Of a stretch of DNA of 64,000 bases, positions 1 to 64,000 are shown one piece after another. The position numbers were made by a program, and so were the translations under genes. A model generated the notes under the pieces. That model ran no database searches, had not been told where the DNA came from, and worked only from the letters and a program-made list of their open reading frames with translations. How positions within the stretch are numbered: position 1 is the first letter of the stretch; each line of letters begins with the position of its first letter. Source of the stretch: an uncultured Fodinibius sp. (GTDB lineage: Bacteria; Bacteroidota; Rhodothermia; Balneolales; Balneolaceae); NCBI GenBank assembly GCA_913056455.1, contig CAJXMJ010000002.1, positions 186,001-250,000 on the forward strand. The letters are read 5' to 3'.

Positions 1-9
1 TAAATCAAA

Positions 10-2427
10 ATGTCATACACAAAAACACATACCCTTAAGTTCGGCGGTTCTTCATTACAAAACTCAACACTGATCCGTCAATCAGTCAACATCGTAAAGG
101 AGCGAATTCAGAAAGTAAAACCTGTTGTAGTCGTTTCAGCTATTGGCGGAGTTACTGACAAGCTGATTGAACTGGCCGACCGTTACCCAACAAATAACCA
201 TGTATCTTACCGGATTCTAAATGATCTTGAGAATCAACACCGTCGTATTTTTGACGAGTTGGCCTCTCCGGGACATCCAAGGCGTGGTGACCTGCAAGAT
301 CTATTCGGTGAGCTAAGAATGACTCTTGAGAACGAAAATTCTCGGAATAAAAATTTTAATGCATGGAAAGATCAGATTTTATCGATTGGTGAACGAGCCT
401 CAGCACTAATTTTTGCTGCTGCTCTCTCGGAACAAAATATTGATTCGGTTTCATACGAGGCCTCCTATTTTATTAAAACTGATTCCACCTTCGGCAAAGC
501 ACAAGTGCAACGAGATGCCACCCGCAAACTGATTCAAAAATATCTTTTCCAGTCAAAGTCGGTACCTGTAATTACCGGTTTTATCGGCTCCAACGATCAA
601 CAGCAAGTTACAACGCTCGGGCGATCAGGCTCCGATTACTCGGCCGCACTTATTGCCGATGCGCTGGATGCAGATCACCTTGAAATTTGGACTGATGTGG
701 ACGGTGTGCTTACGGCCGACCCGCGCTGGGTACCCGATTCAGAATCTATCGAACGGCTCAGCTTCGGTGATATCACCGAACTCTCATCACATGGTGCACG
801 CGTTATCCATCCCAAAACAATTCAACCCATCCAAAACAAAAAAACGACCGTGTTAGTAAAAAACAGCTACAATCCCCAACATCCCGGCACACTCATTACA
901 TCCGACTTTAACACCAACGGCTCCCTCAAAACGATCACTATCACCGGTCCGTTTGTAAGACTGCAAATTGACCAAACCTATGCTTACGATTTGTTTGTAA
1001 AGCTGCATGAATGGAGTACAAACAAACCGGATGCCAAGCCCATAGCGTTTACTCAACAATCAGAATTTGAAGCAGCTCGTTTTTTGCTCAAACAATCATT
1101 TTTTGAGGAAATCAAAGAACAGCTCTCCACATGGGCAGCTAATCAAAATACACTCTTTACCCTTGACGACAACCTCTATAAGCTTAAAAAATTTAGTAAT
1201 CGTTTTAACGAGAGTGAAACGTTGTCGGGACAGATTATTTCCCTGCTTGATAAAAATGACATCCATCCGTTAAACATCGAACGGAACAAAGATGATCGAT
1301 TTATCTCCTTTTTGCTGCCCGAAGAAGAGGCCCGTCAGGCCGGCCATTTGATCAATAATATTATTTCTAAAACAAAACCTATCGTCAACCTTTTTGTAGC
1401 GGGCACCGGGGCGGTTGGAAAAACACTCCTGGATCAACTAAAAAAACTGGAGGCCTCTGATTTTCAACTTAGATTGATCGGTATCTGCAACAGTCGAAAA
1501 ATGCTGTGGAATACAGAGGGTATTGAGCTGGATAAAGCGCTTAATTGGAACGATGCAAAACAAACGAAATGGGATACCCTGTCGGACAAACTCACAAAAG
1601 CCCACCAGCGAAATATAATTTTTGTGGACGCCACCGGCAGTGAAGAAGTGGCCCGACTATACCCAAAACTATTTGCCAATGGAATCCATATTGTTACGCC
1701 CAGCAAATTGGCCAATACCTTTGAACAATCATTTTTTGACCAGTTGGAAACCCTGACTAAAAAACACAACACCTCATTTGAATATGAAACAACGGTCGGG
1801 GCAGGATTGCCGGTTATTTCTACAATAAATAACATGCAATCCACAGGCGATCAAATCTCTGAAATTTCAGGTGTTGTTTCCGGAACCATGACCTACCTAT
1901 TCAATCAGCTTGAACAAGGGATTCCGTTCAGCAAAGCCATTATTGATGCCCGAAAAAAAGGCTATGCCGAACCCGATCCACGTGATGACCTTTCCGGAGA
2001 AGATGTGGCTCGCAAATTCTTAACACTTGCCCGGACGCTGGGCCTCAACATTGAACGAAAAGAACTGCAGGTGGAATCATTAATTCCAAAAGAGTTGAAA
2101 CACGTTGACGGGAAAACCTTTTTAGAAAAGTTATCGGATTATGACAGTGAATGGAGACAACGCATCCAAACAGCAAAGGATCGGTACGAAACTCTACGAT
2201 ATACCGGCAAGCTACAAGACGGTAAGATTACGATTGGGATAGAATCTGTTCCAATAGATTCTCCCCTTGGTCAACTCAAGGGAACCGATAACCTCATACA
2301 AGTTTATTCTGAGTATTATAATCAAACACCCTTGGTGATACAGGGACCGGGGGCCGGGAAAGAAGTAACGGCAGCAGGCGTGCTAAGTGATATCCTTAAG
2401 ACTGCGGATCAGTTAATCCTATATTAA
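10..2427 (+). CDS. thrA: Bifunctional aspartate kinase / homoserine dehydrogenase I
   Basis: Two enzymes in one 805-residue cytoplasmic protein: phosphorylation of aspartate and NAD(P)H reduction of aspartate semialdehyde to homoserine, the entry and branch steps to threonine and methionine. The kinase half (about 1-290) shows KFGGSS at 10-15, GRSGSDYSAA, and the conserved stretch around WTDVDGVLTADPR. The dehydrogenase half starts near 458 with the nucleotide fold G465-T-G467-A-V-G470 and has GYAEPDPRDDLSGEDVARK. The linker of about 300-455, where ACT domains sit in ThrA, is weakly conserved to my eye, so feedback control may differ. The length is normal for ThrA. Only 9 bases lie upstream in the window, so promoter and operon partners (thrB, thrC) cannot be seen. 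The next gene follows after more than 600 bases containing a terminator. Confidence 0.95.
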   Translation: MSYTKTHTLKFGGSSLQNSTLIRQSVNIVKERIQKVKPVVVVSAIGGVTDKLIELADRYPTNNHVSYRILNDLENQHRRIFDELASPGHPRRGDLQDLFGELRMTLENENSRNKNFNAWKDQILSIGERASALIFAAALSEQNIDSVSYEASYFIKTDSTFGKAQVQRDATRKLIQKYLFQSKSVPVITGFIGSNDQQQVTTLGRSGSDYSAALIADALDADHLEIWTDVDGVLTADPRWVPDSESIERLSFGDITELSSHGARVIHPKTIQPIQNKKTTVLVKNSYNPQHPGTLITSDFNTNGSLKTITITGPFVRLQIDQTYAYDLFVKLHEWSTNKPDAKPIAFTQQSEFEAARFLLKQSFFEEIKEQLSTWAANQNTLFTLDDNLYKLKKFSNRFNESETLSGQIISLLDKNDIHPLNIERNKDDRFISFLLPEEEARQAGHLINNIISKTKPIVNLFVAGTGAVGKTLLDQLKKLEASDFQLRLIGICNSRKMLWNTEGIELDKALNWNDAKQTKWDTLSDKLTKAHQRNIIFVDATGSEEVARLYPKLFANGIHIVTPSKLANTFEQSFFDQLETLTKKHNTSFEYETTVGAGLPVISTINNMQSTGDQISEISGVVSGTMTYLFNQLEQGIPFSKAIIDARKKGYAEPDPRDDLSGEDVARKFLTLARTLGLNIERKELQVESLIPKELKHVDGKTFLEKLSDYDSEWRQRIQTAKDRYETLRYTGKLQDGKITIGIESVPIDSPLGQLKGTDNLIQVYSEYYNQTPLVIQGPGAGKEVTAAGVLSDILKTADQLILY

Positions 2428-2564
2428 TCAACATTTTATAAGAGTTTTTAACCAAGGTTAGATTGCTTTAAAATAACTGTTTTTTATCTCTGTATTCAAT
2501 AACATGGTGATAGACGCAATCAAGAATGTCCTTAATATCCAACTTCTAAAGAGAAATACATATT

Positions 2565-2687
2565 ATGGAAAAACAAAAAAATAAGAGAGTTCTCAAGCAA
2601 GAGTTGAAGACTATTTGCCAAGAGTTGCAAGAGAAGATGAACATCATCAATGATTCTACGGGCAAAGGACATGCAAATGCCCGTTGA
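2565..2687 (+). CDS. Possible small protein, 40 codons
   Basis: An ATG-started ORF of 40 codons ending TGA lies alone between thrA and a strong terminator. The peptide starts MEKQKNKRVLKQEL, is basic and probably helical, has one Cys and no membrane segment. AAAGAG about 9-14 bases before the ATG is a weak ribosome-binding site. I recognise no family. In its favour, the reading frame sits in an otherwise empty transcript-sized unit ending in the terminator at 2769-2796. Against it, an ORF this short can occur by chance. The unit could equally be a non-coding RNA. Confidence 0.3.
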   Translation: MEKQKNKRVLKQELKTICQELQEKMNIINDSTGKGHANAR

Positions 2688-2768
2688 GAAAGAGGTTAAC
2701 GATCTACATTACAGCTAATTACCACATGATAGAGTGGCTATTGGGGTAGTCAACTCTGTAAAACAAGA

Positions 2769-2796
2769 GGGCCGATCGGAAGATCGGCCCTTTTTT
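2769..2796 (+). terminator. Strong intrinsic terminator
   Basis: A perfect 9-bp GC-rich stem, GGGCCGATC (2769-2777) with GATCGGCCC (2782-2790), closes a GGAA tetraloop and is followed by six T. It ends transcription coming from thrA or from the small ORF at 2565, and insulates the division cluster from upstream read-through. Confidence 0.9.
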
Positions 2797-2820
2797 ATTG
2801 GAAAATCATTTATAAATCCC

Positions 2821-2840
2821 TACCACACTCTACCACACCT
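2821..2840 (+). repeat. Two tandem decamers TACCACACNC
   Basis: TACCACACTC is followed directly by TACCACACCT, a period-10 tandem pair. On the other strand it reads GTGTGGTA twice with 10-base spacing, the same helical phasing as the MraZ operator about 180 bases downstream (TGGGN every 10). It may be a degenerate second protein-binding site or chance. Confidence 0.35.
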
Positions 2841-2878
2841 CCCCCATTTTTAACATTCCAGCATTTAAAATATCCGTA

Positions 2879-2926
2879 GGACCATAAAAGTGCCTATATC
2901 ATACCTGAAAGCACTTTTTATAGTCC
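2879..2926. repeat. Long inverted repeat upstream of the mraZ promoter
   Basis: The left arm GGACCATAAAAGTGC (2879-2893) and right arm GCACTTTTTATAGTCC (2911-2926) pair over almost their whole length, with one mismatch and one bulged T, around a 17-base loop. It lies between the terminator at 2769-2796 and the mraZ promoter, with no gene next to it. It could be an operator, a terminator for transcription on the - strand, or a remnant of a repeat. Nothing else is recognisable in 2797-2984. Confidence 0.5.
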
Positions 2927-2984
2927 CATACTAAATTTCCATTCTACTGAATTTCTTTCTCCTGAATCTTTCTGCAATAAATGC

Positions 2985-3014
2985 TTGACAAATTACATCC
3001 TTTAGGGGTACATT
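2985..3014 (+). promoter_or_regulatory. Probable mraZ/dcw promoter
   Basis: A consensus -35 TTGACA (2985-2990) stands 18 bases before a -10-like TACATT (3009-3014). The start of transcription would fall within the MraZ repeats at 3016-3040. This is a sigma70-type match by eye; the -10 is imperfect. The placement fits autorepression by MraZ. Confidence 0.6.
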
Positions 3015-3015
3015 G

Positions 3016-3040
3016 TGGGGTGAAGTGGGAGAATGTGGGA
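3016..3040 (+). promoter_or_regulatory. MraZ operator (MraZ box), three TGGGN repeats
   Basis: TGGGG (3016-3020), TGGGA (3026-3030) and TGGGA (3036-3040) are three direct repeats with exactly 5-base spacers. This is the TGGGN-N5 arrangement established as the MraZ binding site in Escherichia coli and Mycoplasma. It directly follows the -10 of the presumed promoter and precedes the mraZ start by 55 bases. Confidence 0.88.
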
Positions 3041-3095
3041 GTTCTAAATCCACTTGTCGAATTCGATAATACTTGCTGTTAATTCTGGGGACCAT

Positions 3096-3566
3096 ATGCC
3101 AAGTTTCAAGGGGCAATACGAACATAGTGTTGATAATAAAGGACGCGTTAGCTTCCCGGCTAAACTGCGTAAAGCCCTCAATCCCCAGGCGCAAGAGCGT
3201 TTTACTATTTTAAGAGGTCTTGAACCCTGTCTTTATCTGTACCCAGAGGATGAATGGCAGAAAGTAGAGAATCAGCTCTCCCAGATCAACAGCTTTACTA
3301 AAGAGGGTCGCACAGTTAAGCGCAATTTCCTGCGTTTTGCAGAAGATGTGAACCTCGATAATCAGAATCGCATTCCTCTCCCTTCACAATTAACAGACTG
3401 GGCCGGCATAGATGGCAAAGCCATTTTTATCGGTAGTGGCGAACGTATCGAGATATGGTCGCCCGAAAAACTGGATGAAGTTGACTCCGGCCTTGATTTC
3501 GAATCGTACCAAGAACTTTTTGAGCGCGTGATGGGTGACGATGACAACCATAATGACGAACAATGA
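3096..3566 (+). CDS. mraZ: Transcriptional regulator MraZ
   Basis: First gene of the dcw cluster; a DNA-binding protein that forms rings and represses its own operon through TGGGN repeats, which are present at 3016-3040. The protein has 156 residues with two AbrB-like halves, each carrying the D-x3-R signature (DNKGR near the start and DNQNR in the second half). I chose the ATG at 3096 because the family begins MPSFKGQYEHSVDNKGR; an in-frame TTG at 3054 would add 14 residues unlike the family. The 3' end overlaps rsmH, implying translational coupling. Confidence 0.95.
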   Translation: MPSFKGQYEHSVDNKGRVSFPAKLRKALNPQAQERFTILRGLEPCLYLYPEDEWQKVENQLSQINSFTKEGRTVKRNFLRFAEDVNLDNQNRIPLPSQLTDWAGIDGKAIFIGSGERIEIWSPEKLDEVDSGLDFESYQELFERVMGDDDNHNDEQ

Positions 3567-4491
3567 TACATATCATGAGCATCAGCCGGTACTGCTGGAA
3601 GAATCCGTAGAGTATTTGATTACGGATTCCAGTGGGATCTATATCGATGCTACGCTCGGCGGTGGTGGACACAGCCTGACATTGTTATCTCACCTAAATG
3701 ACGACGCTCAGCTTATCGGTATTGATCAGGATGACGAAGCCCTGGCGGCCGCAAATGCACGCATAGGCGACGACAAACGATTTTCTTCCATAAAAGGCAA
3801 TTTCGGTTACCTCTCCAGGCTATTACCCCCAGAACTACATGGAGAGGTAGCCGGAATCCTTCTTGACTTAGGACTCTCAACACATCAGATAAAAGAAGCG
3901 GAACGCGGATTTACGTTCCAAAAAGAGGGACCGCTCGATATGCGCATGAGCAACCTCCGCGGTATTACAGCATACCAGGTGGTGAACGAGTACTCCTACG
4001 AAGATCTGCGCGATGTTATTTATCACTATGGTGAAGAGCGCAATAGCCGTAAAATCGCAAGTGAAATTATCGATCGACGTCCCATTGAAACCACTACTGA
4101 ACTTCGCAATGCCGTGGAGGCCGTAGTTAAGGGTCAATATCAGATAAAAAGTGTGGCCCGCGTTTTTCAAGGAATACGCATCGAGGTTAACCGTGAGCTG
4201 GATATGCTCCGCAAGGTGCTCGAGCAATCGCTTGACGTACTTAAAATGGACGGCCGCATTGTTGCCATCAGCTACCACTCACTGGAAGACCGCATCGTCA
4301 AGAGATTTTTTAAAGCGGGCAATCATGAGGGCAAAATTGAGAAGGATTTTTATGGTAATCCGCTGACTCCCATTGAAGAAATTTCCGGCGGTATTATTCG
4401 TCCCACAGAAGAAGAGATAGAAAAAAATCCCGCATCACGAAGCGCAAAAATGCGTGTTGCCCAGAAAATAGAAATGCCGGAGGTGAGTTGA
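3541..4491 (+). CDS. rsmH: 16S rRNA (cytosine1402-N4)-methyltransferase RsmH
   Basis: SAM-dependent methyltransferase acting on N4 of C1402 in the ribosomal decoding centre. The SAM-binding loop is visible as DATLGGGGHS near the N-terminus; GILLDLGLSTHQI and the C-terminal AISYHSLEDRIVKRFF are family signatures. Length about 316 residues, as usual. The start is uncertain: GTG 3535, ATG 3541 and ATG 3553 are all in frame inside the end of mraZ, and homology begins just after (HQPVLLEE). The gene is followed after one base by the ftsL-like gene. Confidence 0.95.
   Translation: MTTIMTNNDTYHEHQPVLLEESVEYLITDSSGIYIDATLGGGGHSLTLLSHLNDDAQLIGIDQDDEALAAANARIGDDKRFSSIKGNFGYLSRLLPPELHGEVAGILLDLGLSTHQIKEAERGFTFQKEGPLDMRMSNLRGITAYQVVNEYSYEDLRDVIYHYGEERNSRKIASEIIDRRPIETTTELRNAVEAVVKGQYQIKSVARVFQGIRIEVNRELDMLRKVLEQSLDVLKMDGRIVAISYHSLEDRIVKRFFKAGNHEGKIEKDFYGNPLTPIEEISGGIIRPTEEEIEKNPASRSAKMRVAQKIEMPEVS
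4479..4487 (+). promoter_or_regulatory. Ribosome-binding site of the ftsL-like gene
   Basis: GGAGGTGAG, an unusually good Shine-Dalgarno match for this window, lies inside the end of rsmH and 5 bases before the ATG at 4493. It decides that start over the internal ATG at 4511. Confidence 0.75.
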
Positions 4492-4492
4492 T

Positions 4493-4921
4493 ATGCTGAT
4501 AAAATCTCCGATGAAAAAAGACAAGGTCAAGAAAAACCGGCGATCTAATAACAAAAAGTCGTCTCGTTCATCCAACCGTATTCTTATCAATGGTACAAAT
4601 AAAAACAAACGAACCAATGGATCAGCTAAAAAGAAAAAGGGATTATCCCTTCCCGAGCTGAAGCCCTGGAAAGTAATTGTTGGTGCTATTGTATTAGGGG
4701 CACTGGGCATTCTTTACCTCAATCATGTATTTGCTACTCAGCAACTGTTGCGTGAGGTTAATCAGCTTGAGGCCGAATATAATCGTGTTCATCGAATGCA
4801 TACCGACTATAAACTTATTTATGATCGGATGATTGGGCCCGCCCAAATCTATGAAAATGCTCAGGAAGCAGGCTTCATCAATGGCGGACCTGCTGAAAAA
4901 GTAATTGAGGTGGACAAGTAG
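4493..4921 (+). CDS. ftsL: FtsL-like cell-division membrane protein
   Basis: A 142-residue bitopic membrane protein in the usual ftsL position between rsmH and ftsI. The N-terminal 50 residues are extremely rich in Lys, Arg, Asn and Ser and would be cytoplasmic. One membrane segment spans about 60-80 (WKVIVGAIVLGALGILYL), followed by a short coiled coil (QQLLREVNQLEAEYNRVH) in the periplasm. FtsL, FtsB and FtsQ form the divisome subcomplex that activates FtsW/FtsI. The sequence is too divergent to separate FtsL from DivIC by eye; position argues for FtsL. The stop TAG is followed at once by the ftsI ATG. Confidence 0.8.
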   Translation: MLIKSPMKKDKVKKNRRSNNKKSSRSSNRILINGTNKNKRTNGSAKKKKGLSLPELKPWKVIVGAIVLGALGILYLNHVFATQQLLREVNQLEAEYNRVHRMHTDYKLIYDRMIGPAQIYENAQEAGFINGGPAEKVIEVDK

Positions 4922-7087
4922 ATGAAAAACACTCGTTCTGCCATATTAAACCGGATGTTTATGGCCTTTGGCTTGGTATTACTAATACCTGTTGCCATAG
5001 GTCTACAGCTTTTCCGCGTGAATTTTGTAGAGGGAGATGAGCTACGTAACCTCTGGAACGAACAAGCTATTGACTATATCTCCATACCGGCGCAACGGGG
5101 TAATATCTATGATCAAGACGGCAGTCTGCTTGCGACTAACAGTGTTGTTTACAAAGCTGCCATTGATCCTAAAGTTGAGGAATTGACAAATTCGCAAGTT
5201 GTGCAAATCTGTGATACCCTGGCAAAATATACCGGTAAATCTTCACGGCACTACCAGAATAAAATAAAGCAGGCCCCTAATCGGTCACGATATGTGGTAC
5301 TTAATGAAAGTATCGATACCGAAGCACATGAAGCATTGCGTCAGCTTAAAATTAGGGCCGTAATTCTGGAAGAGGAATATAAGCGAAATTACAACTTTGG
5401 GACATTAGCAGCTCATACCCTTGGCTTTGTAAATCACGATCTTGACGGCATGACGGGGCTTGAAAAAGAATATGACAACCAGCTTCGTGGTGAAGATGGA
5501 GTACAGCAAGTTCGTCGCGACCGAAATGGAAACATTTATGCTTACTTGGGCGCCCCTCGAAAACAACCGCAGCAAGGACATTCCCTACACACCACTATTG
5601 ATTCTCATATTCAGGCTATTTTAGAAGAAGAACTTAAAGCCGGGATTGACAAAACCAGATCCACCAGCGGTTCCGCTATTGTTATGGATCCCCAAACAGG
5701 AGCCATTAAAGCGATGGCTAATTATCCCACATTCAATCCCAACAATCCTGCCTCTCTTAACAGTACGAACCGCAGGAACTTCGCGATCTCGGATATGATC
5801 GAGCCCGGCTCTACTTTTAAACTTGTAACGTCCATAGCAGCCGTTGAACAAGATAAGGTACAGTTCGATGAACAGTTTGAAACTCCTGAAGATGGCAAAA
5901 CACTCATACACGGTCAGTGGATGCGCGACCATGAACCCATGGGAACTCTGTCGTTCCCAGAGGTGATCCAGAAATCTTCAAACGTGGCTACAGCTCAAAT
6001 TGCCATGCGGCTGTCAAAAGACGCCTTCTACCAATATGCGCGTAATCTCGGATTTGGCACCCCCACAAATATTGATCTTCCTAACGAAGAAAGCGGGCGC
6101 CTTCCGAAACCATACGAATGGAGTCAGGTTACCTTGCCCTGGATGTCAATAGGATACGAAGTACAGGCCACCCCTATTCAGATCGCACAGGCCTACGCTG
6201 CTTTTGCCAACGAAGGAACAATGATGCGTCCCTATTTAGTAGAAAAGATTACAAGCGGTCAAGGTGAAGTCATTGAGAAAACAAACAAGGTGCCCGTACG
6301 GAAAATTGCCAAAGAATCTACGATCAATAAGTTATATCCCATTTTTAAGGATGTTGTCTCTGATTCGGGAACCGCTGAATATGCCCAGGTGGACGGACTT
6401 TCTATTGTAGGCAAGACCGGCACAGCCCAAAAATATATCGATGGACGATATCGCAACGAATATCGCTCTTCGTTTGTAGGCGTATTTCCTGCAGATGACC
6501 CTAAATACGTATGCCTGATTGTGCTTGATGATCCTGATACGTATCCCCCATACGGTGGAATTACTGCGGGGCCTATTTTCAGAGAAACTGCAAACCGTAT
6601 TGCCGGCCTGGATAATGAGATCGAAAAACATATCCTTCAACAAGAACAAAACGATGAGGTTTGGGCTTTTGCTCCCGATCTAAAAGGACTGACAAAGAAG
6701 GATGCAAAAGCCCTATTACAGGAACAACAATTACCCTACAAATTACAGGGAAATGGTAACTGGATTACAGAACAACAACCTGAAAGTGGTACAGAGCTAA
6801 CACCAACTGACGAGATAACATTATCGCTATCTAACACCATTGCAGAGGCTGAAATACAGGAATTACCCGACGGATATTCTCTAATTCCCGATGTAGGCGG
6901 TATGAGTATGCGTAAGGCAATGGTATTGCTAAACAACCGTGGATTTGAAACCAAAATAATTGGGTCGGGAACAATATACAGACAGTTCCCCCGTCCCGGC
7001 GATATGATGAAACAGGGACGAACCGTTATCATTCGCGGAAAAGCTAAACCACTGGAATCGCTAACAGCAAATAAATCAACCGAGTGA
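4922..7087 (+). CDS. ftsI: Division-specific penicillin-binding protein FtsI with C-terminal PASTA domains
   Basis: Septal peptidoglycan transpeptidase of 721 residues. It has an N-terminal membrane anchor (about 12-30), a dimerisation domain beginning IPAQRGNIYDQDG, then the catalytic triad motifs S297-T-F-K, S352-S-N354 and K498-T-G. After the transpeptidase come two PASTA repeats, about 580-640 and 653-712 (PDLKGLTKKDAKALL; PDVGGMSMRKAMVLL). PASTA tails are typical of Gram-positive PBP2x/SpoVD and of Bacteroidota FtsI, and are absent from E. coli FtsI. It abuts ftsL and overlaps murE by 4 bases. It should work with FtsW, the glycosyltransferase encoded downstream. Confidence 0.93.
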   Translation: MKNTRSAILNRMFMAFGLVLLIPVAIGLQLFRVNFVEGDELRNLWNEQAIDYISIPAQRGNIYDQDGSLLATNSVVYKAAIDPKVEELTNSQVVQICDTLAKYTGKSSRHYQNKIKQAPNRSRYVVLNESIDTEAHEALRQLKIRAVILEEEYKRNYNFGTLAAHTLGFVNHDLDGMTGLEKEYDNQLRGEDGVQQVRRDRNGNIYAYLGAPRKQPQQGHSLHTTIDSHIQAILEEELKAGIDKTRSTSGSAIVMDPQTGAIKAMANYPTFNPNNPASLNSTNRRNFAISDMIEPGSTFKLVTSIAAVEQDKVQFDEQFETPEDGKTLIHGQWMRDHEPMGTLSFPEVIQKSSNVATAQIAMRLSKDAFYQYARNLGFGTPTNIDLPNEESGRLPKPYEWSQVTLPWMSIGYEVQATPIQIAQAYAAFANEGTMMRPYLVEKITSGQGEVIEKTNKVPVRKIAKESTINKLYPIFKDVVSDSGTAEYAQVDGLSIVGKTGTAQKYIDGRYRNEYRSSFVGVFPADDPKYVCLIVLDDPDTYPPYGGITAGPIFRETANRIAGLDNEIEKHILQQEQNDEVWAFAPDLKGLTKKDAKALLQEQQLPYKLQGNGNWITEQQPESGTELTPTDEITLSLSNTIAEAEIQELPDGYSLIPDVGGMSMRKAMVLLNNRGFETKIIGSGTIYRQFPRPGDMMKQGRTVIIRGKAKPLESLTANKSTE

Positions 7088-8565
7088 CATTCGATAAGCT
7101 CATATCACTTTGCAAACCGATCGACGTCTCCGGACCGGAGCCAAACAGCATCGGTATGCTCCGTCAGGATTCCCGGAAGATTGAAGAAGGGGATGTATTT
7201 ATTGCTATTAAGGGATTCCAGGTTGACGGGCATTCTTTTATTGATGATGCCATAGCCAATGGGGCTTCCGTTATCATCTGTGAAGATCCGTTTTACTCTG
7301 ATGATGAAGTATCTGTTGTTGAGGTTCCGGATACGCGTTCCCTTATTGGACCGCTGGCACAAGAATTTTATGACAATCCCGCCAATAAGTTAACGCTTAT
7401 CGGTATAACCGGAACTAATGGCAAAACGACCGTTGCCAATCTGGTTTACCAGACACTGCAAAATCTGGGTGCCAAACCGTCCCTATTGGGAACAATTGCC
7501 AAACGCATCGGTGATCGTGAAAGGGAAAGTAGTCTTACAACCTCAGACCCTATTGAATTAGCCAGTGATATGGCTCAAATGGTAGAGGCGGGATCAACAC
7601 ATTTGGTTATGGAAGTTTCATCACATGCACTTGACCAACAACGTGTTCATGGTATTAGCTTTGAGATTGCCGCATTTACCAATCTCAGCCACGATCATTT
7701 GGATTATCACGATGATCTGAAATCATACGCAAAATCAAAAAAGATATTATTCGATAACCTTTCTCCCGATTCAACTGCTGTTATTAACGGGGATGATGAC
7801 TATGCCAGTTTTATTGTGATGGATTGTCCTGCCCGCGTCATTGACTTTAGCTTCAATAAAGCTCTTGAAGTTGATTGCCAAGTGCTTTCAAATACTATGG
7901 ATGGACTGGTTGTCCGCATTGGAAAAATCATGATTGAAAGTCCGTTAGTGGGCACCTTCAACGCTTACAACTTGAGTCAGGCTTTTTTAATCTGTCGATC
8001 CATGGGATACCAAGATGAAGAAGTAAAAAATGCCTTGGAAGCTTCTACCGGAGCTGCAGGCAGACTCGAACGTGTTAAAGGCTCTGAAAAAGATGGAAAC
8101 CCCGTTGTGCTGGTAGATTACGCCCACACCCCGGATGCATTGGAGAATGTGGCCTCTACACTGGCTGAAATCAAAACTGAGGGGCATACACTGCATATCG
8201 TTTTTGGATGCGGAGGCAATCGGGATAAGACAAAGCGACCTAAAATGGCCCGGATCGCTGAAACGTATGGCGACAAAGTTACCGTCACTTCTGATAATCC
8301 ACGAAACGAAGACCCCGATGCTATCATCGATGCAATAATGGAAGGATTTGACAATGCAGAACCTATTATACGAATTACCGATCGAAAAAAAGCTATAAAG
8401 CAAGCTATTAAAGACGCCGACGCTAGCACCATGATTTTAATTGCCGGCAAAGGGCACGAAACTTACCAGGAAGTTGCAGGTAAGCGTCACGATTTTGACG
8501 ACTGTGCTATTGCGCGAGCAGCATTAGGTAACAGAAATTCGAATCCTAAAAACAAGGATACCTAA
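7084..8565 (+). CDS. murE: UDP-MurNAc-L-Ala-D-Glu:meso-diaminopimelate ligase
   Basis: Adds the third stem-peptide residue to the peptidoglycan precursor in the cytoplasm, using ATP. The P-loop GTNGKTT is at 110-116, and the substrate-selecting motif D404-N-P-R407 is the one established for meso-diaminopimelate rather than lysine enzymes, so the wall is predicted to be of the DAP type. The start is GTG within the overlap with the ftsI stop (GTGA). 493 residues, standard length. It shares one base with the following mraY start (TAATG). Confidence 0.95.
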   Translation: MTFDKLISLCKPIDVSGPEPNSIGMLRQDSRKIEEGDVFIAIKGFQVDGHSFIDDAIANGASVIICEDPFYSDDEVSVVEVPDTRSLIGPLAQEFYDNPANKLTLIGITGTNGKTTVANLVYQTLQNLGAKPSLLGTIAKRIGDRERESSLTTSDPIELASDMAQMVEAGSTHLVMEVSSHALDQQRVHGISFEIAAFTNLSHDHLDYHDDLKSYAKSKKILFDNLSPDSTAVINGDDDYASFIVMDCPARVIDFSFNKALEVDCQVLSNTMDGLVVRIGKIMIESPLVGTFNAYNLSQAFLICRSMGYQDEEVKNALEASTGAAGRLERVKGSEKDGNPVVLVDYAHTPDALENVASTLAEIKTEGHTLHIVFGCGGNRDKTKRPKMARIAETYGDKVTVTSDNPRNEDPDAIIDAIMEGFDNAEPIIRITDRKKAIKQAIKDADASTMILIAGKGHETYQEVAGKRHDFDDCAIARAALGNRNSNPKNKDT

Positions 8566-9701
8566 TGCTATACGAACTCCTACATTGGTTAGAAGTTAAC
8601 TATCAGCCGCCCGGCTTTGGCGCATTTGAATTTATTACGACCCGAGCAGCTATTGCTGCAGCCATGGCCTTATTCATTAGTGTTATGATTGGCCGACGTA
8701 TTATTGAATGGCTCGAGAAAATGCAGTTGCGTGAAGTGATCCGCGAAGATATTGGGCTGGACACGCATCTTGGCAAGGCGCATACCCCTACTATGGGTGG
8801 ACTAATTATCCTGTTAGCTATCCTCATCCCGGCAGCTTTTTGGATGAAGATGGACAGTATTTACACCTGGATGATTATTCTCGTCACATTCATCCTGGGT
8901 GTCGTCGGCTTTGCTGATGACTACATTAAAGTAGTAAAGAAGGACAAATCAGGCTTAAGTGGAAGGCTCAAAGTGGCCGGGCAAATTACCGTTGGTTTAT
9001 TACTGGGTCTCACCCTCTATTTCTGGCCGGAGTTTCAGGAATTCAATACCCTGTCTACGGTACCATTTTTGAAAAATGTGAATATTGATTATGCCGTATT
9101 GGGTGAAGCACTCGGCTGGGTCATTTATATCCCGATGGTCATTTTTGTGATTACGGCTGTAAGTAATGCAGTAAACTTAACCGACGGTCTCGATGGACTT
9201 GCAGCAGGAACATCAGCTATTGCAGGCCTTATTCTTGGGATTTTTGCCTATGTATCCGGTCGAACTGACTTCTCGGACTTCCTCGATATCATCTATCTGC
9301 CAGGAGCCGGAGAGTTGACCATTTTTGCAGCTTCATTGGTGGGTGCCTGTATGGGATTTCTGTGGTACAATGCCCACCCCGCCTCTGTCTTTATGGGAGA
9401 CACCGGATCACTTGCGCTGGGCGGTTCTTTTGGTGCCCTGGCTCTTATGCTACACAAAGAACTGTTACTGCCCATTATTTGTGGAATCTTTTTTATCGAA
9501 ACGGTTTCAGTGATCATACAGACCACTTATTTCAAATATACAAAACGGAAGTTCGGTGAAGGGAAACGGGTCTTCTTGATGACTCCGATTCACCATCACT
9601 TTGAAAAAAAAGGATTACCTGAATCTAAAATTGTAATTCGCTTTTGGATTATTGCCGTGCTCCTTGGAATTCTAAGCCTATTAACCCTTAAGCTGCGATG
9701 A
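8565..9701 (+). CDS. mraY: Phospho-N-acetylmuramoyl-pentapeptide-transferase MraY
   Basis: Integral membrane enzyme that moves phospho-MurNAc-pentapeptide onto undecaprenyl phosphate to give lipid I. It has 378 residues and about ten membrane segments. The catalytic aspartates are in FADDYIK (D118, D119), followed by VNLTDGLDGLAAG and the histidine-rich TPIHHHFEKKG loop typical of the family. The long periplasmic/loop section after about residue 145 matches the form seen in Bacteroidota. It overlaps murE by one base and murD by four. Confidence 0.96.
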   Translation: MLYELLHWLEVNYQPPGFGAFEFITTRAAIAAAMALFISVMIGRRIIEWLEKMQLREVIREDIGLDTHLGKAHTPTMGGLIILLAILIPAAFWMKMDSIYTWMIILVTFILGVVGFADDYIKVVKKDKSGLSGRLKVAGQITVGLLLGLTLYFWPEFQEFNTLSTVPFLKNVNIDYAVLGEALGWVIYIPMVIFVITAVSNAVNLTDGLDGLAAGTSAIAGLILGIFAYVSGRTDFSDFLDIIYLPGAGELTIFAASLVGACMGFLWYNAHPASVFMGDTGSLALGGSFGALALMLHKELLLPIICGIFFIETVSVIIQTTYFKYTKRKFGEGKRVFLMTPIHHHFEKKGLPESKIVIRFWIIAVLLGILSLLTLKLR

Positions 9702-11065
9702 GAGAAGTAGTAAATAAACATATCGTTGTTGTGGGAGCCGCCCGGAGCGGGCTGGCAGTGGCATCCCTGTTAAAGCGAAAGGGAGCCAATGTATTTGTAA
9801 CTGATCACGGGACTATTGCTGATTCTGTAAAAGAAAAGCTTAACAGCCTTGAGATCGATTTCGAAGAAAACGGACATACAACCAAAGCGGAACAGGCAGC
9901 ATTTTTAGCCATTAGTCCCGGTGTACCTACTGAAGCACCTTTAGTACAAAAGTATCTAAAGAATGGGAAAGAAGTGTTTTCGGAAATCGAAATAGCCAGC
10001 TGGTTCAATAAAAGTCCCATTGTAGCAGTAACCGGTAGCAACGGAAAAACAACCGTAACAAATTGGCTGGATCATACTTGGAATAAAGCCAGACGTGAAC
10101 ATATAACTGGCGGGAATATCGGATATGCATTCTCCGACAAAGTTGATCAGACATCCGAAAACAGTGAAGCCTTGTTAGAAGTCAGCAGTTTTCAGCTGGA
10201 TCATATAGATAGCTTTCATCCACAAATCAGCGTGTTGCTAAATGTTACCGCTGATCATCTGGATCGATATAATCATGATTTTTCGAACTATGCGAAATCA
10301 AAATTTCGAATTGTTGAAAACCAAACCGGTGAAGACTGGTTCATCTATAACTATGATGATCCAACTATTGCCGGACATGTAGCTGCTATTAAAAAAAAAG
10401 AAGATATACCGCGGCTGCTACCCTTTTCAACGCACAAGGATCTTTCAGAAACAGACGGAGCTTTCGTTCGAAATCAAAACATCATCTTAAGAATCAACAA
10501 ACAAGAAGAGGTACTGATGCCAACTCGTGAAGTCAAACTTTCTGGTAAACACAATTTAAGCAATGGACTTGCTACAGCCCTTGCTGCTCGTGCTTCTGAA
10601 ATTAAAAGTGATGTTATCCGGGAAAGTCTTCGCACTTTCGAAGGGGTAGAACATCGTCTTGAATTAGTGCGGACTGTTAATGGGGTAAAATATATCAACG
10701 ACAGTAAGGCCACTAATATAAATGCGGTTTGGTATGCCCTTGACAGTTTTGATGTCCCCATGACTATCATTCTCGGCGGACGTGACAAAGGAAATGATTA
10801 CTCAGAGTTGGTTGAACAGATCCGAGAAAAAGTCCACACCATTATTGCGATAGGTGAAGCTCGTCCAATGATTGAGGAGCAACTACAATCCGTAGTTCCC
10901 AATTTTAAAACTGCTGAAGATATGAATGAAGCCGTACGATCAGCCAAGGACGTAGCTAAGCGCGGTGAAGTAGTATTGCTAAGCCCGGCATGTTCCTCTT
11001 TTGATATGTACGACAATTATGAGCACCGAGGAAATGAATTCAAAAAAGCTGTAAATCGACTTTAA
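9698..11065 (+). CDS. murD: UDP-MurNAc-L-alanine:D-glutamate ligase
   Basis: Second Mur ligase, adding D-glutamate. It has 455 residues, an N-terminal nucleotide-type fold (VVGAARSGLAVASLLKRKG), P-loop G113-SNGKTT119, and the C-terminal NDSKATN and LGGRDKGNDY motifs of MurD. The ATG lies in an ATGA overlap with the mraY stop. A 72-base gap with an imperfect palindrome separates it from ftsW, the first break in the tight overlaps of the cluster. Confidence 0.95.
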   Translation: MREVVNKHIVVVGAARSGLAVASLLKRKGANVFVTDHGTIADSVKEKLNSLEIDFEENGHTTKAEQAAFLAISPGVPTEAPLVQKYLKNGKEVFSEIEIASWFNKSPIVAVTGSNGKTTVTNWLDHTWNKARREHITGGNIGYAFSDKVDQTSENSEALLEVSSFQLDHIDSFHPQISVLLNVTADHLDRYNHDFSNYAKSKFRIVENQTGEDWFIYNYDDPTIAGHVAAIKKKEDIPRLLPFSTHKDLSETDGAFVRNQNIILRINKQEEVLMPTREVKLSGKHNLSNGLATALAARASEIKSDVIRESLRTFEGVEHRLELVRTVNGVKYINDSKATNINAVWYALDSFDVPMTIILGGRDKGNDYSELVEQIREKVHTIIAIGEARPMIEEQLQSVVPNFKTAEDMNEAVRSAKDVAKRGEVVLLSPACSSFDMYDNYEHRGNEFKKAVNRL

Positions 11066-11069
11066 AAAA

Positions 11070-11122
11070 CTCAGCCTTGAGTTTTCAGTTATCCCATTAA
11101 AAGATAGCTGAAAGCTGAAGAC
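11070..11122. repeat. Imperfect palindrome between murD and ftsW
   Basis: TCAG-rich arms GTTTTCAGTTATC (11081-11093) and GATAGCTGAAAGC (11103-11115) face each other around a 9-base loop, with further partial pairing outside (CAGCCTT against AAGACTG). It fills nearly all of the 72-base gap. It resembles interspersed TTCAG/CTGAA repeats of Bacteroidota rather than a terminator, having no T-run. Confidence 0.5.
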
Positions 11123-11137
11123 TGAAATACAAAAATT

Positions 11138-12328
11138 ATGCTATATACAACGCCAAATAAAAATATCTCATCCATACTGGGCACCAGTACAGATGACATT
11201 GATACCCCTAAGCAAGGGAGTGACCGTATCTTGCTGGTATCAGTGATTCTGTTGATGATATTCGGAGTTCTGGCTGTGTATTCATCCATCGCCTTTTTTG
11301 CCGAAGCAAAACACACTACGGCCGGCAGCCTTGTTGTAGGTCATGCCGTAAAGGTGGGTATCGCTTTTCTGGCCATGCTTATTGTCTCAAAAATTGACTA
11401 TCACCTCCTGGCTAGGTTCAGCCGGCTTGGCGTAGTATTGAGCTGGATCCTGTTAATTGCCGTTATGCTATTCGGAAATGAAGTATTCGGGGCCAAAAGA
11501 TCACTAAGTATTGGTGGTGTTTCATTCCAGCCGGCCTCCTTTGCAATACCGGCATTGCTCATTCACATTTCTGTGCTTCTGGAGCAAAAACAGGAATACA
11601 TAAAAGACTTTAAACGCGCATTTCTGCCCATCATGTTTTGGGTGGTTATTACATGCGGCCTTATCGGGATTGAAGACTTTAGTACTGCAGCCTTGCTGTT
11701 TTCTCTGTCACTTTTAGTCATGTTTGTCGGACGTATTAGCATGATGCAGCTAAGTACCCTAATTCTCATCGGCGTTATGGGGGCCGGTGTTTTGATTTGG
11801 CAATCTCCCGAGCGACAGAGCCGCATCGATCAGTACGTAGACCAAGTAGTAGAAATAAACAGTACGAAATTTAACATTGAAGAAGGATATCAAGCCCAAC
11901 AGGCCCATATCGCTATCGCTCAGGGCGAACTATTTGGAGTAGGCATGGGTAAAAGCACTCAACGTAATTTCCTGCCGGCCCCTTACAACGATTTTATCTT
12001 TGCTATCATCGCCGAAGAGTACGGGCTATTTGGGTCCGGATTGGTCATACTGATATTTACCGTCATCCTGTTCCGCGGCATTGCCAAAATCGCTAAAAAT
12101 GCTCCTGACATTATGGGAATGCTTATTGCCGTGGGTTGTACTCTTACAATTGTGCTTTATGGATTTATTAATGCCGGTGTTGCCAGCGGATTACTTCCGG
12201 TTACGGGACTGCCTATGCCCTTTGTGAGCTATGGCGGGACAAACATTCTATTTGCCGGCATCATGGTTGGCATTCTTATGAATATTTCAAAATACGACAG
12301 CAGTAAAAAAGCAGTGTTTTATGCATAG
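11138..12328 (+). CDS. ftsW: Septal peptidoglycan glycosyltransferase FtsW
   Basis: SEDS-family polytopic membrane protein (396 residues, about ten helices) that polymerises lipid II at the septum with FtsI. A cytoplasmic N-terminal 40 residues precedes the first helix (ILLVSVILLMIFGVLAVYSS). Family signatures include GAKRSLSIGGVSFQPA, NDFIFAIIAEEYG and the C-terminal PVTGLPMPFVSYGGTN. It is first after the palindromic gap and overlaps the annotated murG start by 8 bases. Confidence 0.93.
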   Translation: MLYTTPNKNISSILGTSTDDIDTPKQGSDRILLVSVILLMIFGVLAVYSSIAFFAEAKHTTAGSLVVGHAVKVGIAFLAMLIVSKIDYHLLARFSRLGVVLSWILLIAVMLFGNEVFGAKRSLSIGGVSFQPASFAIPALLIHISVLLEQKQEYIKDFKRAFLPIMFWVVITCGLIGIEDFSTAALLFSLSLLVMFVGRISMMQLSTLILIGVMGAGVLIWQSPERQSRIDQYVDQVVEINSTKFNIEEGYQAQQAHIAIAQGELFGVGMGKSTQRNFLPAPYNDFIFAIIAEEYGLFGSGLVILIFTVILFRGIAKIAKNAPDIMGMLIAVGCTLTIVLYGFINAGVASGLLPVTGLPMPFVSYGGTNILFAGIMVGILMNISKYDSSKKAVFYA

Positions 12329-13490
12329 TGCTGTAAGAAAGGACATATCATCGCAGACCAGACCAGACTCCGCTGCTATGGGCAATATAAAAGTGCTCAT
12401 AGCAGCCGGAGGTACTGGCGGTCATGTGTACCCGGCCATCGCCATTGCCGATGCGCTGCGGGACTCCCACGCCGATACTGAAATACTTTTTGTCGGCACA
12501 AAAAATCATATGGAATGGGAAGCCGTATCAAAAGCAGGATATAACATCACCAACATCTGGATTAGTGGCTTTCACCGCCGTTTTACTCTTAAAAACCTAT
12601 TATTCCCTCTAAAACTAGCAACAAGCATCATTCAGAGCTTCGGTATCATCAAAAAGTTTAATCCAGATATAACAATTTCATGCGGCGGATATGTTGCCGG
12701 ACCTGTAGGCTGGGTAGCTACTAAACTGGGTATTCCCCTTGTTATTCAGGAGCAAAATAGCTTCCCCGGGGTAACTAACCGAATGCTGGGCAAAAATGCA
12801 GAGCTTATTTTTACTGCCTTTGATGATGCTGAAAAATATTTCCCCAGTGATAAAACACAACTTGCCGGCAACCCCACAAGAAAATCCCTCAGCCAGGAAA
12901 ATCGTGAAAAAGCATTACACGCATTTGATTTTAGCAGCAATAAAAAAACACTGCTAATACTGGGTGGAAGCGGAGGTGCCAAAAGCATCAACCTAGCGAT
13001 GCAAAAACATATTGAAACACTCCATAACGATTTAGGACTCCAAATTATCTGGCAATGCGGCAAACGCTATTACGACCAACTCCGCAAAGATGTACAACCA
13101 CACAACTTTGGACAACTGAAATTTAAAGATTTCATCTATGATATGCCGGCTGCTTATGCAGCAGCTGATTTAGTAATTAGCAGAGCCGGGGCGCTCTCTT
13201 GCTCTGAGCTTGCTTTAACCGGGAAACCAAGTATTCTGGTACCGTCTCCCAATGTTGCCGGCGATCATCAGACAAAAAATGCGCAATCTATGGTTGATGC
13301 CGGAGCTGCAAAATTAGTAGCTGACAACGAATTGAAAGAAAGATTGGCAAATATGGTTCAAGAAATTATTAATGATGAACAGCAACTTAAAGAAATGAGC
13401 AAAGCGGCTAAAAACTTATCGCGACCCAATGCCGCCCAAGAAATAGCAACCGAATCACTAAAATTAATCACAAAGGAAAAGCAAAATTAG
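12321..13490 (+). CDS. murG: UDP-GlcNAc:lipid I N-acetylglucosaminyltransferase MurG
   Basis: Peripheral membrane GT-B enzyme converting lipid I to lipid II. The nucleotide/lipid-binding loop is GGTGGHVYPAIAIA (30-43 counted from 12321); the C-terminal domain shows GGSGGAKSIN and SRAGALSCSELALTGKPSILVPSP. Start uncertain: ATG 12321 overlaps ftsW by 8 bases but gives 19 residues before the family's usual beginning, while ATG 12378 (MGNIKVLIAAGG) matches the normal N-terminus. Neither has a clear ribosome-binding site. A REP-like element follows before murC. Confidence 0.93.
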   Translation: MHSAVRKDISSQTRPDSAAMGNIKVLIAAGGTGGHVYPAIAIADALRDSHADTEILFVGTKNHMEWEAVSKAGYNITNIWISGFHRRFTLKNLLFPLKLATSIIQSFGIIKKFNPDITISCGGYVAGPVGWVATKLGIPLVIQEQNSFPGVTNRMLGKNAELIFTAFDDAEKYFPSDKTQLAGNPTRKSLSQENREKALHAFDFSSNKKTLLILGGSGGAKSINLAMQKHIETLHNDLGLQIIWQCGKRYYDQLRKDVQPHNFGQLKFKDFIYDMPAAYAAADLVISRAGALSCSELALTGKPSILVPSPNVAGDHQTKNAQSMVDAGAAKLVADNELKERLANMVQEIINDEQQLKEMSKAAKNLSRPNAAQEIATESLKLITKEKQN

Positions 13491-13491
13491 T

Positions 13492-13560
13492 GTCATCCTG
13501 AATTTATTTCAGGATCTAAATGGTCCTACTTAATAGATTCTGAAACAAGTTCAGCATGAC
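13492..13560. repeat. REP-like palindromic element, copy 1 (murG/murC)
   Basis: The outer ends GTCATCCTGAA and TTCAGCATGAC form an inverted repeat. Inside are two hairpins, TCCTGAA/TTCAGGA and CTGAA/TTCAG, separated by a variable spacer. Related copies occur at 15020 and 15905 in this cluster and at 23571, 43090, 49372 and 53451. Confidence 0.85.
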
Positions 13561-13585
13561 ATGTTCGAGATAAAGTGAATATATA

Positions 13586-15010
13586 ATGAGTAAGCAAATA
13601 CAAACACAACCGATTTTTGGAAGAACCCGCCATATCCATATGGTTGGGATCGGCGGCATCGGTATGAGCGGCATGGCCGAGATCTTGCTACAGAAAGGAT
13701 ATCACATTACCGGTTCGGACGCGAATATGGGTGAAACTATTGAACGCCTTCAGGAGCTCGGTGCTGAAATATCCATCGGTCATGACAAAGGAAATATCGA
13801 AGGTGCCGATGTGGTAGTGTATACCAGTGCGGTTAAAGCTGAAGAAAATATCGAAACCAGTGCCGCACTTGAAAAAGGAATACCCGTTATCAAACGCGCC
13901 GAAATGCTTGCTGAACTTATGCGCATGAAATACGGTGTAGGGGTGGCCGGCACTCATGGCAAAACCACTACTACAACCATGATTGGCCACGTGATACAGG
14001 ATGGCAGTTTTGATCCAACTATCATGGTAGGTGGCAAAGTACACAGCTTTTCAAAAACCAATGCCGTAGTCGGTAAGGGCGATATCATTGTCGTTGAAGC
14101 GGATGAATTTGATCGAACGTTTTTACGACTTACTCCAAGCTTAAGCGTTATCACCAATATCGAGGCCGAGCACCTGGATATTTATGACAGTCTCGAAGAT
14201 GTCAAAGAAGCATTTATTGAATTTGCCAATAAAGTTCCGTTTTACGGAGCCGTAGTACTTTGCCTGGATGATCCAAATGTCCGAAGTATTATTCCTGAGA
14301 TCGAACGTCGTACTACTACCTATGGGTTAACCCCCCAGGCACAAATCAGGGCCGTTGATATTGAAGTCGATCATTTTAACAGCAAATTCACGGTTATCAA
14401 GGAAGGAGAAGAGCTTGGTGAGATCAACCTCCAGGCACCCGGAGAACACAACGTGAAAAATGCGCTGGCAGCTGTAGCGGTTGGGCTCGAACTTGATATC
14501 GACTTCAAAGATATAAAGTCCGGACTTGAACGCTTTGAAGGAGTATTCCGGCGTTTCCAACTGAAGACTGAAAAAGATGACGTAATAGTGATTGACGATT
14601 ATGCTCATCATCCCACAGAAGTACAGGCTACACTTAATGCAGCGCGAAAGGGATGGAAAGATCGTCGCATCGTGGCCGTTTTTCAGCCGCATCTGTATTC
14701 ACGAACTCAAGAACTTTATAAAGAATTCGGGCTCTCATTCTTCGATGCTGAAGTGAGTGTAATTACCGATGTCTATCCGTCGCGTGAAGAACCCATTGAA
14801 GGAGTAACCGGAAAACTCATTGCCGACGTAGCTAAAGAGTACGGACATCGAAAAGTGCATTATGTAAAAGACAAAAACGACTTGCCGGTGAAGCTAAAAG
14901 ATATTATAGAGCCGGGTGATGTCGTCATCACCATGGGAGCCGGTGACATTTATAAATACGGCGAACAATTTGTAGAAGCACTGGAAGCAGGAATTTCAAA
15001 ATTAAAATAA
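13586..15010 (+). CDS. murC: UDP-N-acetylmuramate:L-alanine ligase
   Basis: First Mur ligase, attaching L-alanine to UDP-MurNAc. 474 residues; the N-terminal domain has HMVGIGGIGMSGMAEILL, the ATP loop is G122-THGKTT128, and IDDYAHHPTE and FQPHLYSRT are MurC signatures. It is separated from murG and ftsQ by REP-like elements, so coupling with its neighbours is looser than among the upstream genes. Confidence 0.96.
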   Translation: MSKQIQTQPIFGRTRHIHMVGIGGIGMSGMAEILLQKGYHITGSDANMGETIERLQELGAEISIGHDKGNIEGADVVVYTSAVKAEENIETSAALEKGIPVIKRAEMLAELMRMKYGVGVAGTHGKTTTTTMIGHVIQDGSFDPTIMVGGKVHSFSKTNAVVGKGDIIVVEADEFDRTFLRLTPSLSVITNIEAEHLDIYDSLEDVKEAFIEFANKVPFYGAVVLCLDDPNVRSIIPEIERRTTTYGLTPQAQIRAVDIEVDHFNSKFTVIKEGEELGEINLQAPGEHNVKNALAAVAVGLELDIDFKDIKSGLERFEGVFRRFQLKTEKDDVIVIDDYAHHPTEVQATLNAARKGWKDRRIVAVFQPHLYSRTQELYKEFGLSFFDAEVSVITDVYPSREEPIEGVTGKLIADVAKEYGHRKVHYVKDKNDLPVKLKDIIEPGDVVITMGAGDIYKYGEQFVEALEAGISKLK

Positions 15011-15019
15011 TAATCATGT

Positions 15020-15114
15020 GTCATGCTGAATCCGATGTGTCGGGACAGGCTTTATTTCAGCATCTGTAACGATGAAATAGTTGAGAATAGACCCTGAAAA
15101 GAGTTCAGGGTGAC
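15020..15114. repeat. REP-like palindromic element, copy 2 (murC/ftsQ)
   Basis: Outer ends GTCATGCTGAA and TTCAGGGTGAC. The 5' hairpin pairs ATGCTGAA with TTCAGCAT and carries an inner mini-hairpin CCGA-TGTG-TCGG; the 3' hairpin pairs CCCTGAA with TTCAGGG. Compared with copy 1 the stem bases change on both arms together, which supports real pairing. Confidence 0.85.
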
Positions 15115-15128
15115 ATTAAATTTAATAA

Positions 15129-15878
15129 ATGACTAAAAACGAGCAACATACCGAATCTCAAAAAAATAGTAACGCTTGGCCTTGGATTGCCGGTGCCATA
15201 CTTGTTCTTGGATTAGCAGTTATGGCCGGACTTTACTGGGACTCAACGATGAAAGTACAGAGTGTACAGTTTGAGGGTAATCATTTTGTGTCAACACAAG
15301 ATCTGCAACTGGTAGAAGTTCCAACGGGTATGAATCCCGACAGCATGAATTTTGGGGAAATCAGAAATCGATTTGAGAAGTTGCCGTATGTCAAACAGGC
15401 TGACATCAGTGTATCCCCGAACGGGACTATCAACATCCTAATAACAGAACGTCAGCCTGCTGCGCTATTGATAGATAATAAGAAGAAAATTTATGTCGAT
15501 GATGACGGCATCAAGCTACCAATTGTACCGAAAAAAACGGTTGATGTGCCGATTCTCTACGGATTTAGGGCTACACCAATGCAGGATACGCTACAAAGTA
15601 AATCTTTTAAAACCATTTCAAATTTTCTGACAGCTGTTCGCAGCAACAATGTTGCTGATGCTACGATAAGCGAAATAGCTTGGTCTTCATCGAACGAAGG
15701 CATTGTAGCACTGACGAATCAAAATGGAGTAAAACTAATTTTTGGTAAAGGAAATTTTGATACCCGACTTCGCAACTGGGAAGCGTTTTATGGCAAAGTC
15801 ATTAAGCAAAAGGGAATCGAAAAAATGCGTTCAATTGACCTGAGGTTTGAAGGTCAGATTGTTACGCGTGAAAATTAA
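15129..15878 (+). CDS. ftsQ: Cell division protein FtsQ/DivIB
   Basis: Bitopic divisome protein of 249 residues: short cytoplasmic tail, one membrane helix (about 18-38, WPWIAGAILVLGLAVMAGLYW), then an extracytoplasmic POTRA domain (KVQSVQFEGNHFVSTQDLQL) and a beta domain. It bridges FtsL/FtsB-type proteins to the late division enzymes. Assignment rests on the helix-plus-POTRA layout and position between murC and ftsA. Flanked on both sides by REP-like elements. Confidence 0.88.
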   Translation: MTKNEQHTESQKNSNAWPWIAGAILVLGLAVMAGLYWDSTMKVQSVQFEGNHFVSTQDLQLVEVPTGMNPDSMNFGEIRNRFEKLPYVKQADISVSPNGTINILITERQPAALLIDNKKKIYVDDDGIKLPIVPKKTVDVPILYGFRATPMQDTLQSKSFKTISNFLTAVRSNNVADATISEIAWSSSNEGIVALTNQNGVKLIFGKGNFDTRLRNWEAFYGKVIKQKGIEKMRSIDLRFEGQIVTREN

Positions 15879-15904
15879 AACATGAATTTAAATATAAATT
15901 GATC

Positions 15905-15977
15905 GTCATCCTGAACTCGTTTCAGGATATAACAAGGAATGAAACGAATTAAGATGCTGAAACAAGTTCAGCATGAC
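15905..15977. repeat. REP-like palindromic element, copy 3 (ftsQ/ftsA)
   Basis: Outer ends GTCATCCTGAA and TTCAGCATGAC as in copy 1. Hairpins TCCTGAA-CTCGT-TTCAGGA and GCTGAA-ACAAG-TTCAGC. It ends 40 bases before the ftsA ATG. Confidence 0.85.
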
Positions 15978-16017
15978 ATGATGACTAAATTAATCACAAT
16001 AGTACGTGGATAACATT

Positions 16018-17283
16018 ATGGAAGAACAAGAAGATAGAATTGTCGTTGGTCTGGATATTGGCACTACTAAAGTATGCGCGATTGTTGCATCCATCGATCC
16101 ACAGGACAGAATAAATATTCTGGGCGTAGGAAAAGCCCCGAGTGATGGACTAAATCGTGGCGTGGTTGTAAATATCGACAAAACGGTAAATGCCATACAA
16201 ACAGCTGTTGAGCAAGCCCAACTGGCTTCCGGAATTGAAGTAAATTCCGTGAACGTAGGTATTGCCGGAGACCACATCCGCAGTATGCGCAGCAAAGGCG
16301 TGATCACCATCAATAATCGCGATAATGAAATTACCGTTGATGATGTTGAACGTCTGCTAGAAGATTGCCAACGCATTATGCTACCAACAGACCAACAGAT
16401 CATCCACGTCATCCCCCAGGAGTTTGTCGTTGACGGTCAAGACGGTATCAGTGATCCTGTAGGCATGAGCGGCATGCGCATGGAGGCCGAAGTCCATATT
16501 ATTACGGGTCTCGTTTCTGCCGCTAAAAATATATACCGATGCGTTGAACGTGCCGGCTATCAAGTTGCTGATATTATTTTGGAGCCGCTCGCCTCATCCT
16601 ATTCCGTACTTGATGAAGAAGAAAAAGAAGCCGGTGTGGTATTGGTTGATATTGGCGGTGGCACTACGGATGTGGCTATTTTCCAAGATAATACAATCCG
16701 CCATACGGCTGTCATTGCCATTGCAGGTAAAAAAGTGACTGATGATATCCGTGTTGGATTAAGTGTGCTTGATGATCAAGCTGAGAAATTAAAGCGGGAG
16801 CATGGCGAAGCATATGTGGATATGATCGAAGAGGATGAAGCCATTACTGTGCCCGGCATTGCAGGACGTCCACCTAAGGAAATCACAAAAAGCATTCTCG
16901 GCAAAATCATACAGGCTCGTATGGAAGAAATCCTGGAAATTGTTGCCATCGAAGTTAAACGAAGCGGCTATGCCGACAATCTAAGTGCCGGAGTCGTACT
17001 TAGCGGCGGCGGCTCGCTAATAAATAATGTCTGTCCCCTGGCCAATGAAATACTCGGCATGGATGCCAAGATCGGCAAGCCGATCGGGCTCAGCGGCGGA
17101 CTTATTGAAGAAGTAAACAATCCAATTTACGCAACGGGTGTGGGACTAGTTATGCACGCTATAAAGACCGGTTCCGGACCTACAAACCAAGCTATTGTTC
17201 CGTCATCTACCAAAGGATCAAGTGTAGAAAAAGTAATGAATCGCATTGCAGAACGGATGAAGAGCTGGTTCAAGGAACTTTAA
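16018..17283 (+). CDS. ftsA: Cell division protein FtsA
   Basis: Actin-like ATPase that anchors FtsZ to the membrane. 421 residues from ATG 16018; an in-frame GTG at 16006 would add four residues. Phosphate-binding GLDIGTTKVCAIVASID near the N-terminus, VVLVDIGGGTTDVAIF in the second half-domain, and the adenosine motif VVLSGGGSLI. The C-terminal NRIAERMKSWFKEL is an amphipathic helix, the expected membrane-targeting sequence. It is 100 bases upstream of ftsZ, whose C-terminal peptide it should bind. Confidence 0.95.
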   Translation: MEEQEDRIVVGLDIGTTKVCAIVASIDPQDRINILGVGKAPSDGLNRGVVVNIDKTVNAIQTAVEQAQLASGIEVNSVNVGIAGDHIRSMRSKGVITINNRDNEITVDDVERLLEDCQRIMLPTDQQIIHVIPQEFVVDGQDGISDPVGMSGMRMEAEVHIITGLVSAAKNIYRCVERAGYQVADIILEPLASSYSVLDEEEKEAGVVLVDIGGGTTDVAIFQDNTIRHTAVIAIAGKKVTDDIRVGLSVLDDQAEKLKREHGEAYVDMIEEDEAITVPGIAGRPPKEITKSILGKIIQARMEEILEIVAIEVKRSGYADNLSAGVVLSGGGSLINNVCPLANEILGMDAKIGKPIGLSGGLIEEVNNPIYATGVGLVMHAIKTGSGPTNQAIVPSSTKGSSVEKVMNRIAERMKSWFKEL

Positions 17284-17369
17284 AAAAAATGCAGGCAGCC
17301 ATATCTGCTGTCAAAAAGAGAAAACATATAGCAATCAAATAGCAATAAACAGTACACAGCAATCTAAAA

Positions 17370-17375
17370 AAGGAG
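17370..17375 (+). promoter_or_regulatory. Ribosome-binding site of ftsZ
   Basis: AAGGAG lies 8 bases before the ftsZ ATG. Strong Shine-Dalgarno sites are rare in this window, so its presence suggests high translation of ftsZ independent of ftsA. The 100-base ftsA-ftsZ gap otherwise holds only a weak GGCAG/CTGCT hairpin. Confidence 0.7.
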
Positions 17376-17383
17376 TAAATATT

Positions 17384-18712
17384 ATGTCTAACCTAAACTC
17401 TCGTTTTAGTTTTGACATCGACGGTCAAGACAATGCGAAAATAAAAGTGATAGGTGTTGGAGGCGGCGGAGGTAATGCCGTTAACAACATGATCGAAAAA
17501 GGCCTGACCAGTGTGGAGTATATCGCTCTTAACACTGATGCACAGGCATTAAAGAACAGCATGGCTGACCTTACCATCCAGGTGGGGGCCAACCTTACCA
17601 ACGGACTTGGTGCCGGAGCACGTCCCGAAATTGGCAGGGAAGCCGTGGAAGAAAATCGACACGAAATTGAAGAGGCCATCGAAGGCGCCGACATGATTTT
17701 TGTTACGGCCGGTATGGGTGGCGGGACCGGAACGGGAGGTGCCCCTGTTGTTTCAGGTATTGCCAAACGCAAGGGTATCTTAACGGTTGGTATTGTAACC
17801 ACACCATTCGACTGTGAAGGTCCAAAACGGATGAAATACGCGCTTGAGGGTATCACTGAGCTCAAGAAAAATAGTGATACCGTCATCGTTATTCCCAACG
17901 AGCGATTGATGGATATCGCCGACGAAGATACCACCTTGCTCGAAGCCTTTGAACAGGCTAACCAGGTTCTCTATAATGCAACTCGCGGCATTTCGGATCT
18001 CATCCTGATGCCTGGCCTTATTAATCTTGACTTTGCCGATGTGCGGACAACGATGCTCGACGGTGGTGCTGCCATCATGGGTGCTGCTAATGCAACGGGC
18101 GAAGATCGCGCAGAAATTGCAGCTCGTGAAGCCATTAACTCACCACTGCTCGATGGGGTGAGCATCAACGGTGCACGCAATGTATTGGTCAACATTTCTT
18201 CCGGAGCAAATCTCGGAATGCAGGAAACCAATACGGCAACGAGTATCATCCAGCAAGAGGCCGGAGAAAATGCTGAGATTATTCTCGGTACAGTGCTCGA
18301 CGAAAGTTTTGATGATGAGCTGCGAGTCACCGTTATTGCTACCGGATTTGATCTGGCTGAAAGCAACAAAGAAGCTCGCGTAGCTCCCAATGAAACTAAG
18401 AAAGGGACTCAAAAGAAAGCCGATGACGATAAACTGGATATGCCGAAGGCCAGTGATGTTACCGGACACAGTCGATATTCCGCAACGAACGAACCGTTCT
18501 ACAAAGGGGAGAAAAACCTCAAGCAGATGGACCAACCGGCATTCCATCGTCGCGGACTTAAAAACGTGCGTCCCCTTAACGATGATGAAAAAGAGGAAAA
18601 AGAGATGCAGGACGAGCAGGAGAAAAGTAACGAACTGCTCAACAATCGCCGCGAACGAATCGACAAGACTGATTCCGATCAGCCGGCATTCCTGCGAAAA
18701 ATTATGGATTAA
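17384..18712 (+). CDS. ftsZ: Cell division protein FtsZ
   Basis: Tubulin-like GTPase forming the Z-ring; 442 residues. The GTP-binding signature is G112-GGTGTG118, preceded by VTAGM, with NTDAQAL and TPFDCEGPKR also visible. The GTPase core ends near 325. The linker is charged and contains MDQPAFHRRG at 382-391, a near-duplicate of the true C-terminal peptide SDQPAFLRKIMD (431-442) that binds FtsA. Start supported by AAGGAG at 17370. Last gene of the cluster; a palindrome and a terminator follow. Confidence 0.98.
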   Translation: MSNLNSRFSFDIDGQDNAKIKVIGVGGGGGNAVNNMIEKGLTSVEYIALNTDAQALKNSMADLTIQVGANLTNGLGAGARPEIGREAVEENRHEIEEAIEGADMIFVTAGMGGGTGTGGAPVVSGIAKRKGILTVGIVTTPFDCEGPKRMKYALEGITELKKNSDTVIVIPNERLMDIADEDTTLLEAFEQANQVLYNATRGISDLILMPGLINLDFADVRTTMLDGGAAIMGAANATGEDRAEIAAREAINSPLLDGVSINGARNVLVNISSGANLGMQETNTATSIIQQEAGENAEIILGTVLDESFDDELRVTVIATGFDLAESNKEARVAPNETKKGTQKKADDDKLDMPKASDVTGHSRYSATNEPFYKGEKNLKQMDQPAFHRRGLKNVRPLNDDEKEEKEMQDEQEKSNELLNNRRERIDKTDSDQPAFLRKIMD

Positions 18713-18757
18713 TCGTTGATATAAATCCTGTTTAGATTGCTATCTACTTGACAAATG

Positions 18758-18773
18758 ACTGGTAATTACCAGT
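18758..18773. promoter_or_regulatory. Perfect 16-bp palindrome after ftsZ
   Basis: ACTGGTAATTACCAGT is fully self-complementary. It is preceded by TTGACA (18748-18753) and followed by TTTTATTA. As RNA it gives a 6-bp stem with an AATT loop and a U-rich tail, so it may be a weak first terminator of ftsZ; as DNA it looks like an operator. Confidence 0.5.
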
Positions 18774-18816
18774 TTTATTAATCCCTTTACTCTGGGATTT
18801 TGATTGCTATAAAATG

Positions 18817-18847
18817 AAAAGGAGTCCTTTGATCGGGACTCCTTTTT
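18817..18847 (+). terminator. Terminator of the dcw cluster, repeat copy A
   Basis: Stem AAAAGGAGTCC (18817-18827) with GGACTCCTTTT (18836-18846), loop TTTGATCG, T-run after. The 44 bases from 18804 to 18847 are repeated with two differences at 21739-21782, downstream of the next gene. Nothing gene-like was seen between it and the ATG at 18976. Confidence 0.9.
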
Positions 18848-18975
18848 CTTTGCTTTCCTTTTGAAACGTTGTTTATATAACAAACATGCCGTACAATCGT
18901 ATGCAGATACTGTTTTCAATAAAGAGTCGAATTTTGTACTGTTAATGCTTTAATATTCAACTAAAAGTTATCACG

Positions 18976-21708
18976 ATGCGGTTTTCAAAACCTTTTTTAC
19001 TCTCTGTTATCATTCTCCTTTTTTCTTTCCATTCTCTGAAAGCCCAAAAACAAAACCTTGAGCCCGAAGATTATGACCAATGGCAATATATTTCTTCGAC
19101 CGAACTTTCTGCAAACGGGAACTGGTTTTCGTATAACATAAGTTTGGAAGATGGCGATGGCTGGCTGATCATCAAGGAGGTCGGAGCCGACTCCACTGAA
19201 GTACATAAATTTATGCATGGAGAACGAGTTGATTTTTCCCAAAATAACCAGTGGGCTGCTTTTTTGATTGGAGTCTCTGAGGATAAAAAAGAACAGCTCG
19301 AAGAACAGAAAAAACAGGTTCGTTACAAATTGGGCCTGATGAATCTGCAAACCGCAAACGTAGATACGTTTCAAAATATTCAGGAATATTCTTTTTCTGA
19401 TGACGGGAAATACCTGGCTATGAAAAAATACAAACCTGAAGAAGTTGAAACTGATGGCACCGACCTGATCTTGCGTAACCTCTCCCGAAAAACAAATCAG
19501 TTGATCGGTAATGTTTCAGAATTTGCCTTTAACGATAGTGGCTCAAAACTGGCTGTTCTGCTCGATTCAAACAAAAAACTCGGAAACGGTGTACATCTAT
19601 ATGATTTACCCTCCAATCGTATTACCGTGCTAGACAGTGATACAGTAAGTTATAAAGATCTGAGTTGGCACGAGGATAAAAACGCCTTGGCATTTTTAAA
19701 ATCTATAGAACATAAGGATTACAAAGATCCCACTCACCGCATTTTAGTGTTCAAAAATCTTGATACGACACCAAGGCAATTCACATTTAATCAGCAGAAA
19801 AGCGATGCTTTTCCCGAAGACTTCCGCGTTGTTGACTTCCGATCCTTGAAATGGTCAGAGGATGGCAACTCTCTGTTTTTTGGTATAAAAGAGTGGACAA
19901 AAGCCGAAAAACCTGATACCACAAAAGAAGAGTCCAAAGATGAACTGGGTCCCACAAACGTAGAAGTCTGGCATTGGCAGGATGACGATATCCAGCCCAA
20001 ACAAGAAGTACTGGTTAATCAACTTAAAGAGGATAACCATCTCTCTGTCTGGCATCTTGACAAGCAGACTTTTGTACAGCTTGGCACCGAACAATTTGAG
20101 CAGGTACAGCTTACTGGCAAACAACAACATGCTGTAGCATACGATCCGCATCCTTATGAGCCGGCCTTCGAGGAAAACTGGCGGGATATTTATTTGATAG
20201 ATGCTAACACCGGTGAATCCCAACAAATCCTGGAGCGTCACGAGCAGGTACGTACATCACCTGATGGCAAGTACCTGTTGTATTTCAAAAATCAGAATTG
20301 GTGGACTTACGATATTGATAACAAAAAACATCGCAACCTGACGAAAGATATTGACACACGATTTGAAAACTTTACAAACGTAAATGGCCGCGAACACCGC
20401 CGTCCCTTCGGAACAGGTGAATGGTCAGAAGACGACTCCTGGATGTTACTTTATGATCAGTACAATACTTACAAAGTTTGGGCGGATGGCAGCAATTATC
20501 GAAAAATTACGGAAGGTAGCAAAGACAAGATCCGCTATCGCCAGGTTCGATTTGAGTATGACAATGATGGTATCGCAACGAATGAGGATATTTACTTTTC
20601 GATGTACGGGGATAAAACGAAAGATCGTGGATATGCTCGTATTGACGACAGCCAAACGGCTGAGACGCTGATGTATGATTCCAAAATGTTTAATAGCCTT
20701 GCCAAAGCAGACTCAACCAAAAACTTCGTTTATCAAAAACAATCGGCCACTGATTCTCCCGATTACTTTCACGTAGATAATGATTTTAACGATCCGATAG
20801 CACTGACGTATACTAATCCTCAGCAGGACAAATTTTACTGGGCTGACGACAAACTCATTACCTTTACCAACGAAAATGGCAAAGAACTCGAGGGACGCCT
20901 CCTTTATCCCGCAAATTATGATCCGGACAAAAGCTATCCCATGATCACCTACATTTATGAAAAGCTCTCCCAATCAATGCATAGCTACAGTATGCCATCA
21001 AAGAAGAGTCCCTATAACGCGCGACGTTACTCTTCTGAGGGATATTTCGTCTTTCTCCCGGATATTACTTACGAGTTGAGTGACCCTGGAATGTCTGCTG
21101 TTGAAAGCGTCGTTCCGGCTGTAGAAAAGGTCATTGAAACCGGCATGATCAACGAGGAACAAATTGGACTTACCGGACACTCGTGGGGAGCGTATCAAAC
21201 GACGTTTATCATCACACAAACCGACTTATTTAATTCTGCTGTTGCCGGTGCTCCGCTTACGAACATGATCAGCATGTATAATTCGATCTACTGGAATACC
21301 GGTACGACCGACGCACGTATTTTTGAAACGAGTCAAGGACGATTTCCTGATCCCTGGTGGAAGGATTGGGATAATTTCATAGACAATTCACCTATCTTTA
21401 ACATGGAAGGCGTACAAACTCCGTTACTGGTTGAATTCGGTACGGATGATGGTGCCGTCGACTTTAACCAAGGTGTAGAACTATATAATACCATGCGTCG
21501 CATGCAGAATCCTTTTGTAATGCTGGTTTACGAAGGGGAAAATCACGGTCTGGCTCGCGAAGAAAATCAAATTGACTACGCCACCCGCGCCTTTGAATGG
21601 CATGAACACTACCTGCTCGGAAAGGAAGCTCCGGAATGGATTACAGATGGACTTCCCTACCTGGAACGACCCGCAATGCAGGAAAAAGAAGAGCAGCAAG
21701 ACAATTAA
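18976..21708 (+). CDS. Secreted S9-family prolyl oligopeptidase-like serine peptidase
   Basis: A 910-residue exported peptidase. A signal peptide of about 23 residues ends at LKAQ. The middle is a beta-propeller-like region of WD/TolB type repeats (such as EFAFNDSGSKLAVLLDS and VRTSPDGKYLLYFKN). The C-terminal alpha/beta hydrolase has the nucleophile in GHSWGAYQT (Ser736), a likely acid Asp825 (GTDDGAVDF) and His857 (GENHGL). The family cleaves oligopeptides in the periplasm or outside and is common in Bacteroidota nutrient use. It is a lone gene, bracketed by two near-identical terminators. Confidence 0.9.
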   Translation: MRFSKPFLLSVIILLFSFHSLKAQKQNLEPEDYDQWQYISSTELSANGNWFSYNISLEDGDGWLIIKEVGADSTEVHKFMHGERVDFSQNNQWAAFLIGVSEDKKEQLEEQKKQVRYKLGLMNLQTANVDTFQNIQEYSFSDDGKYLAMKKYKPEEVETDGTDLILRNLSRKTNQLIGNVSEFAFNDSGSKLAVLLDSNKKLGNGVHLYDLPSNRITVLDSDTVSYKDLSWHEDKNALAFLKSIEHKDYKDPTHRILVFKNLDTTPRQFTFNQQKSDAFPEDFRVVDFRSLKWSEDGNSLFFGIKEWTKAEKPDTTKEESKDELGPTNVEVWHWQDDDIQPKQEVLVNQLKEDNHLSVWHLDKQTFVQLGTEQFEQVQLTGKQQHAVAYDPHPYEPAFEENWRDIYLIDANTGESQQILERHEQVRTSPDGKYLLYFKNQNWWTYDIDNKKHRNLTKDIDTRFENFTNVNGREHRRPFGTGEWSEDDSWMLLYDQYNTYKVWADGSNYRKITEGSKDKIRYRQVRFEYDNDGIATNEDIYFSMYGDKTKDRGYARIDDSQTAETLMYDSKMFNSLAKADSTKNFVYQKQSATDSPDYFHVDNDFNDPIALTYTNPQQDKFYWADDKLITFTNENGKELEGRLLYPANYDPDKSYPMITYIYEKLSQSMHSYSMPSKKSPYNARRYSSEGYFVFLPDITYELSDPGMSAVESVVPAVEKVIETGMINEEQIGLTGHSWGAYQTTFIITQTDLFNSAVAGAPLTNMISMYNSIYWNTGTTDARIFETSQGRFPDPWWKDWDNFIDNSPIFNMEGVQTPLLVEFGTDDGAVDFNQGVELYNTMRRMQNPFVMLVYEGENHGLAREENQIDYATRAFEWHEHYLLGKEAPEWITDGLPYLERPAMQEKEEQQDN

Positions 21709-21751
21709 TTTTCTAATCTCTTTATTCGGAATTTTTGGTTGCTTTAAAATG

Positions 21752-21781
21752 AAAAGGAGTCCTTTGATCGGGACTCCTTTT
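21752..21781 (+). terminator. Terminator after the S9 peptidase, repeat copy B
   Basis: Same stem as at 18817: AAAAGGAGTCC with GGACTCCTTTT and identical loop TTTGATCG. It lies between convergent genes. The repeat extends upstream of the hairpin (TTGCT, then TTTAAAATG), so it is a duplicated segment and not only a similar hairpin. Confidence 0.9.
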
Positions 21782-21844
21782 CTATTGTTAATTTAATAAT
21801 TTACTTGCCTTAATATTAGTCATCATTCAGGAGTATAGTTTCGA

Positions 21845-22654
21845 TCAAAAAACCTCGACAATCAACTTAATAGCCATTGCAATGGCTAATAGCGAAAAGG
21901 CATACTGTAAATAACGACGATCAATTTTTAGATTAAACAACGCCCCGATAAATCCTCCTAACAATCCACCAACTGCCAGCGGAAAAGCCGCTCCAAAATC
22001 TACATACCCCCAGTTAAATTCTGTAAGTGTTCCTATCCCATTTTTGGCCAGTCCGAGCTGGATCCAACCTGAAAGAGAAATCAATACAATCGCCAGAGAA
22101 GAAATACTTACTGAGCGAGCAAAGCTTTTTTTAAACACCAAGTTCATCAGCGGTACCATCACCCCTCCACCACCAATACCAGCTAGGGCCGCTACAAAAC
22201 CCCCGAGACCACCGGTTGCAAATGACTGCGGGAATGTTACAGGCGTTTTATTCTGATCAATTTCATTTTTATCCCGCGCACCGCGCCGATAGAACATATA
22301 TGCCACATATAACAACAGCAGACTAAAAAAGATGACGAACACCTGCTGGCTGTAGTATGGGGATGTGATTACCAACTTACCCAGGTAGACGCCACCCGCT
22401 CCCATCAAACCAATGGTTATACCCTCTGACCAATAAAAGTTCTTCTGCTGAAACTGTCGTATCGAACTCCCAAAAGCTGCAATAAAGGTGCAGAAAAGTG
22501 AGCTTCCAATAGTTAAAACTACGGGGTTAGCAATGCCGGCATCGCTAAATACAATAAACAAAATGGGAGTAAATAAGATACCGCCACCCAAGCCAAAAAG
22601 CCCGGCGACAGTACCTGCTAAAACTCCCAGAAATAAAAAAATAAGTATCTCCAT
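21845..22654 (-). CDS. TauE/SafE-family (TSUP) membrane transporter
   Basis: A 269-residue inner-membrane protein with about eight helices in two repeats. The N-terminus has the family signature AGLFGLGGGILFTPILF and the second half its echo LAGIGGGGVMVPLMN. TSUP proteins move sulfite, sulfonates or other organic anions; the substrate cannot be read from sequence. Its ATG shares one base with the stop of the PhzF-like gene upstream (TGATG), so the two are co-transcribed and translationally coupled. Confidence 0.85.
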   Translation of the reverse strand: MEILIFLFLGVLAGTVAGLFGLGGGILFTPILFIVFSDAGIANPVVLTIGSSLFCTFIAAFGSSIRQFQQKNFYWSEGITIGLMGAGGVYLGKLVITSPYYSQQVFVIFFSLLLLYVAYMFYRRGARDKNEIDQNKTPVTFPQSFATGGLGGFVAALAGIGGGGVMVPLMNLVFKKSFARSVSISSLAIVLISLSGWIQLGLAKNGIGTLTEFNWGYVDFGAAFPLAVGGLLGGFIGALFNLKIDRRYLQYAFSLLAIAMAIKLIVEVF

Positions 22655-23439
22655 CAGATTGTAAACTCTCCTTGCATCACGGTACAGGCTTCCCCTGAAA
22701 TTTCCACCCGATCTTCTTTATAATGACAATATACCGTTCCTCCGCGGTGTGAAACTTGTCGTCCAACCAGCTGTTGCTTTCCTAATCGATTGCTCCAATA
22801 CGGAGTCAACATCGTGTGGGCCGATCCGGTCACCGGATCCTCATCAACACCGGCAGCGGGAGCAAAAAACCGTGATACAAAATCGAGATCATGCCTATCG
22901 GCAGCACCCGTTACGATGATACCCCGCACATCGGCTTTAGACATCGCTCGAATATCCGGATTTAAGTTGCGAACCTGCTCTTCAGATTCTACCACATACA
23001 AATAATCGGTATCACGATAGAGCTCTTGAGCCGGAACACCTACTGCCTCCTCCAAAAAATTGGGAGCCTCCTCCCGATTTAATGCTGCAGTGGGAAAGTT
23101 CATCACAAGCCGATCCCCCTTTCTTTGAACCTTTAATTCCCCACTGTTGGAGTCAAACCGAATGATTTGCTGATCGTAATTCAAGTGCTCAAAAAGCACA
23201 TGGGCCGACGCCAGCGTCGCGTGCCCACACAAATCTACTTCGGTAGTAGGGGTAAACCACCGCAGCCGATAATCCTCATCTTGCTCGACAAAAAAAGCCG
23301 TTTCGGAGAGATTGTTTTCCATGGCTATTTGCTGCATGAGCTCATCGGGCAACCATTTATCCAACGGGCATACCGCCGCCGGGTTCCCCTCAAAAGGTTC
23401 TGAAGCAAAGGCATCAACTTGGCAAATCGGTAATTTCAT
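22654..23439 (-). CDS. PhzF-family isomerase/epimerase
   Basis: A 261-residue cytoplasmic protein with the diaminopimelate-epimerase fold. DAFASEPFEGNPAAVC at the N-terminus and ENNLSETAFFV carry the conserved acidic residue used in PhzF; CGHATLASAHVL and DPVTGSAHTMLTPYW are further family blocks. No phenazine genes are near, so this is a general PhzF homologue of unknown substrate. It is first in a two-gene operon with the TauE/SafE transporter and divergent from mutS2. Confidence 0.88.
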   Translation of the reverse strand: MKLPICQVDAFASEPFEGNPAAVCPLDKWLPDELMQQIAMENNLSETAFFVEQDEDYRLRWFTPTTEVDLCGHATLASAHVLFEHLNYDQQIIRFDSNSGELKVQRKGDRLVMNFPTAALNREEAPNFLEEAVGVPAQELYRDTDYLYVVESEEQVRNLNPDIRAMSKADVRGIIVTGAADRHDLDFVSRFFAPAAGVDEDPVTGSAHTMLTPYWSNRLGKQQLVGRQVSHRGGTVYCHYKEDRVEISGEACTVMQGEFTI

Positions 23440-23570
23440 CTCAATAGTGATAATTATTTTTAACGGAATCTCCCTGTGGAATTAACAATTATTTTACTCT
23501 TTTCAAATTCATCATTTCCGCGGGAAGAAGCTTATATTAAGGCGTATTTTAAACAATTACTTTTTTTATA

Positions 23571-23595
23571 GATCCTGAACCAAGTTCAGGATGAC
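23571..23595. repeat. Half REP-like element before mutS2
   Basis: TCCTGAACCAAGTTCAGGA with trailing TGAC is the single 3' hairpin of the REP-like family, without the 5' partner. It lies 18 bases upstream of the mutS2 ATG. The rest of 23440-23570 is AT-rich spacer between divergent genes and should hold both promoters. Confidence 0.75.
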
Positions 23596-23613
23596 AGGAG
23601 ACAGAAAACATAA

Positions 23614-26016
23614 ATGCATTTATTCCCAGAACATCTAAGTAATAAAATTGGATTTGAGTCGATTCGCGAGGCTACCATTAAAAAAGCCCAGTCAGACATG
23701 GCTCGTGTTCAGATCAAATCCTTAATGCCTTTTTCCGACCGTCAGGTTATAGAACGCCGGCTGGCCCAGGTCAAAGAGATGATGGACTTGCTGTTGAACG
23801 ACTCGGCCTTTCCCCTTCGTAACCTTCACGATGTCCGTGACTATCTCGATAAAGCTCGACCCGAAGGCAGTATTATTCCACTGGAAGCTTTTGTAGAAAT
23901 TTTGGAAGTCAGCATTACTGCGCGTGTCGTTAAGTCGTACATCGACCAGAGAAAGGAACACTATCCCGCCCTCAAAAAAATTGCCGTGGGTCTTATTCCA
24001 CTCAAAGATCTGGAGGAAATCCTTCAAGATGTACTTACTGAAAATGGTGAACTCCGAAGCGATGCCAGTCCCAAGCTGCAATCCATCCGAAATAAGATCA
24101 ATAAACGTAAAAATGACCTGCGTACGACTATTAACCGGGTAATGGGACGCCTATCCAAGCAAGGTATGACATCTGATGAAGGCGCCACTATTCGCAACGG
24201 ACGTATGGTGATTCCGGTTCAAGCCGAGTACAAAAGAAAGGTCCAGGGTTTTGTCCACGATGTATCTTCATCAGGACAAACGGTATACCTGGAACCGGTG
24301 GAAGCCCTTGACATCAACAATGAAATACGTCAGCTCGAATCGGAGGAAAAGCAGGAGATTGAACGCATACTCCGCGAGCTAACAACGCATGTTCGGCATC
24401 AGCGAGATTCCATCCGGCAAAATCTGGAAACGCTAACTACCTTTGATGTCATTTCGGCCAAAGCGCAACTAAGTATTGATCTGGATGGTTTTGTGCCCGT
24501 TATTTCAGAGTCTTCCCATCTATATCTGAAAGAAGCTTACAATCCGCTCTTACTTCTTAAAAACCTGCAGCTTTCCGAAGAAAAACAGGAGAAAGTGGTT
24601 CCCCTTGATATGGAGCTTTCTGAAGATGAGCACTGCCTTGTCATTACAGGCCCCAATGCCGGCGGTAAATCGGTTGCCTTAAAAACACTGGGATTATGCA
24701 GCATGATGATTCAATCAGGATTTGCTATCCCGGCTCGCGACAGCTCGGAAATCCCCATTTTTGACAGCATTTTCGTGGATATGGGGGACGACCAGTCCAT
24801 CGAAAATGATTTGAGTACCTTCTCATCGCGATTGGAATGGATGAAACATACTTTGGACCATGCCAATGACCAAAGCTTGGTTCTGATTGATGAGGCCGCA
24901 GCAGGTACCGATCCCGAAGAAGGCGGTGCATTGTTTCAATCCCTCATTGAAATCCTGATGGAGCGCCAAGCCAAAACCTTGGTTACGACCCACCACGGTT
25001 CACTTAAAGTTTTTGCCCACGATCACGAACGTGCGGTCAATGGTTCAATGGAGTTTGATCAGGATACCCTTTCACCCACCTACCGTTTTAAAAAAGGTGT
25101 GCCCGGCAGCAGCTATGCCTTTGAGATTGCTGAACGGATGAAACTTCAGGACGAACTTCTGCACCGATCCCGCACACTGCTGGGCGAAGCTAAAAGCGAT
25201 ATGGAAACACTTATTACCGAGCTCGAATCCAAAACGCAGGAAGCCGAAGAGCTCAAAAAGAAATACAATCAACTGCAATCCAAAACACAAAAAGAGCGGA
25301 ATCGTTACGAAGAAAAACGCTCTGCTATTGAAAAAGAAAAAGAACAAATCCGAGAGAAAGCACTTAAGGAAGCGAAAGAAATTATGGACTCCGCCAACCA
25401 AAAAATTGAGGAGGCGGTACAGCGAATTGTTGAACAGGGTGAAAAGGATGACGAAACAATTAAAAAGGCTCGAAAAGAGGTAGAGTCCCATCGTAAGAAA
25501 GTATCATCCGAGCTACAGGAATTAGAGAAAAAACAGGAACATTACCAGGATTCATCCGAACAGCCGGAAGTGGGTGACTTAGTACGTTTAAAGGACGCCA
25601 ATACAACCGGAGAGTTAAAAGAGATAAATGGTAACAAGGCAGTTATTTCGGCCGGTGGCCTACGAGTTAAAACAAAATACAACAAACTGGTAAAGGTTGA
25701 GGATGCTTCGGATCGCAAACCAAAAAAACAAAAGGTTAAAGTCAATTTTGAAGACGGCAACCGATTCAAGATGGTAAAACCCCAACTCAGTATTCGGGGC
25801 ATGCGGGGTGATGAAGCTATGAAGGAGGTCCAGCGTTATATTGATAACGCTTTGGCCGCTGGCAAAAATGATGTGCAGATCATCCACGGGAAAGGCGAAG
25901 GCATCCTAAAAAAGCTGGTCCACGAATATTTGGACAAACGCAGAGAAGTTGAAGGGTATGAGATGGCTCCTATTTCACAGGGCGGAGCAGGTTGTACCAT
26001 TGTAAGGTTCCGATAA
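23614..26016 (+). CDS. mutS2: Endonuclease MutS2
   Basis: An 800-residue MutS-family ATPase with C-terminal Smr nuclease domain, involved in suppressing recombination or rescuing stalled, collided ribosomes rather than mismatch repair. Core and clamp regions lead to Walker A G346-PNAGGKS353, then DEAAAGTDPEEGG (Walker B) and the TTHHGSLK switch. A long charged coiled coil (about 500-640) follows, and the Smr domain is at about 722-800 with the HGKG motif. The usual LDLRG of Smr reads LSIRG here. Its stop is directly abutted by the stop of the gene on the other strand. Confidence 0.94.
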   Translation: MHLFPEHLSNKIGFESIREATIKKAQSDMARVQIKSLMPFSDRQVIERRLAQVKEMMDLLLNDSAFPLRNLHDVRDYLDKARPEGSIIPLEAFVEILEVSITARVVKSYIDQRKEHYPALKKIAVGLIPLKDLEEILQDVLTENGELRSDASPKLQSIRNKINKRKNDLRTTINRVMGRLSKQGMTSDEGATIRNGRMVIPVQAEYKRKVQGFVHDVSSSGQTVYLEPVEALDINNEIRQLESEEKQEIERILRELTTHVRHQRDSIRQNLETLTTFDVISAKAQLSIDLDGFVPVISESSHLYLKEAYNPLLLLKNLQLSEEKQEKVVPLDMELSEDEHCLVITGPNAGGKSVALKTLGLCSMMIQSGFAIPARDSSEIPIFDSIFVDMGDDQSIENDLSTFSSRLEWMKHTLDHANDQSLVLIDEAAAGTDPEEGGALFQSLIEILMERQAKTLVTTHHGSLKVFAHDHERAVNGSMEFDQDTLSPTYRFKKGVPGSSYAFEIAERMKLQDELLHRSRTLLGEAKSDMETLITELESKTQEAEELKKKYNQLQSKTQKERNRYEEKRSAIEKEKEQIREKALKEAKEIMDSANQKIEEAVQRIVEQGEKDDETIKKARKEVESHRKKVSSELQELEKKQEHYQDSSEQPEVGDLVRLKDANTTGELKEINGNKAVISAGGLRVKTKYNKLVKVEDASDRKPKKQKVKVNFEDGNRFKMVKPQLSIRGMRGDEAMKEVQRYIDNALAAGKNDVQIIHGKGEGILKKLVHEYLDKRREVEGYEMAPISQGGAGCTIVRFR

Positions 26017-26571
26017 CTATAATTTCTGGAGTCTACCCACTCTCAGAGAAACACCAACTCCTCCAAATGGCTGTTCGGTATTAACATTAAAAAAACTATT
26101 AACACCTACTCCCAAAAACTGAATAGGCTGCCATGATATTTGTCCTCTCAAGGGAAATCCAATAGTTGTTTCTAATGGGGCTTTTGTTCCCCTCCCAAAT
26201 AAATCAGAATACCCATTACCTCCTACTACTGCCACTCCTGTTCCAGCCGAGAGATAAAAAGAACGATAGTTCATACTTCGACCATAAGTCAAGGCAATAT
26301 CCCATGTCCCATTTCTAAAATCTAAATCTGTACTGGTGGCACCTATTGAAAAAAGATGGTCATTATAATCTATTCCCAACCCTGCTTGTGAACCTATTCC
26401 CAATGTAGTGACGGCGGGTCCTCCATGAATCCAAAACGAAATATCCGTATTTGTCGGTTTTACCTCCTGCCCATAGCTTTGCGAAAAGCTTGCAAAAAAT
26501 AAGATTATAAACCAGCAAAAAACGAGCAGTTGTGTCCTGCCATACATATGTTTACTGCCTTGATAGAACAT
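26017..26571 (-). CDS. Secreted outer-membrane beta-barrel-like protein, unknown function
   Basis: 184 residues, with a signal peptide (hydrophobic LLVFCWFIILFFASFSQSYGQ). The rest is glycine/aromatic alternating strands (GLGIDYNDHLFSIGATSTDLDF, FYLSAGTGVAVVGGNG, GQISWQPIQFLGVGVNSFF) and ends in VSLRVGRLQKL, as in small barrel proteins. No family recognised. Start may be the second Met (MYGRTQLL). It is 3 bases downstream of the 444-residue gene, so the two form an operon. AT-richer than the genes around it. Confidence 0.7.
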   Translation of the reverse strand: MFYQGSKHMYGRTQLLVFCWFIILFFASFSQSYGQEVKPTNTDISFWIHGGPAVTTLGIGSQAGLGIDYNDHLFSIGATSTDLDFRNGTWDIALTYGRSMNYRSFYLSAGTGVAVVGGNGYSDLFGRGTKAPLETTIGFPLRGQISWQPIQFLGVGVNSFFNVNTEQPFGGVGVSLRVGRLQKL

Positions 26572-26574
26572 ATC

Positions 26575-27909
26575 TTAAAACCTTGTATTCACTACATTAG
26601 CAAAATCAGAACCAAATGTATATGAAAGTGAAATGGCCCCATAAATGGAAAAGTCAGTAGCTAACTCTTTTTGTTGTAGCAAAACATCTTCTAAAGATGT
26701 TTCCCCTATGGGTAGGGAAAGTTGATCCTGAATCATCTCAAGCCGTGTATAAAAACTAAGTGAAAGACCTTCCGTCAACCGAATTGAAACATCTCCAAAC
26801 ATTTCTGCTCTTCGCTGGGCAAAATCGTGCAAATAATGTGACCCTTCGACTCCTCCCTGTATCTCTCCCCATGGTTGTTTTATCCGTACCGAAGCAGTTA
26901 ACTCCTGATTAACTAAATGTTCGCTATTTTTTTGAAATATGGTTTTTTCATAATAATCAGCATATGCATATCCAACTCTATAAGTAAAAGTAAATGATTT
27001 ACGAGTGGCTTTCTGATAAGGAAATATATTGTATTCAATACCTGGTGTTAATCGGAATCGGTGTTTGTAATTGCGATCATTTCGTGTCAAATAATCTCCA
27101 AAAACTCCCAGAGACCAGTGATCATTAAGACTCTTGATTACATAACTGTTAATTCCGTGTCGGTGACGTCTACTTGTTACCGGTTCGTCTTTTCCTTCGC
27201 GATCAATCTCAACAAACTCGTAGTTGAAATACGGTCGAATCCGGATCTTCCATTCATCAGTAACATGATCAGCATAAAACCCCCATCTCGAATCAAATTC
27301 TTTTTGACTCGACTCTAAATCCAATTGTAAACTTCCAGCATAAATTTCGAATACCCAATAATTCCAGGGATCTTCGACTTCTTGATCTGAACGTTGTTCA
27401 GGTTCACCGCCAAGATATTCAAATCGAAACATTGAAGGATCAGAAACTTGTATAGCATATCCCGCAAGTCCCGTCTCTATTACTTCGTTTAATCCCTCTC
27501 TCCTTTCATCAGCAGAAGCTTCTCGGTCTACAACATGATTTAAGGTATACTCTATATCTTTAAACTCTCTCCGTCCAATAAAAGAAAGTTCGTACTGCCG
27601 ACCACCACCGCCCGTATTTACATACGTAATAAAAAGATGGATGTCTGCAGGTTTCGGATCCCTCACATAATTAACGAATGTAATTTCCCGACGTATATGA
27701 TCATAGTCGCAGGATTGACAATCGATATAAACACTAAGCTCAGAGGATTTGGGAAAATCACCTGCTTCTTGTGCTTGTATCACCGGAGTAAGACCAAGTA
27801 AAACAAGCAACAATCCCATCCAAAATTTTCCATTATTACCAAACAGATTGATGACACTGAAAAACTCGCAAAAAATGTGATGGCAATTTTTAAAGTTTCT
27901 TTTATACAC
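26575..27909 (-). CDS. Secreted protein with conserved N-terminal domain and C-terminal barrel, unknown function
   Basis: 444 residues. A hydrophobic segment near 31-46 ending VIQAQ is the probable signal peptide; 30 residues precede it, so the true start may be later. The mature N-terminus has a distinctive block, YIDCQSCDYDHIRREITF followed by VNYVRDPKPADIH and GGGGRQYELSFIG. I associate this with an uncharacterised family in Bacteroidota and relatives. The second half alternates aromatic strands as in outer-membrane barrels (WGFYADHVTDEWKIRIRPYF, FSIYGAISLSYTFGSDF). Operon with the small barrel gene that follows. Function unknown. Confidence 0.7.
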   Translation of the reverse strand: MYKRNFKNCHHIFCEFFSVINLFGNNGKFWMGLLLVLLGLTPVIQAQEAGDFPKSSELSVYIDCQSCDYDHIRREITFVNYVRDPKPADIHLFITYVNTGGGGRQYELSFIGRREFKDIEYTLNHVVDREASADERREGLNEVIETGLAGYAIQVSDPSMFRFEYLGGEPEQRSDQEVEDPWNYWVFEIYAGSLQLDLESSQKEFDSRWGFYADHVTDEWKIRIRPYFNYEFVEIDREGKDEPVTSRRHRHGINSYVIKSLNDHWSLGVFGDYLTRNDRNYKHRFRLTPGIEYNIFPYQKATRKSFTFTYRVGYAYADYYEKTIFQKNSEHLVNQELTASVRIKQPWGEIQGGVEGSHYLHDFAQRRAEMFGDVSIRLTEGLSLSFYTRLEMIQDQLSLPIGETSLEDVLLQQKELATDFSIYGAISLSYTFGSDFANVVNTRF

Positions 27910-28020
27910 TACAATTATTCTGATAATCTCTGCCAGACATACTTAAAAGCCATTCTTACATCTGACTGTTAATACTTAATTCAATATAGATAAACTCAAA
28001 GGAAGGCTGATGGTAATAAA

Positions 28021-28043
28021 CAATGCTCGATTAATCAGCATTG
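28021..28043. repeat. Short inverted repeat in AT-rich spacer
   Basis: CAATGCT (28021-28027) and AGCATTG (28037-28043) flank a 9-base centre. The 227-base spacer 27910-28136 is very AT-rich and has no other recognisable content. It should hold the promoter of the - strand barrel operon, and this repeat may be its operator. Confidence 0.35.
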
Positions 28044-28136
28044 ATTAAATATTAATACAACTTTTGGCCGTTATTTATATGTTTTTACATTGTATTTTAT
28101 TTTGAACAAGTGATATCATCATAGAGTATCATTCTT

Positions 28137-28877
28137 CTATAACTCTTCCTTGATGATCTCCAAAATAGAATTCCAGCTCCCCTCAGCCTGCTCATCGACT
28201 GTAATATCCTCTTTTCCCAGTTTATCAGTCACAGCCTGATCACCGGAAATAATATGAGGATCACTAAAATTAGCATTCGGAAAAGCTGCCAACGTACGAT
28301 TGATTGAACGACGGGAGTGAAAGATTACAAACTCCGGTTGATGGGCTGCAAAGTCTTTTCGGTATGCTTCCAATTTATTTTCCTGCGGACCCTCCAACGT
28401 AAACAATACCAATTCATTGACCTCCATATCAAGTTCGCGAAGCAGGGCAGGTAGATCTTCGGCAGTTTTATCCCCGCAGGGATAAAGCGTTTTGCCGATG
28501 CGCTTAATTCGCAACATAAATTCCAGCAGATCAATAGCTTTTCCTTCTGAATGCGGATGTACTGCCGGGATACCCTGCTCTTCGAGATAGTCTGCTGTAT
28601 GTTGATTGAGTGCCAAATTCAGCTGATTACGTGCCTCCTCCATCTTGTCAAACTCTTGCAACCAACTTATCCAAAACTGGGCATTTCGCTTACTTGCAAG
28701 AACAATATTCTCATACTCCTCAATATTCTCCAAAGCATCCAGGATATCTGCATTATCTTCCAGCGCTTCGTAACGCTCAAGGGGATAATGTAGTATGCTC
28801 AGGGGCTTCTCCTCCAGCTTAGATCGAAAAACTTCAGTATCTTCTTTTGCTGCTGTCAATAAAACTGATCGACTCAT
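28137..28877 (-). CDS. Uroporphyrinogen-III synthase-like protein (HemD paralogue)
   Basis: 246 residues with the HemD layout: two Rossmann-like halves (VLLTAAKEDTEVFRSKLEE; KTLYPCGDKTAEDLPALLRE) and the C-terminal FVIFHSRRSINRTLAAF and ISGDQAVTDKLGKEDI blocks. Uroporphyrinogen-III synthase closes the tetrapyrrole ring, but a second HemD-like gene sits in the heme operon at 52695, so this one is redundant or has another role. It stands alone with spacers on both sides. HemD proteins diverge strongly, so the fold call is better than the function call. Confidence 0.6.
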   Translation of the reverse strand: MSRSVLLTAAKEDTEVFRSKLEEKPLSILHYPLERYEALEDNADILDALENIEEYENIVLASKRNAQFWISWLQEFDKMEEARNQLNLALNQHTADYLEEQGIPAVHPHSEGKAIDLLEFMLRIKRIGKTLYPCGDKTAEDLPALLRELDMEVNELVLFTLEGPQENKLEAYRKDFAAHQPEFVIFHSRRSINRTLAAFPNANFSDPHIISGDQAVTDKLGKEDITVDEQAEGSWNSILEIIKEEL

Positions 28878-29000
28878 TATTATTTCAGTACTTAATTTTT
28901 AACTCTAATTTTTGATCATTAAATAATTCCCTGAGGATATCAGATAGAGAGTATGATTAAAACAAACCCGTTTTAACCAAAATTCATTTAAATTGACATC

Positions 29001-30152
29001 CTAAAACATATATCCCACACCAATATAAATACGGCTTACATCCTCAGAAAATCCAATTTCCCCGCGTAAAATAAAATCAGGATTTAAAATAGACATCGAC
29101 CCACCGAATCCCACGGTTTGATGGTATCCTTCAAACAAATCATTTGCATTATCTGTTTCCGTAAATACACGTCCCGCATCGGTAAAAAGCTGTCCCCCAA
29201 ATTTTAGGCCGTAAAATTTGGGAAATTTAAGCAACCAGGTTCGTAGTTCCAGCGTGTAGGCCAATGAAGTGTTTCCCTTAAAACGATTCAGCGGATATCC
29301 TCTAAGCGTATTTTTATCACCTAACGTAGACAGTTCCCAATACGGAGTATCGCCTGTTGCATGACGCGCTTCTAATCGATTGGCAATCGTTAGCCAATCA
29401 AAGAGATAAAAATATTGGCGCAGCTCAAACCTTACTGTAGCTAATCCATAATTGCCAATCCACTTGGGTGCTCCGCGAACTTCCAACTCAGCCCTGTTAC
29501 CACGATGGGGATCGAATTCGCTATCACGATTCTCCCAAATAAGCCCCGTATTTAAATTATTGACCCAGCCGCCCTCACTTCCGTTAGGCATTTGCAAAGC
29601 AAAAGATGACTGTTCATCACTTACATATGGGATATGATACTCAGTAGCAGCACCCAGCTGTAAATCAAGCTGTTTGCGACCCACTTCATATATCGGTTTC
29701 CGAATGCGATAATCCAGGCTGAATCCTATCGATCTAAAAAAATAGTATTCATCATCCCATCGGTCATCGGTAAACGTGGTTTCGTTTCCAATCCCAAAAA
29801 ACTGATCTTGCGTATAGCGGTAAAAATAAATATCTGCTATCGATCTTATATCCCGACCGAAAGTTCGAGTCTGTTCATATCGAAGATCCACCTCAACAAA
29901 TCCCTTCGTAGTAGCTATAGCCGACGTCTCTAACAAATTATTAAACGGTTGTTGGTTTCCGCGATAGTCGTATCGGCTAAAGATGAGTCCACCCAGCAAT
30001 CCTTCATTCGAACTATAACCCAACGCCGGAACCAGTGCCGTTGATACGGAGTCCGAACCTACCGGAGAAACCGTCATCTGGGCATTACCCGACGAACTCA
30101 TCAAGAATAATAAGAGGAATAATAACGATGCGTAGCGAACCAAAACGACCAT
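29001..30152 (-). CDS. Omp85/BamA-type outer-membrane beta-barrel protein without POTRA domains
   Basis: 383 residues: signal peptide (LLFLLLFLMSSSGNAQ), then a barrel resembling the C-terminal bacterial surface antigen domain of BamA/TamA. LRGYPLNRFKGN corresponds to the conserved (V/L)RG(F/Y) lid-lock motif of Omp85 barrels, and the protein ends IYIGVGYMF with a terminal Phe. No POTRA repeats fit in the about 50 residues between signal and barrel, so it is not BamA itself. It is 3 bases downstream of the AhpD-like gene, forming a two-gene operon. Confidence 0.75.
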   Translation of the reverse strand: MVVLVRYASLLFLLLFLMSSSGNAQMTVSPVGSDSVSTALVPALGYSSNEGLLGGLIFSRYDYRGNQQPFNNLLETSAIATTKGFVEVDLRYEQTRTFGRDIRSIADIYFYRYTQDQFFGIGNETTFTDDRWDDEYYFFRSIGFSLDYRIRKPIYEVGRKQLDLQLGAATEYHIPYVSDEQSSFALQMPNGSEGGWVNNLNTGLIWENRDSEFDPHRGNRAELEVRGAPKWIGNYGLATVRFELRQYFYLFDWLTIANRLEARHATGDTPYWELSTLGDKNTLRGYPLNRFKGNTSLAYTLELRTWLLKFPKFYGLKFGGQLFTDAGRVFTETDNANDLFEGYHQTVGFGGSMSILNPDFILRGEIGFSEDVSRIYIGVGYMF

Positions 30153-30155
30153 ATT

Positions 30156-30527
30156 TTATGATTCGAGGAGACCTTCTTCCTCTAAAATTTCGAGTGTATC
30201 TACTGCATGACGCAAGTGGGGAATTACGATACTCCCTCCTACAACCAGCGCCACGTTTAAGGCATCAACAATTTCATCTTTTGTAAATCCACTTTTCGCA
30301 CTTTGTTCCAGATGATAATCGATGCAATCATTACAGCGCAGAACTGCTGAAGCTACTAAGCCCAGCAGCTCCTTAGTTTGAGCCGGCAGTGCACCATCTT
30401 TATAGGTATTGCTATCGAGATTAAAAAAGCGTTTGATACCTAAATGATCGAGATCAAACACCTTTTCATTTGCTTCTTCGCGTTCTTTACGAAATTCTTC
30501 CAGTCGGTTGCTTTCTATTTTGCTCAT
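30156..30527 (-). CDS. Carboxymuconolactone decarboxylase / AhpD-like protein
   Basis: 123-residue all-helical protein. The redox motif C65-N-D-C68-I-D-Y-H72 is the AhpD-type CxxC with downstream His, indicating a thiol peroxidase-like or disulfide-reducing role rather than decarboxylation. Upstream gene of a pair with the Omp85-type barrel. It is divergent from the SGNH hydrolase with about 100 bases between. Confidence 0.88.
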   Translation of the reverse strand: MSKIESNRLEEFRKEREEANEKVFDLDHLGIKRFFNLDSNTYKDGALPAQTKELLGLVASAVLRCNDCIDYHLEQSAKSGFTKDEIVDALNVALVVGGSIVIPHLRHAVDTLEILEEEGLLES

Positions 30528-30631
30528 CCTTTTACTACATTCTGTTTGAAAAAAGACCTGTTAAGATACGACTTATTCTCAGGAAGTTTAATCATAATTC
30601 CAAGCCGGACGGCCGAGACTCCTTATTACCT

Positions 30632-32131
30632 GTGAGCAACAATAATACACGTCCTAAACATAAGCTTGTAGTTCTGGGTGACAGTGTCAGCCAGGGATTC
30701 CAAAATGGAGGGATATACCGCACTGATCTCAATTTTCCTAATTTTTTGCGTCAGTGCTGGGAACCTAAACCTGATTTTGATCAGCCACTATTTACCGCCC
30801 AGGCAGGCATTCCCCTCAATCTCGAAGTTTTGGCGCGTGGACTTTCGGACGAATTTGGCGACTCTATTGAATGGAATGAATATCTGCCGGCCATCACTCA
30901 CCTGTACTCGACCCTGCGGCGTGTGAAGCGTTACTGGGAGGGTAAGATAAAGCCCCTTAAAGAAGAGCGGGATATGCCCTACCATAACCAGTCGATTTGG
31001 GGATTCGCCATGAATGACACCTGGATGATCACTGAACAGCACAGCCGCGAATATATCAAAACCCAGCCCGAGACCTACTCGATCTTTGATATGCTTCCCG
31101 ACCACGCCATGTACGTTACTGCGCGATTGGTTCTCAATCCATCATTCGAAGACAAGTTTAGCCAGTTCACACAGTTGAAAAACGTCGAATACTTGCAAGA
31201 GCACGGAGGTATCGAAAACCTCATCGTTTCGGCAGGACATAACAACGTTATTGGGGCAGCATCTGATCTGAAGTATGAACTCTCCGAGGAAGAAGATTTA
31301 GAGAAATTCCCCTCCAAACGTAGCTATACGGTCTATCGCCCCGAGCACTTTGAACAGGAGTATCGAAGACTGGCCGAAAGGGTCAATAAAATTGGAGCCG
31401 AAAGGGTTATCACCCAAACCATCCCCTATGTCACAATTCCACCGGTTACCCGGGGCGTAAACTCAGATAAATCGCGAGAAGGTCATACCGGATATTTTGA
31501 CTACTATACCCGCTTCTGGATTTGGGATGCTGATTTTGATCCCGACAAACATCCTCATCTTACCAAGGAGCAAGCCATTTCACTTGACCAGCACGTAGAT
31601 GAATACAACAACATCATCCGGGAAGTTGCTAAAGAATACGGTTGGATTACTGTACCCCTTAATCGATATGTGAGCGGTATTGCACGACGTAGACTTGGCG
31701 GCCAAATGCGACTGCCTTATCCCAAAGACTTCTGCCAGGCCATGAAGCGAAATCCAGACACAAAACATCTTGTAGAGAACCCGGATAATCCCAAACTCAG
31801 TACTGACTATTTGCGTATTGACCGTAACTCAGAAAAAGTATACAAGGGAGGCATATTCAGCCTGGACGGCATTCATCCCACCACTATTGGATATGGACTT
31901 ATTGCGCATCTATACAAAGAAACAATGGAGAAACACGGCATTGATTTTCAACGTCCGCTGGACTGGGATCATATCATAAAAAGTGACTCGCTGGTAACAG
32001 ATCCACCTTATGTATTAGTAGATCTAAGAAAATTCCTGCGTTTTCTCTCAATGGGCCGGCAAGAAAAACTGTCGGTGGTAGGAAACAGCTTACTCAATCA
32101 ATTGATGGATATCTTTTCGGCCCGAGACTAA
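30632..32131 (+). CDS. SGNH/GDSL-family hydrolase
   Basis: About 499 residues without a signal peptide. Block I is VVLGDSVSQGF with the nucleophile Ser18; NLIVSAGHNNVIG resembles block III; SLDGIHPTTIGYGLIA holds the Asp412/His415 pair of block V. Members are esterases or lipases; the substrate is unknown. I start at GTG 30632, because the frame upstream (to 30470) runs antisense through the AhpD-like gene and has no homology. No good ribosome-binding site is visible, so an ATG-less start remains uncertain. A weak terminator follows. Confidence 0.75.
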   Translation: MSNNNTRPKHKLVVLGDSVSQGFQNGGIYRTDLNFPNFLRQCWEPKPDFDQPLFTAQAGIPLNLEVLARGLSDEFGDSIEWNEYLPAITHLYSTLRRVKRYWEGKIKPLKEERDMPYHNQSIWGFAMNDTWMITEQHSREYIKTQPETYSIFDMLPDHAMYVTARLVLNPSFEDKFSQFTQLKNVEYLQEHGGIENLIVSAGHNNVIGAASDLKYELSEEEDLEKFPSKRSYTVYRPEHFEQEYRRLAERVNKIGAERVITQTIPYVTIPPVTRGVNSDKSREGHTGYFDYYTRFWIWDADFDPDKHPHLTKEQAISLDQHVDEYNNIIREVAKEYGWITVPLNRYVSGIARRRLGGQMRLPYPKDFCQAMKRNPDTKHLVENPDNPKLSTDYLRIDRNSEKVYKGGIFSLDGIHPTTIGYGLIAHLYKETMEKHGIDFQRPLDWDHIIKSDSLVTDPPYVLVDLRKFLRFLSMGRQEKLSVVGNSLLNQLMDIFSARD

Positions 32132-32140
32132 TCCCCTTTC

Positions 32141-32162
32141 AAAAAACCTTTATGGGTTTTTA
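32141..32162 (+). terminator. Weak terminator after the SGNH hydrolase
   Basis: AAAAACC (32142-32148) pairs with GGTTTTT (32155-32161) around TTTATG. AT-rich but with T-run, placed 10 bases after the stop codon. Confidence 0.5.
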
Positions 32163-32195
32163 AATACACATTAGGAGCAAATAAAAATCAATTTT

Positions 32196-32218
32196 CTATT
32201 TAGAATTAGTCTATATAG
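32196..32218. promoter_or_regulatory. Operator-like palindrome A before the DUF4856/imelysin operon
   Basis: Arms CTATTTAGA and TCTATATAG (one mismatch) enclose the 5-base centre ATTAG, giving core TTAGA-N5-TCTAT. The same 9-5-9 layout and TTAGA-N5-TCTAA core recur at 39931-39953 before the other iron-related genes. It lies 52 bases upstream of the DUF4856 start. It may be an iron regulator site of DtxR type, by inference only. Confidence 0.5.
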
Positions 32219-32269
32219 TTATTATTTTCTCTCGCTAATTATAATTAATATAAATAAACATAACCGGAA

Positions 32270-33436
32270 ATGTTACGCACAGCACTATTCAAATTCGTGT
32301 TACCTGCCCTGGCGATATCACTAATTATATCCTCGTGTGATATCCTCGATAGCAATGATGATGACTCAAGTATTCAAGCTCCCGATACCTATGAATTTAC
32401 CCGCAATGGAGAGTCAACAGTTGCATACCCCGGTCAAAATGATCGACTCGACATGGTTGAAGAAATGAAGGCCTATATTGCCACATCTCATGACGGGGAG
32501 ACTATTTCCAAGCAAGTCCTAAACGACATGTTTGAAAATACGAACGGAGACGGAGGCGGGCACTTCACCTTTGAATCCCAAAAACAGCTCAAGAACAAAA
32601 CGTTTGGCCCCGATCTTGACGACAATCTATTTGAGAATATTTTCGCTGATGCAGAAGCCGCCAGCGAAAATGGAAGTGCCGGTATTCGTGCCAATAATGG
32701 TCGAGCAGGATTGCTCGAGCGAGAAGGCAGCGGAAACGATATTTTAGTTGATGCCAAGGGACGTGAATTTACCCAGCTCGTAGAAAAAGGATTGATGGGC
32801 GCCGTCTTTTATCATCAGATTTTCAATGTATACCTGACCGACCAGAAAATTGGCCCCGATGTTGAAAACAGTGAAACCGAAGAGGGAGCCAATTACACCA
32901 CGAAAGAACATCACTTTGATGAAGCATTCGGCTATTTTAATGCACCCGCTGATTTTGAATCGGATTGGTCGGATTCACGCACCGATGAGCTTCGGTTCTG
33001 GAGTAAATACTCCAACGGCTCTGACGAATTCCTTGGCTTCAATGATGCGATTATGGAAGCATTTATAAAAGGACGTACGGCCATTGTAAATGACAACCAA
33101 AACGAGCTGAATGAACAGGTTGATGTACTGTATGAAGAGCTTGAATTGCTTTCTGCTGCAACGGCTGTTCATTATATTAACAGCACGCTAAGCCATCTTA
33201 ACAATGGTGACACCGGAGAAGCCTTTCACGCACTTTCCGAAGCCTGGGCGTTTGTTAATGCACTGAAATATAACCCCAATAGAAAAATTACACACGAACA
33301 GATTGACCAGATCTTAAACACTGATTTTGGTGAAAATGGTAACTTCTGGAAAGCAGAACCTAAAGATCTGAACAACGCAAAAGATACGCTTGTTGACACT
33401 TACCCCGCTCTTGAAGACGTAGAAGGTGAACTTTAA
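32270..33436 (+). CDS. DUF4856-type lipoprotein of an iron-uptake island
   Basis: 388 residues with a lipoprotein signal ending LIISSC (Cys23), so outer-membrane anchored. The mature protein begins with an Asp-rich spacer (DSNDDDSS) and is mainly helical, with AATAVHYINSTLSHLNNGDTGEAFHALSEAWAFVNAL near the C-terminus. The whole resembles the DUF4856 family found beside imelysin and TonB receptors in Bacteroidota. Exact function unknown; the placement suggests surface handling of iron. First gene of the island, followed by a terminator-like hairpin before the imelysin gene. Confidence 0.78.
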   Translation: MLRTALFKFVLPALAISLIISSCDILDSNDDDSSIQAPDTYEFTRNGESTVAYPGQNDRLDMVEEMKAYIATSHDGETISKQVLNDMFENTNGDGGGHFTFESQKQLKNKTFGPDLDDNLFENIFADAEAASENGSAGIRANNGRAGLLEREGSGNDILVDAKGREFTQLVEKGLMGAVFYHQIFNVYLTDQKIGPDVENSETEEGANYTTKEHHFDEAFGYFNAPADFESDWSDSRTDELRFWSKYSNGSDEFLGFNDAIMEAFIKGRTAIVNDNQNELNEQVDVLYEELELLSAATAVHYINSTLSHLNNGDTGEAFHALSEAWAFVNALKYNPNRKITHEQIDQILNTDFGENGNFWKAEPKDLNNAKDTLVDTYPALEDVEGEL

Positions 33437-33452
33437 ACATTTTTAACTCTCC

Positions 33453-33488
33453 GGAGCCAATCCGGTCTATACCGGTTTGGCTCCTTTT
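33453..33488 (+). terminator. Terminator or attenuator between the DUF4856 and imelysin genes
   Basis: GGAGCCAA and CCGG (33453-33465) pair with CCGG and TTGGCTCC (33472-33484), with one T-T mismatch and loop TCTATA; TTTT follows. Lying inside an apparently single transcription unit, it would give more of the first lipoprotein than of the downstream genes. Confidence 0.8.
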
Positions 33489-33502
33489 AATTTAGATCTG
33501 CC

Positions 33503-34600
33503 ATGTTACAATTCAACAAACTATCGCTTTTACTCATCCTGGCAATTTTTGTTGGTGCCTGCAGCAGCACTAACTCAGACAATGAAACCAACTTCGATCG
33601 GGCTGCAATGCTCGAAAACTATGGTAATAACATCATTGTGCCCGCATTTGAAGATATGCAAGAAGCCACTAATGAGCTGAAAACAGCAGCGCAAAACTTT
33701 GAAACCGAACGCACTGTACAGCAGTTGGAAAACCTGCAAAACCAACTCAAACAAACCCGGCTTGCCTGGCAAGAGGTAAGTCCATTCCAGTTTGGACCGG
33801 CAGAATCAATATTGCTTCGCGCCTCCCTTAACACCTACCCGGTTGATACCGACAAGGTTCAGAATAATGTGTCTTCGGGCGACTACTCCTTTGGCACCAT
33901 CGACAGTCGCGACGCTACCGGCTTACCTTCATTGGGATATTTACTGCACGGCGTTGGTGAAACACAAGAAGAAATTTTGACCATGTATACTGCCGACGTG
34001 GATGCCGAAAACCGAATGACATATCTACTCGGAAATATCAATTTCATTAAAGAAAAGGTTGATACGGCAACCGAAGAATGGCAATCATCCGGCGGTGATT
34101 ATATCGGGATGTTTTTGAGTGAAGAGAATGCAGGCACTGATGTAGGAAGCTCTTTAGGCATGCTTATTAACAGCTATGTCAAACATTATGAACGCTTTCT
34201 GCGCGATGGTAAAATAGGCATTCCCGCTGGAGTGCGTAGTGCAGAAACTCCTCGTCCCTTAGCGGTAGAGGCCTATTACGCCGGATATTCTGTTGAACTC
34301 GCTTCAGCTAATTTACAGCAGGTAGGAAGGATTTTCACCGGCGGTGATAGTAGAGGATTGGACGATAATCTTGAAGAACTCGGAACCGAAGACCTATCTA
34401 ATGAGATACAAACTCAAATTGATGAGGCACAGTCTTCACTCGATGGACTCAATGACCCACTTTCCCAACAGATTGAAGAAAATAATGACCCTGTCTTAAC
34501 CACCTACCAAGAAATGCAGCAGGTGGTAGATCTTCTCAAAGCCGACATGACCTCCATCCTGGGCATCACTATCACTTTCCAAGACACCGACGGTGACTAA
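33503..34600 (+). CDS. Imelysin-family iron-regulated lipoprotein
   Basis: 365 residues; lipobox FVGAC with Cys20. Helical protein of the imelysin/IrpA (peptidase M75) group, with LKQTRLAWQEVSPFQFGPAESI and SRDATGLPSLGYLLHGVGE as recognisable blocks, and an acidic C-terminal region. Imelysin-like proteins are periplasmic or surface proteins linked to iron uptake; they are not active peptidases as far as known. The GxHxxE motif described for some members is not evident here. Followed after 6 bases by the HTTM gene. Confidence 0.85.
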   Translation: MLQFNKLSLLLILAIFVGACSSTNSDNETNFDRAAMLENYGNNIIVPAFEDMQEATNELKTAAQNFETERTVQQLENLQNQLKQTRLAWQEVSPFQFGPAESILLRASLNTYPVDTDKVQNNVSSGDYSFGTIDSRDATGLPSLGYLLHGVGETQEEILTMYTADVDAENRMTYLLGNINFIKEKVDTATEEWQSSGGDYIGMFLSEENAGTDVGSSLGMLINSYVKHYERFLRDGKIGIPAGVRSAETPRPLAVEAYYAGYSVELASANLQQVGRIFTGGDSRGLDDNLEELGTEDLSNEIQTQIDEAQSSLDGLNDPLSQQIEENNDPVLTTYQEMQQVVDLLKADMTSILGITITFQDTDGD

Positions 34601-34606
34601 TAGCTC

Positions 34607-36007
34607 ATGATTCCCGAGGCGATCAAAAAGCATATTACAGGGCGCATTTCCATTGCCCCGCTGGCGGTATTCCGTTTCCTTTTCGGATTCATTATGCTCG
34701 TCAGCATCATCCGTTTTGCCTGCAATGGCTGGATTTACGATCTCTATATTAAGCCCGACTTTTTTTTCACCTTTTACGGATTTGACTGGGTCACACCGCT
34801 GGGTGAAACCGGCATGTACCTATTATTTTTGGGGATGGGTATCGCTGCCCTATCCATCATGCTCGGCTACTATTACCGGGTGGGTATTATCTTTTTCTTC
34901 CTGGCCTTTACCTATGTCGAACTCATCGACAAAACCAACTACCTGAATCATTACTACTTTGTCAGCATCGTCAGTTTTTTGCTGATGTTTGTGCCTGCCA
35001 ACCGTAGCTTTTCCATTGATGTTCTACGCAAACCCTCGCTCCGTCGCGAATACGTGCCCGCCTGGACGATCAACATTTTTAAACTGCAACTGGGACTCGT
35101 ATACTTTTTTGCCGGCGTTGCCAAACTCAATCCGGACTGGTTGCTCAACGCCATGCCGCTTCAAATCTGGCTGCCCGCTAACGCTGACCTCCCAATCGTT
35201 GGTCCACTGCTTGAATACACGGCAAGCGCCTACATTTTCAGTTGGGCAGGTGCCTTTTACGATCTCACCATTGCCTTTTTCCTACTCTGGAAACGAACCC
35301 GAATCCTGGCATACGTGGCCGTGATTGGATTTCACATGTTCACGTGGTTCCTCTTTCAGATCGGCATGTTTCCATTCATTATGATTCTGTGTACCCTCAT
35401 ATTTTTCTCAGCCGATTTCCACAAAAAAGTTATTAAAGTCATATCAGGTTTGAGAACATATCTTCCGTTTTCAATGCCAGAGTCAAAAACCGCAGAGAAA
35501 AAAGATTATCAGCTTACTAAAAGCATGAATGGAATGATAAGCAGTATCCTTATCATTCATTTTGTCCTTCAGTTTTTACTGCCGCTCCGGTTTATGCTCT
35601 ATCCCGGCAATCTTTTCTGGACTGAACAGGGATTTCGCTTTTCATGGCGGGTTATGCTGATGGAGAAAGCAGGCCATGCTACCTTTCATATGAAGAATCC
35701 CGAAACAGGAAATGAATGGCAGGTTCGAAACTGGGATTATCTCACTCCGGAACAAGAAAAGGAGATGTCCACTCGACCGGATATGATTCTACAATTTGCC
35801 CACTATCTTGAAGATCAGTACCAAAAAAACTTCTCCGGGGATGTGATAGTTACTGCAGAATCTAATGTGACTTTAAATGGGCGACGCAGCCAGCCGCTGA
35901 TAGATCCAACTGTAGATCTCACCGAACAAGAGCGGGGCTTTGCTCACAAAGACTGGATTCTACCCTTTAATGAAGATCAACAGAATTGGTTCAAAAATCT
36001 GCAATGA
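34607..36007 (+). CDS. HTTM-domain membrane protein (vitamin K-dependent gamma-carboxylase-like)
   Basis: 466 residues with about 8-10 membrane helices in the first 330 residues, followed by a soluble C-terminal domain. It matches bacterial homologues of vitamin K-dependent gamma-glutamyl carboxylase: AVFRFLFGFIML at the start, LNHYYFV (His115) and the conserved FAGVAKLNPDWLL with Lys173, equivalent in position to the catalytic-lysine block of the human enzyme by my reading. The bacterial substrate is unknown. The stop overlaps the TonB receptor start (ATGA), so the two are made together. Confidence 0.85.
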   Translation: MIPEAIKKHITGRISIAPLAVFRFLFGFIMLVSIIRFACNGWIYDLYIKPDFFFTFYGFDWVTPLGETGMYLLFLGMGIAALSIMLGYYYRVGIIFFFLAFTYVELIDKTNYLNHYYFVSIVSFLLMFVPANRSFSIDVLRKPSLRREYVPAWTINIFKLQLGLVYFFAGVAKLNPDWLLNAMPLQIWLPANADLPIVGPLLEYTASAYIFSWAGAFYDLTIAFFLLWKRTRILAYVAVIGFHMFTWFLFQIGMFPFIMILCTLIFFSADFHKKVIKVISGLRTYLPFSMPESKTAEKKDYQLTKSMNGMISSILIIHFVLQFLLPLRFMLYPGNLFWTEQGFRFSWRVMLMEKAGHATFHMKNPETGNEWQVRNWDYLTPEQEKEMSTRPDMILQFAHYLEDQYQKNFSGDVIVTAESNVTLNGRRSQPLIDPTVDLTEQERGFAHKDWILPFNEDQQNWFKNLQ

Positions 36008-38484
36008 TGAAACTTCGTGCACTATCCTTTTTACTTTGTTTTACTCTATTCTCTTTTGGTGTAACATTTGCTCAAAGTTATACTTTATCAGGTACCGTTA
36101 CTGATAACAGTGGTGATCCTATTGAGGAGGTTCGAATTTATGTTTCTGAAGATAGCTCAAACAACGGGAACGCTGTACCCGTGCGATATCAATCCAAAAC
36201 CTCCACCAATGAGCGGGGACAATATATCATGCGCGACCTGACAGCCGGCAGGTATATTGTTATCGCATATTATCCCGGCAAGCAAACGCAAAGCCAAACC
36301 GTAAATATCACGAGCAACACGGAAAAGAATTTTGAGCTTAAGGGTTTTGAAAGTGAAATGGCGGAAGTTGTCGTGGACGGTAAACAACAGCAGCAAACAA
36401 GCGGAATCACCCGCCTGCAAGCCGTCGAAGGAGTAACCATCAACGAGAGCAAAAAAAATGAAGTACTTGTTCTTGAAGATATGGTTGTTAACAAAGCGAC
36501 AAACAACAACCGGCAAGTCTATTCCAAAGTACCCGGGCTGAACATCTGGCAGAGTGGTGATGCCGGCATACAAACCAGCGTGGGCGGACGCGGGCTAAGC
36601 CCCAAACGAAACTCCAATTTTAACACCCGGCAGAATGGATATGATATCGCCGCCGATGCACTCGGATATCCCGAAAGTTATTACACGCCTCCCGTGCAGG
36701 CCCTTGAACGCATCGAGATTATTCGAGGTGCTGCATCCCTACAGTATGGAACCCAATTTGGTGGCATGCTTAATTTCGAATTTAAAGATGGTCCCGAAGA
36801 TACCCCTTTCGAGCTAAATACCAATCAATCGGTGGGCTCCTTCGGATTATTCAATTCCTTTAATAGCGTAGGTGGCAAGAAGGGAGACATTCGTTATTAT
36901 GGATTTTACCAGTATAAAACCAGTGATGGATGGCGGCCAAATTCACAACTTGATCAGCATACCGCATATGTTTCCGTTGACCTCAACCTAAGCGAAAAGC
37001 TAACGTTGACGCCAGAGTATACCCACATGTATTATCTGGCACAGCAACCCGGCGGTTTAACAGACGCCCAATTTTATGAAGATCCGAGTCAATCGAACCG
37101 AGAACGCAATTGGTTTAAAGTAAACTGGAATATTTTTGCCCTTGATGCAGATTACATTTTTAACAGTAAAACCAGGATTAACAGCCGCTTTTTTGGCCTA
37201 CTTGCCGGTCGCGATGCCCTTGGCAACCTGCAGCGTATAGATCGCCTTGATTTCGGTGGAGAACGCGACCTGCTTAAAGATGACTTCCAAAACTGGGGCA
37301 ACGAAACACGCCTTATACACCGCTATAATTTTCTCAACGGCATCTCTGTTTTCTTGGCCGGCACCCGTTTTTATAACGGCTATACACATCGCCGACAAGG
37401 CAATGGCCCGGCCGGGAGTGAGCCCCGATTCCGATACCTTAATCCTGCGAACCTCGAAGGATCCGATTTTGATTTGCCCAGCCAAAACCGATCCGTCTTT
37501 ATCGAAAATATTTTCAATATAACGCCTAAATTCAGCGTTACGCCGGGCATCCGTTTTGAATATATTAAAACCGAAGCCGAGGGCTACTACCGAAATATTG
37601 TAAGAGACCTGGCCGGTAATATACTGGTTGATGAGCGCATTACGGAAGACCGAAGTCGCAAACGTTCGCTCGTGCTTTTTGGCATCGGATCGAGTTATCG
37701 TCCGAGCAATCAACTTGAGATCTACGGGAATTTCTCCCAGAACTATCGCGCCATTAACTTTAATGATATCCGTGTGGATGTTGGTAACCTCGAAGTGGAT
37801 CCAAACCTACAAGATGAGCGTGGTTACAATATGGATCTGGGGATTCGCGGACAGGTTGATAATCTATTCCAGTATGATGCAACTGTTTTTCACCTTTCGT
37901 ATGAAGATCGAATCGGAACAGTACTGCGCACCGAACCCAATCCAAAATTTAATGGCTTAATCGATCGTACTTTTCGGTATCGAACCAACATCGCCGATGC
38001 CAAAATATACGGCATAGAATCATTTGCCGAGGTTGACCTGCTAAAACTTTTTAAGCTCGATACACAAACACGTCTCTCAGTTTTTACAAACCTGGCACTT
38101 ATTCAAGCCACATACACCGAGTCTGATGAACCCGGCATTGAGGGTAATGACGTAGAGCTCGTTCCCCCACTGAATTTTAAAACGGGACTCACTTTTTCAA
38201 AAAACGGTTTTGAAGCGTCTTATCAATTTTCCTATGTAGCTGAGCACTTCTCTGATGCTTCTAATGCTCTCCGTACTCCCACAGCTATCGAAGGCATTAT
38301 CCCATCTTACAAGGTGATGGATTTATCGGCTAAATACACTTTTAGCCGTTTTACATTGGAGGGAGGAGTCAACAACCTCATGAATGAGAAGTATTTTACG
38401 CGACGGGCTACCGGCTATCCCGGACCGGGGATTATTCCGGCTAAAATTCGAAACTTCTATTTTTCTGTGGGGATAGAAATTTAG
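36004..38484 (+). CDS. TonB-dependent outer-membrane receptor, ferric-siderophore/dicitrate type
   Basis: 826 residues from ATG 36004 in the ATGA overlap. Signal peptide ending VTFAQ, then a carboxypeptidase-regulatory-like beta domain (YTLSGTVTDNSGDPIEEVRIYV) typical of Bacteroidota receptors. The plug follows, with VVVNKATNNN and IEIIRGAASLQYGTQFGGMLNFE, then a 22-strand-type barrel ending NFYFSVGIEI. The family imports iron chelates using TonB energy. Operon position after imelysin and HTTM supports iron as the cargo; the chelate is not identifiable. Convergent with the FbpA-like gene. Confidence 0.9.
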   Translation: MMKLRALSFLLCFTLFSFGVTFAQSYTLSGTVTDNSGDPIEEVRIYVSEDSSNNGNAVPVRYQSKTSTNERGQYIMRDLTAGRYIVIAYYPGKQTQSQTVNITSNTEKNFELKGFESEMAEVVVDGKQQQQTSGITRLQAVEGVTINESKKNEVLVLEDMVVNKATNNNRQVYSKVPGLNIWQSGDAGIQTSVGGRGLSPKRNSNFNTRQNGYDIAADALGYPESYYTPPVQALERIEIIRGAASLQYGTQFGGMLNFEFKDGPEDTPFELNTNQSVGSFGLFNSFNSVGGKKGDIRYYGFYQYKTSDGWRPNSQLDQHTAYVSVDLNLSEKLTLTPEYTHMYYLAQQPGGLTDAQFYEDPSQSNRERNWFKVNWNIFALDADYIFNSKTRINSRFFGLLAGRDALGNLQRIDRLDFGGERDLLKDDFQNWGNETRLIHRYNFLNGISVFLAGTRFYNGYTHRRQGNGPAGSEPRFRYLNPANLEGSDFDLPSQNRSVFIENIFNITPKFSVTPGIRFEYIKTEAEGYYRNIVRDLAGNILVDERITEDRSRKRSLVLFGIGSSYRPSNQLEIYGNFSQNYRAINFNDIRVDVGNLEVDPNLQDERGYNMDLGIRGQVDNLFQYDATVFHLSYEDRIGTVLRTEPNPKFNGLIDRTFRYRTNIADAKIYGIESFAEVDLLKLFKLDTQTRLSVFTNLALIQATYTESDEPGIEGNDVELVPPLNFKTGLTFSKNGFEASYQFSYVAEHFSDASNALRTPTAIEGIIPSYKVMDLSAKYTFSRFTLEGGVNNLMNEKYFTRRATGYPGPGIIPAKIRNFYFSVGIEI

Positions 38485-38733
38485 AATATGCTCTTATTGT
38501 TGCAAATAAAATATTTTCTTGCGACGGGCATGCCGCATGAGCGACTGACAACTAAAAAAGTTATCTCACCCCGACAGTTGTAGGAAGAGAGATCATATCC
38601 TTTACTTTATTTACGAACAATTTCCGGTTGGAAACATGATAATTAGCGTGGGAACTAATTCCCTGTTCAGAATAATCAGCTTTTCTTCGTAGCATCTGGT
38701 CAAGATAAATTCCAATCCACTCCTACAATTAAA
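38485..38733. other. Intergenic stretch after the TonB receptor
   Basis: About 250 bases before the - strand terminator. No ORF, repeat family member or good + strand terminator seen; a GCATGCCGCATGAGC patch near 38528 is the only GC-rich part. The receptor transcript may simply run into the convergent hairpin at 38734. Confidence 0.5.
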
Positions 38734-38761
38734 AAAGCCCTGTCATTGCTGACAGGGCTTT
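38731..38761 (-). terminator. Terminator of the FbpA-like gene
   Basis: AAAGCCCTGTCA (38734-38745) pairs perfectly with TGACAGGGCTTT (38750-38761), loop TTGC. Read on the - strand it is followed by T6, so it serves the FbpA-like gene; it may also stop the convergent TonB receptor transcript. Confidence 0.88.
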
Positions 38762-38784
38762 AGAAATACAAACTAAATGGAACT

Positions 38785-39855
38785 CTAAATAAGTCCTACT
38801 TCGCGAAGCAGATTCAGTGTTCCTTCCAACTGCTTTAACTGCTCGTAATCATACTCAGGACTTAGCTCAAAGGCCTCCTCAGCATTGAGCATATAATCAG
38901 GCAGTTCAATATCACGAATTACCGGATACTCATGTACTGATTCTGCTGCAAACTCTTGTGCGTGCTGCGATAATAAGAAACTTAAAAACCGCTGGGCTTT
39001 TTCAGAGTTCTGAGCGGTAGTCAGTTGCGCTGCGCCGGTTACCATCGCCAAATTACCCACATCACCTTCAGCAAAATGATACATTTTTACATTTGCATCA
39101 GGATTAGCTTCTCCACTTTCCATGGATGTATCAGAATCCGAATCTGTATCTGAATATTCGCCTCCTGCACCTCCGTGTTTCATTCGAAAAATGTAATAAT
39201 GATTGGTAAGTGCAATATCAATTTCACCGCCGGCAAGGGCTTGTAACATCGGTGTATTTGAGCTGTAGGATTTTGGATTCAGGTTCTGCATCCCTCCCAG
39301 CCATTCTTTAGCAATATCTTCACCTTCGATCAGTCGCATACTTGTCATAAAATCATAAAAACTGGAATAGGTAGGCGTCCACCCTATCCGGCCATCTAAT
39401 TCTTCCATACCGGTAAGGCCCATCACCGATTCAGGGAGATCATTGGGATCAACCTCATTAGGATTATACGCTAATGTTCGAAATCGTACGGTCACCGGAA
39501 TCCATTCTCCGGATGAAGAAGTATAAGAAGCCGGCTTTGATGTCAACGAGTCGGGAAGTGCTACCAGCTTACCTTCCTGTGATGCATTAGCTAATGCCCC
39601 GGTCGTATTGGCCCAATAGATATCGGCCGGACTTTGATCGCCTTCTTCACTCATTACGGCCAGCAGCTCAGCATCATTACCGTATCGGACTTCGATATTG
39701 ACCCCAGTTTGCTCTTTAAAGTCTTGCACCAGCGGATCAACCAATCCTTGACTTCGTCCTGAATATACAACCAACTCATCTTCGGCAGTATCTCCACATG
39801 AACTCAAGAAAAAAGCAGCGATTCCTACTGCCAATATTTTCAAAATATTTTTCAT
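38785..39855 (-). CDS. FbpA-like ferric iron-binding lipoprotein (ABC transporter substrate-binding protein)
   Basis: 356 residues, lipoprotein signal FFLSSC (Cys20). ELVVYSGRSQGLVDPLVQDF and VRYGNDAELLAVM are typical of periplasmic Fe(III)-binding proteins of the FbpA/FutA group; NHYYIFRMK holds the tandem tyrosines that bind iron in the family. A Ser/Asp-rich insertion (about residues 233-252, SDTDSDSDTS) is unusual. No permease or ATPase gene accompanies it here, so it may use a distant transporter or act as a surface iron binder. Divergent from hemG with two palindromes between. Confidence 0.85.
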   Translation of the reverse strand: MKNILKILAVGIAAFFLSSCGDTAEDELVVYSGRSQGLVDPLVQDFKEQTGVNIEVRYGNDAELLAVMSEEGDQSPADIYWANTTGALANASQEGKLVALPDSLTSKPASYTSSSGEWIPVTVRFRTLAYNPNEVDPNDLPESVMGLTGMEELDGRIGWTPTYSSFYDFMTSMRLIEGEDIAKEWLGGMQNLNPKSYSSNTPMLQALAGGEIDIALTNHYYIFRMKHGGAGGEYSDTDSDSDTSMESGEANPDANVKMYHFAEGDVGNLAMVTGAAQLTTAQNSEKAQRFLSFLLSQHAQEFAAESVHEYPVIRDIELPDYMLNAEEAFELSPEYDYEQLKQLEGTLNLLREVGLI

Positions 39856-39906
39856 AATTATAAATCCTCAGTCTTCACTTCTCATTAATATTTTATTACT
39901 ATCATT

Positions 39907-39928
39907 TTAGTGTGAGTAATCACACTAA
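39907..39928. promoter_or_regulatory. Palindrome TTAGTGTGA-N4-TCACACTAA
   Basis: Perfect 9-bp arms (39907-39915 and 39920-39928) around GTAA in the 127-base spacer between the divergent FbpA-like and hemG genes. It is 2 bases from the second palindrome at 39931. TGTGA-N4-TCACA is the Crp/Fnr-family type of site (TGTGA-N6-TCACA in E. coli, here with a 4-base spacer), so a different or related regulator is possible. Confidence 0.55.
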
Positions 39929-39930
39929 GC

Positions 39931-39953
39931 TTAATTAGATTAATTCTAATTAA
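39931..39953. promoter_or_regulatory. Operator-like palindrome B between the FbpA-like gene and hemG
   Basis: Perfect 9-bp arms TTAATTAGA and TCTAATTAA around TTAAT. The core TTAGA-N5-TCTAA matches palindrome A at 32196. It is 29 bases before the hemG ATG and 75 bases before the FbpA-like ATG, so it could control both. Confidence 0.55.
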
Positions 39954-39982
39954 AGCACAAAATGTATTGAATTTATGATACA

Positions 39983-41341
39983 ATGACCAATAAAAAACAA
40001 TCGGTTGGCATACTTGGAGCAGGAATTTCGGGGTTATCAGCAGCATATAAATTATCCCAAAACAATATTAACATAACGGTCTATGAAAAAGACAACCAAG
40101 TAGGCGGAGCTATTAAAACAAATAGCAAAAATGGCTGGCTGGTTGAAGAGGGACCCAATACTCTTATGGTCAAATCGGAGGCAGTTTGGGATCTGCTTAG
40201 AGATTTGAATCTAATAACCAGCAGTATCGAAGCGAGCAAAACGGCCAAAAAGAGGTTCATCGTTAAAAATGGCCAACCCACTCCTCTACCGATGTCACTG
40301 GGTAGTTTTCTGACTACCAATCTCTTTTCTGTCAAAGCAAAATTTCGGCTACTCAAAGAACCTTTTATTTCTAAATCAAATAAAGAGGATGAGTCTATTG
40401 CCGACTTTATCACTCGTCGCCTGGGCAGCGAGCCACTGGACTACGGCGTAAATCCTTTTGTATCCGGAATTTATGCCGGTGATCCCAAAACATTATCAGT
40501 CAAGCACACCTTCGAGCCGCTCTGGAAGATGGAGCAACAGCATGGGAGTTTATTAAAGGGGCTGTTCAAACGTGATCGTAAAAACGATTCTCCAAAGCGG
40601 GCATTACTCTCTTTTAAAAATGGAAATCAACAATTACCTCAGACAATTGCTGATAATTTTAGAAAAAGTATTCAGACCGAAACCAACATCCAATCTGTTG
40701 TTAAGAATGACAATAAATGGATTGTTAATGGGCAGCAAAACAATAGTGCCTTTTCTGAAGAACACGATGTTATTTTATCAACACTTCCGGCACATTTACT
40801 TCCTACTATTTTTGAAGACTCAATATTCAAGCCACTCAATAGTCTATCCTATGCTCCACTCAGCGTTGTTGCATTAGGCTTCTCCGACGAGCAAATTGGC
40901 CATCCTCTAGATGGCTTCGGAATGCTTATTCCCGAAGCCGAAAACCGAAAGACCTTGGGCGTGCTATTCTCCTCGTCACTATTTCCCGATCGTGCACCAG
41001 AAAGTCACCACTTGCTGACATGTTTTGTGGGAGGTGCGAGGAATCCTGATTTGGCAGGAATATCCAAGAAAGGATTACAAGATATTGTTCTATCTGAGAT
41101 TAGCGAACTGCTGAATATCACCGGGAAACCGGTATTCTCGCATTTCCGCTTTTGGCCAAAAACGATTCCCCAATATGAGGTGGGATATGACCACATCCTC
41201 AATCAAATAACAGAAATTGAAAACCTGAAAACAGGTCTATTTATCGATGGCAACTTTCGGGGCGGCGTCTCCGTACCCGACTGTATCTTATCAGGATTTG
41301 AAACGGCTGAAAAAATACAAACGTTTTTAAATGGACAGTAA
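39983..41341 (+). CDS. hemG: Protoporphyrinogen oxidase (oxygen-dependent, FAD)
   Basis: 452-residue flavoprotein that oxidises protoporphyrinogen IX (or coproporphyrinogen) in the penultimate heme step. N-terminal FAD loop GILGAGISGLSAAYKL (9-24), then EKDNQVGGAIKT, and the C-terminal GLFIDGNFRGGVSVPDCI that closes the FAD site. Named hemY in some species. It is separate from the main heme operon at 48-57 kb and shares its promoter region with an iron-binding protein gene, hinting at joint control. Confidence 0.88.
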   Translation: MTNKKQSVGILGAGISGLSAAYKLSQNNINITVYEKDNQVGGAIKTNSKNGWLVEEGPNTLMVKSEAVWDLLRDLNLITSSIEASKTAKKRFIVKNGQPTPLPMSLGSFLTTNLFSVKAKFRLLKEPFISKSNKEDESIADFITRRLGSEPLDYGVNPFVSGIYAGDPKTLSVKHTFEPLWKMEQQHGSLLKGLFKRDRKNDSPKRALLSFKNGNQQLPQTIADNFRKSIQTETNIQSVVKNDNKWIVNGQQNNSAFSEEHDVILSTLPAHLLPTIFEDSIFKPLNSLSYAPLSVVALGFSDEQIGHPLDGFGMLIPEAENRKTLGVLFSSSLFPDRAPESHHLLTCFVGGARNPDLAGISKKGLQDIVLSEISELLNITGKPVFSHFRFWPKTIPQYEVGYDHILNQITEIENLKTGLFIDGNFRGGVSVPDCILSGFETAEKIQTFLNGQ

Positions 41342-41452
41342 TTTTTATCGGAGTGGGTAACCTCCAATTCTGTTAAAAATTTAGTACCTTCATACACAAA
41401 ATTGACAAGCATTATTTCCCAAGAAAATCCGAAATAAAAGCAATCTATTATT

Positions 41453-43084
41453 ATGGCTAATGCATTTTTTGAAATTCGGGAACCAGAAAATGAGTCCTAT
41501 AACTCATATGCTCCCGGTACGCCCGAGCGCGAGGAGCTCCGCAAAGAACTGGATCGATTAAAGAATCAAGAAATTGAAATTCCTGCGATTATTGGCGGCA
41601 AAGAAATAACAACTGATCGCCAGCAAGATGTGGTCATGCCCCATAATCACAGTCACAAGCTGGGAACCGTACACCTTTGTGGTGAAGAAGAAGTAGAGAT
41701 GGCCATTGAAACCGCTCTTGAAGCTCGCAAAAAATGGGCGGATATGCCGTGGCAAGATCGGGCAGCAATATATCTAAAGGCTGCGGATCTTATTACCGGT
41801 CCATATCGCTACACCATGAATGCCTCTACCATGCTTGGGCAATCGAAAACGCCCCATCAATCCGAAATTGAGGCTGTCGGAGAATTTGCTGACTTCCTGC
41901 GCTTTAACGCCTATTATTTGCAAGAAATATACAAAGATCAGCCTTATTCCCCGGATGGTATGTGGAATCAAATGGAATATCGTCCACTTGAAGGTTTTGT
42001 CTTTGCGGTTACGCCCTTCAACTTTACCGCTATTGCAGGTAACCTTCCACTTGCCCCCGCATTGTGTGGTAACGTATCCCTTTGGAAACCGGCGTTATCC
42101 TCCATCTATTCCAGCTACTTTATTATGAAAGTATTAAAAGAGGCCGGTATGCCCGATGGCGTAATCAACTTTCTGCCGGGTCACGGTCCTGATGTTGGCA
42201 ATCCGGTCCTGGAAAGTGAACACCTATCAGGCCTACACTTTACTGGGTCCACCGGTACGTTCCAACACTTGTGGAAAAGCATCGCCGACAACATTGAACA
42301 CTACAATACCTACCCCCGCATCGTGGGTGAAACAGGAGGCAAGGATTTCATTTTTGCTCACGAATCTGCGGATGTCGATGCTGTTGTAATTGCAGCTATT
42401 CGAGCAGCCTACGAATACCAGGGACAGAAATGCTCAGCGGCTTCTCGAATGTATTTACCAGAATCCATTTGGCCTGAGTTTCGAGATAAGTTCCTCGACG
42501 AAGTCAAAGATGTGAAGTATGGGGACGTAGAAGACTTCACCAATTTCATGGGGGCTGTTATTGATCAGAAAGCATTCGATAATATCTCTTCCTACATCGA
42601 CTATGTTAAAGAATCTGATGATGCCGAAATACTTTACGGCGGCAACTATGATGATTCGGAAGGATACTTCATCGAACCGACACTGGTTCAAGCACACGAT
42701 CCGAAGTTCAAGACCATGGAAGAAGAGATCTTTGGTCCCGTGCTTACCGTATATGTCTACGAAGACGACAAGTTTGACGAAACGCTCGAGCTGTGTGACA
42801 ACACCTCACCATATGCCTTGACGGGTGCTATTTTTGCCCAAGAGCGCTATGCGCTTAATAAGATGGCGGATTACCTTCGTCAGGCAGCTGGTAACTTCTA
42901 TATCAACGACAAGCCGACTGCAGCCATCGTCAATCAGCAGCCCTTTGGCGGAGCTCGCAAGTCTGGAACCAACGACAAAGCCGGAAGTGCTGCCAATCTG
43001 ATGCGCTGGATTTCGGTCCGTTCCATCAAAGAAACGACCGTTCCGGCTAAAGATTGGACATACCCATATATGGAGAAAGAATAA
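41453..43084 (+). CDS. pruA: L-glutamate gamma-semialdehyde dehydrogenase (1-pyrroline-5-carboxylate dehydrogenase)
   Basis: 543-residue NAD-dependent aldehyde dehydrogenase converting glutamate semialdehyde to glutamate in proline use. Catalytic Cys327 is in QGQKCSAASR and the general base Glu293 in VGETGGKDF; FTGSTGTFQHLW is the nucleotide region. The N-terminal NAFFEIREPENE and the length match the stand-alone (monofunctional) PruA type. Proline dehydrogenase is not adjacent. A degenerate REP-like element and a terminator follow. Confidence 0.92.
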   Translation: MANAFFEIREPENESYNSYAPGTPEREELRKELDRLKNQEIEIPAIIGGKEITTDRQQDVVMPHNHSHKLGTVHLCGEEEVEMAIETALEARKKWADMPWQDRAAIYLKAADLITGPYRYTMNASTMLGQSKTPHQSEIEAVGEFADFLRFNAYYLQEIYKDQPYSPDGMWNQMEYRPLEGFVFAVTPFNFTAIAGNLPLAPALCGNVSLWKPALSSIYSSYFIMKVLKEAGMPDGVINFLPGHGPDVGNPVLESEHLSGLHFTGSTGTFQHLWKSIADNIEHYNTYPRIVGETGGKDFIFAHESADVDAVVIAAIRAAYEYQGQKCSAASRMYLPESIWPEFRDKFLDEVKDVKYGDVEDFTNFMGAVIDQKAFDNISSYIDYVKESDDAEILYGGNYDDSEGYFIEPTLVQAHDPKFKTMEEEIFGPVLTVYVYEDDKFDETLELCDNTSPYALTGAIFAQERYALNKMADYLRQAAGNFYINDKPTAAIVNQQPFGGARKSGTNDKAGSAANLMRWISVRSIKETTVPAKDWTYPYMEKE

Positions 43085-43089
43085 TCATA

Positions 43090-43134
43090 GATCTTGAAAT
43101 AGAACTTACCCCGACACTTCGGGGTTCAGGATGA
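43090..43134. repeat. Degenerate REP-like element after pruA
   Basis: GATCTTGAA and TTCAGGATGA ends, with an inner hairpin CCCCGA-CACT-TCGGGG. The inner CCGA/TCGG hairpin is shared with the copies at 15020 and 53451, defining a subtype. Confidence 0.7.
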
Positions 43135-43144
43135 GGAATAACTA

Positions 43145-43178
43145 AAAAAGCTCCCGATCTCTGATCGGGAGCCTTTCT
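43145..43178 (+). terminator. Bidirectional terminator between pruA and the coiled-coil lipoprotein
   Basis: Perfect 10-bp stem GCTCCCGATC (43150-43159) with GATCGGGAGC (43163-43172), loop TCT. T-rich on the right and A6 on the left, so it can serve both convergent genes. Confidence 0.9.
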
Positions 43179-43232
43179 TATATGGAAAACTTATTCTACA
43201 GAAGAATGATAGAACGGCTGATAAAGCATAAC

Positions 43233-43667
43233 CTATGAGTCAATACCCAAATCCTCTTTCAGGTTGTTAAACGAATCCTTGACACTGTCAAGTTGATCGT
43301 CAATACTTTCTTTAAGATCATACCAGTTTTCGTCAGCTTTGGCTCTTAACTCTTCCAAATCATTTTCAAGCTTATCCTTTTTATCGTTGAGGCTTTCCCA
43401 CTGTTTTTGGAGCTCAGATTTTTTTTCTTCTGACTCCCCATCAATTTTCTGTTTCAACTCATCCATTTCCTCTTCCATTTTAGCAAGCTGCTCCTCAACG
43501 TTATTAAGGAATTCCTGCTTTTTAACTTCCACTTCCTTTTGAGCTGATTGTACCGTTTCTTCAACCTCTTCCTGGGCTTCCTGCGTTCTTTGTTCTGACT
43601 TTTCGGTACAAGCAACAGCTCCAAGACCAAATAAAATTATTACCAAATAGATTGTTAATTGCTTCAT
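43233..43667 (-). CDS. Coiled-coil lipoprotein of unknown function
   Basis: 144 residues: lipobox LGAVAC (Cys20), then an almost uninterrupted, highly charged helix of Glu, Lys and Gln heptads (about 25-140), such as KMEEEMDELKQKIDG. No enzyme motif. Likely an anchored periplasmic or outer-membrane coiled coil. No family recognised with confidence. Monocistronic, convergent with pruA. Confidence 0.75.
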   Translation of the reverse strand: MKQLTIYLVIILFGLGAVACTEKSEQRTQEAQEEVEETVQSAQKEVEVKKQEFLNNVEEQLAKMEEEMDELKQKIDGESEEKKSELQKQWESLNDKKDKLENDLEELRAKADENWYDLKESIDDQLDSVKDSFNNLKEDLGIDS

Positions 43668-43809
43668 GACAGAATAGTTTATTTTAGCATTCGTTGAATA
43701 ACTTAATACCTATCATTTTAGTCCAAATCCCACAATTTGTTCCAACAATGATTTTGGGTTAGGCTTTTTAGATATTAAACCGAATTTCCTTTTAGACAAT
43801 CAATCAACT

Positions 43810-44625
43810 ATGAGAATCAGTATCTTGGGCTGCGGATGGCTTGGCCTGCCGTTAGGCGAACGGCTTCGCGATGCAGGACATCGGATTAAAGGATCAACAA
43901 CCAGCAAAGAGAAAATACAACTCCTCAAGGGAAAAGAAATTCAGCCCTTTCTACTTGAGTTAACACCGGACTTACATTGCGAAAACTGCAATGACTTTTG
44001 GGCTGCCGATGTACTTGTTCTCAATATTCCTCCCGGTAGAAGCAACAATAATGTTAAAGAATTTCACCAGCAGCAGATACAAGCGGTCATTGATCGACTG
44101 GTCCATTCCTCTATAAAATTTGTAGTATTCATTAGCTCAACATCTGTATATCCTGAAAAGGGTGGAATCGTAAGCGAAGAAGATACCGAAAAAGGAAAGG
44201 CCACCCGTGCTTCTGGGAATGCTCTTTTGGAAGCAGAAAAGATGCTTCGAAAACAATCGGGATTTGAAACTACGGTTATTCGATTCGGGGGATTATATGG
44301 TCACGACCGCCACCCTGTTAAATACCTGGCCGGACGAAAAAATATTTCCAATGGGAATGCTCCCGTCAATCTCATCCACCAAAAAGACTGTATTAATATT
44401 ATTCAAAAGGTGATCCAAGAAGAAATTACTGGGCAAACGTTTAACGGCGTTTCCGACGGGCATCCACCGAAAAAGATGTATTATCCCGCAGTAGCCGAAG
44501 CTATGGACCTGGAACCGCCAACTTTTGAAGACGACGAAAGCAAAGAGTATAAAATCGTTTCGAACAGAAAATTAAAGATGATGCTGAACTATAAATTCAC
44601 CCATCCCAATCCCATGGATTTTTAG
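43810..44625 (+). CDS. NAD(P)-dependent epimerase/dehydratase-like protein (extended SDR, YeeZ-like)
   Basis: 271 residues with N-terminal nucleotide loop ISILGCGWLGLPLGERL. VVFISSTSVYPEKGGIVSE contains the Ser and Tyr region of extended SDRs, and VIRFGGLYGHDRHPVKYLAG follows. It resembles the YeeZ group, whose substrate is not known. Its stop is 4 bases from that of the convergent oxidoreductase gene. Confidence 0.8.
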   Translation: MRISILGCGWLGLPLGERLRDAGHRIKGSTTSKEKIQLLKGKEIQPFLLELTPDLHCENCNDFWAADVLVLNIPPGRSNNNVKEFHQQQIQAVIDRLVHSSIKFVVFISSTSVYPEKGGIVSEEDTEKGKATRASGNALLEAEKMLRKQSGFETTVIRFGGLYGHDRHPVKYLAGRKNISNGNAPVNLIHQKDCINIIQKVIQEEITGQTFNGVSDGHPPKKMYYPAVAEAMDLEPPTFEDDESKEYKIVSNRKLKMMLNYKFTHPNPMDF

Positions 44626-44629
44626 CATC

Positions 44630-45793
44630 TTAACTTTGAGGATTGTAATCCATTCCAACCCACTCTCTGTTCTCACCACTTTCAATTGCCTTGTGGATAA
44701 AATGTACCCCGTGAGCCCCATCCCTCACTTTGGGAAAGTCCAGTGCTAATTTATTAGGTTTGTCTCCTGACTGCTGAGCGGTAATTACCTCTGCAACATT
44801 CGAGTAAATATTAGCAAAGGCTTCTATGAATCCTTCGGGATGACCGGCCGGAATACGATTATTGTGTTTTGCCGCAGCAGAGAGATAAGCATTCCCTCTT
44901 TTGTGGATCTCTTCCGGTCCGTCAGGATACTTCACCTGTAAATAGTTGGGATTCTCCTGCCTCCATTCAAGGGCTGCCTCATCCCCATATAATCGAATTT
45001 TTAGGCCATTCTCTTCTCCTATGGCAACCTGAGATACAGACAAGATTCCACGCATTCCATTTTCGTAATGCAATAAGATGTTGGCATCATCCTCAAGCTT
45101 ACGACCTTTGCCAAAGGTGTGAATATCAGCAAATAACTCTTTAAGCTTAGTCCCCGTAATATAGCGTACTAAATGTTCTGCATGAGTTCCGATATCAGCT
45201 ACAGCGGCAGAAATTCCCGCCACACTGGGATCCAAGCGCCAAATATCCTCTTCCTTCTCTACCGAATCAGACAACCAACCCTGAGGATACTCAACCACAA
45301 CCTTTCGCAACGATCCCAGCTTCCCATTCTCAACTAAAGCTCTTGCCTCCTTCACCATCGGATAACCGGAATAGTTATAAGTAACCGCAAAAATTGTATC
45401 ATGCTCATCTACCAGTCGGCAAAGCTCTTCTGCTTCTTCAAGGGTATTTGTCATGGGCTTATCACAGATCACATGAATACCTGCTTCTATAAATGTTTTA
45501 CATACTTGATAATGCAAATGATTCGGCACTGTAATGCTCACCACATCTATACGCTCATTATCAGGTAACGAAGCTTCTCTTTGAGCCATCTGCTGAAATG
45601 AACCATATACTCTTTCATTGGCTACACCAAGCTCCCGACCCAATTTCTTGGATTTTCTGGGATCAGAAGAAAATACTCCTGCTGTAAGCTCCATCGTACC
45701 ATCCAAATTAGCGGCCATGCGATGGACCTTACCAATAAAACTACCGGGACCTCCACCCACCATTCCGTACCGAACTTTCCCTTTTTGATCCAT
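44630..45793 (-). CDS. Gfo/Idh/MocA-family oxidoreductase
   Basis: 387-residue NAD(P)-dependent sugar or inositol-type dehydrogenase. N-terminal GMVGGGPGSFIGKVHR nucleotide loop, CDKPMTNT (the family's EKP-like block, with the conserved Lys and Pro), and DIGTHAEHLVRYITG containing the catalytic His. The substrate cannot be inferred. Single gene; no sugar-uptake partner nearby. Confidence 0.88.
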   Translation of the reverse strand: MDQKGKVRYGMVGGGPGSFIGKVHRMAANLDGTMELTAGVFSSDPRKSKKLGRELGVANERVYGSFQQMAQREASLPDNERIDVVSITVPNHLHYQVCKTFIEAGIHVICDKPMTNTLEEAEELCRLVDEHDTIFAVTYNYSGYPMVKEARALVENGKLGSLRKVVVEYPQGWLSDSVEKEEDIWRLDPSVAGISAAVADIGTHAEHLVRYITGTKLKELFADIHTFGKGRKLEDDANILLHYENGMRGILSVSQVAIGEENGLKIRLYGDEAALEWRQENPNYLQVKYPDGPEEIHKRGNAYLSAAAKHNNRIPAGHPEGFIEAFANIYSNVAEVITAQQSGDKPNKLALDFPKVRDGAHGVHFIHKAIESGENREWVGMDYNPQS

Positions 45794-45910
45794 CTGTAAC
45801 TTTTCGGATTATACTTTTATATGCGCTGTAATATATAAATCTTTTGTCCGCTTGACGATCTACTCAAATCATATATCTTATGTACAAAATAACTCAAGGA
45901 TTTTGTTGCT

Positions 45911-46564
45911 ATGGAAAAGAAAATACACAGCTACGAATCAGACGAAATTACAGTAGAATTTGATAGCAAACGCTGCATTCATTCTGCGGAATGCGTTAAG
46001 AATTTACCCTCGGTTTTCAATCCAGATAGCAAACCCTGGATTACCCCCGAAGAAGCTTCTGCAGAAAAAGTAAAAGAGGTGGTACACCATTGTCCTACCG
46101 GTGCACTACAGTACAAGAAGGCCAAGGAGAACGAACTTCCGGCACGAGAGAACACTATTACCGTTGTACCCGACGGACCATTATACCTGCGGGGCAATAT
46201 TGAGATTCAAAATGCAGAGGGTGAAACGTTACTTGAAGATACGCGAGTTGCCATTTGCCGATGTGGGGAATCTGAAAACAAACCTTTGTGTGACAATACA
46301 CACAAGGACATTGACTTTGAAGCACCGGCTTCATTCGATAAAGCCAAACTGCATCCTACAAAAGACGGTGAACCATCTGAAAATAAACTAATTTTAAAAT
46401 TGATGGATAATGGACCAATCTTGCTTGAGGGTACTTACCGGGTACATTCTATTGCAAATGAAGCTGTTAACAGCTCCAAAAATGTAGCCCTTTGTCGCTG
46501 CGGACAATCGTCCGGCAAACCATTTTGCGACGGTACCCATAAAGAAGTGGGCTTTGAGGGATAA
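45911..46564 (+). CDS. Iron-sulfur protein: divergent 4Fe-4S mono-cluster domain plus two CDGSH domains
   Basis: 217 residues. The N-terminus (about 1-75) has CIHSAEC and CPTGAL, a Fer4_19-type cluster domain. Two CDGSH iron-sulfur motifs follow: CRCGESENKPLCDNTH and CRCGQSSGKPFCDGTH, each with three Cys and one His binding a 2Fe-2S cluster. Role is presumably redox or iron-sulfur/iron homeostasis; the partner is unknown. It stands alone, in a region with many iron-related genes. Confidence 0.9.
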   Translation: MEKKIHSYESDEITVEFDSKRCIHSAECVKNLPSVFNPDSKPWITPEEASAEKVKEVVHHCPTGALQYKKAKENELPARENTITVVPDGPLYLRGNIEIQNAEGETLLEDTRVAICRCGESENKPLCDNTHKDIDFEAPASFDKAKLHPTKDGEPSENKLILKLMDNGPILLEGTYRVHSIANEAVNSSKNVALCRCGQSSGKPFCDGTHKEVGFEG

Positions 46565-46741
46565 GCTGATTTAGCCATTTTTGTTCACCACGGGCTCTCA
46601 CAGTATCTGAATAAGAAAACCATATACCTTCACAACAGCTTCATCTGCCATCACTATATACTGCCATTCAAAAATATCAATCAATGTTCAATGTAAAGAA
46701 TATTGATTGGATCGACTCCAGATAAAAAGTCCAAATCACCT

Positions 46742-47116
46742 ATGCAGAAACTTTTTTTGATCATCGGTTCAATCGCTATGGCCTTTGCTGTGGGATTAGG
46801 TGCCTTTGGCGCCCATGGTTTAAAAGAAATACTTACGGATGAAATGCTGGATATCTTCGAAACCGGCGTCAAATACCACTTTTATCATGCTATTGGATTG
46901 TTAGTTATTGCTCTTGTAGCACAACTCATACCTAACTCTTCACTTCTGCAATGGTCGGGCTGGTTAATGCTTGCCGGAATCATCATATTTTCGGGCAGCC
47001 TTTATGTACTTTCAATAAGTGGAATTCGCTGGATGGGAGCAATAACCCCTATTGGCGGCCTATGCTTTATTCTGGCTTGGATATTGCTGGCCATTGCAAG
47101 CTGGCAAAATCTATAA
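46742..47116 (+). CDS. DUF423 family small membrane protein
   Basis: 124 residues with four membrane helices. The N-terminal pattern FLIIGSIAMAFAVGLGAFGAHGLK and central GVKYHFYHAIGLL are the DUF423 (YwdK/YgdD-like) signature. I start at ATG 46742, because the upstream in-frame extension from 46703 is polar and unlike the family. Function unknown. Confidence 0.88.
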   Translation: MQKLFLIIGSIAMAFAVGLGAFGAHGLKEILTDEMLDIFETGVKYHFYHAIGLLVIALVAQLIPNSSLLQWSGWLMLAGIIIFSGSLYVLSISGIRWMGAITPIGGLCFILAWILLAIASWQNL

Positions 47117-47191
47117 TCCAATATCCACTGCCTCAATATTTCAAAAAGTACTTGCAGTTCCCGATCATTATTATATTTTAAGACTAATTAT

Positions 47192-47218
47192 TAAAAAACG
47201 TCTCATTTTTCTTGAGAC
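47192..47218 (-). terminator. Orphan - strand terminator-like hairpin
   Basis: GTCTCA (47200-47205) pairs with TGAGAC (47213-47218). Read on the - strand it is followed by G and T6. No - strand gene ends here; the 229-base spacer 47117-47345 is otherwise AT-rich with nothing recognised. It may mark a small - strand RNA or be chance. Confidence 0.4.
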
Positions 47219-47345
47219 TATCATCTATTACTTATAGACGCACAGTTATACCAGATTAACCAACATTAATATTTAGTTTTATATCAGCAACACATAACCT
47301 GTAGGCGTTTTTTAAAAACAACTCTTTACCAAGTAATCATTTCAC

Positions 47346-47708
47346 ATGAATTTAGAAGACTTCAGAGAATTTTGCATGTCATTTAACGGTGTAACAGAGG
47401 ATTTTCCTTTTGATGATGAGAAAACCGTTGCCTTTAAAGTGATGGGCAAAATTTTTGCAATCACTGATGTTGATGAGTTCGACGGCGTAAATTTAAAATG
47501 TGATCCTGTAAAAGCAGCTATGCTCCGCGATCTATACGAAGATGTGCAGCCGGGCTATCACATGAATAAAAAACATTGGAATACTGTTAATCCACAAGGA
47601 AAGCTTGATGATGAGATTATCAAAGAATGGATTAAAGATTCCTACAACTTAGTCGTGGAAGGATTATCACGCAAAAAACAGAAGAAACTTGAAAAAATGG
47701 AAGATTAA
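47346..47708 (+). CDS. MmcQ/YjbR family DNA-binding-fold protein
   Basis: 120 residues of the MmcQ/YjbR family: EDFPFDDEKTVAFKVMGKIFAI near the start and LKCDPVKAAMLRDLY then PGYHMNKKHWNTV. The fold is similar to the type IV secretion chaperone/CyaY-like double-wing; the role is not known. The stop codon lies within a 17-bp-arm palindrome shared with the convergent DUF6787-like gene. Confidence 0.85.
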   Translation: MNLEDFREFCMSFNGVTEDFPFDDEKTVAFKVMGKIFAITDVDEFDGVNLKCDPVKAAMLRDLYEDVQPGYHMNKKHWNTVNPQGKLDDEIIKEWIKDSYNLVVEGLSRKKQKKLEKMED

Positions 47709-47747
47709 GAGTCTTTTTACTTATTGCTTGTAAAAAGATTCTTAATC
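47705..47747. terminator. Bidirectional terminator overlapping both stop codons
   Basis: The 17-base arms at 47705-47721 and 47731-47747 pair with a single mismatch (G against A in the sixth-to-eighth positions), loop TTATTGCTT. Both the mmcQ-like stop and the DUF6787-like stop are inside it, leaving an 8-base gap between coding regions. Confidence 0.85.
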
Positions 47748-48043
47748 CTGTTAAGGCTTTTCTTTTCAAAATTCCATACAAACTCAAACTGCCCCATTAT
47801 AAAACCGAACAGCAGAAACAAAAGCTGATAGGCCGGAAAGACAATTAGGGCCCAAGCAATAATCTCTAACCAAAGAGGGGTTGACGACCCGATACCAATC
47901 CAATCAAACACAATCTTTCTCACATAGAGGGTCGATATTCCTGTTATCGAAAAAATAAACAGGATTAAAAGCAGACCGCCAAAGGTATCGACGCCCCATC
48001 TCTTTTTCATTTTTTCAATGAATTCACCCACCACAACCCTCAT
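47717..48043 (-). CDS. Small membrane protein, DUF6787-like, downstream of hemL
   Basis: 108 residues with two long membrane segments (about 22-47 and 58-85). The start MKKRWGVDTFGGLLLILFIFSITG resembles the DUF6787 group that Bacteroidota often carry near heme genes. Function unknown. One base separates it from hemL, making it the last gene of the heme operon. Confidence 0.7.
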   Translation of the reverse strand: MRVVVGEFIEKMKKRWGVDTFGGLLLILFIFSITGISTLYVRKIVFDWIGIGSSTPLWLEIIAWALIVFPAYQLLFLLFGFIMGQFEFVWNFEKKSLNRIKNLFTSNK

Positions 48044-48044
48044 G

Positions 48045-49343
48045 TTATACGTTATTTAGGGCTACTTTTATTGACTCGTCAGCAGCTTCAATAGTTTTTG
48101 TGAGGTGATCTTCTGTAAGCGAATTCGCCAAGAAGAGAGACTCGAATGGAGAAGGCGGTAAATAAACACCGTTTTCTAACATCTGATGGAAATATGCTTT
48201 AAAAAATGCCTGATCTGTCGTATTAGCGGTTTGAAAATCAATTACCTCTTCCTCTTCAGTAAAAAAGATACTCAACATCGATCCTACCTGATTAAGCACA
48301 AACGGCACCCCGTGTTGCTCTAAAACATCTTTGAGGCCCGTAGCCAGCTTAACGGTCTTTTCCTCCAGCTCATCGTAATGCATTGGATTCTGATGTAACT
48401 CCGAAAGCAATGCATATCCGGCTGCCATCGCCAACGGATTACCCGAAAGTGTCCCGGCCTGGTAGACATTTCCTACTGGAGAAACAACATCCATAATTTC
48501 CTGTTTCCCGCCGAAAGCCCCAACCGGCATTCCTGCACCAATAATTTTGCCATAGGTCACAAGATCAGCAGTAACCCCATAACGCTCTTGTGCTCCACCC
48601 ATAGCTACGCGAAAACCCGTCATCACCTCGTCAAAAATAAGAACGATATCGTGGGCGTCGCATAGTTCTCGAAGTCCGGCTAAAAATCCTTTTTGTGGCG
48701 GGATACATCCCATATTGCCTGCAACAGGTTCTAAAATGATAGCAGCAACCTCGTCCTCATATTCAATTAACAGCTTCTTGACGGAATTCAAGTCATTGAA
48801 ATTAGCGGTCAATGTATCTTTTGCCGTTCCTTCCGTAACGCCGGGGCTGCTGGGCTGGCCCAACGTAAGTGCTCCACTTCCCGCATTGATCAAAAAAGAA
48901 TCGCCATGTCCATGGTAGTTCCCCTCAAACTTGATTACTTTATCTCGTCCGGTATACCCTCGAGCCACACGAATGGCACTCATGCATGCTTCGGTTCCCG
49001 AATTGACCATGCGGATCTTATCCACTCCGGGAACTATCTGCTTGACAAGTTCAGCCATCTTAACCTCAATCTCGGTAGGTGCACCAAAGGAAGTTGATTT
49101 AGCAGCTGTTTCTTTAACTGCTTCAATCACGGGTCCATAGGCGTGTCCCAGAATCATCGGACCCCATGAGCCTACATAATCGATATATTCTTTACCATCA
49201 ACATCTGTGAGAATAGATCCTTCAGCTTTTTCCAAAAAGACGGGTGTTCCACCAACCGATTTAAACGCTCGAGCAGGGGAATTTACGCCTCCGGGAATAA
49301 ATTTCTGTGCTTGCTCAAATAATTTTTTACTCTTTTCTAACAT
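48045..49343 (-). CDS. hemL: Glutamate-1-semialdehyde 2,1-aminomutase
   Basis: PLP enzyme forming 5-aminolevulinate, the second step of the C5 heme pathway. 432 residues from ATG 49343; the in-frame ATG at 49376 lies in a REP-like repeat and would add 11 unlike residues. [18 protein letters not shown] at the start, PLP lysine 266 in [16 protein letters not shown]. Works with HemA, encoded in the same operon. Confidence 0.95.
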
Positions 49344-49371
49344 AAAACTGTTTACAAAATTTAACTGAGTT

Positions 49372-49438
49372 CTCATCCTGAAGTCGTTTCAAAACCTGTA
49401 ACTCATCAATAAAAATGCTAAAATAATTTCAGGATGAC
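49372..49438. repeat. REP-like element between hemB and hemL
   Basis: CTCATCCTGAA and TTTCAGGATGAC ends enclose a diverged centre. Same family as the copies in the dcw cluster. Confidence 0.75.
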
Positions 49439-49453
49439 ATTAGATATTATTTC

Positions 49454-50446
49454 CTATTGGTTCCTCAATACCATAGATGCCGCCTTTGCAAAATAAGTAG
49501 CAATCAAATCTGCACCGGCACGTTTAAATCCAACCAGTACCTCCATCATGGCTTCTTCTTCGTTCAGCCAGCCCTTTTCAGCAGCAGCCTTTAACATAGC
49601 GTATTCTCCGGAAACATTATACACCGAAACCGGTACCGAGACGTTTTCTTTTACGGCTCTAATTACATCCATATATGGCAGACCAGGCTTTACCATCACA
49701 ATATCAGCCCCTTCCTGTTCGTCGAGTTTTGCCTCCTTAATAGCTTCTTGAACATTGGCCGGATCCATCTGATACGTTTTTTTATCACCGAATCCGGGCG
49801 CTGAGTCCAGAGCATCCCGAAAAGGGCCATAGTAGCTGGAGGCATATTTCGCACTGTAAGCCATAATACCCGTATGCTCAAAACCTTCCTCATCCAGTGC
49901 ATTACGCATCGCTCCAATGCGACCATCCATCATATCAGATGGCGCAACCATATCTACGCCAGCCTCGGCATGGCTTACGGCCATTTTTGATAACACTTCA
50001 ACGGATTCGTCATTCAAAATTTCACCATCCTCAACGATACCGTCATGACCATAGCTTGAATACGGATCCATTGCGATATCAGTCATCACCAACATTTCGG
50101 GAAACTCTTCTTTAATCGCTCGTACGGCTTGTTGCATTAACCCATCGGGGTTAAGCGCCTCGGTACCCTTATTATCTTTGAGTTCATCAGGCACTTTGGC
50201 GAATACCAATACTGATTGAATACCTACTTCTTTCAGTTCTTGTATCTCATCCATCAGCAAATCCAGCGTATAGCGGTAGTAATCCGGCATGGATGGGATT
50301 TCGACTTTCTCATTTTCGCCCTCCATCACAAAAACAGGAGCTATAAAGTCAGCCGGTTTCAAGTTGTGCTCGGCTACCATATCACGCATGGCTGCCGATG
50401 TTCGCAATCGTCGACCGCGTATAAAAGGAAATTGCCCGTGTGTCAT
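49454..50446 (-). CDS. hemB: Delta-aminolevulinic acid dehydratase (porphobilinogen synthase)
   Basis: 330 residues; joins two aminolevulinates to porphobilinogen. Schiff-base lysines are K200 (MAYSAKYASSYYG) and K253 (MVKPGLPYMD). The metal loop reads T122-D-I-A-M-D-P-Y-S-S-Y-G-H-D135, with Ala/Asp where zinc enzymes have three cysteines, so this is the magnesium-type enzyme. Between hemF and hemL in the operon. Confidence 0.95.
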   Translation of the reverse strand: MTHGQFPFIRGRRLRTSAAMRDMVAEHNLKPADFIAPVFVMEGENEKVEIPSMPDYYRYTLDLLMDEIQELKEVGIQSVLVFAKVPDELKDNKGTEALNPDGLMQQAVRAIKEEFPEMLVMTDIAMDPYSSYGHDGIVEDGEILNDESVEVLSKMAVSHAEAGVDMVAPSDMMDGRIGAMRNALDEEGFEHTGIMAYSAKYASSYYGPFRDALDSAPGFGDKKTYQMDPANVQEAIKEAKLDEQEGADIVMVKPGLPYMDVIRAVKENVSVPVSVYNVSGEYAMLKAAAEKGWLNEEEAMMEVLVGFKRAGADLIATYFAKAASMVLRNQ

Positions 50447-50492
50447 TTTAAATAAAATTTAAGTTATACAAACTCTTTGTAATTATTACTCT

Positions 50493-50520
50493 GTCATTTA
50501 GAGCAAAGCGAGAAATCCTT
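50493..50520. repeat. Interspersed repeat fragment GTCATTTAGAGC... between hemF and hemB
   Basis: GTCATTTAGAGCAAAGCGAG followed by AAATCCTT resembles a second common Bacteroidota intergenic repeat (GTCATTTCGAGC...GCGAGAAATCT). Only one copy in the window. The remaining 126-base hemF-hemB gap has nothing else recognisable. Confidence 0.5.
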
Positions 50521-50572
50521 GTTCACTAATTACCAAACAAAGTCTCTCTCTCCCTCCAATCGAGATCATATT

Positions 50573-51526
50573 TCAATTCAAATTTCCTTCTGCCTCACCA
50601 TATTCAATCCAATCAATAGGATTTTTTAGTCGATCAATAAGGTAAGCTTCTTCACTTCCTTCTTCGATATCAAAATCATAATCCCATCGAACGCGTGGCG
50701 GCAGACTCATTAAAATAGATTCCGTTCGACCGTCGGTTTTTAGACCAAATAATGTTCCGCGATCATGAATCAAATTAAACTCCACATAGCGACCACGTCT
50801 AATCTCCTGAAAATATCGATGTCGGTCGGTGTATGACTCCTCCTTGTGTCGCTCAACAATCGGTACATAGCTATCTAAAAAAACATCTCCCACCTCGGTT
50901 GTAAAATCGTACCAATCCTCAGCCGAACGCTCTTCATTGGGACGTAAATAATCAAAGAATAATCCACCAACCCCACGCCCTTCCGACCGGTGATCATTGT
51001 AAAAATACTCGTCACATTCTTTTTTAAATCGAGGATAAAGATCTTTGCCATGTTTATCACAGGCATTCTTAAGCACCTGATGGAAATGAACAGCATCTTT
51101 ATCCCACAAATAATAGGGTGTCAAATCCGCGCCGCCGCCAAACCACTGATCGCGCACATCATTCATATTGGAATCATCATACAACTCAAAATAACGATAG
51201 TTCGCATGTACGGTTGGAACCATCGGGCTTTGCGGATGAATCACAAGTGAGAGTCCACCGGCCCAGAACCAACCCTGTTCCACCTCAAAACGTTTACGAA
51301 TCAGCTCGGGCAGTTCTCCATGCACGCTGGATATATTGACACCTCCTTTTTCAAAAACATCACCCTTTTCAATCACGCGGGTATGTCCTCCACCTCCGCC
51401 ATCGCGATCCCAGTCATCGTGTCGAAATCTTGCTTTGCCATCAATCTCCTCGAGGTGACCACAGATCTCATCCTGGAGATTACGGATATAAGATTCAAAT
51501 CTATTTTTAATACTTTCTTTCTTCAT
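50573..51526 (-). CDS. hemF: Oxygen-dependent coproporphyrinogen-III oxidase
   Basis: 317 residues from ATG 51526 (an upstream in-frame start at 51556 would add ten residues). It decarboxylates coproporphyrinogen III to protoporphyrinogen IX using O2. Signatures: DDWDRDGGGGGHTRVIEKG, FWAGGLSLVIHPQSPMVPTVHANYR, WFGGGADLTPYYL, and RGRYVEFNLIHDRGTLFGL. Presence of HemF and of oxygen-dependent HemG implies aerobic heme synthesis via protoporphyrin. Confidence 0.95.
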   Translation of the reverse strand: MKKESIKNRFESYIRNLQDEICGHLEEIDGKARFRHDDWDRDGGGGGHTRVIEKGDVFEKGGVNISSVHGELPELIRKRFEVEQGWFWAGGLSLVIHPQSPMVPTVHANYRYFELYDDSNMNDVRDQWFGGGADLTPYYLWDKDAVHFHQVLKNACDKHGKDLYPRFKKECDEYFYNDHRSEGRGVGGLFFDYLRPNEERSAEDWYDFTTEVGDVFLDSYVPIVERHKEESYTDRHRYFQEIRRGRYVEFNLIHDRGTLFGLKTDGRTESILMSLPPRVRWDYDFDIEEGSEEAYLIDRLKNPIDWIEYGEAEGNLN

Positions 51527-51578
51527 ACACTTAATCTTGGCCAAAGATATGAACAACCAAACTCTGCTTTTATCTGTG

Positions 51579-52628
51579 TTAATCTATGACTGAGTATTCT
51601 TTCACGGTATCAACAAAAACTCGGGCATTATCGACAGGAATGTTTGGTAAAATTCCATGTCCCAAATTTGCAATATAATTCTGAGTTCCAAACCGATCGA
51701 TCATTCGTTTGGTCTGCCGTCGTATTTCATCTTGCGGCATCATCAATTTTGAGGGATCAAAATTACCCTGCAGTACAATATTTCCACGTGTTGCATCGCG
51801 CCCATATTCGGGCGTAATCGTCCAGTCAAGCCCCAATGCAGAGGCATTACTTTTAAAACTAAGTCGCTCAAGTGCATACCAACTACCCTTGGCAAAAAGA
51901 ATGACCGGCACCTCGTCGATGGCATCACAAATCTCCATTAAATACGGCATCGCCCATTCATTAAAATCCTCAGGACTTAGTAATCCCGACCATGAATCGA
52001 ACAGCTGTACCACTTGGGCACCGGCTTCAATTTGGGCTTTCAAATAATCAATCGTCGCCTTCGTCAATTCTTTCATCACGTGCTTGGCTGCATCAGGATG
52101 CTGATACATAAACGCCTTCGCCTTGGCAAAATTTTTAGACCCTTCGCCCTGCACCATATAGCAAAAAAGCGTCCAGGGCGCGCCGGCGAAACCGATCAGA
52201 GGCACACGTCCGTTAAGTTCTTTACGCGTAAGTGTGATAGCTTCCATCACATGATTAAGTTTACCAGGAATATCCTCCGCTAAAATTGAAAACGCATCAT
52301 CCACACTACGGATAGGATTATCCATCACCGGACCCTTTCCTTTCACCAGGTCCACATCAATGCCGAGAGCCTGTGGGATGGTGAGAATATCAGAAAAGAT
52401 AATAGCAGCATCAGGCTCTAATTCGTCAATAGGCTGGATGGTAATCTCACAAGCCAGCTCAGGAGTTTCCACACGCTCGAAAAAGGTGTATTTCTTGCGA
52501 AGTTTCATATACTGCGGCAAATAACGGCCGGCCTGACGCATCATCCATACAGGCGGACGTTCAACCTCTTCGCCGCGGAGCGTTCGGAGTAATAAATCAT
52601 TTTTAAGTGCTGGAAAATCGTTGTTCAT
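51579..52628 (-). CDS. hemE: Uroporphyrinogen decarboxylase
   Basis: 349 residues; removes four acetate carboxyls from uroporphyrinogen III. RPPVWMMRQAGRYLPQYM contains the catalytic-site arginines, and FSDILTIPQALG and GFAGAPWTLFCYMVQG are family blocks. Sits between hemD and hemF in pathway order. Confidence 0.96.
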   Translation of the reverse strand: MNNDFPALKNDLLLRTLRGEEVERPPVWMMRQAGRYLPQYMKLRKKYTFFERVETPELACEITIQPIDELEPDAAIIFSDILTIPQALGIDVDLVKGKGPVMDNPIRSVDDAFSILAEDIPGKLNHVMEAITLTRKELNGRVPLIGFAGAPWTLFCYMVQGEGSKNFAKAKAFMYQHPDAAKHVMKELTKATIDYLKAQIEAGAQVVQLFDSWSGLLSPEDFNEWAMPYLMEICDAIDEVPVILFAKGSWYALERLSFKSNASALGLDWTITPEYGRDATRGNIVLQGNFDPSKLMMPQDEIRRQTKRMIDRFGTQNYIANLGHGILPNIPVDNARVFVDTVKEYSVID

Positions 52629-52694
52629 AAATACTTTTTTGATATGGCTACAGATCTACATGGATTAAAACAGATATATCTGTTGCAACCTGTG

Positions 52695-53432
52695 CTAATC
52701 GGCGGCCTCTGCATTTTCTTTATTAAAAATATAGTCAGCTGTGGTGCGCAAAAGCACTTCAGTGTCGGGCTGTTTGGCAATTTCTACGTGTTGATCGGAA
52801 TGTTCTTTAAGCGCTTTAGCCGTCGTAGGACCAATAGCAAAAAGTGGTGGCAACTCCCCATCAAAGCCGGTGCCTTGAGCAAAACCTTCAACAGCACTGG
52901 GACTATAAAACAGGATACCACTCACCGACTTATTCGGCATTTCCACCGGATTAATAATAGTTTCATACACCTCCAGCTCAATCACTTCTATGCCATCATC
53001 CTGCAGACGGTCAGTCATCTCATCTCTGCTCAAATTGCCATGGAAATAAATAACTGAATTACTCTTTCCTTCCTGGATGATCAATTCAGCCAGATGTTTA
53101 CCATCCTGCGTTCTCGGAATTTTAGCATCGAGTCCCAACTCCTGAAGGGCATCCCGGGTTTTTGATCCCACCGCAAAAAGCTGTACTTCGGGCCGCACCT
53201 GCAAACCGGCATTCATTAATTCTTCTAAAGCCTTAACACCATTGGCACTTGTAAAAACCCAATCCGATTTCAAATTCTCATTGATCACTTTGAGAACACT
53301 ATCCCAGTAGTCGGGAAAGTTGAACTGCAGCGCCGGCTCAATAATGGGCTCCAGCCCCAGAATACGAGCGTACTCAAACTGCTGTGCAGACAATGGTCGC
53401 GTTACTAAAATATTTCGTTTGTCTTGTCGCAT
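52695..53432 (-). CDS. hemD: Uroporphyrinogen-III synthase
   Basis: 245 residues, two-domain HemD fold: ILVTRPLSAQQFEYARILG, WVFTSANGVKALEELM, LFAVGSKTRDAL and SGILFYSPSAVEGFAQ with AIGPTTAKALKEH. It closes hydroxymethylbilane to uroporphyrinogen III. Operon position between hemC and hemE makes it the true pathway enzyme, in contrast to the paralogue at 28137. A REP-like element separates it from hemC. Confidence 0.9.
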   Translation of the reverse strand: MRQDKRNILVTRPLSAQQFEYARILGLEPIIEPALQFNFPDYWDSVLKVINENLKSDWVFTSANGVKALEELMNAGLQVRPEVQLFAVGSKTRDALQELGLDAKIPRTQDGKHLAELIIQEGKSNSVIYFHGNLSRDEMTDRLQDDGIEVIELEVYETIINPVEMPNKSVSGILFYSPSAVEGFAQGTGFDGELPPLFAIGPTTAKALKEHSDQHVEIAKQPDTEVLLRTTADYIFNKENAEAAD

Positions 53433-53450
53433 TTAATCACGAACAAATAT

Positions 53451-53541
53451 GTATCCTGAACATTCGTCGACCCGATCATTCGGGATTTCAGGATAGATTC
53501 AAATTACTACGTTACAGATGCTGAAATAAATTCAGCATAAC
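53451..53541. repeat. REP-like element between hemC and hemD
   Basis: 5' hairpin TATCCTGAA/TTTCAGGATA carrying inner CCCGA-TCAT-TCGGG, then a 3' hairpin GCTGAA-ATAAA-TTCAGC, ending CATAAC. Same bipartite design as in the dcw cluster, subtype with the inner CCGA/TCGG hairpin. Confidence 0.8.
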
Positions 53542-53552
53542 AGTAAACTTTC

Positions 53553-54473
53553 TTACTCCGATTTCATTTCATTAATAACTTTAATCGCACCTTCACTGAG
53601 CAGTGCTTGTGCAGCAGAGTGGCCAAGCTCACCGGCTTCCCCGACTGATACCTTTTCCTCAAAATCATATCGCTCACTGCCATCGAGAGTCAGGGCAACA
53701 GCCTTAAAATGAACGTGCTCTTCTTCAATGAAAGCATAGGCTCCAACAGGCGCGCTACATCCCGCTTCCATATCGTGCAAAAAATCACGTTCAGTAGTCG
53801 TACAAAGCGCCGTTTCATCGTGATTCAATTGCGATACGATTGTTTCCATCTCGCTGTCATTTTCACGGATCATCACAGCCATAGCTCCCTGAGCCGCTGC
53901 TGAAACCATCCAATCCAAGTATTCACTTATATGATGACCAAGATCGATACGTTCCAGACCGGCTGCTGCAAAGATAGCTCCGTCCCAGTCTTTGTTCTCT
54001 ACTTTTTCGAGGCGGGTATTTACGTTTCCCCGGATATTTACAATTTCATGATTGGGAAAACGATTCAGCCACTGCGCGCGGCGTCGGTTGCTGCTTGTGG
54101 CAATCGTGGCTTTATAGTCAGGATTATCTAAAAAGTCGGTACCATCAGGCGCAACCAGCGAATCACGTGCATCGGCACGCTCCATGATTGCTGCCACTTT
54201 CAAAGGAAGAGGATTCTCCGTGGGCAAATCTTTAAACGAGTGGACGGCAATATCGATTTCGTCATTGAGTTGTGCATCATCGAGTGCTTTTGTAAACACT
54301 CCCTTGCCCCCCATTTCTGTAAGTGGAGTGGTCAGATCCAAATCACCTTCTGACTTAACAAAAATAAGCTCGGTGTCATGGCCGAGCTTCTGCAATTCCC
54401 GGGCAACCTTTTCGGCCTGCCACGTCGCCAACTCACTGTCGCGCGTTCCAATACGAATCGTTTTACTACTCAT
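53553..54473 (-). CDS. hemC: Hydroxymethylbilane synthase (porphobilinogen deaminase)
   Basis: 306 residues from ATG 54473, which overlaps the hemA stop by 8 bases (ATGAGTAG). Polymerises four porphobilinogens. RIGTRDSELATWQA, HSFKDLP and the cofactor cysteine C239 in EAGCSAPVGAYA are visible. An upstream in-frame start at 54506 would give residues unlike the family. Confidence 0.95.
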   Translation of the reverse strand: MSSKTIRIGTRDSELATWQAEKVARELQKLGHDTELIFVKSEGDLDLTTPLTEMGGKGVFTKALDDAQLNDEIDIAVHSFKDLPTENPLPLKVAAIMERADARDSLVAPDGTDFLDNPDYKATIATSSNRRRAQWLNRFPNHEIVNIRGNVNTRLEKVENKDWDGAIFAAAGLERIDLGHHISEYLDWMVSAAAQGAMAVMIRENDSEMETIVSQLNHDETALCTTTERDFLHDMEAGCSAPVGAYAFIEEEHVHFKAVALTLDGSERYDFEEKVSVGEAGELGHSAAQALLSEGAIKVINEMKSE

Positions 54474-55728
54474 CTCCGGCTTTGGTTTCAAGTTTAAACA
54501 TATCATTCACCACCTTGGTCACCTGTTCCGATTCGTGATGATCCCGCAAATGTTCAATGGAATAGGCTGCAATTTTATTTACAATCCGTCGGGTTAGATT
54601 TTCAACCTTCTCCTTATCTGTATCAGAAATTTTATTTTTAAAGAAATCGTATTCGTCTTCACGAATGGAATCAAACTTATTGGTCAATGCCTTGATGGTA
54701 GGTACTACCTTCTGTTTGCTGAGCCAGTTTTTATAATCAGTTAGCTCATCTTCGATAATTTTCTTAACAAGTGGAATATTTTCTTCTCGGCGGCGATAGG
54801 CTTCGTCAGTCACATCCGTCAAAAAATCCATGTTAGCCAGATCGACAAAATCCATTTCGCCGATTTCAGGATCAATATTTCGCGGCACCGACAGATCTAC
54901 CATCACTTTAAACTTGGGATCAAGCAGTGAAGGCTTCATATCATCGAGCGTAATAACCGGCTCTTTTGCTCCTGTTGCCACAATAATCAGATCAGCCTCG
55001 GCAATTTCTTCAGGCATCTGCTCCATATCCGCCACCTGAAGATCAAACTTATCAGCCACAAACTCAGCACGCTCTCGCGTCCGATTAATAAGTGTGAGCT
55101 TTCTGGCTCCGAGATTAATCAAATTCTTGCACGTGACCTTTCCAATCTTTCCGGTACCGACAAGTAAAATGTTTTTATCTTTCAGATTATCGAAGGTCTT
55201 CACCGCAAACTTTACTGCCGCATAAGCAGTAGTAGCTGCCCCTTCTCCGAGCGAAGTTTCGTTGCGCGAGCGTTTGTGGGCACGGAAAACATGCTGCATC
55301 AACCGGTGAAGCTCACCGTCCACAGCATCCATTTCACTGGCCAGCTCATACCCTTCTTTCACCTGCTTCACTACTTGAAGGTCACCCAAAATTTGAGAGT
55401 CGAGCCCCACTGTAACCTGGAATAGATGCTCAACTGCCTGCTGCCCTTCTTTCTCAAATCCGTAATTATGAAATTCATCCAACGAAGCATTAGAATACGT
55501 AACCAGAAGGCGAATCAGCTCCTGCGGGGTAACATCCTGCGCAAAAATCTCTGTACGATTACAGGTAGATACAACAAAAAGGCTGTTGATACCTTCGCGC
55601 TTGGCTCCTTCAATAAGCTCTTTTTTTTGAGCTTTTTTCAGGCTAAACCGTTCGCGAACATCAATGGTTGCCTCCCAGTGATTTACGCCAACAGCACAAA
55701 AATCAGTTATTTGTGGTTGTTCTGACAT
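54466..55728 (-). CDS. hemA: Glutamyl-tRNA reductase
   Basis: 420 residues; reduces glutamyl-tRNA to glutamate semialdehyde, committing step of the C5 pathway. The active-site Cys56 is in VVSTCNRTEIF; the NADPH domain has ILLVGTGKIGKVTCKNL; a C-terminal helical dimerisation region follows. Four bases after hemH and overlapping hemC, so tightly coupled. Confidence 0.95.
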   Translation of the reverse strand: MSEQPQITDFCAVGVNHWEATIDVRERFSLKKAQKKELIEGAKREGINSLFVVSTCNRTEIFAQDVTPQELIRLLVTYSNASLDEFHNYGFEKEGQQAVEHLFQVTVGLDSQILGDLQVVKQVKEGYELASEMDAVDGELHRLMQHVFRAHKRSRNETSLGEGAATTAYAAVKFAVKTFDNLKDKNILLVGTGKIGKVTCKNLINLGARKLTLINRTRERAEFVADKFDLQVADMEQMPEEIAEADLIIVATGAKEPVITLDDMKPSLLDPKFKVMVDLSVPRNIDPEIGEMDFVDLANMDFLTDVTDEAYRRREENIPLVKKIIEDELTDYKNWLSKQKVVPTIKALTNKFDSIREDEYDFFKNKISDTDKEKVENLTRRIVNKIAAYSIEHLRDHHESEQVTKVVNDMFKLETKAGDE

Positions 55729-55732
55729 CTAT

Positions 55733-56854
55733 TTAAGCAGAAACTTTTTTAGATGTTTGCTCTTCCTGTTCAATATCAACTTCGTGATCTAGCTTATCCA
55801 AAACCTGATCGGCCAGGGCTTCAATATATTTTGGATGGTCATTAATACCTTCCATCACTTTCAGGTTTTCAAACTCATAACCTTCCTCTTCGAGATCCTC
55901 TACGAGCTCAACTCCCAACTCAAACAATGTTTCCACGTGATCAGTCACAAAAGCAATCGGGATCATAAGAAAATTCTTAATCCCATACTCGATATGGCGC
56001 TCAACCAGCTCAGCAGTATTGGGCTGTGTCCACTTCTGCGGGCCTACCTTGGATTGATATCCCAACCAGTAATCATGGTCGTACCCACGCATCTCCATTA
56101 TGGCTTCCATCGTCTGATTAATCTCCGTTGTATAGGGATCACCACTCTCAACTTCGAGCATCGGCGTGCCGTGAGCACTAAAGATAAAGTGTGTTTTATT
56201 ACGGGTTTCCTCATCCATCTCGGCCAGAGCCTCATCAATGCGATCGTTCATCGCAGAAAGGTACTTTTCATCGAGATGGTAATTCTTAACGTGAAACTCT
56301 TTCCAAGGCGTATCGTGTCCAAACTTCTCATCACGCTTGGTTTCCCAATCGCGGTAGCTACTGCCGGTTGTTGTCCATGAAAACTGGGGATACAGTGGGA
56401 CCATCACCGCGTGGGTAATCCCATCCTCCTCCATATCTTGCAGAGTCGTCTCAGCAAATGGCAACCAGTAACGCATACAGGTATAGACCTTCACAAACTG
56501 ATCCTCAGGCATAATATTTTTGAGATACTTCTCAAGCCCACGCCGCTGCTTTTCAGTCAGACTGTTGATAGGTGAACAACAGGTTGAAACTATACTTTTC
56601 TTACGATTCAGGCAGTGCTTGTTCCCCATGCAGCCCTTGGGACAGCCATTGATCTCTTCATAATCCTCCTGAACATTGGGAGCCCGAAACTTTGATATAA
56701 CTTTCGCAAAAAAGTCTTGAAATTTTCCACCGCCTAATTTAATAATGTCTTCATCCCTAAAAAGATTATACAAAAATGGTCGAACGGCATAGTCGGCAGT
56801 GGGACCACCGAGGTTCATCAGTACCACACCTATACGCTTCTGTTCTTCTGGCAT
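55733..56854 (-). CDS. hemH: Ferrochelatase with a cysteine-rich insertion
   Basis: 373 residues; inserts Fe(II) into protoporphyrin IX. GVVLMNLGGPTADYAVRPFLYNLF, MRYWLPFAETTLQDM, PQFSWTTTGSSYRD and FSAHGTPM (family's catalytic His) are visible. Between the usual YEEING and SPINSLTEKQ blocks lies an extra run of about 20 residues with cysteines C71, C75, C81, C92 and C93. This is absent from the standard bacterial enzyme and may bind a metal or Fe-S cluster. First gene of the heme operon, 170 bases after a histidine kinase gene. Confidence 0.93.
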   Translation of the reverse strand: MPEEQKRIGVVLMNLGGPTADYAVRPFLYNLFRDEDIIKLGGGKFQDFFAKVISKFRAPNVQEDYEEINGCPKGCMGNKHCLNRKKSIVSTCCSPINSLTEKQRRGLEKYLKNIMPEDQFVKVYTCMRYWLPFAETTLQDMEEDGITHAVMVPLYPQFSWTTTGSSYRDWETKRDEKFGHDTPWKEFHVKNYHLDEKYLSAMNDRIDEALAEMDEETRNKTHFIFSAHGTPMLEVESGDPYTTEINQTMEAIMEMRGYDHDYWLGYQSKVGPQKWTQPNTAELVERHIEYGIKNFLMIPIAFVTDHVETLFELGVELVEDLEEEGYEFENLKVMEGINDHPKYIEALADQVLDKLDHEVDIEQEEQTSKKVSA

Positions 56855-56906
56855 AAAACTTTCCCTATTTCAAGCCTGCAAAGGCTCATTTTACATTTCA
56901 AAATTC

Positions 56907-56927
56907 AACTGAGCACAGTCCTCAGTT
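56907..56927. promoter_or_regulatory. Inverted repeat upstream of hemH
   Basis: AACTGAG (56907-56913) and CTCAGTT (56921-56927) flank CACAGTC, about 53 bases before the hemH ATG. It could be an operator of the heme operon. No copy was noticed elsewhere in the window. Confidence 0.35.
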
Positions 56928-57024
56928 ATCATGGTGAAGAAAGCCATTCTTTGTGAAGGAAATTTGAAGAAGGGCTACCAAATTTTATTTAGAACGAGTC
57001 TAACCGAAAGAATTGAGATACCAC

Positions 57025-58422
57025 CTATCCCTTAGGTAAAGTAAACCAAAAACGTGTTCCCTGTCCGACTTCACTTTCGACATGGATTTCAGAACCATGA
57101 CCTTTTATAATACTCTTGACCACTGCCAAACCGAGACCGGTACCACCCTTATCCCGGGAGCGTGCCTTATCCGTTCGGTAGAATCGATCGAATAAGCGAT
57201 CCAAATGCTCATCCGATATACCAATCCCCGTATCTTCTATAATAACCGTCACTTTAGAATCCTTCGTTGTATAGGTTAGATCCACAGATCCTTCATTCGT
57301 GTACTTCAACGCATTTGAAATCAAATTATCCAATACCTGTTCAATTTTTCCGGGATCACCAATAACGTCACAAGAATGCTGGTCAATATTTAATTCCAAC
57401 CCTTTTTTGCCAGCTTGATCACTATACCAGTCTTTTATATGGCGTGCCGTATCAGCCAAATCAAATTTCTGCCTCTCCACAAAGTACTCATCAGAATCGT
57501 ATCGCTGAAGGATCTTTAAATCTTTAAACAGGTGTGAAATCCGTTCGGTCTGTTTTTTGGCGGTAGCAATATATTTATCCTTTTTCTCCTCTGACAACTT
57601 ATCAAGTTCCAGCATATCAAGCGCACCGGAAATAGTATGCAAAGGATTTCGAATTTCGTGGGTGATATCTGCAAAAAACTGGCGCTGCTTCTCGGCAAAC
57701 TGCTTTATCTGCTCGGTATCTGCCCGCAGCTTAGAAGCCATCTGATTAAGCGATGTAGCAAGGGTACCAAACTCATCACTTCGGCTAATATCAATCTCCC
57801 GATCCACATCCCCGTCAGCGATATCCTGGGCCGCATCTTTTATCTGTGTAATAGGCTTCGTCACGTATCGAGCAATCCAAATACTTACAATCACAACCAG
57901 CCCTATTGAGATAAACATCCCGTAGTAGATGATCCAGCGAATAGTTTTTATCGGCTCATAGATCTCATCCTTGAATTGAGCAGCTTGCAGATACTTTGCT
58001 CCGGCTAAAGGTTGATCCAAGGACACATAACTTGTTAACACTTCCGAGTTTGGGTTTTCTGGAAGCAACGGCAAGTTGTTGCGAGCTTTGACGCTCTCCA
58101 TAACACCAGCTGTCAATCTCCGGGACATAGGAATGAGCGTATCACTACTGGCAAAAGTATTTAGTTGTTGTCCGGTAGAATCATATATCGCCAACTGATA
58201 TCCCGAAGTGCGCGCAGTTTCACGCAATCGCTCTTCAAACCTGGCGTCATCTCCTAAACTGGATACCGTTACTGCTAACCACCGCGTATCACGCTCCATC
58301 TCAGCACGCCCTTCTTCAAGCAGATAATCCCTTATAAAAACAATGGAATAGCTGCTAATGGACGTTATCCCAAAAATCAATAGCAGAATAAAAGTCCACG
58401 CAAGTTTTGAACGGATCTTCAT
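57025..58422 (-). CDS. Sensor histidine kinase
   Basis: 465 residues: membrane helix about 8-30, periplasmic sensor domain about 31-160, second helix about 163-184, HAMP about 185-238, then the dimerisation domain with phospho-acceptor His255 (FFADITHEIRNPL). The ATPase domain follows (NLISNALKYT, DTGIGI, GTGLGLAVV). Partner of the response regulator immediately upstream. The sensed signal is unknown. It lies directly upstream of the heme operon on the same strand. Confidence 0.92.
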   Translation of the reverse strand: MKIRSKLAWTFILLLIFGITSISSYSIVFIRDYLLEEGRAEMERDTRWLAVTVSSLGDDARFEERLRETARTSGYQLAIYDSTGQQLNTFASSDTLIPMSRRLTAGVMESVKARNNLPLLPENPNSEVLTSYVSLDQPLAGAKYLQAAQFKDEIYEPIKTIRWIIYYGMFISIGLVVIVSIWIARYVTKPITQIKDAAQDIADGDVDREIDISRSDEFGTLATSLNQMASKLRADTEQIKQFAEKQRQFFADITHEIRNPLHTISGALDMLELDKLSEEKKDKYIATAKKQTERISHLFKDLKILQRYDSDEYFVERQKFDLADTARHIKDWYSDQAGKKGLELNIDQHSCDVIGDPGKIEQVLDNLISNALKYTNEGSVDLTYTTKDSKVTVIIEDTGIGISDEHLDRLFDRFYRTDKARSRDKGGTGLGLAVVKSIIKGHGSEIHVESEVGQGTRFWFTLPKG

Positions 58423-58507
58423 ATTAAAGGTGAAGCTGATTATTGGGTTTTATTCATTTTGTAATAAAATCATTTTTACAAACCTGTACACTCAGATTCA
58501 CCAATGA

Positions 58508-59209
58508 TTACACCTTTACGACTTCACGATTCAGGCCGTAACCGATACCACGATAGGTTTTAATCACTTCTCCGGCATCTCCCATTTTCAGGCGCAGGTT
58601 TTTAACATGTACATCTACCGTCCGGTCAAAGACATATCGATCATCTTCGGTAATATGCTCCAAAATCTCCTGGCGCGTATAAACACGTTTGGGATTCTGA
58701 TAAAAGAGCTCAATCAGCGTATATTCGGTCGATGTCAGATCTATTTTTTCGTCATTTACATACAACTCCTTGGCATCGGTATCCAGATAGGTATCACCGT
58801 ACTGCAGCCAGTTGGCATTTTGGGGATTTTGACGACGCAGAAGCGACTCCACGTGTGCCTTTACCAAGGGAAGGCTGGCCGGCTTGGGGATGTAATCGTC
58901 GGCACCGAGTTCGAGTCCCTCAATTTCATCCTGTTCTTCATCTTTAGCCGTTAAAAATATTACCGGAATGTCATTCAATACAGGATGGCTGCGAATGTGC
59001 TTGCAAATTTCCTTGCCGTCCACATTAGGAACCATAATATCGAGAATTGCCAGATGTATTTCTCCGGCATGCTGCTCAATGAGCTCCAGCGCTCGATTAC
59101 CCTCATGGGCTACAAGCACCTCATAATCATTCATCTCCAGAAAGTTTGCCAGCATCTCTGCCGGTTCCTCTTCATCTTCAACTAATAATATGCTATGCTT
59201 TGGTCTCAC
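58508..59209 (-). CDS. OmpR/PhoB-type response regulator
   Basis: 233 residues: receiver domain (1-120) with acidic pocket ED11-12, phospho-acceptor Asp57 (LAILDIMVPNVDG), Thr87 and Lys109 (IPKP). A winged-helix DNA-binding domain follows (TSTEYTLIELFYQNP, DVHVKNLRLKMGD, TYRGIGYGL). The start is GTG. Operon with the histidine kinase 85 bases downstream; together they precede hemH. Confidence 0.93.
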   Translation of the reverse strand: MRPKHSILLVEDEEEPAEMLANFLEMNDYEVLVAHEGNRALELIEQHAGEIHLAILDIMVPNVDGKEICKHIRSHPVLNDIPVIFLTAKDEEQDEIEGLELGADDYIPKPASLPLVKAHVESLLRRQNPQNANWLQYGDTYLDTDAKELYVNDEKIDLTSTEYTLIELFYQNPKRVYTRQEILEHITEDDRYVFDRTVDVHVKNLRLKMGDAGEVIKTYRGIGYGLNREVVKV

Positions 59210-59413
59210 AATAATTAATTTTGCTTACAATAATGAGTCAAAAACAGCTTTTGCTTATAAATCGTTGACTGTAATAAAATAGCAAACTTTGTTGAGTATC
59301 TGAACAAACCTTCTGATGGTATCATATCTACTTGTCAAACTTAACTCGTTTACGCATTTTGAACGACACTAATCCTCGTGTCATTCTAACAACTTCTAAT
59401 TACCTATTTCATA

Positions 59414-60205
59414 ATGTCATTCCAAGATAAAATTGCCTGGATTACCGGTGCTTCTTCGGGTATTGGAGAAGCCCTTGCCTATAAGCTAAATAATCAAGGA
59501 GCAAAACTAATCATCTCATCACGCCGCAGAGAGGCTCTCGAGGAAGTTAAGCAGAAGTGTAAAAATCCTGCTAACGTTCATATCATAACGCTTGACCTTG
59601 TCCAAACAGATCAGCTGGCGGCCAAAGCCGAAGAAGCACTCAATATCTTCGGACATATTGACTATCTCTTTAATAATGGGGGCATTAGTCAACGTTCGGA
59701 GGTAACCGATACAAAAATGGAGGTTATACGCAGAGTAATGGAAATTAATTTTTTCGGAACCGTAGAATTAACCAAAGCGGTTCTCCCCTCGATGATTGAG
59801 CGCCAGTCGGGCCATATTGTGGTTACCAGCAGCGTGATGGGCAAGTTCGGCACTCGCCTCCGATCAAGCTATGCCGCTTCTAAGCACGCACTTCACGGAT
59901 ATTTTGATTCCCTGCGTCAAGAAGTTTTCGATGACAATATAAAAGTATCCTTAGTCTGTCCCGGCTTCATCAAAACGAATGTCACGAAAAATGCCCTCGA
60001 AGGTGATGGCAGCAAGCATAACAAAATGGGTAAAGGACAACAAAACGGCATGCCAGCTGATGAGTTTGCTAAGAAGCTTATCCCAAAAATCTTAAAAGAG
60101 AAGGAAGAGATTTATATTGGGGGAAAAGAAATTTGGGGCGTCTATCTAAAACGGTTATTCCCACGTCTGTTGAATAAAATGCTGCGTAACACTGAGGTCA
60201 CATAA
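59414..60205 (+). CDS. Short-chain dehydrogenase/reductase
   Basis: 263 residues, classical SDR: TGASSGIG nucleotide loop (11-18), NNGG (in place of NNAG), catalytic Ser in VVTSSVMG and Tyr/Lys in YAASKHAL. It ends in a basic, hydrophobic helix (YLKRLFPRLLNKMLRN) suggesting membrane association, as in DHRS7-like members. Substrate unknown. Convergent with the DUF58 gene. Confidence 0.88.
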   Translation: MSFQDKIAWITGASSGIGEALAYKLNNQGAKLIISSRRREALEEVKQKCKNPANVHIITLDLVQTDQLAAKAEEALNIFGHIDYLFNNGGISQRSEVTDTKMEVIRRVMEINFFGTVELTKAVLPSMIERQSGHIVVTSSVMGKFGTRLRSSYAASKHALHGYFDSLRQEVFDDNIKVSLVCPGFIKTNVTKNALEGDGSKHNKMGKGQQNGMPADEFAKKLIPKILKEKEEIYIGGKEIWGVYLKRLFPRLLNKMLRNTEVT

Positions 60206-60235
60206 AAACTCTCTTTTATAGCTTGTAATTCATAA

Positions 60236-61156
60236 TCACCCAAGGCGTTTACGCTTATTTAAATACGCCAGCAGTGCCATATCAAAATCGCTCTGCGTAT
60301 CCAACTGTTCGAAGTCAATCTGGAACTCACTGCAGGCCATCTTAAATTTATGCGTTAGCTCCTCAACTTTTTTCTGATAATCCTCGCGAATCTGGCTTGG
60401 CACCACCTCCATTTGTGATCCGGTTTCCATATCCTGCATTATCAGTCGACGATCCGAAAAGTCGAGGTCCCGTTCGCTTTTTTCTTCCAAGACATTAAAA
60501 AGTAATACCTCATGCTTAGAGTGACGCAGGTGCTTTAGGGCTGAAATTAGCTGATCATGCTTATCTACATTTTCAAACAGATCAGTTAGCACAACAACAA
60601 GACTTCGATGATTTAGGCGCTCGGCCACTTCGTGCATCGCCTGCGCGGTAGCAGTTTGGCGCTTGTTCTTATCAGCATTCTTCTCCTGCTCCAGTAAGTT
60701 CTCGAACTCTGCAAACAACATTCGAAGATGCGAATACGATGACTTTGCGGGAATAAAATTATTGATGCCTTCATCAAAAGTAATCAACCCGCAAGCATCG
60801 CGCTGTCGATTCATCAAATACATAAGCGAAGATCCAAAATGGATAGCATACCGAAGCTTGCTCCAGGGGCTAAAATACTTATAAAACATTGAACTGCTGG
60901 TGTCTAATAAAACATAGCAGCGGAGATTCGTCTCCTCCTCGTACTTTTTTACATAAAGCCGTTCCGTTTTGGCATATACTTTCCAGTCGATATGCTTGAT
61001 CTCATCACCCGGATTGTACGGGCGATGCTCGGCAAACTCGACACTGAATCCGTGATGAGGACTTTTATGAAGCCCGGAGATAAAACCCTCTACAATCTTT
61101 TTGGCACGGAGTTCCAGCGGGGCCAATTGCGATAATAATTCGTGATCCAGCAGCAT
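60236..61156 (-). CDS. DUF58 domain protein (von Willebrand factor A-like)
   Basis: 306 residues. EFAEHRPYNPGDEIKHIDWKVYAKTERLYVKKYEEE is the DUF58 core, followed by a vWA-like domain with the metal-site motif LLDTSSSM (DxSxS) and VVLTDLFEN. DUF58 proteins usually work with MoxR ATPases in assembling complexes, but no moxR is adjacent here. Confidence 0.88.
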   Translation of the reverse strand: MLLDHELLSQLAPLELRAKKIVEGFISGLHKSPHHGFSVEFAEHRPYNPGDEIKHIDWKVYAKTERLYVKKYEEETNLRCYVLLDTSSSMFYKYFSPWSKLRYAIHFGSSLMYLMNRQRDACGLITFDEGINNFIPAKSSYSHLRMLFAEFENLLEQEKNADKNKRQTATAQAMHEVAERLNHRSLVVVLTDLFENVDKHDQLISALKHLRHSKHEVLLFNVLEEKSERDLDFSDRRLIMQDMETGSQMEVVPSQIREDYQKKVEELTHKFKMACSEFQIDFEQLDTQSDFDMALLAYLNKRKRLG

Positions 61157-61332
61157 ATCGTTGTTTCTTTTCAGTTGAAGCTTTAAACTAACGAATCTTT
61201 CCCTAATCCCGTATTCAATAATAGGAAGAGATAAAAATGGGTTTAAAGTTTATTCTTTTATACAAATGGTTATCTTAGGAACCCAAATTAGGGAAGAACC
61301 TTTCTGAAATATTGTAACTAAGTTTAATATCT

Positions 61333-62229
61333 ATGGCGCAAGTAATTACATCTGCAGATCAAATTGATTTCACCGTTGATGAACGTCCATCCATGCCGTT
61401 ACCTACCGAGGTGCTCATGGTACGCCCCCTGCACTATTCTGTAGATTATGTTATTAATCCCCACATGGCGGACCAAGTAGGCAAAGTTGATAAAATTGAA
61501 GCCAACAACGAGTGGAATCTCGTACGATCGCTTTTCGATCAAATTGGGATGAACATCCACGTTATTGAAGATCAGGAAGGACTGCCGGATATGGTGTTCT
61601 GTGCTAATCAGAGCTTACCCTATATCGACGAAGATGGTAACGAGCATGTATTTATGAGCATCATGCATGCCGATGAACGCAAAGATGAAGTCCCATACAT
61701 CGAGCAGTGGTATCGGCAGAATGGCTATGAAATTCACTACTTAGATGAAGATAAAATTAGTGATTTCGAAGGATGTGGCGATGCCATATGGCATACCGGA
61801 AAACGTCTGTTATGGGGTGGATATGGTTATCGTTCTTCATTAGACGCCTATGAAACTATTTCTGATACTTTTGACGTACCCATTTTAGCTCTCGAACTCG
61901 TTGATGAATCATTCTACCATCTGGATACCTGCCTTTGTGTATTGGATGAACATACCGCCCTTATTTATCCCGAAGCTTTTACAGATGAGGGACTCGAGAT
62001 GATTAACAAAATGTTTGATACGGTGATCCAAGCATCCAAGTATGAGGCCGAAGAACTTTTTGCCTGTAATGCTTCGTGCCCTGATGGTCGGAATGTGATT
62101 ATTCAACAAGGCTGTACCGATGTAAATAAAAATCTGCGCGATAATGGATTTTCTGTTCACGAAGTAAGCACCTACGAATATCTCAAAAGCGGCGGAAGTG
62201 TCTTTTGTATGAAGATGTTGCTGTGGTAG
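61333..62229 (+). CDS. Amidinotransferase/dimethylarginine dimethylaminohydrolase-like enzyme
   Basis: 298 residues of the guanidino-modifying superfamily with beta/alpha propeller fold. VFCANQSLPYID (the FxxN region), EGCGDAIWHTG, catalytic His196 (SFYHLDTCLCVL) and nucleophile Cys292 in GGSVFCMKM. Could hydrolyse methylarginines, arginine or ornithine-type substrates; specificity not readable. The gene ends directly before the left repeat of the four-helix-bundle cassette. Confidence 0.82.
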   Translation: MAQVITSADQIDFTVDERPSMPLPTEVLMVRPLHYSVDYVINPHMADQVGKVDKIEANNEWNLVRSLFDQIGMNIHVIEDQEGLPDMVFCANQSLPYIDEDGNEHVFMSIMHADERKDEVPYIEQWYRQNGYEIHYLDEDKISDFEGCGDAIWHTGKRLLWGGYGYRSSLDAYETISDTFDVPILALELVDESFYHLDTCLCVLDEHTALIYPEAFTDEGLEMINKMFDTVIQASKYEAEELFACNASCPDGRNVIIQQGCTDVNKNLRDNGFSVHEVSTYEYLKSGGSVFCMKMLLW

Positions 62230-62232
62230 TAG

Positions 62233-62264
62233 GTGTTGAGGTTCGAAGTGCTATAGTTTCGAAG
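62233..62264. repeat. Left TTCGAAG repeat cluster of the four-helix-bundle cassette
   Basis: GTGTTG, then TTCGAAG at 62242-62248 and again at 62258-62264, between the stop of the arginine-type hydrolase and the stop of the four-helix-bundle gene. It reads in inverted orientation relative to the cluster at 62719-62740, allowing for the palindromic TTCGAA core. Confidence 0.65.
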
Positions 62265-62270
62265 TTTACC

Positions 62271-62639
62271 TCATCTATTATTCCTCAAATATTTAATGAG
62301 AGCCAGAGTTAGATTCCTGGCGTCACTTGCTTTGCTATACACTTCTTCCAAATCACTTTTATTAATATATTTCTGGTCATAAGCCACATAAAGCAAGCTT
62401 TTTACTTCTTCACAAGAACTTTGGGTATAATCCAAAAACCTTATAAACTCTTTTGATGAATATCGAGCGAAGCCTTCAGAAATATTCGTCATAGCAGAAA
62501 CTGATGCTCTTTGAATTTGGTCTCGTAATCCAAAATCTTTCCGAAACTTTGGCTTTTTAGTCAATTCATAAACTTGGTAGACTAATTTTCTCGATTCTTT
62601 CCAACAATCTAACTTTTCAAACTTTTTTACAGTCGACAT
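62271..62639 (-). CDS. Four-helix-bundle protein (23S rRNA intervening-sequence protein family)
   Basis: 122 residues. KKFEKLDCWKESRKLVYQVYELTK, then FRKDFGLRDQIQRASVSAMTNISEGFARYSSKEFIRFLDY, are the S23/IVP family blocks. Family members occur inside 23S rRNA intervening sequences and, as relatives, as accessory proteins (Avd) of diversity-generating retroelements; most stand-alone copies have no known role. Here it is bracketed by TTCGAAG repeats and separates two unrelated + strand genes. A hairpin AAGGTTTAT/ATAAACCTT (62647-62655, 62679-62687) lies just upstream of its start. Confidence 0.88.
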   Translation of the reverse strand: MSTVKKFEKLDCWKESRKLVYQVYELTKKPKFRKDFGLRDQIQRASVSAMTNISEGFARYSSKEFIRFLDYTQSSCEEVKSLLYVAYDQKYINKSDLEEVYSKASDARNLTLALIKYLRNNR

Positions 62640-62646
62640 TTTACAG

Positions 62647-62687
62647 AAGGTTTATCGTTCTTTAGAAGTAAGATCATTATAAACCTT
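62647..62687 (-). promoter_or_regulatory. Leader hairpin of the four-helix-bundle gene
   Basis: AAGGTTTAT (62647-62655) and ATAAACCTT (62679-62687) are perfect 9-bp arms around 23 bases, starting 8 bases upstream of the gene's ATG. It could fold in the mRNA leader or act as an operator. Confidence 0.45.
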
Positions 62688-62718
62688 AATCCTTACAGTG
62701 GAACTGAACTTCAATACT

Positions 62719-62740
62719 CCAACACTTCGAAACTTCGAAC
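62719..62740. repeat. Right TTCGAAG repeat cluster of the four-helix-bundle cassette
   Basis: CCAACA, then CTTCGAA at 62725-62731 and 62733-62739, ending 4 bases before the ATG of the CPXCG gene. A weaker CTTCAA unit lies at 62709. Uses the same words (GTGTTG, TTCGAAG) as the left cluster on the opposite strand. Confidence 0.65.
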
Positions 62741-62743
62741 TTG

Positions 62744-62947
62744 ATGAAACACAAAGGAGAATCCCAGGGAACTGAATTTCGCTGCGCCTATTGCGGAGAA
62801 ACCAACCACACCTTCGTGGACCCCTCCCAAGGCAATACGCAAAAATATATTGAAGATTGCCAGGTATGCTGTCGGCCGAATAAACTTTCTGTTTCCTATG
62901 ACCAATGGAATAAAGAGTTCATCATCCAAAGTCGTCAAGCCCAATAA
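62744..62947 (+). CDS. CPXCG-type cysteine-rich protein
   Basis: 67 residues with C14-A-Y-C17-G-E and a second pair around C39/C42/C43 (EDCQVCCRPN), forming a zinc-ribbon-like site. It matches the CPXCG motif family, though here the motif reads C-A-Y-C-G. I start at ATG 62744; an in-frame TTG at 62741 is within the repeat edge. Its 5' end directly abuts the TTCGAAG repeat, so any native ribosome-binding site may have been displaced. Function unknown. Confidence 0.82.
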   Translation: MKHKGESQGTEFRCAYCGETNHTFVDPSQGNTQKYIEDCQVCCRPNKLSVSYDQWNKEFIIQSRQAQ

Positions 62948-63071
62948 ATATTTTGGAGTATAGAGGATTGAAGCATCCTATCCTCAATATGATACTACCC
63001 AGAAATCTTCTATACTTATATTAAAACTCCCGTTGAAAATAGAGCTTCCTATTTGTATATTTCTACAGTTT
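62948..63071. other. Spacer after the CPXCG gene
   Basis: AT-rich, with a GAGGAT/ATCCTC inverted pair near 62964-62986 that may end the CPXCG transcript, though it lacks a T-run. No ORF supported. The structured region and carA follow. Confidence 0.4.
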
Positions 63072-63271
63072 TGCGCTGGAGCTGAATAAAGCGCACAAAT
63101 TTTGAAATCTTGATTTTCCAACAGTACTCTTTTGATCTACGAATCTACAAAATTTGAAGTAGATGGCAGGCTCAACTGCCTCAAAAAGTTTCCGAACGGC
63201 ACTTCGATTCGGAAATCTCACATTCCATTCCCTTTTTCAAAATCCGACTCTTTGTTAGTCGGATTTTTTTT
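63072..63271 (+). ncRNA. Structured RNA or carA leader with four hairpins and a terminator
   Basis: In order: TGCGCT/AGCGCA (63072-63077, 63090-63095); ATCTAC/GTAGAT (63143-63148, 63159-63164); GGCAG/CTGCC (63165-63169, 63176-63180); TTTCCGAA/TTCGGAAA (63189-63196, 63208-63215); then the terminator at 63239. All stems are perfect. No convincing ORF is present. It could be a leader controlling carA by attenuation (pyrimidine or arginine signals) or an independent small RNA. I do not recognise a known RNA family. Confidence 0.45.
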
Positions 63272-63272
63272 A
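63239..63272 (+). terminator. Intrinsic terminator 40 bases before carA
   Basis: AAAATCCGACT pairs with AGTCGGATTTT around CTTTGTT, followed by a T-run. It ends the structured RNA described at 63072 and would act as an attenuator if transcription of carA starts upstream. Confidence 0.88.
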
Positions 63273-63312
63273 TGTCTAAACTTTAATATCACAAAACCAA
63301 TATACCCTCACT

Positions 63313-64000
63313 ATGTCACTCTATCCAAGAGATAAAGCTATCATTGCTCTATCCGACGGTACCGTGGAACACGGCTTTGCCATTGGTAAAAAAGGTACTA
63401 CCGGCGGGGAACTTTGTTTCAATACCAGTATGGTCGGCTACCAAGAAATTTTTACCGATCCCAGCTATTACGGTCAGCTAATGATGATGACCTATCCCCA
63501 TATTGGAAACTACGGCACTATGAATCGTGATGATGAAGCCCGGAAAGTTATGATTGCCGGACTTATCGTACGCTCTTTTTCGTGGGAACACAGCAATCAA
63601 CAAGCCGACGGTAACCTCCAGGAATACTTGGAACGCAACGAAGTGGTGGGCATTACCGGTATCGACACCCGAAAGCTGGTTCGCCATATTCGCAGTAAGG
63701 GTGTAATGAACGCCGTCATCTCATCTGCTGAACTCGACGAAGACAAATTAGTGAAAAAAGCCAAAAACTGGGATGATATGGTTGGCCTTGAGCTGGCGAC
63801 CGAAGTTACACGCCGCGAGCCGCAAACTGTTCACAGTGATGGTCCTTTTAAAGTTGCCGCCTTTGACTATGGAATTAAGCAGAGCATTATCGACAACTTA
63901 GTTGATCGGGGATGCACGCTCCGCGTCTTTCCCGCCAAAGGTAATTTCAAGGAAGAACTCGATAGCTGGAATCCCGACGGATTCTTCTTTAGTAACGGTC
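63313..64000 (+). CDS. carA: Carbamoyl-phosphate synthase small subunit, 5' part
   Basis: Glutaminase subunit supplying ammonia for carbamoyl phosphate (pyrimidines and arginine). 229 residues are visible, cut by the window end. The N-terminal domain shows LSDGTVEHGFAIGKKGTTGGELCFNTSMVGYQEIFTDPSYYGQ and GITGIDTRKLVRHIRSKG. The glutaminase domain begins at FKVAAFDYGIKQSIIDNL; the catalytic Cys would be beyond the end. Start at ATG 63313 (MSLYPRDKAIIALSDG). carB presumably follows outside the window. Confidence 0.95.
   Translation, partial: MSLYPRDKAIIALSDGTVEHGFAIGKKGTTGGELCFNTSMVGYQEIFTDPSYYGQLMMMTYPHIGNYGTMNRDDEARKVMIAGLIVRSFSWEHSNQQADGNLQEYLERNEVVGITGIDTRKLVRHIRSKGVMNAVISSAELDEDKLVKKAKNWDDMVGLELATEVTRREPQTVHSDGPFKVAAFDYGIKQSIIDNLVDRGCTLRVFPAKGNFKEELDSWNPDGFFFSNG

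Follow-up and report, generated by a model that had tools for sequence, protein, structure and literature searches.

Two Fur boxes provide the closest points of reference for the locus described here. That of Riemerella anatipestifer, a member of the Bacteroidota, is given as ATTTAGAATTATTCTAAAT and was tested by EMSA, according to the consulted sections of PMC5609570, which also quote the classical Fur box of Escherichia coli as GATAATGATAATCATTATC. Imelysin operons of Pseudomonas and Vibrio are placed under Fur in the consulted part of PMC3143127. For the phylum Balneolota, no study of Fur appeared among the matches listed by full-text literature searches. The operators of two other families also bear on the comparison: the Bacillus PerR box is a 7-1-7 AT-rich palindrome, and the DtxR half-site is of the TTAGG type.

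Here we analyse a window of 64,000 nucleotides (the whole stretch of DNA under study) from a Balneolota bacterium of the Fodinibius/Aliifodinibius group, in which two palindromes, sites A and B, stand before the transcription units of an iron island. Comparison of sequences leads us to regard them as operators of a single Fur-type iron regulator, with a probability of about 0.86. The relevant features are as follows:

32196..32218, strand ".": site A, 23-bp palindrome CTATTTAGAATTAGTCTATATAG; its 19-bp box, ATTTAGAATTAGTCTATAT, occupies 32198-32216, with the DUF4856 start 54 nt further on
32270..33436, + strand: DUF4856 lipoprotein (Pfam PF16148, 181 bits)
33503..34600, + strand: imelysin-family (M75) lipoprotein (Pfam PF09375)
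34607..36007, + strand: HTTM protein with a vitamin K-dependent gamma-carboxylase lumenal domain (Pfam PF05090, PF22777)
36004..38484, + strand: TonB-dependent outer-membrane receptor (Pfam PF00593, PF07715; start codon inferred)
38785..39855, - strand: FbpA-like periplasmic solute-binding protein (Pfam SBP_bac families), divergent from hemG
39931..39953, strand ".": site B, 23-bp palindrome TTAATTAGATTAATTCTAATTAA; its 19-bp box, AATTAGATTAATTCTAATT, occupies 39933-39951, 32 nt from the hemG start and 78 nt from the fbpA start
39983..41341, + strand: hemG/hemY-type protoporphyrinogen oxidase (NCBIfam TIGR00562, 337 bits, cut-off 98)
55733..56854, - strand: hemH, ferrochelatase (Pfam PF00762, 303 bits)
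56987..57005, - strand: third box of the window, reading GGTTAGACTCGTTCTAAAT on the strand of hemH; hemH follows after 133 nt

The DUF4856 lipoprotein also gave a weak match to the NCBIfam model of an FEA1-related lipoprotein, NF038033 (29 bits, cut-off 250), and every NCBIfam match of the FbpA-like protein lay below its cut-off.

A preliminary description of this DNA had reported both palindromes with 9-base arms and a common core, TTAGA-N5-TCTA(A/T). Each was found where it had been placed, and the core is correct for both; the arms are perfect (9/9) at site B, while those of site A carry one mismatch (8/9). The two sites are copies of one operator-like pattern, the 19-mer ATTTAGA-N5-TCTAAAT. 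At the hemH box, the sequence block is kept in all ten hemH orthologues aligned (10/10). Beside site B, at 39907-39928, lies another palindrome, the perfect 9-4-9 repeat TTAGTGTGA-GTAA-TCACACTAA, which was rejected as a general operator: the genome holds no second copy even when 3 mismatches are allowed, and the repeat is absent or degraded in sister species.

Counts of the motif could be taken to mean that the likeness of the two palindromes is a matter of chance in AT-rich spacer DNA. The window holds 4 matches at no more than 1 mismatch, an unremarkable number against the 2.75 expected from shuffles, and the exact 15-mer core is not enriched in the whole genome (4 sites, where the reversed pattern has 7), so that count alone does not suffice as a case for the motif. 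The case is one of position and conservation. A genome scan for TTAGA-N5-TCTAA, proposed in the preliminary description, placed all 4 exact core sites upstream of iron or haem genes. When the 19-mer was searched in the same genome at up to 1 mismatch, 10 sites were recovered against 1 for the reversed control, and 9 of the 10 are intergenic, all 9 before iron, haem or Fe-S genes or genes of respiration. With as many as 2 mismatches allowed, motif sites did not outnumber those of the control (28 vs 35), and several of the 2-mismatch targets are unrelated to iron (hisF, fliE, a glycosyltransferase, an enoyl-CoA hydratase); 20 of the 28 motif sites are nevertheless intergenic, compared with 5 of the 35 in the control (Fisher P 6e-6, with genome relatedness ignored). 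Motif and reversed control are separated solely by location and by the 0-1 mismatch class.

The exact 19-mer was counted 59 times in 58 Balneolota genomes and its reversal not once; the consensus of the 56 distinct exact sites is TATTTAGA-wtnaw-TCTAAATA. An iron, haem or Fe-S gene adjoins 48 of the 59, as read by eye with representatives checked by Pfam, and the other 11 have no neighbour attributable to iron. Within the 12 genomes of the genus, 112 sites with up to 1 mismatch compare with 32 for the reversed control. Alignment of orthologous loci showed the site A box upstream of all 15 DUF4856 orthologues found and the site B box before 13/13 close hemG orthologues, namely 12 genus copies and one from a neighbouring genus; more distant hemG orthologues lack it in 9 of 17 cases. 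With the box conserved at fixed positions before orthologous genes, the chance explanation is refuted, and we give it next to no credence. Neither of the outcomes that the preliminary description had named as contradicting its reading, equal frequency before unrelated genes or lack of conservation in orthologous promoters, was observed. The spacing from site B to the hemG start is constant at -50, with -51 in one genome, and that to the fbpA start varies among relatives, which makes hemG the better-supported target and leaves fbpA no more than a possible one.

That one iron-responsive regulator governs both units, as the preliminary description had suggested, is strongly supported by comparative genomics; its comparison of the sites with DtxR/MntR-type operators is probably wrong. 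The best match of the sites is the Riemerella Fur box, to which site A is identical at 17 of 19 positions and site B at 15 of 19. The genome encodes one Fur-family protein (PF01475, 100 bits), and the family is present in 56 of the 58 relatives; in the remaining two, G018 (71% complete) and G033 (93% complete), the box is present and no Fur-family match was found. No box was seen upstream of the fur gene itself in the loci scanned. Binding of the palindromes by a regulator of the DtxR/MntR/IdeR family would fit the one clear DtxR-family gene of this genome (C2:120705, 79 bits), which adjoins a TonB receptor gene, and the DtxR-family matches in 54 of 58 relatives. Both sites and the family consensus, however, read TTAGA/TCTAA and not TTAGG, the same letters as the EMSA-tested box of the Bacteroidota in the consulted part of PMC5609570, and two genomes with no DtxR match, G046 and G055, keep the box, as do two with weak partial matches only, G025 and G026. 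We consider a DtxR-type regulator improbable.

The Fur-family protein might instead sense peroxide in the manner of PerR, which would make the sites PerR boxes: the PerR box TTAnAATnATTnTAA is close to both sites, a PerR model, though below its cut-off, is the best NCBIfam match of the protein, and Bacillus PerR ranks third among its solved-structure matches. The closest solved structure, however, is Campylobacter Fur, and no catalase, ahpC or dps was recognised by eye among the targets read, which are iron-uptake, haem and Fe-S genes instead. The assignment to Fur over PerR rests on these target genes and the nearest structure, and we hold a PerR-type sensor to be slightly less probable still than a DtxR-type one.

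Under the Fur reading, the palindrome of 19 bp, ATTTAGA-N5-TCTAAAT, would be bound by an iron-loaded Fur dimer. When seated at site A, near the promoter, Fur would keep the DUF4856-imelysin-HTTM-TonB operon repressed until iron is short; at site B it would be placed at the hemG promoter. Beyond uptake genes, boxes stand before the haem-synthesis genes hemG and hemH and before those of iron-using proteins (sdhC, nfuA, ferredoxin, a multihaem cytochrome c), and the common box would join iron import (fbpB, FTR1, TonB receptors), haem synthesis and iron-using proteins in one regulon. The predicted regulon is far larger than the island and takes in iron-using genes. The sites, their conservation, the genes that follow them and the single Fur gene are seen in the sequence; that Fur binds, that iron governs the binding and which way each gene is controlled are what we infer.

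The position of the box differs between targets. At sdhC (9/9 genomes) and ferredoxin (4/4), it precedes a promoter-like -33-type element by 21-33 nt, and the boxes of fbpB and an FNR-like gene overlap or abut such an element. This geometry suggests that one Fur may act as repressor of uptake and direct activator of iron-using genes, a reading made after the alignments were seen and for which the pattern was loosened (N19-21, with the first base of the -7 element left free). Orthologues have such elements in common by descent, and in several orthologue groups none was found, which makes them weak evidence for two geometries. Of the promoter patterns, TAnnTTTG alone was not enriched (15 vs 12.4 shuffled), and TTG-N18-22-TAnnTT was modestly so (26 on the forward strand and 11 on the reverse, vs 14.6 shuffled). 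Boxes that overlap or abut the promoter (fbpB, FTR1, the FNR-like gene, the DUF4856 operon) would repress when iron is plentiful. From upstream boxes (sdhC, ferredoxin), iron-loaded Fur would switch on iron-rich enzymes, whose shutdown in iron shortage would then need no RyhB-like small RNA. We advance only tentatively, and think rather doubtful, the full proposal that in Balneolota one Fur directly runs the iron economy both ways, with box position setting the direction, and that the DUF4856-imelysin-HTTM(gamma-carboxylase)-TonB operon is an iron-uptake system shared with Bacteroidota. No description of that operon as an iron-uptake system was found in the literature searched.

The palindromes are most likely a conserved landing site for Fur, one that marks genes for iron uptake, haem and iron-sulphur proteins in these little-studied salt-loving bacteria. 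The box provides a usable search pattern for the Balneolota iron regulon and brings DUF4856 and an HTTM/gamma-carboxylase-type protein under predicted iron control. It also predicts one operator for iron uptake and for succinate dehydrogenase, ferredoxin, Nfu and two haem-synthesis genes.

Set beside the known systems, the predicted Fur box shares with that of Riemerella anatipestifer the same 19-bp palindrome, its AT-rich centre and its place near the start codons of iron genes, as far as the consulted part of PMC5609570 describes them. It differs in belonging to another phylum, Balneolota, and in standing before iron-using and haem-synthesis genes besides uptake genes. The Escherichia coli box, as quoted in that part, is likewise a 19-bp AT-rich palindrome at iron promoters, but its half-site reads GATAAT, against TTTAGA here. 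The Bacillus PerR box is similar in shape, whereas the targets here belong to iron homeostasis and not to peroxide defence. As in Pseudomonas and Vibrio, an imelysin gene lies in an iron operon under Fur control, here predicted; its partners are DUF4856, the HTTM/gamma-carboxylase-type protein and a TonB receptor, in place of the EfeB-like peroxidase described for those genera in the consulted part of PMC3143127.

Both palindromes were found in the sequence where the preliminary description had placed them. The window spans positions 186001-250000 of its contig, and the features in it that concern us here are the following:

32196-32218, site A, before the DUF4856-imelysin-HTTM-TonB operon
39931-39953, site B, between the divergent fbpA and hemG (protoporphyrinogen oxidase) genes
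39907-39928, a perfect 9-4-9 palindrome, TTAGTGTGA-GTAA-TCACACTAA, adjoining site B; its sole copy in the genome, not conserved in sister species
13494, 15090, 15907, 15953, 23571 and 53517, the six window copies of a palindromic repeat type, GATCCTGAAC-N3-GTTCAGGATG, likely an interspersed repeat family

The 9-base arms ascribed to both sites are complete in site B (9/9 pairs) and reach 8/9 pairs in site A. Within the window alone the motif is not rarer than chance, and a genome-wide scan for the proposed core, TTAGA-N5-TCTAA, gave four places against seven for the reversed pattern. The expected association with iron nevertheless held, in that iron or haem genes follow all four, namely hemG/fbpA at site B, and hemH (ferrochelatase), an FbpB-type permease and a cytochrome c-FTR1 permease at the other three. 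Both sites fit a longer box, ATTTAGA-N5-TCTAAAT, which at one mismatch or fewer occurs at 10 places in the 3.28-Mb genome versus one for the reversed control. Nine of these are intergenic, lying before fbpB, FTR1, sdhC, nfuA, a TonB receptor (two boxes), the DUF4856 operon (site A), a ferredoxin and a multihaem cytochrome c, while the remaining place overlaps the end of a gene. With up to two mismatches, 20/28 box places were intergenic against 5/35 for the control, none of those five before a gene read as iron-related. Many targets in the two-mismatch class are unrelated (hisF, fliE, a glycosyltransferase, an enoyl-CoA hydratase), so that specificity is confined to matches with 0-1 mismatch and to conserved ones.

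A count over 58 genomes (own, genus, family and order) gave 59 exact boxes, spread over 37 of the genomes, and not one instance of the reversed pattern. When all 59 contexts were read by eye, 48 had iron-linked genes alongside, representatives of which were confirmed by Pfam: FbpA- and FbpB-type proteins, FTR1, FeoB, TonB receptors, HemS, CbiX, hemG, SufB, NfuA, flavodoxin and the DUF4856 operon. Among the other 11, seven had nothing nearby that could be tied to iron, one preceded a homologue of a small protein encoded at locus L027, and three preceded an Rrf2-family regulator. The three genomes with an exact box 50-51 nt upstream of the Rrf2-family gene (loci L200, L201, L202) belong to another family of the order, and a Fur-to-Rrf2 cascade is possible. 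Separately, box-bearing TonB receptor genes (L181, L184, L185, L221, L265) stand divergent from a gene for a small conserved protein, about 195-200 aa long, that begins with a transposase-like helix-turn-helix.

Allowing one mismatch, the 12 genus genomes hold 112 places versus 32 for the control. In the 76 places examined, from eight of these genomes, the box was carried by sdhC, the multihaem cytochrome and TonB receptors in 8/8, by fbpB in 6/8, and by nfuA and a ferredoxin-NADP reductase-like (FNR-like) gene in 5/8 each. Twelve of the 76 were unrelated or unassigned by eye, three of them before one conserved gene that resembles a NuoL-type subunit, whose one-mismatch box is conserved 154-159 nt upstream in three genus genomes (L226, L236, L208).

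Conservation before orthologous genes was borne out for both units. The 58 genomes yielded 15 DUF4856 genes, our own included, and every one has a box (0-2 mismatches) within 260 nt upstream, where the best matches of the reversed control have 2-5 mismatches. Three named Echinicola (Bacteroidota) loci carry the same four genes in identical order, each with two two-mismatch boxes. The operon, predicted to be iron-controlled, includes a gamma-carboxylase-type protein (34607-36007; HTTM plus VKGC lumenal domain), and so, judged by gene order, does that of Echinicola. At hemG, the box stands at -50 or -51 in 12 genus genes and in G021, a further genome, with the divergent fbpA 102-141 nt away in these 13 loci; the box thus keeps its spacing to hemG but not to fbpA, which makes hemG the more likely of the two as the target of site B. 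Of 17 more distant hemG orthologues with loci fetched, eight have a box at 0-2 mismatches and nine lack it. The hemH box, eroded on one side, is kept in 10/10 aligned orthologues; three other stretches yielded no hemH.

In four gene groups a promoter-like element (TTG-N19-21-NAnnTT) keeps a constant position with respect to the box, although it is only modestly enriched and the pattern was chosen after the alignments had been viewed. For sdhC (+51/52, 9/9) and ferredoxin (+40/41, 4/4) the box ends 21-33 nt before the element. For fbpB (-20, 7/7) the -7-type element is inside the box, and for the FNR-like gene (-36, 6/6) the box lies just past it. Elsewhere a fixed element was seen in 4/7 (nfuA), 2/13 at best (hemG), 1/9 (cytochrome), 1/7 (DUF4856) and 0/2 each (hemH, FTR1). 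These placements hint at activation where the box is upstream of the promoter and repression where it is on it.

With 82% for an Aliifodinibius MAG and 62% for Fodinibius halophilus, the nearest named relatives by DUF4856 place our genome in Balneolota, the phylum to which PMC9909488 assigns the genus. Literature searches, with subscription journals mostly outside their reach, found no Fur regulon work on Balneolota or Fodinibius and no use of DUF4856 by name; a search on the Fur regulon with Flavobacteria or Bacteroides gave nothing. What deserves experiment is the predicted direct reach of the operator into iron-using genes.

As to the regulator, the genome has one Fur-family gene, the product of which reaches none of the curated cut-offs for Fur or PerR; its nearest solved structure is Campylobacter Fur. 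Fur-family genes are present in 56/58 genomes; none was found in G018 and G033, yet both bear the box, and no box precedes fur in the loci scanned. The DtxR/MntR-type regulator suggested in the preliminary description is disfavoured by four genomes that bear the box but have no DtxR gene or only a weak one, and by matches to the Fur box of Riemerella. That box, ATTTAGAATTATTCTAAAT, is given together with EMSA on four promoters in PMC5609570, the only paper to contain any of six strings of motif letters, of which it has two; site A agrees with the Riemerella box at 17/19 bases and site B at 15/19. For Riemerella a later paper (PMC7976709) cites another box, one resembling that of E. coli, so the published picture is not uniform. 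Judged from sequence, Fur rather than DtxR is most likely the regulator of the boxes, and the predicted operator is known in kind and new to this phylum.

Follow-up and report, generated by a model that had tools for sequence, protein, structure and literature searches.

Inverted short-repeat arrays bracket IVP-family genes in Balneolaceae and point to a family of small mobile elements

Why does a gene of the 23S rRNA IVP family, in a 64,000-nucleotide stretch of DNA from an uncultured Fodinibius sp. (the window, from genome G000), lie between two protein genes with inverted repeats at both of its sides, and do the gene and its repeats travel together? The identity of the parts, as given in a preliminary description, was borne out by profile searches: the 122-aa product of the gene at 62271-62639 (- strand) matches PF05635 with 111 bits against a cut-off of 33.8 (E 3.8e-32) and TIGR02436 with 104 bits against a curated cut-off of 24 (E 3.9e-30), the solved structures 2gsc and 2rld belong to its relatives, and the neighbors described as an arginine-type hydrolase and a cysteine-rich protein were found as DDAH/ADI-family and Cys_rich_CPXG proteins, respectively. 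The features of the locus are as follows.

61333-62229: DDAH/ADI-family hydrolase, left neighbor
62233-62264, + strand: left terminal array of four 8-mers, GTGTTGAG, GTTCGAAG, TGCTATAG and TTTCGAAG, pointing inward
62271-62639, - strand: IVP gene (23S_rRNA_IVP, four-helix bundle; PF05635, TIGR02436)
62669-62697, - strand: promoter-like site TGTAAGGATTAAGGTTTATAATGATCTTA, 29 nt upstream of the IVP ATG
62709-62740, - strand: right terminal array, reading as reverse complement GTTCGAAG, TTTCGAAG, TGTTGGAG and TATTGAAG, pointing inward
62744, ATG: gene for the Cys_rich_CPXG (CPXCG) protein, right neighbor

The ends had been read as inverted clusters of TTCGAAG units; the inversion and the clustering are real, but each cluster is an array of four degenerate 8-mers that end in AG; the two arrays face inward around the IVP gene, the left one starting 3 nt past the DDAH stop codon and the right one ending 3 nt ahead of the CPXCG ATG. 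The arms are imperfect repeats, with a best inverted alignment between the arrays of 28 nt. Four copies of TTCGAAG do lie no more than 500 bases apart near the IVP gene (62242 and 62258, + strand; 62725 and 62733, - strand) where about 0.09 would be expected (P ~2.5e-6, or ~3e-4 when corrected for all such windows), but the count in the whole window is 12 versus 11.35 expected by chance, the genome has a single instance of the doubled motif and the units are specific to each locus, so that TTCGAAG was dropped as a hallmark or genome-wide marker. A perfect 9-bp hairpin is indeed present upstream of the gene (62647-62655 with 62679-62687); it shares sequence with the promoter spacer, and the G008 ortholog does not keep its arms, so we do not count it as part of the element. 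A stable stem formed by the whole element was also rejected, its single-strand fold being unremarkable (z -1.6, DNA parameters), which weakens a simple stem-loop role.

IVP genes are present in 41 of 58 related genomes, with a maximum of 15 per genome, and when their flanks are read in these relatives, as the preliminary description had suggested, inverted 7-8-mer arrays are found at most loci; what is not kept is the sequence of the units, which differs from locus to locus (e.g. TGAGTCC, TTAGACC, GACTGAC and GTGTAAAG) and is common to both ends of one locus. To quantify the inversion, we aligned the flank on one side of each gene locally with the reverse-complemented flank on its other side and kept the best score. 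In 20-kb Balneolaceae regions 28 of 49 IVP genes (57%) score 26 or more versus 1.8% of 679 other genes, in a comparison that uses crude gene prediction (longest ATG frames) and includes loci that share a site and are non-independent. At a score of at least 36 the figures for the same regions are 33% and 0.3%. In a wider sample that covers numerous Bacteroidota and a handful of other phyla, a score of at least 26 is reached by 56 of 78 IVP loci (72%) versus 2.1% of 284 random placements. On plasmids, nine of ten IVP genes (eight cyanobacterial and one from Riemerella) score at least 29, with arms of near-perfect to degenerate 7-mers, e.g. TAGGGAG, of the kind called STRR; the cyanobacterial plasmid genes have the tandem intergenic 7-mers that define the STRR type, and the window has an 8-mer form. 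These comparisons of flanking sequence show that the arrays bracket IVP genes specifically.

Arrays are also found far from IVP genes, are common without IVP in some genomes, and can be abundant in genomes that lack PF05635 (G053, G054), and thus can persist or spread without an IVP gene; such arrays may be derivatives of the element or independent of it. Genome-wide counts of AG-pattern arrays correlate weakly with IVP number (Spearman 0.36-0.44) and were set aside, the reversed control being high as well because the units contain GA. Two short palindromes (L084 1926-1996 and L085 13032-13113) each consist of a pair of inverted arrays and lack an IVP gene; they are possible deletion derivatives of the element. 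An apparent polysaccharide region in one relative (G003:C2:95000-118000; L091, L092) has intergenic DNA packed with diverse 7- and 8-mer arrays and other repeats.

The history of the window locus can be followed in the five genomes that keep the DDAH-CPXCG synteny (G000, G008, G009, G002 and G003). The IVP gene is present in G000 and G008 (92% identical), a truncated remnant in G009, and missing in G002 and G003, where the gap is filled by other 7-8-mer arrays and, in G003, still contains the old right array. An IVP gene of the window clade also adjoins DDAH in G017, from another genus; its side and orientation match those in the window, its inverted arrays are of another type (GTACTA), and it has a promoter-like site. 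In the comparison with close relatives that had been proposed as a check for an empty site, the gene is thus gone in G002 and G003 and present in G008; with G017 included, this occupancy makes the insertion probably an ancient one that is now decaying within the window genus, and not a recent arrival. A second copy in the window genome (L002 1501-1791, i.e. G000 C1:66425-66715), with GGTTGAG/GGCTAAG arrays and an exopolysaccharide export-like gene as neighbor, is broken by two TGA stops; intact copies of this type with matching arrays are present in G005 and G010.

At orthologous sites identified through flanking homology, clean empty sites with neither gene nor arrays are found for site B in G008 and site C in G003, while at site A old arrays outlast the IVP gene. 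In the IVP tree, genes from the same site cluster across genera, which indicates that most copies are old residents; likewise, many sites are occupied across genera, so movement is rare. It does occur: one G004 copy (L139) nests inside the site-B clade, and when it is aligned with L137, which occupies site B in that genome, homology extends over left array, promoter, gene and right array and ends at the outer array ends, junctions being placed at the level of arrays in diverged relatives whose arrays are degenerate. A G003 copy at a new site (L095) nests in the site-C clade, site C itself being empty in G003, and the sister of the window clade in G006 has octamers of the same TTCGAAG type and occupies a different site, next to a malate-dehydrogenase-like gene. 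In 6 of 26 occupied pairs at shared sites, spread over four sites, the element is flipped in place. In a test restricted to intergenic flanks, 24 of 29 comparisons found an arm closer to its partner within the element than to the opposite arm of the element at the shared site (p=1.3e-4), evidence that the two ends turn over together. The earlier proposal that gene and repeats form one moving unit is thus upheld by empty sites that lack both and by a relocated copy that is homologous from array to array. Taken at the level of sequence, these comparisons show that array, gene and array are gained, lost and relocated as one piece, that the two arms change sequence together, and that residence at one intergenic site is very long, loss frequent, flipping in place occasional and movement rare.

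A link to cellular function comes from the promoter-like site. A search for the pattern TGTAAGGA-N16-TCWTA gives 14 sites in G000 and between 10 and 19 in every genome of the genus, versus 0 in a reversed control; outside the family there are almost none, and G015 has none. The site at 62669-62697 (-) upstream of the window IVP gene conforms to this pattern, and a promoter-like site is also present in the G008 ortholog sequence. In G000, the pattern precedes ssb, recA, recN, radC, a ComM-type gene (YifB/ComM) and a ComEA-type HHH gene, with further sites before an integron-integrase N-terminal domain gene and others; in relatives it is also found before comEC, recQ and a secreted-nuclease-like gene, these being named from translations. 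Using a weight matrix built from non-IVP sites, we found the promoter at 19 of 54 Balneolaceae IVP genes (35%) versus 9 of 1169 others (odds ratio 70, p=3e-21). The comparison shows that about a third of the family's IVP genes, the window's included, use the predicted promoter of the recA/ssb/recN/radC/comM/comEA-like genes, and this sharing of a promoter between IVP genes and DNA-uptake and repair genes is new here. One copy of TGTAAGGA-N16-TCTTA (G000 C2, ~580,000) lies between an ECF sigma gene (L191 955-1500) and the TPR/anti-sigma-like gene that follows it (1594-2421), making this sigma gene a candidate regulator of the recA/ssb/recN/radC/comM set. We infer a putative competence/recombination regulon, labeled so because of its member genes, that would be driven by the adjoining ECF sigma gene. 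ComEC is nearly universal among the genomes, so that no correlation with IVP could be obtained and this comparison was rejected as uninformative.

Putting these observations together, we estimate a probability of about 0.5 that segment 62233-62740 belongs to a widespread family of small elements in which the IVP protein joins the ends and host recombination moves the unit. Such an element would consist of an inverted 7-8-mer array, a promoter, the IVP gene and a second inverted array. We know of no nuclease or polymerase domain and no catalytic motif in IVP; with no such domain known, strand breakage would have to come from the host. Its homology with Avd and the Xcc0516 pentamer suggests that the IVP protein would be a ring-shaped nucleic-acid binder: IVP relatives form pentamers and the relation to Avd is likewise reported (PMC4990558, PMC10053308), and 2gsc is a structural match to the window protein. 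It would bind the AG-spaced units, either as ssDNA or as paired arms, and bring the ends of the element together; the host recombination machinery would then copy, flip or insert the element in competent or DNA-repairing cells. Counting against this reading are the arrays that persist without IVP, the rarity of movement, and a promoter that is confined to a third of the IVP genes and that some elements have beyond the array.

The main rival, which we regard as unlikely, is that the element acts at the level of RNA, its arms pairing in a read-through transcript as happens in the 23S intervening sequences (IVSs) excised by RNase III; the arrays would then have a part in RNA processing instead of DNA mobility, and insertion into or next to an operon would be nearly harmless. 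In its favor, the 23S IVSs that carry an S23p ORF end in complementary sequences and are substrates of RNase III (PMC4990558), and several cyanobacterial plasmid IVP genes do lie inside operons, between nrdB and nrdA (on the opposite strand), cas10 and cmr3, and cas6 and cas4 (L278, L283, L285). However, the window and most other copies that have the promoter carry it inside the arrays, so that the IVP mRNA would be without one arm; moreover, the fold of the window element is unexceptional, and flips in place and relocation from array to array favor DNA. The evidence thus speaks against RNA as the sole role.

A more improbable alternative reverses the order of events: arrays that arose earlier by polymerase slippage would be the target, and IVP genes would enter intergenic DNA that is rich in arrays or persist better there. 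The frequency of arrays without IVP in some genomes and the arrays of site A that outlive their gene are consistent with this, but inverted pairing is at least 30 times as frequent at IVP genes as at the other genes of the array-rich regions compared, the clean empty sites B and C have no arrays, and the relocated copy carried its arrays along. Slightly less probable again is that IVP has been domesticated as a DNA-uptake or repair accessory protein under selection, the arrays being relics of an old mobile origin; the sites conserved across genera with open frames and the promoter of the recA/ssb/comM regulon fit such a role, whereas frequent losses, broken copies (L002, G009), turnover from site to site and up to 15 divergent copies per genome do not. 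Least probable is that IVP elements are cargo mobilized in trans by a reverse transcriptase (of a diversity-generating retroelement or group II intron) or by a Y1/RAYT transposase, since, although Avd of diversity-generating retroelements resembles PF05635 (PMC10053308), the RAYT/REPIN layout of a gene with dispersed palindromes is similar and Y1_Tnp genes occur in some genomes, profile matches revealed neither RVT_1 (PF00078) nor Y1_Tnp (PF01797) in G000, neither of them in G002 and G017 (5-8 IVP genes), no Y1_Tnp in G006 and G008, which are IVP-bearing like the foregoing, and no RVT_1 in G014, G020, G027 and G032 (11-13 IVP genes), so that we reject either enzyme as a requirement for keeping the elements.

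If the IVP gene and its arrays form one mobile element, as we favor, several known systems resemble it in part. To our knowledge, IVP/S23 proteins and heptanucleotide STRR arrays have been described for decades with no assigned function, and we know of no settled account of the origin of 23S intervening sequences. The 23S rRNA IVS with an S23p/IVP ORF (Leptospira, Coxiella) is an insert of ~0.4-0.5 kb with complementary ends (PMC4990558), and like it the window element has an IVP-family ORF in a short insert with inverted ends; it differs in standing free between two protein genes instead of in a 23S rRNA helix, in having ends of degenerate 7-8-mer arrays and an ECF-type promoter of its own, and in reaching 15 copies per genome. 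The STRR of cyanobacteria, GGGAATC of Xanthomonas and TAACTGA of Beggiatoaceae are tandem 7-mer arrays that lie in intergenic DNA next to ORF ends and in some cases form inverted pairs (PMC4692102, PMC4679880). In Nostoc and its relatives such arrays form the arms of plasmid IVP genes, and the Xanthomonas and Beggiatoaceae repeats are likened to IVP arrays from published descriptions; those two papers make no link to IVP, whereas here the arrays are the ends of an IVP element. In the open-access literature we found no paper linking IVP genes with inverted arrays. RAYT/REPIN systems share the gene flanked by inverted short repeats and the gene-less repeat copies elsewhere, but IVP elements have no Y1 transposase, fixed repeat sequence or IVP catalytic motif. 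Avd has a homologous four-helix-bundle fold (PMC10053308), but in diversity-generating retroelements it accompanies a reverse transcriptase, for which G000 has no match. Unlike a MITE or insertion sequence, the units differ between loci and there is no common terminal inverted repeat.

Treating the gene and its inverted arrays as one element, together with the promoter that it shares with recA, ssb and comM in this family, makes array binding by IVP, and movement or flipping in competent cells, testable. More tentatively, and with rather less than even confidence, we suggest that IVP genes with inverted STRR-type arrays may represent a phylum-spanning class of mobile element that would employ host competence and recombination instead of a transposase, with IVP as the end-binding protein; if this is true, 23S IVSs and part of the unexplained bacterial STRR arrays would be its derivatives.

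A stand-alone integron-integrase N-terminal domain of 117 aa (L185 1119-1469, - strand; also L159 and L165) is kept in several species and has the same promoter as recA, ssb and comM. Y1_Tnp genes are found directly downstream of this promoter-like site at G004:C17:44657-45001, G004:C67:42711-43055 and G003:C36:109633-109878, so other mobile genes seem to use the regulon as well. A small GIY-YIG-nuclease-like gene (L147 5508-5826, - strand) has both strongly inverted flanks, with a score of 60, and the promoter-like site.
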